The notes under the pieces were generated by a model that did no database searches, was not told where the DNA came from, and was given only the letters and a program-made list of their open reading frames with translations. Below, one piece after another: positions 1 to 35,170 of a stretch of DNA of 35,170 nucleotides. The number at the start of each line of letters is the position of its first letter. Position 1 is the stretch's first letter. The DNA lies in the NCBI GenBank assembly GCA_902799985.1, contig CADCCR010000052.1:1-35170 (forward strand), in the 5' to 3' direction. The DNA comes from an uncultured Bacteroidales bacterium. GTDB taxonomy: Bacteria > Bacteroidota > Bacteroidia > Bacteroidales > Bacteroidaceae. A program made the translations under genes and the position numbers.

Positions 1-30
1 CCCGAGGGGAGGCTTCCTTTGCGGCGACAT

Positions 31-56
31 TCACTCCCCCTCGGGGGAGACGGAGA
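31..56. repeat. GC-rich palindrome
   Basis: CTCCCCC and GGGGGAG form a 7-bp inverted repeat around a TC loop (31-46), followed by a partial GGAGAGGGG arm. It resembles the palindromes inside genes at 2432-2504, 23868-23887, 29855-29874 and 34645-34700. It has no T-run, so it is more likely a dispersed palindrome than a terminator. Confidence 0.55.
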
Positions 57-68
57 GGGGTCGCTTTC

Positions 69-156
69 GGAAGCGCCTCGTGCTTATTTCGGAAGCGCCC
101 TGCGCTTAAACAGGAAGCGCCTCGCGCTTATTTGGGAAGCACGAGGCGCTTATCTG
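69..156. repeat. 22-bp tandem repeat, four units
   Basis: Four consecutive 22-bp units, each starting GGAAGC, lie at 69-90, 91-112, 113-134 and 135-156. The core AAGCGCCTCGTGCTT of unit 1 is the exact reverse complement of AAGCACGAGGCGCTT in unit 4, so the array also closes as a 15-bp inverted repeat. It lies downstream of the calpain-like gene on the minus strand. An open frame crosses it on the plus strand but looks like a by-product of the repeats. Confidence 0.75.
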
Positions 157-230
157 CGTTACCGCCTGCGGCGGGATTGTCTTTCAAACGGTATTCTCTC
201 TGACTTGACGCGCCGAGAGGTAGGGCTCAA

Positions 231-1775
231 CTAATTCTCCTCGGGGACGAAGCCTGAGCTGGGCTCGTCGAAGACGGGGCCGTAGCTCTCCAAGCCGTAC
301 ATGCGAAGCATTTCCTTGGAGGGATAGATATCTATAGGCATCGGCACGAACTTAGGCGGTGTATAGCCTCCGACATTCTCCTTCTTGTATTGTGCCATCT
401 GCGCACCGGGGAATACCAGACGGAAGTCGATGGTCTTCAGGATTTCACGTTTGTTGGGAATCTTGAGTTTGCCGTCGATGGAGCCACCATTACCCCACGG
501 ATTGCGCATCACGAACTTAAAGTCGGCATCCTCGTCGGGGTACATAACAGTGAAGGCATGACCTGTAATGGTCTCCAATTCGCCGCACATGAGGCCGCCC
601 ACGTTGAAGCCGCCCACACTGATCATGCCGTTGCTCAGAGCATAATCCACAACGAGGTCGAACTCGGAGTTGTAGAGTTTGTCGGGCGAGAAGCTGTAGC
701 TGTCGCCGTTGCCCGTGAAGGGAGGTGCAGCATGCTCTGTGCCGATGCCGCCTATCTTGTTGCACTTGAAGCGGGTCTCCCACTTCATCAGAGCCTTCTC
801 CATGATGGTCGACCAGCAGGCCTTGTCGTTCTTGCTGGATACTTGGCCGTTCATCATCTTGTTATCGACGACGACATCGATGGGATTGCCCTTGGGGTCG
901 AACATGTTCACAGTGTAGTTGTTGCCGTCCTTATGTATGATTGTCTTTATCCATTCGGGATAGAGATAAGCGAAGGAAGCAAACACGGCACACATGCAGC
1001 AGTCGCCGATGGAGTGCTGGTTGATATCTGCAGGTACAGGAGAGCCGAAGGGATAGAGGGTGATTGTCTTAGCAGTCCATGATCCGCTCAGCCCGTGCCA
1101 GCTCAGGTCGGGCTGGTTGTTGGGGTTGGCCAGCCAGGCTCTGTCCTCGTCGGTGGCAGCAGCGAAGCTCTCGAAGTGCCTTCCCATCGGTGTAATCTGG
1201 GAAACAGAAGAACCGCCCTTGATGCCGCCGTTCCAAAGTTTCTCGGCATCGGTGTAGATGGTGGCACGTGTGGGATAGCTGACGAAGGTGGTTGCCACGG
1301 TGGCAGCTTCCTTCGACTTGTAGAAGTAGTAGCGGCTCGTCCCTTGCTTGAGGATGAGAAGCTCGTCCTCGAGGGTGACAATCTGGTAAGTTGTCTTGAC
1401 GGTGGAGCCTTCGCGCTGGGCGATGAAGGTCTGTCCGCCGCCGGCAGGACCGGCATACTCCAGGTCGTAGACCAACTCGGAAGCGTTCTTGATCCACTTC
1501 ATCTTGGGGCCTGCGGTGAAGACCAGCACCTCGGTGCCGTTGTAGTGTGTCCTTGTGCCGGAGCCGTTGTTCAGGGCTTTCCATCCCAGATACCAAACGC
1601 CATCGAGTGTACCAGTCGGTGCACCTTCCACAATTTCAATGTAGCTGATTTTGTCCAAATCGCAGGAAAGGACGCTCTTGTCGGTGAGCGTGATGTCCAG
1701 TCGTTGCTGCGCCATGGCAGCAGAGCATAGTGCCAGCATCAGCAGCAGAGAGCTCAAAATACGTTTTGTTGTCAT
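231..1775 (-). CDS. Secreted calpain-like (C2) cysteine protease
   Basis: This is a 514-residue protein with a clear signal peptide (about residues 1-22, ending AMAQ), so it is exported. Residues about 57-153 look like a small lipocalin-type beta domain (GVWYLGW... to YYFYKS). The C-terminal half carries the calpain triad signatures: Q253 and GDCC with the likely nucleophile C259, GHAFTV with H406, and MRNPWG with N425. In classical calpains the motif is GDCW; here a Cys replaces the Trp. No calcium-binding calpain domain is visible. The gene stands alone, with an AT-dinucleotide run just upstream of the start. The family call is confident from the Cys-His-Asn spacing and NPWG motif; the substrate is unknown. 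A papain-like C1 enzyme is the alternative, but the GDC motif fits C2 better. Confidence 0.8.
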   Translation of the reverse strand: MTTKRILSSLLLMLALCSAAMAQQRLDITLTDKSVLSCDLDKISYIEIVEGAPTGTLDGVWYLGWKALNNGSGTRTHYNGTEVLVFTAGPKMKWIKNASELVYDLEYAGPAGGGQTFIAQREGSTVKTTYQIVTLEDELLILKQGTSRYYFYKSKEAATVATTFVSYPTRATIYTDAEKLWNGGIKGGSSVSQITPMGRHFESFAAATDEDRAWLANPNNQPDLSWHGLSGSWTAKTITLYPFGSPVPADINQHSIGDCCMCAVFASFAYLYPEWIKTIIHKDGNNYTVNMFDPKGNPIDVVVDNKMMNGQVSSKNDKACWSTIMEKALMKWETRFKCNKIGGIGTEHAAPPFTGNGDSYSFSPDKLYNSEFDLVVDYALSNGMISVGGFNVGGLMCGELETITGHAFTVMYPDEDADFKFVMRNPWGNGGSIDGKLKIPNKREILKTIDFRLVFPGAQMAQYKKENVGGYTPPKFVPMPIDIYPSKEMLRMYGLESYGPVFDEPSSGFVPEEN

Positions 1776-1818
1776 ATAATATATATATATAATGTGTTGC
1801 TTTTCACTTTTCTCCGGA

Positions 1819-1826
1819 CAAATTTA
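1819..1826 (-). promoter_or_regulatory. Possible -7 box of the protease gene
   Basis: On the minus strand this reads TAAATTTG, matching the Bacteroidota TAnnTTTG -7 consensus, about 45 bp upstream of the start codon. No -33 TTTG at the usual 19-21 bp spacing is seen, so the call is weak. Confidence 0.4.
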
Positions 1827-1871
1827 ACAATATTTCTTCAAACTTCGACTATTCTGAACAAATATTTTTCA

Positions 1872-2664
1872 CTATTTGCTTAATTGTCGCTGTCTGACAG
1901 CCTCGTAGAGCAAAATGGCGGCACTGACCGAGACGTTGAGCGAGTCCAAACGGCCCAACATAGGGATGCGGATGTGAGCATCGGCAGCACGACGCCACTG
2001 GTCGGTCAGTCCCGTGGCCTCCGTTCCCATCACAATTGCCGTCGGACCGGTCATCGGCGTATCGTAGTAGAGACTGGAGTCCTGCAACTGGGCGGTGAGT
2101 ATGCGGATGCCTTTCTCCTTGAAGAAAGCGATGCAGTCCTCCGTGCTGCAAGCCACGCACGGCACGGTAAAGATGGCTCCGATGGAAGAGCGGATGAGGT
2201 TAGGGTTGTAGAGGTCAGTGAGGGGGTCGCACACCACGACGGCATCGGCTCCTGCAGCATCGGCACTTCGTAGCACGGCGCCCAGGTTGCCAGGCTTCTC
2301 CACGCTCTCGAGCACGACGATGAGTGGCGATGCGGAGAGCCGGAGGTCGGCGAGCGTCGTCTGTCGCGCTTCCACCTCTGCCACAATGCCTTCCGTGCCA
2401 CCGCGATATGCGATGCGCTCGTAAACATTGGGGGAGACCCTCTCTAACTCCCCCTTAAAGGGGGAGAATACCCTCCCTTCAAGGGAGGGATGGGGAGGGT
2501 CTCCTATCTCCTCGCAGACGAAAGCTGTGCGAATCTTGAAGCCAGCAATGCTCCACCTCGCGCCGTCCCTCCACGACGAACAGGCCGTCCTTCCTACGTT
2601 GGGAGGACTTCTGCTGCAACAGGAGAAGGTGCTTGATGCGAGGGTTCTGTGTACTTGTTATCAT
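1872..2664 (-). pseudogene. TrmH/SpoU RNA methyltransferase, frameshifted, with palindromic insert
   Basis: The start (MITSTQNPRIKHLLLLQQ, then FVVEGRREVEHC) is the substrate-binding N-terminus of SpoU-type methyltransferases. The reading frame then changes near 2548-2560, and the second frame continues GFKIRTAFVCEEI, then VYERIAYRG and the full SPOUT domain. The domain has NLGAVLRSADAAG (motif 1), IVMGTE (motif 2) and IPMLGRLDSLNVSVSAA (motif 3, the SAM-binding knot). The span is 793 nt, one base too many for a single frame. Between FVCEEI and VYERIAYRG about 25 codons come from a palindromic element (2432-2504) read through without a stop. The ATG overlaps the stop of the upstream serine hydrolase (ATGA at 2661-2664), indicating one operon. 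A GTG at 2384 could start a SPOUT-only fragment of 170 residues. The frameshift may be a real mutation or a sequence error. Confidence 0.8.
2432..2504. repeat. Palindromic element with 10-bp terminal inverted repeats, inside trmH-like gene
   Basis: The ends are exact 10-bp inverted repeats: GGAGACCCTC at 2432-2441 and GAGGGTCTCC at 2495-2504. Inside are two more hairpins, CTCCCCC/GGGGGAG at 2449-2467 and CCCTCCCTT/AAGGGAGGG at 2471-2489. On the minus strand the element is read through without a stop as part of the methyltransferase. It codes for no protein of its own, so it resembles a REP/MITE-type element. Confidence 0.75.
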
Positions 2665-3878
2665 TTCACTCTTCCCGTGTAGGCATCGATGCCTGAGGTG
2701 TCGATTGTCTGCGAGAAGAACGCCTCGGCAGCCTTGTCCTTGGCGCTGTTCCAGGGCTGCGGGCCATTAAGCTGAACCACCCAAAGCTTGAGCTGCTTCT
2801 TGTGCCAGTTCACCATACAATTCGTTCCCCAAGCACCACCATGGCCGAACCATTCGTTCTCGCCATCCTTCTTGGGCGCATTCAGGCCAAGAGAATAGCC
2901 ACCGAGGTTGTCGGGACGAGTTGTGACGGCGAGGATGCTCTTCACGGTCTCCTCCTTGAGGATGCGCACACCGTTGTCGCCCACGCCAAGGTTCATGAGC
3001 ATCTTGTAGAACTTCAGCTGGTCGTTGGCCGTTGTCCAGAGGCCCGCTCCGGCAGAGGCAAACACGTGACTGTCGTTATAGGGACGCTGTTCCCATCCGT
3101 TCTCCAGGCGATAGGTGGCAGGAGCGCCCTCGTGGGTGTCGTACATCTCCACCTGTGTCTTCAGCTGCTTGTCGGTGGGCCAGAACCAAGTGGACTTCAT
3201 GCCGAGCGGGTCGAGCACCTCTTTCTTCAGGTAGTTCTCCCACTTCATGCCAGTGATGACCTCCACGATGGCAGCACCGATGTCGATGCCCGTATTGGAG
3301 TACATGTCGCGTGTGCCCGGCTCGAACATGATGGGAGAGCCAGCTGCGATGGAAGCCACCTGGCGAAGCGGCGCACCGCCCGACCAGCCGCCACCGCGCA
3401 CGTCGCTGCGCTTGGCACTGCACTCGAAGGGGAAGCCGCCCGTGTGGTTCAGCACCATGCGCACGGTCAGCACATTCTTTGCCTTGTGCAGCGTCTTGAT
3501 GCCGTCCTTGTCGCTGTCCTGCACCCAAAGTTCTTTGAACTCAGGCAGGTACTTCGACACAGGGTCGTCGAGCGAAAGCTTGCCTTCCTCCACGAGCTTG
3601 GCAATGGTCACGCCGCAGAAGCCTTTCGTCTGGGAACATTGCATGAAGACGTTGTCCAGGCGGATGGGACGCTTCTGCTCCACGTTGGCATAGCCGATGC
3701 AGCAGGTTTCCTGCACGCCGTTGTTGTAGAAGATGCTGATGGCGCCGGGCAGCTCGCCGCGGTCAACGTAAGGCTGCAACGCCTCGCGTGCAAAGTTTGT
3801 CTTGGAGTCGATGACTTTCTTCTGTGCCGAAGCAGAGAGGCAAAACGAGATTGCCAGAAGGAATAATAGTTTTTTCAT
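2661..3878 (-). CDS. Secreted beta-lactamase-fold serine hydrolase
   Basis: This 405-residue protein has a signal peptide of about 19 residues (ending ASAQ), so it acts in the periplasm or outside the cell. It carries the three motifs of the class C beta-lactamase/penicillin-binding fold (PF00144): S82-Q-T-K85 with the acylated serine, Y193-S-N195, and H346-G-G348 in place of KTG. HGG with YSN is common in esterases and peptidases of this family, so a resistance role is not implied. The length fits the family. Its stop overlaps the start of the trmH-like gene, so the two are probably co-transcribed from the promoter near 3911. The natural substrate cannot be told from the sequence. Confidence 0.85.
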   Translation of the reverse strand: MKKLLFLLAISFCLSASAQKKVIDSKTNFAREALQPYVDRGELPGAISIFYNNGVQETCCIGYANVEQKRPIRLDNVFMQCSQTKGFCGVTIAKLVEEGKLSLDDPVSKYLPEFKELWVQDSDKDGIKTLHKAKNVLTVRMVLNHTGGFPFECSAKRSDVRGGGWSGGAPLRQVASIAAGSPIMFEPGTRDMYSNTGIDIGAAIVEVITGMKWENYLKKEVLDPLGMKSTWFWPTDKQLKTQVEMYDTHEGAPATYRLENGWEQRPYNDSHVFASAGAGLWTTANDQLKFYKMLMNLGVGDNGVRILKEETVKSILAVTTRPDNLGGYSLGLNAPKKDGENEWFGHGGAWGTNCMVNWHKKQLKLWVVQLNGPQPWNSAKDKAAEAFFSQTIDTSGIDAYTGRVK

Positions 3879-3910
3879 TTCTTTGTTTGTTTAATATCAG
3901 TTTCTCCATG

Positions 3911-3941
3911 CAAAATTACACATTATTTATTATAAACCCAA
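3911..3941 (-). promoter_or_regulatory. Promoter of the serine hydrolase/trmH operon
   Basis: On the minus strand TTG (3941-3939), 20 bp and TAATTTTG (3918-3911) match the Bacteroidota -33/-7 pattern, about 33 bp upstream of the start codon. The 3879-4143 gap between divergent genes is AT-rich and otherwise holds only the opposing -7 box near 4097. Confidence 0.6.
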
Positions 3942-4096
3942 GCATTTCGTATTTTTTATCACAGTCCTTCCCCTAAAAAGGACAAAAAAGGAATCTATCT
4001 GCTCATTGACAAAAGGACAAACACAGAGGAAGGTTAAAACAAAACGAAGAATCAAAAAAAAAGAACCCATTTCTTCCGCCATAAAGAAAAATTCCG

Positions 4097-4104
4097 TACC
4101 TTTG
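4097..4104 (+). promoter_or_regulatory. -7 box upstream of the flippase operon
   Basis: TACCTTTG matches the TAnnTTTG consensus and lies 39 bp upstream of the ATG at 4144. The -33 element is not clear. It is the likely promoter of the 4144-8209 polysaccharide operon. Confidence 0.55.
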
Positions 4105-4143
4105 TCCGCATTGAATTGAGCGTTCATTCTAAGAGAGGACTCC

Positions 4144-5676
4144 ATGAGAGAAGAGAACAAACGGATAGCGAAGAACACACTTATAGTCTATGCCAGACTG
4201 ATAATCACCACATTATTGGGTCTGTTGTCTTCGCGCTTTGTGCTTGCAGCGCTGGGTGCTTCAGACTATGGACTGTACAATGTTGTGGGCGCCACCGTCA
4301 TCATGTTTTCCTTCATCACGAGTGCCCTCTACAACACAACCACACGCTTCATCAACTACGAGCAAGGGAAAACCGACGGCAACGTCAATCGTGTTTTCAA
4401 CATGAGCCTTGCCATTCATGTCTGCTTTGCAATCGTAGCGCTGTTAATATTGGAGTCGGGGGGCGTTTACTACATACATCATTACCTGAATGTGGCGGCG
4501 GGAAAAGAAGCGGACGCGATGTTTGTCTTCCAAGTTTCCACCGTCGTGACTTGCCTAAGCCTGATAAGCGTACCATTCAACAGCCTGTTCATCGTCTATG
4601 AAGATTTCCGCACCTTGGCAATCATCGACATACTGGGCGCAATAGCGAAGTTTGCATTGATACTGGCACTGCTGTATTATGGAGGGAATCTCCTGCGCTT
4701 CTATGCGCTGAGCATGGCGCTTGTCACAGCTTGCATGTCGCTCTCCTATTTCCTCCTGAGCCGCTGGAGATGGCCCGCCACCACCCGCCTCAATCCCATT
4801 AAGGACAAAAGCAAATACAAGGAAATCCTGACATACAACAACTACAGCCTGTTAGGTGCGGCAGCATTGATATTCAGGAATCAAGGCAGCAACATGGTCA
4901 TCAACTACTTCTTCGGCACCATCGTCAACGCAGCCTACGCCATTTCCTATGCCGTGCAGAACTACGTCATCACCTTTGTCGGCAACTTCGACATAGCATC
5001 GGCTCCGCAAATCACGCAGAATGTCAGTCGCGGCGACATGGATAGGACGATATTCCTGACATCCTCCACTTGCAGGATATGCATACTTCTGACGTTGCTG
5101 TTGCTGTTCCCCATCTACTGCGAACTGCCCTACCTCCTACATCTGTGGCTAGGCGACAACGTACCGGAAGGAGCTGTCACGTTCTGCAAATGCACCCTGC
5201 TGGTGGCGCTGGCATCTGCCACGTCCGGCGGCGTAACCCAACTCATCCGGGGAACAGGACGGCTAAAGTGGTTCACCATACAATTCACCGTGCTCTATGT
5301 CCTGGCTCTCCTCGTTAGCATTGCTCTCTACAACGCAGGCTTCCCGCCATACACCGTCATCGTGGCATACTTCCTGGCCGACATCGCCAGCCGATGCCTC
5401 CAAATATTCCTGCTGCACCGGTACACAAACCTTGACATTAACAGCTTCGTACAGAAGTCTTATCTGCGACCTCTTGGCGTGTTCATCTGCGGCGTGGCGT
5501 ATGTTCTGGTTTCAGAACATTTCAACATAGAGCACGACCTGTGGCACATAGCGAATTTCATGATAGCCATTCTGTTTATGGTCATATCCATTTATTGTGT
5601 TGGACTCTACAAGGAAGAAAGAGGCATCATCACATCTCACATAAAGCATTACATTACACGCGACAAAGGGAAATGA
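4144..5676 (+). CDS. Wzx-like polysaccharide flippase (MOP superfamily)
   Basis: This is a 510-residue integral membrane protein with many hydrophobic segments spread over its whole length. The N-terminus (KNTLIVYARLIITTLLGLLSSRFVLAALGASDYGLYNVVG) is the typical start of Bacteroidota lipopolysaccharide/exopolysaccharide flippases. These are thought to move undecaprenyl-linked repeat units across the inner membrane. It is the first gene of a four-gene operon; its TGA overlaps the ATG of the ATP-grasp gene (ATGA). With the EpsG-like polymerase and Wzz-like protein further along, it fits a Wzx/Wzy route. Transport direction and substrate are inferred from the family and context. Confidence 0.85.
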   Translation: MREENKRIAKNTLIVYARLIITTLLGLLSSRFVLAALGASDYGLYNVVGATVIMFSFITSALYNTTTRFINYEQGKTDGNVNRVFNMSLAIHVCFAIVALLILESGGVYYIHHYLNVAAGKEADAMFVFQVSTVVTCLSLISVPFNSLFIVYEDFRTLAIIDILGAIAKFALILALLYYGGNLLRFYALSMALVTACMSLSYFLLSRWRWPATTRLNPIKDKSKYKEILTYNNYSLLGAAALIFRNQGSNMVINYFFGTIVNAAYAISYAVQNYVITFVGNFDIASAPQITQNVSRGDMDRTIFLTSSTCRICILLTLLLLFPIYCELPYLLHLWLGDNVPEGAVTFCKCTLLVALASATSGGVTQLIRGTGRLKWFTIQFTVLYVLALLVSIALYNAGFPPYTVIVAYFLADIASRCLQIFLLHRYTNLDINSFVQKSYLRPLGVFICGVAYVLVSEHFNIEHDLWHIANFMIAILFMVISIYCVGLYKEERGIITSHIKHYITRDKGK

Positions 5677-6623
5677 ACTTTTCAAGAGTTATATATTATC
5701 TGCGCAACCCGCAGGAGCTTCAGTTTGTCCTGGCATTGAGATATCCAAAACTGTTTTCCGACAAGCAGTTCCTCAAAGTCATCTATCGCAAGCTTATGGG
5801 CTCGGAACTGAATCTGGAATGCCCCCAGACCTTCAGCGAAAAGCTGCAATGGCTCAAACTTTATGACCACAATCCCCAATACACGCAAATGGTCGACAAG
5901 TACGAAGCCAAGAAATACGTGGCGGACATCATCGGCGACGAGTACATCATCCCCACCTTGGCTGTGTACAACAGCACCGCTGAGATTGACCTTGATGCGC
6001 TGCCGGACAGGTTCGTCCTCAAATGCACCCACGACAGCGGCAGCGTTGCCATCTGCAAGGACAAGAAGACTTTCAATAGGGATGAAGCCTTTGCCATGCT
6101 TGAAAGAGGGCTGAAGAAGAATTATTTTTGGGAAAACCGAGAATGGCCCTACAAGAACGTAAAGCCCAGGATTATCGCTGAGACCTACATGGAGGACATC
6201 GGGACCGGAGAACTTCGCGACTACAAGTTCTTCTGTTTTGATGGAAAAGTCAAGGCGTTATTCATCGCCGAGGACAGGCAGGGAGACGAAGAAACGAAGT
6301 TTGACTTCTTCGACGCGGACTTCCATCACCTGGACATCCGCAACGGCCACCCGAATGCAAATGTTCCTCCGGCAAAGCCTCTGTCGTTCGAGAAGATGAA
6401 GGAAATGGCCGAAAGACTGTCGCAAGGCATACCCCATCTGCGCGTGGACTTCTATGAGGCCAATGGCAAAATATACTTTGGCGAACTCACCTTCTCGCAT
6501 TGGAGCGGCTTCACACCCTTCGAACCTGAAGAATGGGACCTGACATTCGGACAATGGCTAAAGCTCCCCTGCCCAAGGAGCGAGCATCCGAATCAGAAAG
6601 GCAAGGACACACTACACGTATGA
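5673..6623 (+). CDS. TupA-like ATP-grasp protein
   Basis: The start is placed at the ATG at 5673 (MNFSRVIYYLRNP), which overlaps the flippase stop; an upstream in-frame ATG at 5541 lies inside the flippase gene and is less likely. The 316-residue protein resembles the TupA-like ATP-grasp family (PF14305) found in polysaccharide clusters: TFSEKLQWLKLYDHNP, DKYEAKKYVADIIGDEYIIPTL, then RFVLKCTHDSGSV (nucleotide-binding strand) and DYKFFCFDGK. Near the C-terminus are RVDFYEANGKIYFGELTFSHWSGF, with the metal-binding acidic residues expected of ATP-grasp enzymes. Members are proposed to ligate amino acids or similar groups to glycans or teichuronopeptides. The chemistry here is inference; no signal peptide is seen, so it is probably cytoplasmic. 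Confidence 0.8.
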   Translation: MNFSRVIYYLRNPQELQFVLALRYPKLFSDKQFLKVIYRKLMGSELNLECPQTFSEKLQWLKLYDHNPQYTQMVDKYEAKKYVADIIGDEYIIPTLAVYNSTAEIDLDALPDRFVLKCTHDSGSVAICKDKKTFNRDEAFAMLERGLKKNYFWENREWPYKNVKPRIIAETYMEDIGTGELRDYKFFCFDGKVKALFIAEDRQGDEETKFDFFDADFHHLDIRNGHPNANVPPAKPLSFEKMKEMAERLSQGIPHLRVDFYEANGKIYFGELTFSHWSGFTPFEPEEWDLTFGQWLKLPCPRSEHPNQKGKDTLHV

Positions 6624-6641
6624 CAGGAAAAAGAAAATCCT

Positions 6642-7403
6642 ATGAACAAGAAAGTAATATATACATGTTTGGTTGGCAACTATGACGTGTTGCGACAACC
6701 ACTGGCAATCGACGAAAGCTATGACTACGTCTGCTTCTCGAATGACATAAAAGAGGACAGAGTCGGAGTCTGGCAGATACGTCCCATCCCCTTCGTACAC
6801 GAAGACAAAGCCCGGCTGTCGCGCTACGTGAAGATACTGCCTCACAGGGCTCTTGAGGATTACGAATGGAGCTTGTGGATGGATGCCAACATCCAGATTA
6901 CGGATAAGGAATTCTATGCGATACTGGACAGCAAGATGGCAGAAGGCGGAACGATATACCAGGTGAACCACTGCCTCCCGCCTTGCGACTGCACCTACGA
7001 GGAGATAAAGTTTGCCTACCTTTGCGGCTTATCAGGGTATCGCAAGACCGTCCGCCAGTACTGGCATCTGAAGAAGAACGGATTCCCCACCCACTGGGGA
7101 CTGTTCGAAAACAACATCATACTGAGGAAGCACCTCGACCCGCAGGTGAGGAAAGTGTCGGAAGAATGGTGGACAGAATTCATGACATACACGAAGCGAG
7201 ACCAGTTCAACCTCATGTACGTATACTGGAAGAACAACCTTAGGCCAGGATTGCTGTTACCGCCCGACTGCAACACACGCAATGTGGAGTACTTGAAGTG
7301 GCACTTCCACAAGGTCCAGCAGAAAGACACATTCATCTTCCGCCAGCGTCACCGCATAAGGAAATACTTGTCCTCTATCTTCAAAGTGCTCGACAGAATA
7401 TGA
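6642..7403 (+). CDS. DUF616-type glycosyltransferase-like protein
   Basis: This 253-residue protein has no signal peptide or membrane segment. The order YTCLVGNYD, YDYVCFSND, RLSRYVKILPH and WSLWMDANIQI (D81) matches the DUF616 group (PF04765), a glycosyltransferase-like fold in which WMDAN supplies the DxD-like metal/sugar-nucleotide site. A late segment has GLFENNIILRKH and WW(T)EF, also usual in the group. It sits 18 bp after the ATP-grasp gene and its TGA overlaps the ATG of the next gene, so it belongs to the operon. The donor sugar cannot be assigned. Confidence 0.75.
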   Translation: MNKKVIYTCLVGNYDVLRQPLAIDESYDYVCFSNDIKEDRVGVWQIRPIPFVHEDKARLSRYVKILPHRALEDYEWSLWMDANIQITDKEFYAILDSKMAEGGTIYQVNHCLPPCDCTYEEIKFAYLCGLSGYRKTVRQYWHLKKNGFPTHWGLFENNIILRKHLDPQVRKVSEEWWTEFMTYTKRDQFNLMYVYWKNNLRPGLLLPPDCNTRNVEYLKWHFHKVQQKDTFIFRQRHRIRKYLSSIFKVLDRI

Positions 7404-8209
7404 TATTGGCAGTAGTAGTCACCTACTTCCCCGGAAAGGAGCTTTCCCGGAACGTCAGCGCATACATCGACTGCGTAGACAAAGTGCTGATATGGGAGAA
7501 CACACCTGCCGACCGGTGCAGGGAGTACAGGTTCATCAACCACGAGAAGGCAGAGTACCACGGGGACGGCACCAACAGCATATCCCACGCGCTGAACTAC
7601 GCCTGGCAATACGCAAAGGCCGGCGGCTACGACCACCTGCTCACGATGGACCAGGACTCCTGCTTCAGGAACTTTTCCCATTACCTGAAACAGACGGTAT
7701 TCAACGGGGATGCGCCGGAGGGAATATACACCCCGCCTGTCAAGGAAATGAACATAGAGCTCACACAGGACTTTGTGGAGATACCCCGGCCCATCACATC
7801 CGGGATGCTGATACCCGTAGCCCTGATAGACAGGATAGGAGGCTGGGACGAAGAGTTCAGGATTGATGGCGTGGACGACGAGTTCTGCCTGCACGCCCAT
7901 TCGCTCGGCATCAAGGCTTATGCCGTGAAGGGCATCGAGATGCAGCACAGCCTGGGAATTCCCGAGACAAGAAAGTTCCTGGGACACACGCTGACGCTCA
8001 GGAACTACCCGCCCACCCGTCTCTACGGCATGTACCGCAACAACATCATCCTCGCAAGGAAATACCCGCAGTTCACGTACATCAGAAAGGATTTCAGGAA
8101 CGGCCTCCTGAAACAGATTGTCATCATACTCCTGTTCGAAAGCAACAGGATGAGGAAGCTCACAGCCATCCTGCGAGGATGCTTCGCCGGGCTGACCAAA
8201 CGACTGTGA
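7400..8209 (+). CDS. GT2 glycosyltransferase, rhamnosyltransferase-like
   Basis: The start is the ATG at 7400 (MILAVVVTYFPGKELSRNV), which overlaps the previous stop as ATGA; the longer frame from 7298 would overlap that gene by over 100 bp. The 269-residue protein has a GT-A fold with LLTMDQDS (residues 81-87, the DxD metal site), SGMLIP and GGWDEEFRIDGVDDEFCLHAHSLG (acceptor/catalytic region). It resembles RfbF/RfbN-like dTDP-rhamnose transferases. The C-terminus is basic and hydrophobic, perhaps membrane-associated. It is the last gene of the first exopolysaccharide operon. The sugar specificity is a guess from family resemblance. Confidence 0.8.
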   Translation: MILAVVVTYFPGKELSRNVSAYIDCVDKVLIWENTPADRCREYRFINHEKAEYHGDGTNSISHALNYAWQYAKAGGYDHLLTMDQDSCFRNFSHYLKQTVFNGDAPEGIYTPPVKEMNIELTQDFVEIPRPITSGMLIPVALIDRIGGWDEEFRIDGVDDEFCLHAHSLGIKAYAVKGIEMQHSLGIPETRKFLGHTLTLRNYPPTRLYGMYRNNIILARKYPQFTYIRKDFRNGLLKQIVIILLFESNRMRKLTAILRGCFAGLTKRL

Positions 8210-8285
8210 AAGCAGAGGAACAAGACAAGCCCGCACAAACAAAACCGGAAGCAGCCGGACAGAATTGTCACTCGGCGCGTAACAA

Positions 8286-8382
8286 AACTTTTTCAAAGCC
8301 TTGGAAATATATTTCAAAGCCACTAAAATATATTTCCAAGGCTTTGAAATATATTTCCGTGCCACTGAAAAAGTTTTTATCC
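8286..8382. repeat. AT-rich 21-bp palindromic tandem repeat, copy 1
   Basis: About four units of roughly 21 bp repeat a near-palindromic core GAAATATATTTC, separated by CAAAGCCTT- or AGTGGC-like spacers. The array is flanked by an AAAGTTTT edge. A second copy at 33286-33385 matches it in the same order and orientation, including a CACTGAAAAAGTTTT-like boundary. The region 8210-8430 holds no other recognisable feature. Confidence 0.75.
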
Positions 8383-8430
8383 GCGGGGAGACGAATTTGC
8401 ATTCCCTGCGAAAGCAATTTGTACCATTGG

Positions 8431-8470
8431 AACAAAGAAAGCCCTCGCGAGGGTTTAATCCCGCGAGGGC
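8431..8470 (-). terminator. Intrinsic terminator of tmRNA
   Basis: On the minus strand GCCCTCGCG and CGCGAGGGC (8470-8441) form a 9-bp GC-rich stem around a 12-nt loop, followed by TTTCTTTGTT. It lies 9 bp past the tmRNA 3' end. Confidence 0.85.
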
Positions 8471-8479
8471 GTAACAAAG

Positions 8480-8881
8480 TGGAGCTGGAGGGGATTGAAC
8501 CCTCGTCCAAACAGGGACATCCCAGGCTTTCTACACGCTTATTCCGGACTTCATTTTCGTGCACTGGCAAGACCCGGACCACCAACCACTGCCTTATTCT
8601 CTAAGAGCTTCATTCGGGGATAGAGACGTCTCCCCGGACTATTTCCGATTTTCCTGCACCGCTTTGCCAGACGCTTCGGAACAACAGCTTCTGAGCGATG
8701 TCTCGTCTCAGCACCTGGTGCCGAGATTAGGCCAGTAACCTACTGTGCTTCGGTTAGGCAGCGAGAGCGTAAGTGTTTTCGCCAATTAAATTGTCGGAAG
8801 TCAGAGATTAAAGAGAGCGGCCGCCAACTCTCTGCGTGCTTACACTGGCACCTCATCCTGCTGTCAAATCCAGTCAGCCCC
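8480..8881 (-). ncRNA. ssrA: tmRNA (ssrA)
   Basis: On the minus strand the 5' end reads GGGGCTGACTGGATTTGACA, the standard tmRNA start, and the 3' end reads GGGTTCAATCCCCTCCAGCTCCA, the T-arm and acceptor. GGGGCTG pairs with CAGCTCC as the acceptor stem. The next genomic bases are CTT, so the terminal CCA is not encoded. The length is 402 nt. The tag frame at 8783-8754 reads G-E-N-T-Y-A-L-A-A then TAA, close to the GENNYALAA/GETNYALAA tags of Bacteroidota. It rescues stalled ribosomes with SmpB and tags the product for proteolysis. It has its own promoter (8910-8940) and terminator and runs against the exopolysaccharide genes on either side. Confidence 0.95.
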
Positions 8882-8909
8882 GATGCGACGTGTCTAGTCT
8901 ATTTGGCCG

Positions 8910-8940
8910 CAAAGGTACGAAGAAAATCGGAAACGGCAAA
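8910..8940 (-). promoter_or_regulatory. tmRNA promoter
   Basis: On the minus strand TTTG (8940-8937), 19 bp and TACCTTTG (8917-8910) match the Bacteroidota -33/-7 consensus. The -7 box ends about 28 bp upstream of the tmRNA mature 5' end, which leaves room for a short processed leader. Confidence 0.8.
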
Positions 8941-9022
8941 CTTATTCAGGTTTTTTTTCAGTTCAAGGCACAAACACGCAATAAATTGGCAACTCCATAC
9001 GTTATATATACATAAAATTATG

Positions 9023-9030
9023 TACCTTCG
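9023..9030 (+). promoter_or_regulatory. Possible -7 box of the second exopolysaccharide operon
   Basis: TACCTTCG departs from TAnnTTTG at one position and lies 66 bp upstream of the ATG at 9097. No convincing -33 element is seen. Confidence 0.4.
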
Positions 9031-9096
9031 CGCCGGAAAAGCCATACCTGGCAGCCATGGGAACAAAACCGACTAATAAAAACACAGCAACAATAC

Positions 9097-11391
9097 ATGA
9101 AAAGATTTCTATTTGCCCTGATGCTGGCACTGTTTGCCGCAGGCCAGGCATCGGCACAGATGAGCGATGAAGATGTAATAGAATTCGCAAAGGAACAGCA
9201 CGAAGCAGGCAAGAGCCCGACAGCCATTCTGCTGGAGCTACAGAAAAAAGGCGTGAAGAAGGACCAGCTTCTGCGCCTGAAGGCTCAATATGAATCAATG
9301 CAAAGCGAAGGCGGCCTGTCCATAGCCGATGCCAGCGCACCCGCAGGTGTCGGAGACCGCATGCGCCAGGCAAACGGCGGCACTCAGACGAGGGCTTCGG
9401 AGTCGGACGTTGCGCCTATCGTTAGCAAAACAGCCACAGGCGGCATGCAGATTTTCGGCCACGACATATTCCAAAACGACAAGCTTTCCTTCGAGCCGAA
9501 CATGAACATTGCAACGCCGGCCAGCTACGTCCTCGGCCCGGGCGACGAAGTGCTGATTGACGTCTACGGCACATCGCAAAGCAGCAAGAAATATCCCGTG
9601 TCCCCCGAAGGAACCATCATCGTCGAGAAGATAGGCCCTGTCCATGTGTCCGGCCTGACCATCGACGAGGCTCAGGCTAAAGTAAGCGCCAAGATGGGAC
9701 TGCACTATCAGGGTTCCAGCATCAAACTGACAGTTGGGCAGACACGCACGGTCGTCATCAACGTACTTGGCGAAGTAATCAATCCCGGCACCTACACCCT
9801 GTCGGCCTTCTCCACCGTCTTCAACGCACTCTACCTGGCAGGTGGCGTCACCGATATCGGCACCCTGCGAAACATCAAGGTGAGCCGAGGCGGTAAAATC
9901 GTTTCCAAGATTGACGTCTACGACTACATCGTCAATGGAAGGCTCTCGGGGAACATCATGCTGCAGGACAACGATGCCATCATCGTGGGCGCCTACGATG
10001 CACTCGTGCAGATTGATGGAACCGTCAAGCGCCCCATGTACTACGAGATGAAGGAGGGCGAAACGCTGAAGTCCTTGCTGGAATATGCCGGAGGATACAA
10101 AAGCGAAGCCAACAAGAGCGTCGTCAGCGTGGAACGCAAGACAGATAGCGGCCTTACCGTCCACACGGTGAACGAGTGGGACTTCGCCTCCTTTGTCATC
10201 CAGGACGGAGACTTCGTGGGAGTCAAGGGCATAATAGGCAGGTATCAGAACATGGTTCAGGTGACCGGTGCTGTGTTCTATCCTGGACACTACGAAATGT
10301 CGAACCAATGCAACAGCGTCCGAACCCTGGTGGAGAAAGCGGGCGGCATCAAGGAGAATGCCTTCACCGACCGCGTAGTGCTGTTCCGCATGAACGAGAA
10401 CCGCAAACGCAAATCCATGAGCATCGACCTCACGAGCATTCTTTCCGGCAGCGCTCCCGACGTGATTCTGGAGAACGAAGACTCGCTGGCAATTGAATCC
10501 GACGAAGAAATCGTCAAGAACCGCAAGTACTATGTCTACGGTCCTATCGTCCGTCCGGGGTCCTATCAGTTCGTGGAAGGCATGACGCTGGAAGACGCCA
10601 TTATCGCAGCGGGAGGCCTGAAGGAAGAGGCCCTGCTGGGCAACATCGAAGTTGCACGACGCCTGCAATACACCGACGAGAGCGACCCGACATTCAACAA
10701 GAAAGCAAAAATCTATACCTTCGAAGTTGAAAAAGGACTGCCGGTGAGGGAGGGACAAGGGTTCATTCTGAAGCCGTTCGATGTGATTACGGTAAAACGG
10801 GATCCCGAATATGCCGACGTAACCATGGTGCAAATCACCGGCGAAGTCAAGTATCCTGGCAACTATAGCCTTCGAAGCAGAGACGAACGCTTGAGCGACC
10901 TGATAGCACGCGCCGGCGGACTGACCGATGCCGGATTTGCCGAGGGAGCACGCTTCAGCCGCGCCCTGACACAAGAAGAAAGGGAACGAGCAACACAACT
11001 TCTCGAAATGGCTCACAGTGCCGACACCATCGACGTCAACAAAATCACTATCAAGAACAGATACTCCGTCGGCGTTGACCTTCCCACAGCAATGAGCAAT
11101 CCCGGCGGTGACAAGGACATCATCCTTCGCAACGGCGACCAGATAGAGATTCCGCAGCGCAACAATACCGTACGCATCACAGGAGATGTGCTCTACCCCA
11201 ACACCATACCCTTCATCGAGGGTAAGTCCCCCTCGTACTATATCAACCAGGCGGGAGGTGTCAGCAGCAGGGGACAACGCAGCAAGGCATTCATCATCTA
11301 TGCCAACGGACAAGTGAGTCGCTTGAACCACGGTCGTGTCAGCACCCTCTCCACCATCGGAGCCATCCTCATCACCGCACTCAGGAGGTAA
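9097..11391 (+). CDS. Polysaccharide export outer-membrane protein with six SLBB repeats
   Basis: This 764-residue protein has a signal peptide (about 1-20, ending ASAQ) but no lipobox cysteine, unlike the lipoprotein Wza of E. coli. Residues about 133-215 form the polysaccharide-export domain (YVLGPGDEVLIDVYG). Six SLBB-type repeats follow at about 218-262, 303-346, 386-432, 478-524, 577-622 and 692-736, each with a G.V..PG.Y-like start and an AGG(V/Y/I/L) turn. It is about twice the length of Wza because of the extra repeats, a form common in Bacteroidota. It probably forms the periplasmic/outer-membrane export channel, working with the Wzz-like protein 57 bp downstream. It is the first gene of the second exopolysaccharide operon. 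Confidence 0.9.
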   Translation: MKRFLFALMLALFAAGQASAQMSDEDVIEFAKEQHEAGKSPTAILLELQKKGVKKDQLLRLKAQYESMQSEGGLSIADASAPAGVGDRMRQANGGTQTRASESDVAPIVSKTATGGMQIFGHDIFQNDKLSFEPNMNIATPASYVLGPGDEVLIDVYGTSQSSKKYPVSPEGTIIVEKIGPVHVSGLTIDEAQAKVSAKMGLHYQGSSIKLTVGQTRTVVINVLGEVINPGTYTLSAFSTVFNALYLAGGVTDIGTLRNIKVSRGGKIVSKIDVYDYIVNGRLSGNIMLQDNDAIIVGAYDALVQIDGTVKRPMYYEMKEGETLKSLLEYAGGYKSEANKSVVSVERKTDSGLTVHTVNEWDFASFVIQDGDFVGVKGIIGRYQNMVQVTGAVFYPGHYEMSNQCNSVRTLVEKAGGIKENAFTDRVVLFRMNENRKRKSMSIDLTSILSGSAPDVILENEDSLAIESDEEIVKNRKYYVYGPIVRPGSYQFVEGMTLEDAIIAAGGLKEEALLGNIEVARRLQYTDESDPTFNKKAKIYTFEVEKGLPVREGQGFILKPFDVITVKRDPEYADVTMVQITGEVKYPGNYSLRSRDERLSDLIARAGGLTDAGFAEGARFSRALTQEERERATQLLEMAHSADTIDVNKITIKNRYSVGVDLPTAMSNPGGDKDIILRNGDQIEIPQRNNTVRITGDVLYPNTIPFIEGKSPSYYINQAGGVSSRGQRSKAFIIYANGQVSRLNHGRVSTLSTIGAILITALRR

Positions 11392-11448
11392 GTACATAAA
11401 AGCATTCAGTCACCTTACCACTTTGACCTATCAACAGGAAAGAAAATC

Positions 11449-12501
11449 ATGGAAGAAAAGAAAGACAACATACTGGATTTGACGAAAATCGTTCCTTTGC
11501 TACTCAAGAAATGGAAACTGTATGCCGGGTGCATTGCAGGCGTCATCGTCTTTTCCCTCGCATTCGTGTTCACCATTCCACGCTACTACTCATGCCAGAT
11601 AATGCTCGCCCCCGAAAGCAGCGGAGGAGGCATGAACTCCATCCTAAGTTCCTTCGGATTCGGAGAAGCAAACAGCACCGACGATGCCATCTCGCCCCAC
11701 CTCTACCCGGACCTGATGGAATCGAAGGACTTCATCGTCTCCCTGTTCCCCGTCGAAATTACCACCAAGAACGGCGAACTGACTACATCATATTATGAGT
11801 ACCTGCTGCACCACACAAAGAACCCCTGGTATCTGAAGCTCTTCGGGAAACTGCAGAAGATGATAAAACCGAAGAAAGAGAAGTTCACCGCAAGCGGAGT
11901 GGAAGGAAAAACAACCTCTCCTGCCTTCCTGCTGAGCGAGGACGAATACAACATCGCAAACATGGTGACCAGCAAGATACAGTGCAATTACGACAAGAAG
12001 ACAGGCGTAGTGTCCGTTTCCGTGAACGACCAGGACCCGCTGGTCTGTGCACTGATTGCCGACACCGTCAGCAGAAAGCTGCAGGACTTTATCCTGGAAT
12101 ACCGCACGAAGAAAGCCCGCAATGACCTGGAGTATACACAGCGCATCTACGATCAGACAAAGGCGGAATATGAAGAGAGCAACGAAAACTACGTTGCCGC
12201 TGTGGATGCCAACTGGGACATCGTAAATGAGACGGCGAAAGCACGGCTGGAGGCTCTCTCCAATGACAAGACGCTGAAGTACCAAACCTTCTCCGCCACC
12301 TCGCAGAAGCTGGAGGCTGCCAAGGCAAAGCTGCAGGAAGCCATTCCCGTCACCACGATACTGCAAGGTGCATCCGTACCCCAGAAGCCGGCCGGACCGA
12401 AGCGGATGCTGATTACAATTGCCCTGATGTTCGTGGCATGCTTCATATGCTCCGTCTATATTCTTAACACAGACAGTAGCTGGAAAGGGCGACCGCAATA
12501 G
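11449..12501 (+). CDS. Wzz-like chain-length determinant
   Basis: This 350-residue protein has the co-polymerase layout: a short cytoplasmic N-terminus (DLTKIVPLLLKKWKLY), TM1 at about 24-43, a large periplasmic part with a helical region (about 210-290), the Pro/Gly-rich KPAGPKRM motif, and TM2 at about 317-338. It ends 12 residues later, so there is no fused tyrosine-kinase domain. Such proteins set polymer length and link polymerase to the export channel. It sits between the export protein and the EpsG-like polymerase. Confidence 0.85.
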   Translation: MEEKKDNILDLTKIVPLLLKKWKLYAGCIAGVIVFSLAFVFTIPRYYSCQIMLAPESSGGGMNSILSSFGFGEANSTDDAISPHLYPDLMESKDFIVSLFPVEITTKNGELTTSYYEYLLHHTKNPWYLKLFGKLQKMIKPKKEKFTASGVEGKTTSPAFLLSEDEYNIANMVTSKIQCNYDKKTGVVSVSVNDQDPLVCALIADTVSRKLQDFILEYRTKKARNDLEYTQRIYDQTKAEYEESNENYVAAVDANWDIVNETAKARLEALSNDKTLKYQTFSATSQKLEAAKAKLQEAIPVTTILQGASVPQKPAGPKRMLITIALMFVACFICSVYILNTDSSWKGRPQ

Positions 12502-12510
12502 TTGTTGAAC

Positions 12511-13557
12511 ATGGATATACTGATTCTGTCCGTCTTTGCCATTGTAGTTGTCCTTTCATTCATAGAGGACTACATGTCTGTATGGCAGAAGATGATTATC
12601 CTTTTCACCGTTGGCATTGCCTTGATATGTCTCTCCACATTCAAGCCGATGACGACCGCCGATGCCAGCAACTATGAGATATTCTTCTACAACAACGACG
12701 ACACATTCATAGAGGTGTCCACGGAGCCGACCTACATATACATGAGTCGGCTCTATCTGTCGTTTGGACTCGGCATCACGGCCATCTTCTTTACATACGC
12801 CCTGCTGTCGATACCGCTGAAACTGGTACTGCTCTGGAAGATGACGACTCCCTATGTATTCACCGCCATGATAGTGTACGTAGGCGTCTATTTTCCGCTG
12901 CACGATGTTGTGCAGATACGTTGCGGCGTGGCTGTGGCTTTCGTCCTTCTGGCACTGATTCCATTGGCCGAGCGGCAATACCTCAAGGCCTACGCGCTAC
13001 TGGTAGTTGCCACGCTATTCCACTATTCCAGCCTGGCCTTCCTGCCAATCTTTCTGGTGGGCAACATGAAGATAAACAAGTACTGGAAATACCTGCTTGC
13101 AGCAGCCATCCCCGTCTATATGCTGCTCTACCTTGCAGGCTTCAGCGCTTTCAGCCTCATACCCAAGTCGCTGATAGAAGGCAAACTGGACATCTACAAG
13201 GACATGAGCGATGCGGGTTACTGGGACAAGTATATACCATACAAGCAGATTCCTTTTCTGGCCGAGTTTGGGCTGCTATGCTTCTTCCTCTACTTCTACG
13301 ACACAATAGAGAAGCATTGCAAATACGCCCACATACTCATTAAGGTGATTGCACTTGAGATAGGATACCTCTTCATGTTTGCAGAGGTCGAGGTGCTGGG
13401 CAACCGCCTTCACGAACTCTTCGGCATGTTCAATGTGCTGGCCTACACGCAATTGCTGTACATCATCAAACCACGTTATGCCGTCCGTATTGGCTTGGCG
13501 GCATTCTCGCTAATATATTATCTCGCACAAATGTACAACGAGGTTTATTTCCACTGA
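12511..13557 (+). CDS. EpsG-like polysaccharide polymerase (Wzy-type)
   Basis: This roughly 348-residue protein is strongly hydrophobic, with about ten predicted membrane segments, and resembles the EpsG family (PF14897). Typical parts are FKPMTTADASNYEIFF near residue 45-60, then VVQIRCGVAVAFVLLALIPL and LLVVATLFHYSSLAFLPIFL. The first (ADxxNY) and the HYSS region are the conserved polar sites in EpsG-like proteins. I chose the ATG at 12511 (MDILILSV); a TTG at 12502 directly after the previous stop would add three residues. It most likely polymerises repeat units at the periplasmic face of the inner membrane. Confidence 0.8.
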   Translation: MDILILSVFAIVVVLSFIEDYMSVWQKMIILFTVGIALICLSTFKPMTTADASNYEIFFYNNDDTFIEVSTEPTYIYMSRLYLSFGLGITAIFFTYALLSIPLKLVLLWKMTTPYVFTAMIVYVGVYFPLHDVVQIRCGVAVAFVLLALIPLAERQYLKAYALLVVATLFHYSSLAFLPIFLVGNMKINKYWKYLLAAAIPVYMLLYLAGFSAFSLIPKSLIEGKLDIYKDMSDAGYWDKYIPYKQIPFLAEFGLLCFFLYFYDTIEKHCKYAHILIKVIALEIGYLFMFAEVEVLGNRLHELFGMFNVLAYTQLLYIIKPRYAVRIGLAAFSLIYYLAQMYNEVYFH

Positions 13558-13583
13558 GAACCCCCTCACGATTATATTCAGAC

Positions 13584-14699
13584 ATGAAAGCACGACTCAT
13601 ACTAACATTCCTAAGTCTTCTGTCCCTGGTGCACATGGCAAAAGCAGACGGGCCGCAGGGATTTCCCATCATTGCCGACATCCTACATACCGATTTGTAT
13701 GATGCCAAACGGTTCCGCGACATACACAAGGCTGGCTTCAATGCCTGTATGTGCAGATGCGACACACCCGAAAAGATGCAGGCTGCCCTGAGAAATGCCG
13801 AGAGGCACGACATGAAGGTAATCATGTTCAGCAACCAGTTCATCGACAATCCCGAAAAGAGCATCCCGCTTGTCATGAGGCACGAGGCTCTGTGGCAGTA
13901 CCTGCTTGCCGACGAGCCTACCATGAAGAGATGGAAGAAGCTGAACGAAGTGCAGAAGCGCATCAAGAAGATTGATTCCAACGCCAGATGCTACATCAAT
14001 CTGCTCCCCAACAGCAGCAAGGACGTGCTGAAGGCCATCGGGCTGGACAGCTACCCCGAATACCTGAAAGAGTTCAGCAAGATTGAGCAGCCGCAAATCT
14101 CCTACGACTTCTATCCCGTTCAAGGCAAATCCGTGATGAGCAACAAGTGGTATCCCATGCTGGACGATATCAGGAACGAAAGCCTCCGCACCGGCAAGCC
14201 CTTTTGGGCATACATCCTCTGCGTGCCGCATTTCGTCTATCCGATGCCTACCATCGGGCATCTGCGCCTGCAATGCTATGTCAATCTGGCTTACGGTGCA
14301 CAGGGCATACTCTACTTCTCCTACTCCACCCCCCAGCCCACCGAGCAGTACGACTTCCACGACGGGCCACTGCTGCGCAACGGGCAGAAAGGCCGCACCT
14401 ACAACACCGTCAAGAAGATGAACGCTGAGCTGAAGTCCGTGGCAAGCCTCTTCTGGCGAAGCAAAGTGACGCGCATCGAGCACCGCAAGTGCATTGACGG
14501 GAATGTCCTCGTCTCGCACTTCGAGAAAGACGGCAAACGCTACACCTGCTACGTCAATAAGAGCGCAGACAAAGACGTGACAATAGGCATACCAGCCGGC
14601 ACCCACCTCCTGCGCATCCGCAAGAACATGGAGACCGAAACGGCAAAAGCAGCCTACACGCTCTCGGCCGGAGACATACTCATCTTCTGGGACAGATAA
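13584..14699 (+). CDS. Secreted glycoside-hydrolase-like TIM-barrel protein in the exopolysaccharide operon
   Basis: This 371-residue protein has a signal peptide (about 1-21) and a likely beta/alpha-barrel of the clan GH-A type. Visible pieces are HKAGFNACMCRCD, MKVIMFSNQF, WQYLLADEPTMKRW (E111 is a candidate acid/base), YINLLP, ISYDFYPV (Y174-D175) and AYGAQGILYFSYSTP. The C-terminal part (from about 290) looks like the small beta domain that often follows GH-A barrels. I cannot assign a GH family. In the operon it lies 26 bp after the polymerase and before a transferase, so an exopolysaccharide-trimming or release function is plausible inference. Confidence 0.65.
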   Translation: MKARLILTFLSLLSLVHMAKADGPQGFPIIADILHTDLYDAKRFRDIHKAGFNACMCRCDTPEKMQAALRNAERHDMKVIMFSNQFIDNPEKSIPLVMRHEALWQYLLADEPTMKRWKKLNEVQKRIKKIDSNARCYINLLPNSSKDVLKAIGLDSYPEYLKEFSKIEQPQISYDFYPVQGKSVMSNKWYPMLDDIRNESLRTGKPFWAYILCVPHFVYPMPTIGHLRLQCYVNLAYGAQGILYFSYSTPQPTEQYDFHDGPLLRNGQKGRTYNTVKKMNAELKSVASLFWRSKVTRIEHRKCIDGNVLVSHFEKDGKRYTCYVNKSADKDVTIGIPAGTHLLRIRKNMETETAKAAYTLSAGDILIFWDR

Positions 14700-14744
14700 A
14701 GGGCCACCACACCTTCCGTAGGAGGAACAAACGATAAGAACCGA

Positions 14745-15602
14745 ATGAAGAACTGCGTTGTAGTCATACCCATATATAAAGATGTACCCGCGCGAGAGGA
14801 ATGTGCATCCGTCCGCCAGACCTTCCGTATGCTGGGGCGGCACGATATCGTCTTCGTCACACATGCCGGTTGTCGGCTCGACGCCTATCGGGAGATAGTC
14901 GAGGCAGAACGGGGCACTTTGCGCACAGAGCTGTTCGATGCCTGCTACTTCGACTCCACGGCCCACTACAGCGACCTCTGCTTCTCGGAGGAGTTTTACC
15001 TGCGCTTCAAGGACTACGAGTACATGCTCATCTGTCAGACCGACGCTTGGGTCTTCCGCGACGAGCTGGACTATTGGTGCGGAAGGGGCTACGACTATAT
15101 CGGCGCCCCCATCTACTTCCCCTACAACAAAAAGCGATTCACCCGCATCTTCTACGGCATCGGCAACGGCGGATTCTGTCTGCGCAGAATCGGACACTGC
15201 CTCAGCATCATCCGTGCCGACCAGCACAAAGTTTTCCTCAAGCCCCGCATCCTCGCCAAGATATACTGGTACGGATTCCTCTACAACGAGGAGTACACCA
15301 CGCACCCGCTGAAGCGACTGGGACTGCTGCCCCTGTTCATCGCCAAAGTGTTCGGCTTCCGCAACACCATAGCACAGTTCCGCAAGTCGGGCTGCGAGGA
15401 GGATGCCATCCTCTCCTTCTGGGCGCACAATGCCTGGGGGCTGACCTGCCGCGTGCCCGACGAGCTGGAGGCCGCACACTTCTCCATAGAGGTGCACCCC
15501 GAATACCTCTTCAACAAGATGGGCCGCAAACTGCCCTTCGGCTGCCATGCCTTCGGGAAGTGGGACTACGAAAGCTTCTGGAAGAAACACATTGAGATAT
15601 GA
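14745..15602 (+). CDS. DUF5672-type glycosyltransferase-like protein
   Basis: This 285-residue protein has no signal peptide. Its landmarks are CVVVIPIYKD at the start, YEYMLICQTDAWVF (D100 in a DxD-like strand), YDYIGAPIY (118-124) and GNGGFCLRR (140-148), then EEDAILSFWAH. YIGAP and GNGGFxLR are the defining motifs of the DUF5672 group (PF18922), found in O-antigen and capsule clusters. Its TGA overlaps the start of the following GT2 (ATGA), so both are translated from one message. Donor and acceptor are unknown. Confidence 0.75.
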   Translation: MKNCVVVIPIYKDVPAREECASVRQTFRMLGRHDIVFVTHAGCRLDAYREIVEAERGTLRTELFDACYFDSTAHYSDLCFSEEFYLRFKDYEYMLICQTDAWVFRDELDYWCGRGYDYIGAPIYFPYNKKRFTRIFYGIGNGGFCLRRIGHCLSIIRADQHKVFLKPRILAKIYWYGFLYNEEYTTHPLKRLGLLPLFIAKVFGFRNTIAQFRKSGCEEDAILSFWAHNAWGLTCRVPDELEAAHFSIEVHPEYLFNKMGRKLPFGCHAFGKWDYESFWKKHIEI

Positions 15603-16318
15603 ATATCAAGTTCACCGTCATAACAGTCTGCTATAACGCCTCGGCCACCATCCGCGAGACCATAGCATCAGTCCTCGGCCAGACATACCCCGAGCTGGAA
15701 TATATCGTCGTCGACGGCAAGAGCACCGACGGCACCGTGGAAGTGCTGGAAAGCATCGGCGACGCCAGAATGACATTCATCTCGGAAAAAGACACCGGAA
15801 TCTACAACGCCATGAACAAGGGACTGAACATGGCAAGCGGCGACTACCTGATATTCCTCGGAGCCGACGACACATTCTTCGACCAAGGCGTATTGGAGAG
15901 GGTTGCCGCCAAGCTGACAGGCCACAGCGACGTGGTGTACGGCGACGTCATGCTGAAGACACGCCGCAGACTCTTCAACGGAGCCTTCACCCGCTGGACG
16001 TGGGGGCATCGCAACCTCTGCCACCAGAGCATCTTCTACCCGAAGACCATCTATGGCAGATACCCGTACGACGAGAGATACCGGAGCGTAGCCGACTGGG
16101 ACTACAACCTGCGCCTGCTCGCCGACGGGACGAAGTTCACCTACATCGCAGAGACCATCTGCACCTACAACGATACCGACGGACTCAGCTCGAACACCAA
16201 GGACCGCTCCTTCCTGAAAGAGCGTCGGCAAAAAGTCTGTCAGGCCGTAGGCATCCTCCCCTACTGCTGGGGCATACTGCAACGCGCCAAGAGAAAGATA
16301 ATGAGAGAGAAATGGTAA
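15599..16318 (+). CDS. GT2 glycosyltransferase (WcaA-like)
   Basis: The 239-residue protein begins with the GT-A signature FTVITVCYNASATIRETIASVLGQTY, followed by YIVVDGKSTDGT (D39), KDTGIYNAMNKG and FLGADDTF (D90-D91, the metal-binding pair). The later CHQSIFYPK and ADWDYNLRLL fit the acceptor and catalytic part of WcaA-like enzymes. It starts on the stop of the DUF5672 gene. It is the last intact gene before a 126-bp repeat-rich gap and a damaged GT2. Confidence 0.85.
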   Translation: MNIKFTVITVCYNASATIRETIASVLGQTYPELEYIVVDGKSTDGTVEVLESIGDARMTFISEKDTGIYNAMNKGLNMASGDYLIFLGADDTFFDQGVLERVAAKLTGHSDVVYGDVMLKTRRRLFNGAFTRWTWGHRNLCHQSIFYPKTIYGRYPYDERYRSVADWDYNLRLLADGTKFTYIAETICTYNDTDGLSSNTKDRSFLKERRQKVCQAVGILPYCWGILQRAKRKIMREKW

Positions 16319-16444
16319 ATGGTAAAGTTTTGTAGTTAAGTAGTTATCGCTTCGCTCGTCCTACGGACAGTAGTTAAGCCTATACCTATCCCTCTCCGAG
16401 GAGAGGGGGAAAAAATGGTAAATGGTAAATGATTAAATGATTAA
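16319..16444. repeat. Repeat-rich gap: heptamers, TAGTTAAG repeats and a GC palindrome
   Basis: The gap interrupts an otherwise compact operon. It contains TAAATGG/TAAATGA-type 7-bp repeats at both ends, a TAGTTAAGTAGTTA...TAGTTAAG stretch around an inner inverted segment (16334-16378), and the palindrome CCCTCTCC-GA-GGAGAGGG at 16390-16407. The same palindrome occurs inside genes elsewhere in the window. Confidence 0.6.
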
Positions 16445-16783
16445 ATGGTTTCAGTCTGCATAGCAACATACAACGGAGAACATTATCTGCGCGAGCAGCT
16501 CGACAGCATTCTGGCACAGATAGGCAAAGAGGACGAAGTGGTCATCTCCGACGACAGCTCCACGGACGGGACTCTGGCTCTGATTGAGTCGTACCACGAC
16601 CCGCGAATCCGAGTCCTGCATCACGACCCGAACCTCGTGACCACCACCTTCCCCCTGGACCGCCCCACACACAACTTCGAGAACGCCCTGCGACACGCCA
16701 AAGGCGACATCCTGTTCCTTGCCGACCAGGACGACGTGTCCACATGCGCAACGTCATCCACCCCTCCTATTTCAGCTACATAG
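16445..16783 (+). pseudogene. GT2 glycosyltransferase, N-terminal part of a deleted gene
   Basis: Residues 1-97 are a normal GT-A start: VSVCIATYNGEHYLREQLDSIL, VVISDDSSTDGT and ILFLADQDDV (the DxD-type site). Directly after ADQDDV the frame becomes nonsense and stops at 16783. The remainder of the enzyme resumes in another frame from about 16741. Enzymes of this type normally have roughly 45-55 further residues between DDVW and the next recognisable block, so an internal, out-of-frame deletion is inferred. The start ATG lies directly after heptamer-like repeats. Confidence 0.8.
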
Positions 16784-17088
16784 GCATACACCAGGGAGTG
16801 TGGAGAAACTGGGCGAAAGCCACATACCTGGGATGCTGCATGGCCATGAGGAGAGAAGTCGTCCAGCGCGCCCTGCCATTCCCCAGCACCATGGTGGGGC
16901 ACGACCTCTGGCTGGGCATGATAGCAGACAGATACTTCACCACCAAATTGGTGCGAAAGTCCCTCCTGCGCTACCGCAAACACACAAACAGCAAGACCAC
17001 AAGCGGCGGGAAAAGCAAGAACACACTATGGTTCAAGATACACTACCGCCTGACAATACTAACGCAAATAGCGAAAATGTACATCTGA
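16744..17088 (+). pseudogene. GT2 glycosyltransferase, C-terminal part of a deleted gene
   Basis: This frame carries the missing C-terminal half of the preceding GT2: HPSYFSYIGIHQGVWRNW, ATYLGCCMAMRREVVQRALPFP, MVGHDLWLGMIADRYF and RYRKHTNSKT. The ATG at 16744 is probably not a true start. The GHDLWLG block is the catalytic/acceptor region of these enzymes. It is unlikely to work without the N-terminal sugar-nucleotide domain unless the frames are joined in the true sequence. Confidence 0.8.
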
Positions 17089-17146
17089 ACACACAGACGC
17101 CACAGCAAACGCCACCCCCTCACCACCGAACAAACACACACACACA

Positions 17147-18271
17147 ATGAAGATATTCTTCACCGATAACCGGCTCGGAGGACTCCTGGGCTTTCGCATC
17201 GACATCATCCGACACCTCGCCGACGCCGGACACGACGTCTGCCTCCTCGTGCCCCCTGCCACCGACAGCTGGGACAAAGTGGGAGAGCAGGTCCCCGCGG
17301 GCGTACGCGTCCTGGAAATCAACATGCAGCCCTCCGGCACCAACCCCCTGCGCGACCTGCTGCTCCTGGCCGATTATCTGCGCATCTACCGCAGGGAACG
17401 CCCCGACGTCGTCTTCAACTACACCATAAAGCCCAACATATACAGCAGCATAGCAGCCAAGATGTGCGGCAGCCGCGTGTACTGCATGCTGGCCGGATTG
17501 GGCTACATGTTCGAAGGCTCCGGACCACTGAAAGCCATCGGCCTCTGCCTCTACAAATACGGACTCAGCAAAGCCGACAGAGTCATGGTGCTCAACCGCA
17601 TGAACTACCGCCTCATGCTCGCCGGCAGGATGACCAGCCCCTCCAAGCTCCTGCTCATGGAGGGAGGCGAAGGCGTCAACCTGCAGCGCTATGCCTACAA
17701 GCCAGCCGACTACAGCCGCGGGACAACCTTCCTGATGGTCTCCCGAATACTCTACGACAAAGGCTACTCCGAATACATCGAGGCCGCACGAATCGTCAAG
17801 ACGCGCCACCCCGACACACGCTTCGAGCTCCTCGGCCCCCTGGCCTACGACAGTCCCATGGGAGTGCCGCAGGCCGTGTTCGAGAGGGACCGGCAGCAGG
17901 GCATCGTCCGATACCTCGGAGTCGCACCCATCGTCTGCGACATCGTCAGCAGGGCCGACATCGTCATCGTAGTGCCCAGCAAATATGGCGAGGGACTGAA
18001 CCGCTCGCTCATGGAAGCCTGCGCCATTGGCCGACCCATCATCACCACCAACATACCGGGATGTCGGGAGACCGTCGAGGACGGGGCAAACGGATACCTC
18101 GTCCCAAAAGGAGATGTACAGTCTTTGGTCAGTGCCATGGAACGTTTCATCGAACTTAGTGAACAGGAGAAGTGCGCTATGGCCCGACACAGTCATGAAA
18201 TAGCAACGGACAAGTTTGATATAAAGAAAGTCATTAAGATATACGATGAACTATTGGCTGAGGGGGATTGA
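17147..18271 (+). CDS. GT4 glycosyltransferase (GT-B fold)
   Basis: This 374-residue protein has a GT-B layout. The N-terminal domain starts MKIFFTDNRLGGLLGFRIDI, with FNYTIKPNIYSSIAAKMCG and MLAGLGYMFEG in the acceptor half. The C-terminal domain has TFLMVSRILYDKGYSEYIEAA, and the EX7E nucleotide-sugar motif at E282...E290 (EGLNRSLME), followed by ACAIGRPIITTNIPGCRETV. It resembles WcfI/galacturonosyl-type transferases of capsule loci. It is the last gene of the locus. Its stop codon lies within the first unit of a 7-bp repeat array that also encodes the end of the convergent regulator gene. Confidence 0.9.
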   Translation: MKIFFTDNRLGGLLGFRIDIIRHLADAGHDVCLLVPPATDSWDKVGEQVPAGVRVLEINMQPSGTNPLRDLLLLADYLRIYRRERPDVVFNYTIKPNIYSSIAAKMCGSRVYCMLAGLGYMFEGSGPLKAIGLCLYKYGLSKADRVMVLNRMNYRLMLAGRMTSPSKLLLMEGGEGVNLQRYAYKPADYSRGTTFLMVSRILYDKGYSEYIEAARIVKTRHPDTRFELLGPLAYDSPMGVPQAVFERDRQQGIVRYLGVAPIVCDIVSRADIVIVVPSKYGEGLNRSLMEACAIGRPIITTNIPGCRETVEDGANGYLVPKGDVQSLVSAMERFIELSEQEKCAMARHSHEIATDKFDIKKVIKIYDELLAEGD

Positions 18272-18320
18272 GGATTGGGGATTGAGGATTGGGGATTGAG
18301 GATTATGAATTATGAATTAA
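18265..18320. repeat. Heptamer array between convergent genes
   Basis: Eight successive 7-bp units run from GGATTGA through alternating GGATTGG/GGATTGA to GGATTAT, GAATTAT and GAATTAA. The array supplies the stop of the GT4 gene (plus strand) and the last codons and stop of the regulator gene (minus strand). Confidence 0.75.
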
Positions 18321-20051
18321 GGAAAGCAGGTCGCCGCAGATTTCTTCTGCGCGTTTGACGCGGTTCCAGACGGTCTGTATCTTCGCATCCATCACCCGAC
18401 CTATCTGTACGGGCTTCAAGCCTATCTTCAGCAGGCAAATCGTGTAGAGCAGTGGCTCGCGCAGACCGCCGTGCATCCGTTCCTGTACCGTCGCCAGGAA
18501 CCCTGGATATAGAGTTTCTATCGCTACCATCAGTTCCTTCCATGAATTGGGCTTCAACATGGCCTTGCCCTGACTGACCTTGCGGAAATAGTCGATGATG
18601 TCCTCCGCCTTTTCCGTAGAATTGTTCAGGAGGGCAATACGCGTCAGTTCCCTGTTGACCTTCGTGCTTTGCTCCAAGTCGCTCAGGGTATGTTCAAACT
18701 GGACTTTCGATGCCTCTATCTTCTGTTCCGCATCGTTCAGCAGGAAGGCCAGACGGTCTATCTCCTGCTTCCTCTGCTCAAGTTCCTGTGTCCTTTGCTG
18801 TATCTCTTCCTTTCTGGATTTGAGCAACTTGTCCTTGCCGATGATTTCCTCCATGAACTTCTTCCGCTTGTGGCTGTAGAATGCCAGCAGCCCCATCACG
18901 ATGCTTATCAGGGCGAGGCCTGCCGTGACGGAGACGAAGATGATGTGCTCATCCCTTCGCAAGATGGCTTCTTCTGCCTCTTTGTCGCGATGATAGATGT
19001 ACTCGTCCCTTGCCCGCTGTGTCTGCTCGAAGGCACGCTGAGCGATGATGCTGTCATTGGTTTCATACAGGCGGCATCCCCATTGCGTAGCTGGCAGAAG
19101 TTCCCCCTTCTGCATATAGCATCGTTGCAGTCCGGCAGAGGCTTCATACCTTCCGACGATGCTTTTCTCCTTGTCGTAATAGGATCTGTAATGACGAATT
19201 GCCGAGTCCGTATTGCCCATATGTTCAAGATACCTGGCCAGGCAAATCTCATAGTTGTGAGGCCGCTGGCTTTTAGGCAACTGCTTTAGTTGCTGCAACA
19301 GGGTGTCAATCTTCTCGTAGTGATTGTAGTCGGAATAGATGGCCATCATATACGACAGGAAACGGCCATACTTTAGCGGGAAGCCCTCTGCATGGATAAC
19401 CCTGTATGCCTGGTCGCAATACTGGAGGCAATGGAGGGTGTCGTTCAGATGATGATATGCCGATGCTGCATCCATCAGATAGCATCCCAGGTTCTGTCTG
19501 CTTCCGCCTTTTGCCAGCTCCACAGCCTGTAGAGCCATGCTGAGTTCCTCTTCGTAGATGAGCCCGAGCATGTAGATGTATCTCAACTGCGAAAGGCTGT
19601 TCTGCCATATCAGCGTGTCTGCCTCTTTGCTATGCCTTGCGATATCCACAGCAGTGAGGAAATGGCTCATGGCTCGTGGATAGTCTTTCAGGTCGCGATA
19701 GGCACTGCCCATGTAGTAGTAGGCGCGTTCTTTATCAATGGCATCCTGCCGCCCAGCGAAGTAGTTTAGGACTTGCCTTGCAGAATCAGGCGAAGAGGCA
19801 ATGACATCGCATTTGTCGCGCAGACGAATCATCAGCAGATTGTACTTCTGCCGGACATACTCCGGGGCGTTCCTGACAGAATCCTTTAGCCTCTCAGCAC
19901 GCTTTTGAGCCTCTGGCAAGGAGGTCTCGCATTGCTGCCACGTCTCCTCGATGCTTCCCAACAACTGCTGCCCATTGTCATTCCCTCTGCAAGAGATGAA
20001 CAACCCCAGCAGACACAACGCTGCCACAAAACAGATAATTCTCTTTTTCAT
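18303..20051 (-). CDS. Membrane-anchored TPR/coiled-coil regulator with C-terminal HTH
   Basis: The start is placed at 20051 (MKKRIICFVAALCLLGLFISC), not at the longer frame from 20276, because a promoter lies between them and the signal sequence begins here. The 582-residue protein has a lipobox cysteine at C21 and TPR-like helices at about 90-340. A membrane segment follows at about 370-392, a coiled coil at about 396-470, and a helix-turn-helix-like end at about 533-570 (LLYTICLLKIGLKPVQIGRVMDAKIQTVWNRVKRA). This layout is common in Bacteroidota and suggests a one-protein sensor with the TPR part in the periplasm and the DNA-binding part in the cytoplasm. It diverges from the LRR gene; both promoters have the same upstream motif pair, so it may control itself and its neighbour (inference). 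Confidence 0.75.
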   Translation of the reverse strand: MKKRIICFVAALCLLGLFISCRGNDNGQQLLGSIEETWQQCETSLPEAQKRAERLKDSVRNAPEYVRQKYNLLMIRLRDKCDVIASSPDSARQVLNYFAGRQDAIDKERAYYYMGSAYRDLKDYPRAMSHFLTAVDIARHSKEADTLIWQNSLSQLRYIYMLGLIYEEELSMALQAVELAKGGSRQNLGCYLMDAASAYHHLNDTLHCLQYCDQAYRVIHAEGFPLKYGRFLSYMMAIYSDYNHYEKIDTLLQQLKQLPKSQRPHNYEICLARYLEHMGNTDSAIRHYRSYYDKEKSIVGRYEASAGLQRCYMQKGELLPATQWGCRLYETNDSIIAQRAFEQTQRARDEYIYHRDKEAEEAILRRDEHIIFVSVTAGLALISIVMGLLAFYSHKRKKFMEEIIGKDKLLKSRKEEIQQRTQELEQRKQEIDRLAFLLNDAEQKIEASKVQFEHTLSDLEQSTKVNRELTRIALLNNSTEKAEDIIDYFRKVSQGKAMLKPNSWKELMVAIETLYPGFLATVQERMHGGLREPLLYTICLLKIGLKPVQIGRVMDAKIQTVWNRVKRAEEICGDLLSLIHNS

Positions 20052-20116
20052 ACTTCTTTCTTCAAACAACGGATTGAACGGATTTGACGGATTTACTTTC
20101 CCGTTGCTTTCCGCTG

Positions 20117-20173
20117 CAAAGTTACACCTTTTATACAAGACGAGCAAACAAATCCACTCCCAACAACTCCCAA
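20117..20173 (-). promoter_or_regulatory. Regulator promoter with tandem TTGGGAGT operator
   Basis: On the minus strand: TTGGGAGT (20173-20166), 2 bp, TTGGGAGT (20163-20156), 7 bp, TTTG (20148-20145), 20 bp, TAACTTTG (20124-20117). The core promoter is a very good Bacteroidota match. The tandem octamers have a 10-bp period, so both face one side of the helix, directly upstream of -33, as expected for an activator site. Confidence 0.75.
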
Positions 20174-20235
20174 ATATGTTGCCCGACATATAAAACCTAA
20201 TCAACGAATACTCAGCACTAAATTTTTTTCGCGAA

Positions 20236-20292
20236 TTGGGAGTGGTTGGGAGTGAATTTATTTGGAGGAAATGCAAGAACCGCTTAACTTTG
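20236..20292 (+). promoter_or_regulatory. LRR gene promoter with the same tandem TTGGGAGT operator
   Basis: TTGGGAGT (20236-20243), 2 bp, TTGGGAGT (20246-20253), 7 bp, TTTG (20261-20264), 20 bp, TAACTTTG (20285-20292). Every spacing equals that of the divergent promoter at 20117-20173. The ATG of the LRR gene is 36 bp further on. Confidence 0.8.
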
Positions 20293-20327
20293 CACCCAGA
20301 TTAGTTTACTTTTAAAACTATAATGCT

Positions 20328-21206
20328 ATGAAAAAGTTATTTTCCTTTATCTTTTTGGCACTGCTGCCGATGGTGGCAAGTGCAACTGTCTATGATGCTT
20401 ATGTTAACGGTATCTATTACAACCTTTCGGAAAATGAAGCGTACGTGTCCTACAAGGAATATGATTCCTACGCTAACCAATGCGTACCTGCCTACAGGGG
20501 GAATGTCGTCGTGCCTGCTTCCATCACATACAATGGCAAGACCTACAGCGTGACAAGAATAGGCGGTCATGCTTTTGCTGACTGTAAAGACCTGAAATCT
20601 GTCACCATACCTGAGAGCGTGACGAGCATTGGCTATGATGCTTTTGCAAACTGTAGTGGCTTGACTGCCATTACTATTCCGAGCAGAGTAACATATATCG
20701 GAGAATACGCTTTCTTCAATTGTAGCAACCTGGCTTCTATTACCATTCCTGGGAGCGTGAGAACAATGGGGGTTTTTGCATTCTGTGATTGCAGTAGTCT
20801 GGCCACTGTCACTATTCTGGACGGCATATCCTACATTGACGAGTCAACCTTCAAGTCGTGCTCCAGTCTGACCACTGTCAACCTTCCGAGCAGCATCACA
20901 CGCATCTGCACCGAAGCCTTCAAAGATTGTTCCAGTTTGGCTTCCATTACTATTCCCGAGAGTGTAACAACCATTCAAAATGGCGCGTTCCGTGGTTGCA
21001 GTGCCTTGACCTCTGTCACCATCCCCGAAGGCGTTTCGGAAATCGCCAACCAGACATTTGCTGACTGTAGTGCTCTGACCACAGTCGCAATTCCAAGCAC
21101 CATGACAGCCCTTAATTCCTGCGTTTTCCAGAACTGTAGCAGTTTGTCAGACATCTATTGTTATGCAGAAAATGTCCCAGGAACAAAAGGAGAGAGACAC
21201 ATTTGA
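20328..21206 (+). CDS. BspA-type leucine-rich repeat surface protein, N-terminal fragment (frameshifted)
   Basis: This frame has a signal peptide (about 1-19, ending ASA) and then at least seven LRR_5/BspA repeats of about 23 residues with the pattern AFxxCSxLxxxTIPxSVTxIG. It breaks at a short A-run near 21182-21186: the frame ends in KGERHI, while the next frame continues ERDTFDDTPIATAALHVP. A nearly identical passage (ADNVPETEELAFESTPIASARLEVP) occurs intact further along the downstream frame, which shows how the two parts should join. BspA-like proteins are surface adhesins in oral and gut Bacteroidota. The break is a net +1; a sequence error, a mutation or slippage are all possible. Confidence 0.85.
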   Translation: MKKLFSFIFLALLPMVASATVYDAYVNGIYYNLSENEAYVSYKEYDSYANQCVPAYRGNVVVPASITYNGKTYSVTRIGGHAFADCKDLKSVTIPESVTSIGYDAFANCSGLTAITIPSRVTYIGEYAFFNCSNLASITIPGSVRTMGVFAFCDCSSLATVTILDGISYIDESTFKSCSSLTTVNLPSSITRICTEAFKDCSSLASITIPESVTTIQNGAFRGCSALTSVTIPEGVSEIANQTFADCSALTTVAIPSTMTALNSCVFQNCSSLSDIYCYAENVPGTKGERHI

Positions 21207-23976
21207 CGACACCCCCATCGCCACAGCCGCACTCCATGTTCCTATGGCTTCCTTAACAGCTTACCGCTCGACTGCACCTTGGAATGGCTTCGGCTCGGTT
21301 GTGTCTGTTGATGCTCCTCCCTCCAATATCATCTACTTTGCCGATGCCAATGTCAAGGCACTCTGTGTTGCCAACTGGGACACGGACAGCGACGGAGAGT
21401 TGAGCGAGGCCGAGGCTGCGGTTGTAACAGACTTGGGCGAAGTGTTCAAAGGGAATACGGCAATCACCGCGTTTGATGAATTGTGGTACTTCACGGGATT
21501 GACATCCATCAGGGATGAGGCTTTCCGTGAATGCGATGGCCTGACCTCTGTCATTATCCCCGAAAATGTGACAAACATTGGTTCGTCAGCCTTCAGTTTT
21601 TCCGGCTTGACCACTGTCACCATTCCTAATAGTGTGACAAACATCGAATCCAATGCCTTCTATGGATGCGAAAGCCTGACTTCTGCCACCATTTCTAACA
21701 ATGTGACGTGCATCAACAGCGGAGTTTTTGGTGGCTGCACCGCTTTGACATCAATCACTCTTCCCGAAGGTATTCAGGAAATCGGCACTGGGGCATTTGG
21801 CAGTTGCAATGCCCTGACCACCGTTGTAATTCCGAGTTCTGTAACTTCCATCGGTTCCTACGCTTTCCAGGCTTGCAGCAGTCTGGCAACAATCCAATGC
21901 TATGCAGATAATGTGCCGGAAACAGAAGAACTCGCTTTTGAAAGTACACCTATCGCCTCTGCCAGACTTGAGGTGCCGGCAGGTTCTAAGGATTTGTACA
22001 AAACGACTCTGCCTTGGAGCGGTTTCGAGAACATTTGGGCACTAACAATAAAGGTTAACGAGACGACCTTCCCCGATATGAACTTCCGCAGATGGTTACA
22101 CGACACGTCGTTTGGCTATGACTATAGGTTGAAGGAAGAAGAATTAATTGGTGTGGAGAGCATCAAAATAGGAAACTATGGCATTAAGAATTTGACAGGT
22201 ATAGAGTTTTTCCCCGACCTGAAGAGTCTGGATTGCTCCCACAATAAGCTGACTGCGCTTGACCTGTCGGAATGTCCAGGGCTTGAGACAGTAAACTGCG
22301 CATTTAACAATCTTGCTTCGCTCAATATCTCGAAGAATACCTTGTTGACATCGCTGGATTGTTCCCGGAATAGTCCATTGACTGAACTGGATGTGTCGCA
22401 GAACACCGCACTGACATCGCTTGAATGTTCTTATTGCGCCCTGACCATGCTGGATGTGTCGCAGAATACCGCACTGACATCACTGAGCTGTAGAAGTAAC
22501 AAAATGACCATGCTGGACATGTCGCCGAATACCAATCTGACATCGTTGAACTGTGGGGCTAACAAAAGTTTGACCATGCTGAACGTGTCGCAAAATGCTG
22601 CGCTGAAATCGCTGAGCTGTGAATCGAGCAATCTCTCTGAACTATATTTGCCAAAAGGCACGACATTGACATCGTTGAGCTGTCGCAACAACAAACTGAC
22701 GACGCTTGACGTTTCGGGACTTTCTGCACTGCCTTCTTTAAACTGCAATAATAATGCATTAACTTCTATAGACATGTCGGGCTGTACTGCCCTGAAATCC
22801 CTGGACTGCTCTCAGAATAATATGACGACACTTAACATTATAGGGAATCCTGGACTGACTTACATAAACTGTTCAAGTAACAAGCTAACCTCTTTAGATA
22901 TGTCTGGCTGGACAGCACTGACATCATTGAACTGCGGCTCCAACCAGCTGACAGCATTAGATGTGTCGAAGAATACTGCCCTGACAACGCTACAGTGTGG
23001 CTCCAACCAGCTGACATCGCTGAGCTTGTCGAATAACACCGCTCTGTATAGGCTGGAATGTAACAATAACAAATTGACGCGGCTTGATGTGTCGCAATGC
23101 GCCAATCTTCATGCGCTCTATTGCCAGCGGAATCAGATTAAGGATGCCGCCATGGATGCACTGGTGGAGAGTTTGCCGGACTTAACCGGAGACTTGTTTG
23201 TTATTTCCACAGAAGAGGACTGGCCAAGGGAGCAAAACGTGATAACCACCACACAGGTGGCGGCTGCCAACGCGAAGGGCTGGCAAACATACAGCTACGT
23301 CTATGCTTGGGATTTTGACGATTTGAGTCGCTACACTTGGGAGAAATACGCTGGCAGCAGGCCGAATACGGTTGTCGCCTACACCGCAGGAAAAATGGCA
23401 ACAATCATCCTGCCAACGGCACCCGATGCCAGCAAAGGATGGTACTACAGGCTTGACCGCTGCGAGGCGAACAGGATTATCTTCGAGCAGGAGCTACAGC
23501 CCCAAGCACGTACGCCTTACGTCATTGTGCCAAAGGAGGACTTCACCATCGACCTCGGCGAATTTGACTTGTCGGGATTGAGCAGTGATACTGTTTCCGT
23601 CAAAGGCATTCACTTCATCGGCTCGTACATTAGCAGAGTGCTCCCCGCCTTTACGGTAGGGGAAGGATATTTCTATATTGACATCATCGACGCTACACCC
23701 GACTGCCTGATAGCCGAATTTGGCACAGGGAAGTCTGTCGTTGGCGCTCTGCGTGGCTATCTGATAGTGCATTGGGACGACCCCTACAACCCTGGCGGCA
23801 CAAAGGGCCCACAGGAAAAGATGCAGATAGTGCTGAAAGACGATCCAGATGGAAGCCTCACCCCTGCCCCCTCTCCGAGGAGAGGGGAAATCTACGACCT
23901 CAGCGGCAGGAAAATTGTAAATAGTAAATTACCTCGAGGGATTTATATACAGAATGGCAGGAAATTCGTGAAGTAA
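21163..23976 (+). CDS. BspA-type leucine-rich repeat surface protein, C-terminal part
   Basis: The given ATG is probably not a true start; the frame continues the gene from 20328 (joined length about 1215 residues). In order it holds the end of the first LRR block, an EF-hand-like loop (DTDSDGELSEAE), a second BspA LRR block, then about a dozen shorter repeats of the form ALTSLxCxxNxLTxLDVSxNT, of internalin-like type. A non-repeat beta region follows. The end reads SLTPAPSPRRGE (from a palindromic element), then IYDLSGRKIVNSK, then RGIYIQNGRKFVK, a C-terminal module seen on many secreted Bacteroidota proteins, possibly for type IX secretion. The IVNSK residues are themselves encoded by GTAAATA/GTAAATT heptamers. 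Confidence 0.85.
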   Translation: MQKMSQEQKERDTFDDTPIATAALHVPMASLTAYRSTAPWNGFGSVVSVDAPPSNIIYFADANVKALCVANWDTDSDGELSEAEAAVVTDLGEVFKGNTAITAFDELWYFTGLTSIRDEAFRECDGLTSVIIPENVTNIGSSAFSFSGLTTVTIPNSVTNIESNAFYGCESLTSATISNNVTCINSGVFGGCTALTSITLPEGIQEIGTGAFGSCNALTTVVIPSSVTSIGSYAFQACSSLATIQCYADNVPETEELAFESTPIASARLEVPAGSKDLYKTTLPWSGFENIWALTIKVNETTFPDMNFRRWLHDTSFGYDYRLKEEELIGVESIKIGNYGIKNLTGIEFFPDLKSLDCSHNKLTALDLSECPGLETVNCAFNNLASLNISKNTLLTSLDCSRNSPLTELDVSQNTALTSLECSYCALTMLDVSQNTALTSLSCRSNKMTMLDMSPNTNLTSLNCGANKSLTMLNVSQNAALKSLSCESSNLSELYLPKGTTLTSLSCRNNKLTTLDVSGLSALPSLNCNNNALTSIDMSGCTALKSLDCSQNNMTTLNIIGNPGLTYINCSSNKLTSLDMSGWTALTSLNCGSNQLTALDVSKNTALTTLQCGSNQLTSLSLSNNTALYRLECNNNKLTRLDVSQCANLHALYCQRNQIKDAAMDALVESLPDLTGDLFVISTEEDWPREQNVITTTQVAAANAKGWQTYSYVYAWDFDDLSRYTWEKYAGSRPNTVVAYTAGKMATIILPTAPDASKGWYYRLDRCEANRIIFEQELQPQARTPYVIVPKEDFTIDLGEFDLSGLSSDTVSVKGIHFIGSYISRVLPAFTVGEGYFYIDIIDATPDCLIAEFGTGKSVVGALRGYLIVHWDDPYNPGGTKGPQEKMQIVLKDDPDGSLTPAPSPRRGEIYDLSGRKIVNSKLPRGIYIQNGRKFVK
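23855..23887. repeat. GC palindrome inside the LRR gene
   Basis: CCCCTCTCC (23868-23876), GA, GGAGAGGGG (23879-23887), preceded by GCCTCACCCC. In this frame it encodes SLTPAPSPRRGE. The minus-strand SusE/F-like gene has the same element in the same frame at 29855-29888. Confidence 0.8.
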
Positions 23977-23990
23977 TAATAGAACCTTAT

Positions 23991-24157
23991 GAACATCCCT
24001 GACTAGGCCGAAGTACCAGAATCAAGACCTCAGGAAGTACGTCAGTCAGGCAAAGCTTGGATGTTCGCGCACTATACGAAAAAGGGCGCGGACAACATGG
24101 TTGTTGCCTGACGTAGGCTGTCTTGAGCCTTGGTACACTACAACCTCATCCGCGCCC
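23991..24157 (+). ncRNA. Candidate structured leader or small RNA
   Basis: This non-coding stretch can fold in two competing ways. Fold A is a long imperfect hairpin: GTACCA...CAAGAC (24013-24028) with GTCTTG...TGGTAC (24119-24135), TACGTCA/GGCAA with TTGCCTGACGTA, and TGTTCGCGC with GCGCGGACA. Fold B is two domains: GAACATCC (23991-23998) with GGATGTTC (24059-24066), plus CCCTGACT with AGTCAGG inside it; and GGGCGCGGA (24084-24092) with TCCGCGCCC (24149-24157). The last pairing overlaps the 5' arm of the terminator at 24154-24184. No clear promoter box lies directly upstream. It matches no RNA family I can name. 6S RNA was considered because of the long hairpin but not supported. Confidence 0.5.
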
Positions 24158-24189
24158 TCTTTTCAGAAAACTTGAGAAGAGGGCTTTTT
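24154..24189 (+). terminator. Strong intrinsic terminator (possible attenuator)
   Basis: GCCCTCTTTTCAG (24154-24166) pairs with CTTGAGAAGAGGGC as a stem of about 13 bp with two G-T pairs and a loop of about five bases, followed by TTTTT at 24185-24189. The next base starts an ATG (24190). A pairing of 24084-24092 with 24149-24157 would take up the 5' arm, so it could act as an antiterminator. Confidence 0.8.
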
Positions 24190-24669
24190 ATGAAATCATT
24201 CAAACTGATAATGCCTGCGCTCATGGCTGTGAGCCTGCTCGCGTTCTCTGCAACCGAAATAGACGGTATCTACGTATGGAAGGACGGCAATTATACCCGT
24301 TTCAATCTGAACGAGATTACCTTTTCCGACAATAAGATTCGCATTGCCGACACGACTATGAGCGTGGAAGCCATAGACAGCATCACCTTCACGAAGCCAA
24401 CTGATGCTCCACGTTGCGTTGGTCTGCATTGCACGTCGCATTTAAGCCCATTTCTAACATTGATTTACCACATTGCGAGCTACAGCGACACTTTCATAAC
24501 ATTCCTTCTCAAAACACGACGTTGCAACCGTCTAACTTTCCGTAATTTTGTCCTCAGTGAACATAGCGATTATTGTTTGTACAACTTTATGTTTGAGCAC
24601 TATAAAAGTACAACAATTTTCGCTAATCACCAAATTTTCAGACAACTAAATTTCGTCGAACTCACGTAA
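24190..24669 (+). CDS. Small secreted protein with a truncated or degraded C-terminus
   Basis: The ATG at 24190 is chosen over 24130 because a signal peptide begins here (MKSFKLIMPALMAVSLLAFS). The segment GIYVWKDGNYTRFNLNEITFSDN...AIDSITF is a module that usually heads much longer Bacteroidota surface proteins. After SITFTKPTD the sequence turns AT-rich and loses any recognisable pattern, and a TAATTTTG promoter-like box (24543-24550) lies inside it. The frame from about 24405 on is thus probably not true protein, and the gene looks like the head of a lost larger gene. No function is assigned. Its start touches the terminator T-run. Confidence 0.5.
   Translation: MKSFKLIMPALMAVSLLAFSATEIDGIYVWKDGNYTRFNLNEITFSDNKIRIADTTMSVEAIDSITFTKPTDAPRCVGLHCTSHLSPFLTLIYHIASYSDTFITFLLKTRRCNRLTFRNFVLSEHSDYCLYNFMFEHYKSTTIFANHQIFRQLNFVELT
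24522..24550 (+). promoter_or_regulatory. Promoter of the CotH gene pair
   Basis: TTG (24522-24524), 18 bp, TAATTTTG (24543-24550) fits the Bacteroidota pattern and lies 133 bp upstream of the first CotH start. The region between is AT-rich and contains no other obvious site. Confidence 0.45.
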
Positions 24670-24683
24670 GTTTAAGCGTTAAA

Positions 24684-26102
24684 ATGAAAGAAAAATCTTT
24701 TATCATAATTATTGCCCTGCTGTACATTGTTTTGGGGACAGCAGTCTGCCGAGCGCAGACGCTGGAGGAGGTTCTTGGTTACGGGCTTCCCGTCGTGGTA
24801 GTAAATACTGTGAACGGCGAAGAACCCACCTCAACCAGAATCGACCATCCTGCAGGATGCGTCGGGTCAAGCCTTACAGATGTCGTGCCAAAAGAAGGGC
24901 GGATGCAAATCTACAGAGCCGACACACTATGGTATGACAGTGGCGACTACGAGAAAGACAAGTCCGGGATGATAATCAAGCATCGTGGCAACACGTCGGC
25001 AGTCTTCTACCCAAACAAACCCTTCAAACTTACTCTTCAAAAGAAGGCTGACTTAGTAATGACCCCCTACGACGACGACACAGACAGAAGAAGCAAGCAC
25101 TGGGTTCTCCTTAATAGTTCCTTTTCCCTGAATACGATTTATGGCTACTGGCTGGAGACTATGATTGACATGGAATTCCCAACGAGGGAGGAATTCGTCA
25201 ACGTCGTCATCAACAACGACTATCGTGGAATTTACATTCTATCGGAGAATATAAAACGCGCCAACAATCGTGTGGATGTGGATGTAAATGGCGGTTATAT
25301 CATCGAATTGAATGCATATCACTGGAAAGAAACTCTGTCTATCCCTTCGATTTTCACGCGTGTCCTGGCATGGACTTTCAAGTACCCGGAAGTTGATGAC
25401 CTTACAGAGGAAATGGCAGAAGGAATAAGGAGTGACGTTGACCGACTGGAGAAGTCTGCCACCAGCCACGACTATTCTGAGGTGATAGACACCAAATCCG
25501 TAGCTCGTTGGACACTCTTGCAAGACATTTTGAGTACGCATGACCCTGCCGGCACCAACTTATTTGTCGCCAGGAAGAACAGGGATGCTTCCTCTCTGAT
25601 GCGGATGCCCGTTGGATGGGATTTGGCATCATCAATGGAACACATCGACGTATGGTCCAGGACTCATATTGAACCTGGCATCTTCATTCGAAAACTATTT
25701 GACAATCAATTCTGCCAGGATTTCAGCATACAATTCATGAATGAATGGAAACGCGTCAAACAAGCTAAAGTGATGCAACGCATGGCAGAGGCATGTTTGG
25801 CTTTTCCCTCTACAAATCAAGGGCAAGGGTTGAAACTTTCTTATCCACATCATGCCAAGCGATGGGGTACAAAAGTTTACGATGTAGAAAAGATGTCAGA
25901 GGCTGGGGCCAAGTGGTTCACCGACAGGGAACAGCATATAGACTCCCTTATGCAGATACTCAGCGACGAAACGACCTCAATAAGGATGCCAAGAGAGAAT
26001 CCGGCATCGAAGGCTGTCATTAGGAAAGAGATTCGCAATAATGGCATTTACATCATAAAGGACGGCAAGGCCTACTCCCCCGATGGGAGGAGGATAAGAT
26101 AA
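24684..26102 (+). CDS. Secreted CotH-like protein, paralogue 1
   Basis: This 472-residue protein has a signal peptide (to about residue 24) and then TLEEVLGYGLPVVVVNTVNGEEPT, almost identical to the next gene. The CotH kinase-like domain (PF08757) shows in KHRGNTS (99-105), KPFKLTLQKKADL, KHWVLLN, YRGIYILSENI (180-190) and GGYIIELN. The family includes the Bacillus spore-coat kinase CotH, which is an atypical protein kinase; here the target is unknown. The C-terminus is NGIYIIKDGKAYSPDGRRIR, a short form of the IYxxxGR module. The pair with the gene 33 bp downstream looks like a tandem duplication that has diverged. Confidence 0.8.
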   Translation: MKEKSFIIIIALLYIVLGTAVCRAQTLEEVLGYGLPVVVVNTVNGEEPTSTRIDHPAGCVGSSLTDVVPKEGRMQIYRADTLWYDSGDYEKDKSGMIIKHRGNTSAVFYPNKPFKLTLQKKADLVMTPYDDDTDRRSKHWVLLNSSFSLNTIYGYWLETMIDMEFPTREEFVNVVINNDYRGIYILSENIKRANNRVDVDVNGGYIIELNAYHWKETLSIPSIFTRVLAWTFKYPEVDDLTEEMAEGIRSDVDRLEKSATSHDYSEVIDTKSVARWTLLQDILSTHDPAGTNLFVARKNRDASSLMRMPVGWDLASSMEHIDVWSRTHIEPGIFIRKLFDNQFCQDFSIQFMNEWKRVKQAKVMQRMAEACLAFPSTNQGQGLKLSYPHHAKRWGTKVYDVEKMSEAGAKWFTDREQHIDSLMQILSDETTSIRMPRENPASKAVIRKEIRNNGIYIIKDGKAYSPDGRRIR

Positions 26103-26135
26103 GTTATATGACCTCCCACAATCGTACCCCATGTT

Positions 26136-27611
26136 ATGAAAAAGCTATTTCTCTTCACTATAATATCTTTCTCCATATTCCTGGTATCCAATACTTGCCA
26201 AGCACAAACCCTTGAGGAAGCTCTCGGTTATGGCCTTCCAGTTGTAGTAGTAAACACAGTAAACGGTGAAGAGCCGACAGCCGAACGAGTGGTTGCCCCA
26301 GAGGGGTGCATGGGAAAGAGCATCATAAACGCCACAAAAGTGCCGGGACGCGTAAGGATATACAATCCCGGGGATGCAGAAAACCCCATCTTTGACAGCG
26401 AAGAATACGCCGAGAACATCAGCGGCATGACATTCAAAATTCGTGGCAACACCTCCGCCATGAGACCGAAGAATCCGTTCAAGATAAAGCTGCAGAAGAA
26501 GGCCGACATGCTGATGCGCGGCGACAAGAAATACAATGACAAGGATTGGGCACTAATCAGACCTACTGGTGGCAGCAAACATCTATGCCCCATAGTCACG
26601 ATGATTGGCAACAAGACAACGGAGATACTCCGTGTCTGCGACTGGGTTCCTGCCTGCATGTATGTCAACCTCATTGTCAACGGTGACTTCCGCGGATTCT
26701 ACCTATTGACGGAGACAGTCGAGCGGAACGACAAATGCAGAATCAATGTAGATGAGCAGACAGGCTACATTGCCGAGATAGACCCATACTGGTGGAACGG
26801 TGAGGTTAACTTCGTGGAAAGTCCAATCCTCAGAAATTCCTACAAGTTCACCTTCAAATATCCCGACAGCGACGATATCACACAGGAGCAGCTGGATGCC
26901 TTCAGAGAACACATCGAACTGCTCAATGCATCATTGACAGACGGCACATATCCGCTGTACATTGATGTGGAGAGTTGTGCCCGATGGCTCTTGGCTCACC
27001 AGCTTTTAGGTACACTCGACGCGGGAGGCAGCAACATGTTCATCATCCGCCGCGATGGTCAGTCGAAGCTGCAAATGGGTACGTTGTGGGATTTTGACTC
27101 GGCATTTCTCATTCAAGGCTCCTTTACGCCTATCATGTCCCTGCATTACTTCAGACGAATGCTGCAAGACAGCCCCAACAAGTTGCTGGCAAGCGAGATG
27201 TTCTGGATATGGGAGGCGGAAAAGGAAAGGATTATGACCGAGGTTTACGATTTCCTCGATTCGATGGCTGGTACGGACTTGGCTCTTGCCATTGACTATT
27301 CCACAAAGGCAAACCTCAACAGGTGGCCTGGCAACATGCTGGACGACATGAACACCACGGTCGAGAATCTCAGGCAATGGTTCTCGACAAGGGCTGAGGA
27401 GATTGACGCGTTGCTGGGGACGTTCTGCAGCGGTGACGGCATGGTCTCGGCCAAATCATCCTCTAAAGAGAAGTTCTTTAAGAAGATTGTTCAGGACAAG
27501 CATCTCTACATCGTCCGCGACGGGGAGACTTATTCCGTGGACGGGAGACAGATTCGGGGTGTGGAGAGCCTTCCCCCTATCTCCCGAGGTCGGGCACTTG
27601 GGGGAAGGTGA
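26136..27611 (+). CDS. Secreted CotH-like protein, paralogue 2
   Basis: This 491-residue protein has a signal peptide (to about residue 23) and the same start as paralogue 1. CotH landmarks are KIRGNTS (101-107), NPFKIKLQKKADML, KDWALIRP, FRGFYLLTETVERND (185-199), GYIAEIDPYWW and GTLWDFDSAF, the last giving the acidic residues expected of the metal site. The C-terminus matches paralogue 1 up to YSVDGRQIR and then has about 15 more residues (GVESLPPISRGRALGGR) encoded by a palindrome (27569-27608). This tail overlaps the last 35 bp of the convergent GH31 gene. Confidence 0.8.
   Translation: MKKLFLFTIISFSIFLVSNTCQAQTLEEALGYGLPVVVVNTVNGEEPTAERVVAPEGCMGKSIINATKVPGRVRIYNPGDAENPIFDSEEYAENISGMTFKIRGNTSAMRPKNPFKIKLQKKADMLMRGDKKYNDKDWALIRPTGGSKHLCPIVTMIGNKTTEILRVCDWVPACMYVNLIVNGDFRGFYLLTETVERNDKCRINVDEQTGYIAEIDPYWWNGEVNFVESPILRNSYKFTFKYPDSDDITQEQLDAFREHIELLNASLTDGTYPLYIDVESCARWLLAHQLLGTLDAGGSNMFIIRRDGQSKLQMGTLWDFDSAFLIQGSFTPIMSLHYFRRMLQDSPNKLLASEMFWIWEAEKERIMTEVYDFLDSMAGTDLALAIDYSTKANLNRWPGNMLDDMNTTVENLRQWFSTRAEEIDALLGTFCSGDGMVSAKSSSKEKFFKKIVQDKHLYIVRDGETYSVDGRQIRGVESLPPISRGRALGGR
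27569..27608. repeat. Palindrome shared by two convergent gene ends
   Basis: CCTTCCCCC (27569-27577) pairs with GGGGGAAGG (27600-27608), and CCCGA (27583-27587) with TCGGG (27590-27594) inside. It encodes the last residues of the CotH gene on the plus strand and of GH31 on the minus strand. There is no T-run, but a hairpin between converging genes may still affect termination or RNA ends. Confidence 0.7.
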
Positions 27612-29760
27612 GCTGCTTCTTGTCGATGGTGGGCTGCTTGTCGGCTACGGTCTTCATGGTGACTGAGCTGCCTTTCGTCCATGGGCTGTAGGTCACTTTG
27701 CCGTCGCAGACGATGCCGACGCGAAGGGTGCGCTCCTTGCTTGCTGCCTTGCCATCCACTTGGCCGAGGCTGACGGTCAGCTGCTTGCCTTCGGTCGATG
27801 CCTGCAGCTTGTACTCGGCAAACTGGCCTTGCCGGTAGTCGAAGCCGTCGCCTGCATCTTCGTAGAGGCGGCCTTCTGCCCTACCCTCGCTGTCGGGATT
27901 GACAAGGAGCGTGAGGCTGTCGGTCTTCATCTCAACGGTGTTCTGGTAGAGGTTTGCCATCGGGATGATGGAGCCGGGACGTTGTGCCAGATAGGGCTGG
28001 AAGCCGTCGTCCTTGTCCTCGAGCGGCAGGATGTCCCAGTCGCCTGCTGGGAGGTTGGCATCACCTGCCCAGCGAGGGATGATAATCAAGTCGCCGCCAA
28101 GCATGAAGGCCTTCTCTTCGGCTCGCAGGCTCTTGTCCTTGGCGTCGGCCATGAAGACGGGACGCATCACGGGCATGCCGTCCTTGCTGGCCTCCTGGAA
28201 GAGGGTATAGACGTAGGGCATGAGACGGTAGCGGCGGTTGATAGCGGTGCGGCAGACGTCGAGGCACTCCTGGTCGAAGGCCCAAGGCTCTTGTGCTCGT
28301 CCGCCGTCGATGCAATGGTTGCGTACGAAGGGGAAATAGACGCCCACAGCTGTCCAGTTAGCCACGAGCTTCCCGTTGCTGTCGCCGCAGAAGCCGCCCA
28401 TATCGGGGCCGTTGAAGGGCTGTCCGCTCAGGCCGAGCGTGATGGACATGGGGATGGAGAGCATGAACTGTTCCCAGTTGGAGTAGTTGTCGCCCGTCCA
28501 AGTGGCTGCGTATCGATGACCGCCGAGGAAGTTGCTTCGGCTCAGGATGAAGGGTCGCTTCGTGGGATTCGCGAGAAGGAGTCCCTGGCGGCTGGCGCGT
28601 ACCATGTTCAAACCATATATATTATGGTAGCGCAAGTGTACGTCGGGCCGCAAGCCGTCGCCGCCCTGATGCATGTTCATGATGGGCATGGAGGAACGCG
28701 GCCCTTCGAAGACGGCCGGCTCGTTCATGTCGTTCCAGATGCCATCGACGCCTTGTGCCATGAAGGGAGGATAGAGTGTGCTCCACCAGGAACGCACCTC
28801 GGGACGCGTGAAGTCGGGGAAGTGGCAGTCACCCGGCCATACCTTGCCGACGTAGGCGTTGCCCTGTTCGTCGCGCACGGCATAGCCGTTCTCCATGAGC
28901 TGGTCGTCCACCCAATAGCCCTTCTGCACCTTGACACCCGGGTCAATCATATAGACGCTCTTGAAGTTCTTGCTGTGCAGATAGTCGTTGAGTGCCTTGG
29001 GCTGCGAGAACTCCTGCGGATGGAAGGTGAAAATCTTGTACTGGTCCATGTAGTGGATGTCCATCCAGATGACGTCGCTGGGTATCTTGTGGTAGCGGAG
29101 CGTGTCGGCTATCTCCTTGACGCGTGTGTCGGGATGGTAGCTGTAGCGGCATTGCTGGTAGCCAAGCGACCAGAGGGGCGGCATCTCCATCGTGCCGGTG
29201 AGGTTCACGAGTTCCTGCATGACCTCTTGCGGCGAGTTCTTCTCGATGATGACCATGCGGAAGGCGGGTCCCATGCTGCGGAAGACGACCTCGGTGTCGG
29301 TGGTCATCCAAGCCTGCCAGGTGTTGTCGGCGATGATGCCGAAGCTGGTGCCGTCGCTGCGAAGGCCGAGCACCCAGGGGTGACTCTGATAGAGGTGAGT
29401 GCCGTCGTCAACGCCATAACAGGGCGTATCGACGTTCCAGAACTCGATGGTCTTGCCGTTGCGACGCAGGGGTCCCCACACTTCGCCGCCTCCATAGAGG
29501 TCGGCATCGGCATCCACCTTGATGCGGACCACGCTCTTTCCCTCTTCCGTGGAGAAGACGGGACGCAGTTTCCACAAAGAACTGACCGGGCCTTGCGGAG
29601 CCAGCTCGCGAATGAAGATGGGCGACGGACTGTGTGCCGCTGCATCGTACTGAGCAGGATAAAAGACTGCGACATCCTCGGACGCCATGTAACTTTGCTG
29701 TGCCGAAACGTGGAGCAAGGAGCAGGGAGCAAGGAGCAAGAGGGCTTTGAACTTATTCAT
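27577..29760 (-). CDS. Secreted GH31 alpha-glycosidase (1)
   Basis: This 727-residue protein has a signal peptide of about 20 residues (LLLLAPCSLLHVSA). The N-terminal beta domain has GGGEVWGPLRRNGKTIEFWNVD. The (beta/alpha)8 barrel has DVIWMDIHYMD, GIWNDMNEPAVF with the nucleophile D344, and ATWTGDNYSNW with the acid/base D424, followed by GPDMGGFCGD. These are diagnostic of GH31, and the WNDMNEP form is typical of alpha-glucosidases. It is the last gene of the minus-strand operon from 33160, 8 bp after the SusE/F-like gene. The hydrophobic core of its signal peptide is encoded by a 7-bp repeat. Its last residues (FPQVPDLGR) come from a palindrome shared with the CotH gene. Confidence 0.9.
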   Translation of the reverse strand: MNKFKALLLLAPCSLLHVSAQQSYMASEDVAVFYPAQYDAAAHSPSPIFIRELAPQGPVSSLWKLRPVFSTEEGKSVVRIKVDADADLYGGGEVWGPLRRNGKTIEFWNVDTPCYGVDDGTHLYQSHPWVLGLRSDGTSFGIIADNTWQAWMTTDTEVVFRSMGPAFRMVIIEKNSPQEVMQELVNLTGTMEMPPLWSLGYQQCRYSYHPDTRVKEIADTLRYHKIPSDVIWMDIHYMDQYKIFTFHPQEFSQPKALNDYLHSKNFKSVYMIDPGVKVQKGYWVDDQLMENGYAVRDEQGNAYVGKVWPGDCHFPDFTRPEVRSWWSTLYPPFMAQGVDGIWNDMNEPAVFEGPRSSMPIMNMHQGGDGLRPDVHLRYHNIYGLNMVRASRQGLLLANPTKRPFILSRSNFLGGHRYAATWTGDNYSNWEQFMLSIPMSITLGLSGQPFNGPDMGGFCGDSNGKLVANWTAVGVYFPFVRNHCIDGGRAQEPWAFDQECLDVCRTAINRRYRLMPYVYTLFQEASKDGMPVMRPVFMADAKDKSLRAEEKAFMLGGDLIIIPRWAGDANLPAGDWDILPLEDKDDGFQPYLAQRPGSIIPMANLYQNTVEMKTDSLTLLVNPDSEGRAEGRLYEDAGDGFDYRQGQFAEYKLQASTEGKQLTVSLGQVDGKAASKERTLRVGIVCDGKVTYSPWTKGSSVTMKTVADKQPTIDKKQLTFPQVPDLGR
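29712..29739. repeat. Heptamer repeat inside the GH31 signal-peptide codons
   Basis: Four contiguous 7-bp units GGAGCAA, GGAGCAG, GGAGCAA, GGAGCAA (minus strand TTGCTCC) encode the core of the signal peptide, about residues 8-16. One added or lost unit would shift the frame by one base. Confidence 0.85.
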
Positions 29761-29768
29761 TTAGTTTT

Positions 29769-30704
29769 CTATTTAATGATTACTTTTCTGCCACCTATGA
29801 TGTTCAGCCCACGCTGAGGTTTGCTGAGGCGCTGGCCAGCGAGGTTATATATCTCCCCTCTCCTCGGAGAGGGGTCGGGGGTGAGGCTGTCGATGCCGTC
29901 GGGCTCTTCCGAGCCGAGGTATTCTGCCTCGATGGTTTCCTCGAAGACATTGATGCGGATGCGGTAGTAGCCGTCTTTACTGATGGCCCACTTGTAATCC
30001 TCCGAGCCGTTGTACCAGACCTGCGAGGCGGTGAGGATGGAGGCGTCTTGCGTGAAGGGATGCAGCACCTTCGGGCTCCAGCCGTACTGCCCGTTTATCT
30101 TGAAGCGCTTGGGCTCCTGGTTGTAGCTGTAAGCCTTCAGCAGACCGGTCCACTCGAAGACGTTGGGGTCGCTCCAGCTCTGCTCCATCTGCTTGCCTGC
30201 CGTTATCTGCCAATGGCCTTCCTGTCCGGAGATACCCTTGCCTTGCTCGTCTGCGACGCAGCCGCCGCATATCCATGCTTCGTACCAACGGGTGAAGAGC
30301 TCGCCCGTCACCTGCTTGTTGTAGGTGTCGACGGTGAAGCGGTAATTGTCGGCCTCGAAGAGGACTGCCCATTCCGAGCCGATGCTATCTGCCTTTGCCA
30401 CATAGTCGGCTTTCTCCGTCACGATGTTCGTATCGACAAGCTTCGGCATGTAGTAGCGCGATGCGGCCCTCGGCGTTTCGGTTGTCGTGATGTAGAGGTT
30501 GCCGGGGAGGAGCTTGCCGTGGAACTTGAAGGTGTAGCGACCGCTGGTGCTTGTGGCGAATCGTGTCAGCTCCTGCACGCCCCCAGGGACAGCGGAGCCG
30601 CGCACCCAAAGCCGCGTCTGGGCGAATGCCATTGAACATTGAACATTGACCATTGACCATTGAAAGAAGAGCAGAAATATGAGAAAAAGAGTGCGAAGCT
30701 TCAT
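29769..30704 (-). CDS. SusE/F-like secreted glycan-binding protein
   Basis: This 311-residue protein has a long signal sequence (about 1-28, ending AFAQ; no lipobox found). The first part (RYTFKFHGKLLPGNLYITTTETP...ADNYRFTVDTYNKQVTG) and second part (WICGGCVADEQGK, GHWQITAGKQMEQ, FEWTGLLKA, RFKINGQYGWSPKVLHPF) resemble the SusE/SusF outer-membrane starch-binding modules. The end is SLTPDPSPRRGE from a palindromic element, then IYNLAGQRLSKPQRGLNIIGGRKVIIK, the same C-terminal module type as the LRR protein. It lies between two GH31 genes, so a glycan-capture role is likely. No SusC/SusD genes are in the window. Confidence 0.7.
   Translation of the reverse strand: MKLRTLFLIFLLFFQWSMVNVQCSMAFAQTRLWVRGSAVPGGVQELTRFATSTSGRYTFKFHGKLLPGNLYITTTETPRAASRYYMPKLVDTNIVTEKADYVAKADSIGSEWAVLFEADNYRFTVDTYNKQVTGELFTRWYEAWICGGCVADEQGKGISGQEGHWQITAGKQMEQSWSDPNVFEWTGLLKAYSYNQEPKRFKINGQYGWSPKVLHPFTQDASILTASQVWYNGSEDYKWAISKDGYYRIRINVFEETIEAEYLGSEEPDGIDSLTPDPSPRRGEIYNLAGQRLSKPQRGLNIIGGRKVIIK
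29855..29888. repeat. GC palindrome inside the SusE/F-like gene
   Basis: CCCCTCTCC (29855-29863), TC, GGAGAGGGG (29866-29874), then CGGGGGTGAGGC. On the coding strand it reads as CCTCACCCC plus the palindrome and encodes SLTPDPSPRRGE, directly before IYNLAGQR. Confidence 0.8.
30630..30664. repeat. Heptamer repeat inside the SusE/F-like signal-peptide codons
   Basis: Five contiguous 7-bp units CATTGAA, CATTGAA, CATTGAC, CATTGAC, CATTGAA (minus strand TTCAATG/GTCAATG) encode QWSMVNVQCSM of the signal region. One unit more or less would shift the frame. Confidence 0.85.
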
Positions 30705-30709
30705 CTTAA

Positions 30710-30781
30710 TTATGTACTATGAATTATGAATTGTCAAGGGCGTAGCCTAATTATGAATTATGAATTGTGAATTATGAATTA
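30710..30781. repeat. TATGAAT-type heptamer repeats between operon genes
   Basis: AT-rich units of the TATGAAT/TATGAATTG type recur in the 82-bp gap between the GH31 stop (30787) and the SusE/F-like start (30704). They are the same type as at 18300-18320. Confidence 0.55.
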
Positions 30782-30786
30782 GAGGG

Positions 30787-33129
30787 TTACGCCATTTCTC
30801 CCATCGGGACGCTGATGGTGATGGATTCCGAGAGGTTCTCTGTGCTGACGGTAAGGGTGAGTGTTCGTGTTGCCTCGTCGTAGGTGATGTCCTGTTCGTC
30901 GATGGGATTGCCGTTCACCTTGATGCCTTCGGCGACGAAGGAGGCTGGTGTGCCGAGGAACTGAACGGTCCACTTCCTTTGTGTCGGCATGCCTTGGAAG
31001 CTGCCTTGGCGGGCGCCGATGGTGAGCGTGATGCCCGATGAGATGCGATGTTGCGTGAAGGTTGTCATCGTCCAGGCGTCGCCTTTGTAGTCCTGATTGT
31101 CGCCGCTGTCCTCGTAGAAGCGGCCTGTGCCGTCGGCTCCGGGCACAACCTTGAGGATGATTTCGCCGGGGTCCTTGACGACGGTTCGCCTGACGGGATA
31201 GAAGGGGATGATGCTGCCGGCACGATAGAAGACGGGGAACTCGTCGAGCGTGTAGACGCTGTAGAAGGTCTGGTCGCCCTTAGTCAGCTTGGAGCGTGTG
31301 ACGTCCCACCATTCGGTGCCGCCCGGAAGCCATATCATGCGACCGGACGAGCCGTTCTGCTGCGGGGTGTAGATGGGGGCAACGAGCATGTCGTCGCCGA
31401 ACATATACTCGTCCTCGAAGCTGTAGGCGTTGCCGTCCTCGGGATAGTCGTAGTAGAGGGGACGGTTCATGCCGATGCCGGTATCGTAGGTCTGGCGTGC
31501 TGCGGTATAGAGATAGGGGAAGAGCTGATAGCGCAGGCGAACGGCTTCGCGAAGCTGAGTGAAGTTGCTGTACTTCCAGATGCGACGCTCCAGACGGCTG
31601 TCGTTCGTGGCATGTGTGCGGAAGATGGGTGTGTAGGCTCCGAACTGCAGCCAGCGCAGCAGGAGCTCAGGGTCGTTGTTGCCGCCCTGATGTCCGCCCA
31701 GGTCGTGCCCCCAATAGTCGTAGAGGACGTTGCTGGCGTTGCTGGTGAAGAAGATTTCATAGCCGAGTGTGGACCATGCAGCATTGGTGTCGCCCGAGAA
31801 ACAGATAGGATAGCGATGCGAGCCGAGGCCGCCCCAACGGTGATAGATGACGGGGCGAAGGTCGGGACGGTTCTTCTGCATGTCCTGGAAGAAGGTGTGG
31901 TTGCACCAGAAGGTCTCGCCCAGGGTCTCGGACCCTTCGGCTGGCGTGTAGCTCTTCTCGGTGCCGTGTTTGCCTACGGTGAGTGCCTGCTGCCAGTCGA
32001 GCCACCAGAAGTCGACGCCTTCTGCTTCGTGCGGCCGGATGATGTCCTTGAAGAAAGCCTGCATGAAGTCGTAGTCTTCCACCTTCCAGAGAATGGTCTT
32101 GCCCGATGTGTCGCCCAGGTCGCGAGCCATCTGCTTGTAGTAGTCCTCGTGTGTGCCCACGCCGTCGGAGGGATGGAGGTTGAGGGCTGTCTTGAGGCCG
32201 TGGCTGTGCATGTAGTTGATGAGTGTTCTGGGATTGGGGATACGACTTGTGTTCCAGCTCCATCCGGTCCAGCCGCTCTTGTGCCAGTCCATGTCCATGA
32301 TGAGCACATCCATCGGGATGTCGTTGTTCTCCACGTCGCGTACTATCTGCTGGAACTCGGCCTGAGTGTAGGCCCAGTAGCGGCTGTACCAGTAGCCGAG
32401 GATGTACTTGGGCGGCATCGGCACACGGCCTCCGACCTTGATGAAGTCGCCGAGGCACTCCTTGTAGTTGTGTCCGTAGCCGAGGAAGTACCAGTCGATG
32501 GCCGTCTTGTCCACGGGATTGGCCCACCAGGTGATGCCGTCGCCCATGGGCTCGAGGGCGTAGGACGAGCTGCCGTCGCCGCGCAGAGTGGCAGGACTCT
32601 CGTCCACGATGCTCCAACCGGCGCGCGAGAGCAGTCCCTTCTCCAGGTTCTTGCGTTTGTTGTCGCCCCAGGCTCCGTCCAGGGTGCGGTTGGTGCCGAG
32701 CAGGTTCATCGAGTCGTCCTTGCCGGGATACCATGTGACGTTCCGTCCGTTCATCTGGAATGTTATCATCAGGTTGGTGGGCTTCTTGTCGGCGGCCGCA
32801 ATGGTGCTGCCCACTTTGTAGCGGAGCGTGACGTCCTCGGTGCGGATGTAGAGGTAGCCGTCCTCCGATGTCTCGGTGGTGAAGGCAGGTACCGGCAGGC
32901 GACGGTTGACGACGGCAAACGTGGCACGGTCCTCGAACTGTGCCGTCCTACTGTACTGTATGCGTATCATCCTGCTGGTGAGCACGGTGAAGCGGGCGTT
33001 GCCCGAGGTGATGACAGCCGCAGGGTCGGCCACAGGATTTAGTTCGTCCTGGGCCATCAGGCCTGGTGTCAGCGGCAGCAACAGGACTGCACAGAGCAGG
33101 CACCGCCGCAAAGAGATGGAAAACTTCAT
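30787..33129 (-). CDS. Secreted GH31 alpha-glycosidase (2)
   Basis: I place the start at 33129 (MKFSISLRRCLLCAVLLLPLTPGLMAQ), which gives a clean signal peptide; the longer frame from 33204 would run across the promoter at 33160. The roughly 780-residue protein has the GH31 N-terminal beta domain, then PPKYILGYWYSRYWAYTQAEF, DVLIMDMDWHKSGW, VDFWWLDWQQ with the nucleophile D378, and CFSGDTNAAW with the acid/base D447, plus GHDLGGHQGG. The DWHKSGWTG form differs from the other GH31 in the operon, so the two probably attack different linkages. It is the first gene of the operon and is followed by the SusE/F-like gene after a repeat-rich 82-bp gap. Confidence 0.9.
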   Translation of the reverse strand: MKFSISLRRCLLCAVLLLPLTPGLMAQDELNPVADPAAVITSGNARFTVLTSRMIRIQYSRTAQFEDRATFAVVNRRLPVPAFTTETSEDGYLYIRTEDVTLRYKVGSTIAAADKKPTNLMITFQMNGRNVTWYPGKDDSMNLLGTNRTLDGAWGDNKRKNLEKGLLSRAGWSIVDESPATLRGDGSSSYALEPMGDGITWWANPVDKTAIDWYFLGYGHNYKECLGDFIKVGGRVPMPPKYILGYWYSRYWAYTQAEFQQIVRDVENNDIPMDVLIMDMDWHKSGWTGWSWNTSRIPNPRTLINYMHSHGLKTALNLHPSDGVGTHEDYYKQMARDLGDTSGKTILWKVEDYDFMQAFFKDIIRPHEAEGVDFWWLDWQQALTVGKHGTEKSYTPAEGSETLGETFWCNHTFFQDMQKNRPDLRPVIYHRWGGLGSHRYPICFSGDTNAAWSTLGYEIFFTSNASNVLYDYWGHDLGGHQGGNNDPELLLRWLQFGAYTPIFRTHATNDSRLERRIWKYSNFTQLREAVRLRYQLFPYLYTAARQTYDTGIGMNRPLYYDYPEDGNAYSFEDEYMFGDDMLVAPIYTPQQNGSSGRMIWLPGGTEWWDVTRSKLTKGDQTFYSVYTLDEFPVFYRAGSIIPFYPVRRTVVKDPGEIILKVVPGADGTGRFYEDSGDNQDYKGDAWTMTTFTQHRISSGITLTIGARQGSFQGMPTQRKWTVQFLGTPASFVAEGIKVNGNPIDEQDITYDEATRTLTLTVSTENLSESITISVPMGEMA

Positions 33130-33159
33130 GTTTTGCGTCTTTATTATGTATTTTGCTTG

Positions 33160-33190
33160 CAAAGTTAAGGTTTTCTTCGATACGATGCAA
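33160..33190 (-). promoter_or_regulatory. Promoter of the GH31 operon
   Basis: On the minus strand TTG (33190-33188), 20 bp and TAACTTTG (33167-33160) match the Bacteroidota pattern, 31 bp upstream of the chosen start at 33129. This supports the shorter gene start. Confidence 0.7.
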
Positions 33191-33285
33191 GCAAAAAGCC
33201 GCAAAAAGTCGTTATTCCTTTTCTAAATTTCCTTTTCACGCACGCTGAATTTCCTTTCTCCGAGGCAGTAAATTCTTCGCCGCCC

Positions 33286-33385
33286 GGATAAAAACTTTTT
33301 CAGTGGTTTTGAAATATATTTCCAAGGCACTGAAATATATTTCCAAGGCTTTGAAATATATTTCCAAGCCACTAAAATAATTTTG
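33286..33385. repeat. AT-rich 21-bp palindromic tandem repeat, copy 2
   Basis: Four units of about 21 bp carry the core GAAATATATTTC with CAAGGC- or AGTGCC-like spacers, matching the copy at 8286-8382. The 500-bp gap 33130-33629 also holds the GH31 promoter, three loose copies of GAGGAAGTT/AAGGAAGTT (33396-33475) and the promoter of the next gene. An open frame on the minus strand (EIYFKALEIYF...) is a product of the repeat. Confidence 0.75.
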
Positions 33386-33564
33386 TTCCTCGCGGAGAGG
33401 AAGTTGGTTTTGCGGGTCGGAGAAATTGTGTCCCTCGGCCGAGGAAGTTCGCTTTAGGCTCCAAGGAAGTTCACTTCTGGCCCTTGAGAAGCCAATAATG
33501 TGGCGCAAGAAGTGCCTTGGCGCAGACAAAGTGTTGCATTTGCTCATTTTTCAGATGCTTTCTG

Positions 33565-33595
33565 TTGCATAGCTCGCAAAAAAATGCTAACTTTG
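33565..33595 (+). promoter_or_regulatory. Promoter of the GH43-like gene
   Basis: TTG (33565-33567), 20 bp and TAACTTTG (33588-33595) match the Bacteroidota consensus, 34 bp upstream of the ATG at 33630. Confidence 0.7.
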
Positions 33596-33699
33596 CGCGA
33601 AATTATATAATATAATAAGGTATATCAGCATGCTTCCAACTCTTCTGCTTCTGCTGGCAATGCTCTGGACGGGCAATGCCTCGGCACAAGAAGTCACTA

Positions 33700-33780
33700 A
33701 TCGCCTACGCCTGAACGAAGTGAAGAACCGCCTGCGCCTGAGCGAAGTGAAGAACCGCCCGCGCCTGAACGAAGTGAAGA
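33700..33780. repeat. 27-bp tandem repeat encoding a 9-residue linker repeat
   Basis: Three 27-bp units encode NRLRLNEVK, NRLRLSEVK and NRPRLNEVK, between the signal peptide and the catalytic domain. The period is a multiple of three, so copy-number change would keep the frame. Confidence 0.85.
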
Positions 33781-34633
33781 ACCCTGTATGGCCGCGCGAC
33801 TGGCCCGACCCGACTGTCTGGCTTGGCGAGGACGGACGCTATCATTGTCTGGCCACCAATCCGACACGCTCACTCGTGAGCGACGACCTTTTCCACTGGG
33901 AGATGAGCAACGTGGCTCCCATCGACATCGAGTCGTGGGGCAAGATGCAAGCCATAGCCCAACGCTTCTGGGCCCCCGATGTGGCAACCGTCGACGGCAA
34001 GCGTAACCTCTACCTCACCCTCTACAACAGCGCCGAGGACAGCAACATCGGCGTGCTACAGGAGTACGCTCCCGGACAGTTCCGCTTCGTTGGCATCATC
34101 ACAAGCAGCAGGGAGACAGGCATCCACGACACCATCGACCTTCTTCGGAAGCGTGGGTGGCATACATCGCATAGAACTGGCCAAGGACGGCCTTTCCCTG
34201 AAGAAAGGAGCGAAGTACGAGCATGTGGCAGGCCTGAAGGTAGAGCAATGTCCCGACCGCTCGAAGGTGTTCGAGGGCTCCTACCTGCACCGTCACGACG
34301 GCTACTGGTACCTCTTCGTCAGCTCAGGCTTCTTCGGCGACCACACCTATCAGCTGCAAGTGGGGCGGGCAAAGAAGCTCACCGACGACTTCCTCGACCG
34401 CAACGGCAACCGCATGGACGAAGGCTTTGCCACTCCAGTGCTGCACAGCGACAAGGGCGACCGCTTCTACGGTCCCGGTCATTGCGGCGAGATGTTCACA
34501 GCGAAGGACGGCAAGGAATACCTCTTCTACCATTGCCACGTCCAAGGCAGCCGCCGGCCCAACAGCCGACCGCTCTTCATCGACCGCATCGAGTGGGACA
34601 AGGAGGGCTGGCCATTCGTGGAAGGAGGGAAGC

Positions 34634-34700
34634 CTCACCCCCAACCCCTCTCCGAGGAGAGGGGAGAAGCCTCTCCCCAACCCTCTCCCGTGGGAGAGGG
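34634..34700. repeat. Two GC palindromes at the end of the GH43-like gene
   Basis: CCTCACCCCC then CCCCTCTCC-GA-GGAGAGGGG (34645-34664), followed by CCCTCTCCC-GT-GGGAGAGGG (34681-34700). The first is the element found in the LRR and SusE/F-like genes but read in another frame (PHPQPLSEERGE rather than TPxPSPRRGE). Confidence 0.8.
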
Positions 34701-34734
34701 AGAAAGTCCGCAAGATAGAGATGTAAATGATTAA

Positions 34735-34808
34735 ATTACTAAATAGTAAATAAATAGTAAATTGTAAATCGTTAAATTGTAAATTATTAATTAGGATTGT
34801 AAATCACC
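34735..34808. repeat. AAATTGT-type AT-rich repeats
   Basis: Units such as AAATAGT, AAATTGT and AAATCGT recur at 7-11 bp spacing between the GH43-like gene and glmM. They resemble the repeats at 16319-16444. No clear promoter box is seen in this gap. Confidence 0.5.
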
Positions 34809-35170
34809 ATGACACTCATCAAATCCATCTCGGGCATCCGAGGCACCATCGGAGGAAGAGCAGGCAATACGCTCAACCCCCTCGACATCGTGAAATTCAC
34901 ATCAGCTTACGCAACCCTCATCCGCCGCACTTCAACGGTGAAGAGCAACAAGATAGTGGTCGGCAGAGACGCACGCATCTCCGGCCCTATGGTGAAGAAT
35001 GTGGTCTGCGGCACGCTCATGGGCATGGGCTTCGACGTGGTCAACATCGGCCTCGCCACGACGCCCACCACCGAAGTTGCCGTCACCATGGAAGGCGCCT
35101 GCGGCGGCATCATCATCACAGCCAGCCACAATCACCGCATGTGGAACGCCTTGAAGCTGCTCAACTCCCG
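34809..35170 (+). CDS. glmM: Phosphoglucosamine mutase-like protein (GlmM), 3' end outside the window
   Basis: Translation from the ATG at 34809 gives MTLIKSISGIRGTIGGRAGN, then IVVGRDARISGPMVKNVVCG and GIIITASHNHRMWNALKLLN. SGIRGT and TASHN are the signature sites of the phosphohexomutase family; the serine of TASHN carries the catalytic phosphate. The usual text in Bacteroidota is TASHNPxxWNALK, so H-R here replaces P-x. About 120 of roughly 460 residues are present before the window ends. It interconverts glucosamine 6-phosphate and 1-phosphate for UDP-GlcNAc synthesis; a phosphomannomutase is the alternative. Confidence 0.85.
   Translation, partial: MTLIKSISGIRGTIGGRAGNTLNPLDIVKFTSAYATLIRRTSTVKSNKIVVGRDARISGPMVKNVVCGTLMGMGFDVVNIGLATTPTTEVAVTMEGACGGIIITASHNHRMWNALKLLNS

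Follow-up and report, generated by a model that had tools for sequence, protein, structure and literature searches.

Control of restriction-modification systems is known to proceed in several ways: the portions of two reviews consulted here describe C proteins, autorepression by the methylase, promoter methylation and antisense RNA (PMC3874152, PMC12707154), and the second also reports antisense RNAs or hairpins that limit access to the translation start of the nuclease (PMC12707154). Those portions name no two-state structured leader RNA: in PMC3874152 the term 'riboswitch' does not occur and 'attenuat' and 'leader' occur once each, the latter in a passage on symE, and in PMC12707154 all three are absent. 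Antisense RNAs are known for the EcoRI and Eco29kI systems, and they address the same regulatory problem as the RNA reported here. It has long been asked how restriction-modification systems can enter a new host without harm and how their activity is tuned.

Three other kinds of RNA invite comparison. The AbiF RNA RCd22 (RF03085) and the RNAs of type III toxin-antitoxin systems resemble our element in that a structured RNA and an intrinsic terminator precede an anti-phage gene; in the RCd22 system this gene follows the terminator without a promoter of its own, according to the part of the report consulted (PMC12373285). 6S RNA is likewise a long, rod-like RNA of about 200 nt, but our element is patchy in its distribution and is not housekeeping. 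Attenuators and riboswitches share with it the leader position, a conserved pseudoknotted upstream part and a mutually exclusive antiterminator and terminator. In riboswitches and attenuators, moreover, the platform may swap between termination and sequestration of the Shine-Dalgarno sequence. Our element differs from them in that its targets are mostly restriction-modification genes, and in that it matches no Rfam family: scanning the window (the whole stretch of 35,170 nucleotides analyzed, from an uncultured Bacteroidales bacterium) and 31 related loci with Rfam 15 gave no hit above the gathering threshold on the element.

In this report, we describe the RNA encoded at window positions 23991-24189, and its relatives. 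Our main finding is that it is probably a cis-acting leader that controls the next gene through two alternative folds, a reading that rests on comparison of sequences. We regard it as a new class within a known kind, the structured attenuator leader, the surprising part being the link to restriction-modification; to our knowledge, control of restriction-modification by such an RNA switch would be the first of its kind. The first-pass annotation of this DNA, which had taken the stretch for an attenuator or riboswitch, knew of no described RNA of this sequence, and the Rfam result agrees, as does the open-access literature, where we found neither this RNA, nor anything alike, nor leader-RNA control of restriction-modification. 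Permissive Rfam scans returned only weak matches far below threshold; one of these, a PyrG-leader match in locus L142 (L numbers designate individual loci), falls on the terminator region and was taken as chance. 6S RNA had been named as a family whose presence would overturn the attenuator reading, and RF00013 gave no match in the whole genome; this is a weak test, as the model gives a signal in only five of 14 control genomes, none of which is from Bacteroidota, and a diverged 6S RNA could escape it.

The window copy folds far better than shuffled sequences. For positions 23985-24192, RNAfold predicts -74.0 kcal/mol. Two hundred dinucleotide shuffles average -54.6 kcal/mol (sd 4.35), which corresponds to a z-score of -4.45, and one of them is as good. 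All parts lie on the forward strand. A rod is formed by P1a (24012-24018 with 24131-24137), P1b (24022-24028 with 24120-24126) and P2, the 5' side of which (24039-24053) comprises P2a (24039-24044, pairing with 24109-24114) and P2b (24049-24053, pairing with 24104-24108); the 3' strands thus follow one another in the order P2b, P2a, P1b and P1a within 24104-24137. The 5' end of the RNA (ACATCC, 23993-23998) pairs with GGATGT (24059-24064) in the P2 loop, making the helix PKa. The same loop holds a hairpin, P3, whose 5' strand GTTCGCGC (24063-24070) overlaps the end of PKa and pairs with 24086-24093. The latter positions belong to a shared strand, GGGCGCGGAC (24084-24093), which may pair either within P3 or with the 3' strand of a further helix, PKb: here GGGCGCGGA (24084-24092) is perfectly complementary to TCCGCGCCC (24149-24157), the proposed antiterminator. 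The intrinsic terminator hairpin (24154-24184) pairs GCCCTCTTTTC (24154-24164) with GAGAAGAGGGC (24174-24184) over 11 pairs, to which the RNAfold prediction adds two on the loop side to reach 13 bp, and its U-run (24185-24189) touches the ATG at 24190. PKb and the terminator compete because both use 24154-24157. Every helix is intact in the window copy, with energies of -13.3 kcal/mol for P3, -19.3 for PKb and -18.7 for the terminator. The first reading of the sequence had placed the PKb pairing at exactly these coordinates and had noted the terminator with its T-run at the start codon, its 13 bp corresponding to the predicted fold, and the folding that it proposed as a check gave the z-score above; it had missed PKa, the competing P3 hairpin and the restriction-modification context of the family.

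Relatives were collected in several steps. A DNA search of 60 relatives gave two copies (L003 and L004), which together with the window copy served to build a covariance model, R1. Matches to R1 were found in at least 26 of the 139 genomes of the genus, that of the window included, at 27 places scoring above 90 bits and a further four that are weak. A second model, R2, built from 27 sequences, matched in at least 39 of 399 genomes of the family, spread over 13 of its 30 genera (31 of 40 places above 100 bits), and in at least 12 of 393 genomes of the order, where the canonical matches are the window, L092 and L093 only and nine are weak; weak matches make up 9 of the 40 places in the family tally and 9 of the 12 in the order tally, and all of these prevalences are lower bounds because few candidates were scored per genome. 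A pattern scan of named genomes added 115 stretches, 112 of which are model matches (78 of 80 and 34 of 35); the pattern was drawn from the conserved core, so that named loci favor the main subfamily. Most carriers belong to Prevotella and related groups of the rumen and gut, including the isolates Prevotella communis E15-14, Xylanibacter brevis ATCC 19188, Prevotella sp. ne3005 and tc2-28, and Bacteroides sp. ET71; a Duncaniella genome is also among them. With the L003 copy as query, blastn found no match in plasmid and phage records, and a longer version of the pattern gave none in viral contigs; two viral contigs retrieved with a shorter pattern (L035 and L036) were rejected, as they are not model matches.

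The genome-search loci and the 80 pattern-scan stretches make up 108 distinct canonical elements and are the basis of the gene counts, while the other 35 stretches (L183-L217), some of which repeat loci already counted, were model-checked only. No gene was called in two of the 108 (L134 and L118), where the DNA examined ends. The 106 loci used below are distinct by element plus 40 nt, which is not to say independent. One hundred of the 108 elements were aligned (alignment A5), their effective number being about 40 at 85% identity.

In these 100 copies, 92 to 100% of the cells are paired in P1, P2, PKa, PKb, P3 and the terminator. The seven strongest covarying column pairs all belong to P1 and P2; double changes affect all seven pairs of P1a (96.7% of cells paired) and six of the seven of P1b (100%), and the two parts of P2 are paired in 99.8% (P2a) and 97.0% (P2b) of cells. 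For P1, P2 and the terminator (92.0% over its 11 pairs), the alignment was fitted to the structure of the model and leans towards it. It was not fitted to PKa (98.3%), PKb (97.9% over nine pairs) or the seven-pair core of P3 (97.8%), because none of these is in the covariance model. Taken as wholes, the fold that we call ON (P1a, P1b, P2, PKa and PKb) has 98.3% of its cells paired and double changes in 23 pairs, and the fold that we call OFF (P1a, P1b, P2, P3 and the terminator) has 96.7% paired and double changes in 29 pairs, against 35 to 49% paired in a control where partners were slid by one to three columns. None of 500 shuffles matches either fold, in a control that ignores relatedness. 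The earlier proposal of mutually exclusive folds, which a lack of covariation among relatives would have contradicted, is thus strengthened: the covariance model of homologs that had been suggested did retrieve relatives, and compensatory changes recur among them in both folds.

One strand is used by both P3 and PKb, and another by both PKb and the terminator. The first of these sharings can be followed at a single position: alignment position 114 is C in nine of the 100 sequences, and in all nine a G is present at both partners, position 95 in P3 and position 178 in PKb. In the 90 sequences with U at 114, position 95 is A in 44, G in 41 and U in 5, and position 178 is A in 79 and G in 11. When the tree is inferred with the tested columns left out, parsimony counts seven changes at position 114. 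Mean energies over 99 of the 100 sequences are -12.4 kcal/mol for P3, -17.2 for the PKb duplex and -13.2 for the terminator, similar enough to make the three comparable competitors. They are transcribed in the order P3, 3' strand of PKb, 3' arm of the terminator, from which we infer the succession expected of an anti-antiterminator, an antiterminator and a terminator. As PKb overlaps the terminator by only about 4 to 6 nt, the antiterminator would displace it in part.

A C5 DNA methylase is the first gene after the RNA in 72 of 106 loci, and other first genes, examined one by one, encode nucleases of the EcoRII, BstXI and Alw26I types, a MutH-domain protein, proteins matching PADLOC REase_II models, AIPR, an HNH protein or an AAA_5 protein. 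In all, the first genes represent at least eight families unrelated to each other. In L120 and L028 the first protein is presumably an adenine methylase, judging by our own reading of its N-terminus; L123 (TPR repeats) and L092 (DUF2971) carry nothing specific, and the first genes of L158 and L091 have no match in Pfam or PADLOC. Upstream, 84 of 108 loci have an ORF of at least 100 aa within 2 kb, and each Pfam family occurs in at most three of these 84; a C5 methylase is found there once, in L062. (L062 carries, at 5026-7340, a divergent copy lodged inside a restriction operon, between a C5 methylase gene and a type II nuclease gene.) The commonest PADLOC models on this upstream set are the candidate system PDC-S05 (4 of 84) and SoFic (three), so some loci lie within wider defence islands. 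First and upstream genes were called by simple rules, without a gene finder.

The distance from the end of the element to the start codon is at most 3 nt in 64 of 106 loci and at most 70 nt in 101. With start codons so close, polymerase has to read through the terminator to reach the gene, except where there is a promoter within the RNA itself. No shared promoter was located in 100 upstream stretches: a promoter-like TAnnTTTG is present in 23 of them, against 6.2 in mononucleotide shuffles, at scattered positions. Within the genus, a C5 methylase follows at a distance of no more than 4 kb in 20 of the 27 canonical loci. As 138 methylase matches are spread over 65 of the 139 genomes, the RNA serves a minority of them. 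Many of the downstream methylases, of different kinds, begin with a lysine-rich MSKKK or MAKKK right after the U-run, and A-rich codons at their starts perhaps aid initiation where no leader remains.

The 3' end is the variable part of the element. At least four U residues close it in 92 of 107 relatives examined, and several of the other 15 keep a hairpin at the start codon. L029 retains a shorter hairpin without U-run, and L027 has lost the 3' arm of the terminator. In L140 and L132, as read from sequence, the Shine-Dalgarno motif AAAGGAG forms the 3' arm; it precedes the ATG by 7 nt in the former and 11 nt in the latter, and is complementary to a CUCCUUU adjoining the PKb strand. In these two examples, a sequestered Shine-Dalgarno sequence would replace the U-run, which suggests a conserved upstream domain with interchangeable platforms; exchanging a terminator for a ribosome site on one upstream domain is a habit of riboswitches and attenuators. 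Together with the covariation in both folds and the position of the start codon, these variants support the attenuator or riboswitch-like reading made in the initial annotation.

The switch may be pictured as follows. Comparison of the copies indicates a rod, P1a-P1b-P2, presenting a long loop into which the 5' end pairs (PKa), a GC-rich loop strand (24084-24093) that can pair locally (P3) or with the sequence preceding the terminator (PKb), and a PKb that would occupy the base of the 5' arm of the terminator. In the ON state, PKb would form and leave the terminator incomplete, so that transcription would continue and the A-rich region before the start codon would stay open; in the OFF state, P3 would hold the shared strand, the terminator would form, transcription would stop and the start codon would be closed off. 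The usual cargo across Bacteroidales is a restriction-modification operon, with CotH-type genes in the side branch that includes the window.

In the window, the element is preceded by a gene for a BspA-type leucine-rich-repeat protein (21163-23976, forward strand; PF13306 and PF12799) and followed, on the same strand, by an ORF of 159 aa (24190-24669), called truncated in the first-pass annotation, whose start codon touches the U-run and for which no Pfam family was found, and then by genes for two CotH kinase-domain proteins of 472 aa (24684-26102; PF08757, E 3.6e-13) and 491 aa (26136-27611; PF08757, E 9.8e-23). The one C5 methylase detected in this genome sits on another contig. The copy L143 (uncultured Prevotellaceae RUG828) is identical to that of the window at 215 of 216 positions, and the two form a clade with L023 (support 0.97) that has CotH genes downstream throughout, as judged for L143 from identical ORF starts. 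The RNA of the window thus falls within a small side branch associated with CotH genes: the CotH pair noted earlier as its downstream context stands, as a minority among targets that are usually restriction-modification genes. Elsewhere in the window, a tmRNA gene lies at 8477-8881 on the reverse strand (RF00023, 129.7 bits).

This setting raises an explanation for the window copy alone, namely that it is a relic or a borrowed element whose sole remaining role is to terminate the leucine-rich-repeat gene. The stop codon of that gene (TAA, 23974-23976) lies 16 nt ahead of PKa, the first downstream ORF is without a known domain, and a related copy, L033, also placed between a similar leucine-rich-repeat protein and a CotH gene, has shrunk by internal deletion to 94 nt. 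Against it stand the intact helices of the window copy and the CotH genes downstream in its clade, and we consider this explanation somewhat unlikely.

Several distant variants bear on the function of the family as a whole. L094-L097, L030, L034 and L099 match the model weakly and, when read from sequence, keep both P1 and P2 as well as a loop strand that matches the 3' end by complementarity, with a U-run directly after the pseudoknot strand as judged by eye. Where the U-run follows PKb in this way (L094-L097, L030 and L034), PKb would itself be the terminator and the logic would be reversed. Among the neighbors searched are a helix-turn-helix protein, one with a TerB domain and a tubulin-like one, some of them unlinked to restriction. 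These variants may be sRNAs or switches of opposite logic, and they count against a purely restriction-specific function. A weak variant is also present in L064 and L065; in L064 it precedes an operon with a Tubulin_2 protein, for which PADLOC gave no match.

The distant variants, in which the pseudoknot runs into the U-run and some of which stand ahead of unrelated genes, would suit a self-standing sRNA, regulatory or structural in role, with its 3' end at the terminator and with leaky read-through sustaining the restriction gene; so would the stable fold and the full intrinsic terminator present in most copies. Such an sRNA was the alternative offered in the initial annotation, and it is weakened by three features of the canonical copies: the start codon directly after the element in 64 of 106 loci, the strand with two alternative partners, and the Shine-Dalgarno sequence that replaces the U-run in L140 and L132. 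Matches in just 26 of 139 genomes of the genus, mostly beside defence genes, also speak against it, and we judge it improbable.

An attenuator in cis could also be driven by translation of a leader peptide starting from a conserved ATG or GTG in the P2 loop. Of 88 copies, 55 keep the frame from this codon open as far as the end of the element, while the other two frames do so in 16 of 176 cases; in 68 of 86 copies, the start codon is also in phase with a downstream anchor. However, these counts are dominated by one subfamily with one loop length; in a subfamily of 58 sequences variability does not peak at the third codon position (entropies of 0.46, 0.34 and 0.40 for the three positions); only 13 of 86 frames continue into the gene, with phases to the gene of 27, 23 and 36; and in the window the frame, read from the sequence, stops after 16 codons. 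On this mixed evidence, we regard attenuation by a leader peptide as an unlikely, minor alternative.

The gene order, which is that of RCd22-abiF in C. difficile in the part of that report consulted (PMC12373285), could instead point to an RNA antitoxin or a protein-binding RNA acting on the downstream protein, in the layout of type III toxin-antitoxin and AbiF systems. RCd22 and type III RNAs do neutralize the toxin in addition, whereas here the downstream proteins are mutually unrelated (C5 methylases, EcoRII, BstXI and Alw26I nucleases, AIPR, MutH-domain and CotH proteins), and Rfam found no match to the abiF RNA covariance model in the window and 31 loci; the chance that this layout explains the element is slim. 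Slimmer still is that of a folded DNA site for recombination or insertion that collects defence genes, its RNA structure being incidental: the patchy distribution, the one conserved stretch before many different genes and the little that upstream neighbors have in common would fit, but G-U pairs, compensatory changes, two partners for one strand and a terminator at the start codon are features of RNA, and the 25 commonest Pfam families listed for each side include no recombinase family.

The main RNA is often not alone. A second, related RNA of about 255 nt, termed B, lies within 1 kb upstream in 54 of the 101 canonical loci with enough upstream sequence (for example L142:4191-4444, reverse strand); a motif search had found 50 of 101, three of which were removed by eye (L145, L136 and L128), and the other 47, used as BLAST queries, brought the number to 54. 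RNA B has in common with the main RNA, here called A, the P1 motif CTACCAC ... GGCTGTGGTAGGCC, and its 3' end consists of the pseudoknot strand followed by a U-run; after it, in many loci, comes a hairpin (GTTCGC...GGGTGTTTGCGGAC) whose loop, by eye, is able to pair with the pseudoknot strand AAGCACCC. A DNA search with RNA B gave 69 places in 55 of 399 genomes of the family and 12 of 30 genera, 46 of the 69 covering at least 200 of 254 nt. The canonical A element accompanies it in 13 of 30 loci examined, and several of those without A lead, by eye, into methylase-like genes.

We tentatively propose, with less assurance than for the leader itself, that these pseudoknotted leader RNAs form a superfamily, often with two different members in tandem, that constitutes a dedicated layer of restriction-modification control in Bacteroidales; it would move between genomes with restriction-modification systems and would gate the methylase and the nuclease through an RNA switch reading a cellular or infection-linked signal. 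If this is true, a conserved mobile RNA switch would represent a new control layer in a dominant group of rumen and gut bacteria, with a mechanism that is directly testable, and possibly a natural expression switch for gut Bacteroidales.

Two small ORFs accompany these RNAs. The first, of 90 aa (MAKYTxxSHITT...), lies between B and A in 7 of 108 loci, all of which have B (L171:6568-6837 on the reverse strand, L125, L178, L133, L172, L147 and L072); one copy was searched and had no Pfam or PADLOC match, and it is possibly a control protein of the restriction system. The second, a different ORF of 92 to 98 aa (MSSIQDI...), stands ahead of the RNA in L145, L136, L150 and L173. Ahead of it, in L145 and L136, lies a further stretch rich in stems, with the sequence GAAGATATAGTCTG; this stretch had no Rfam hit and looks like part of a group I intron.
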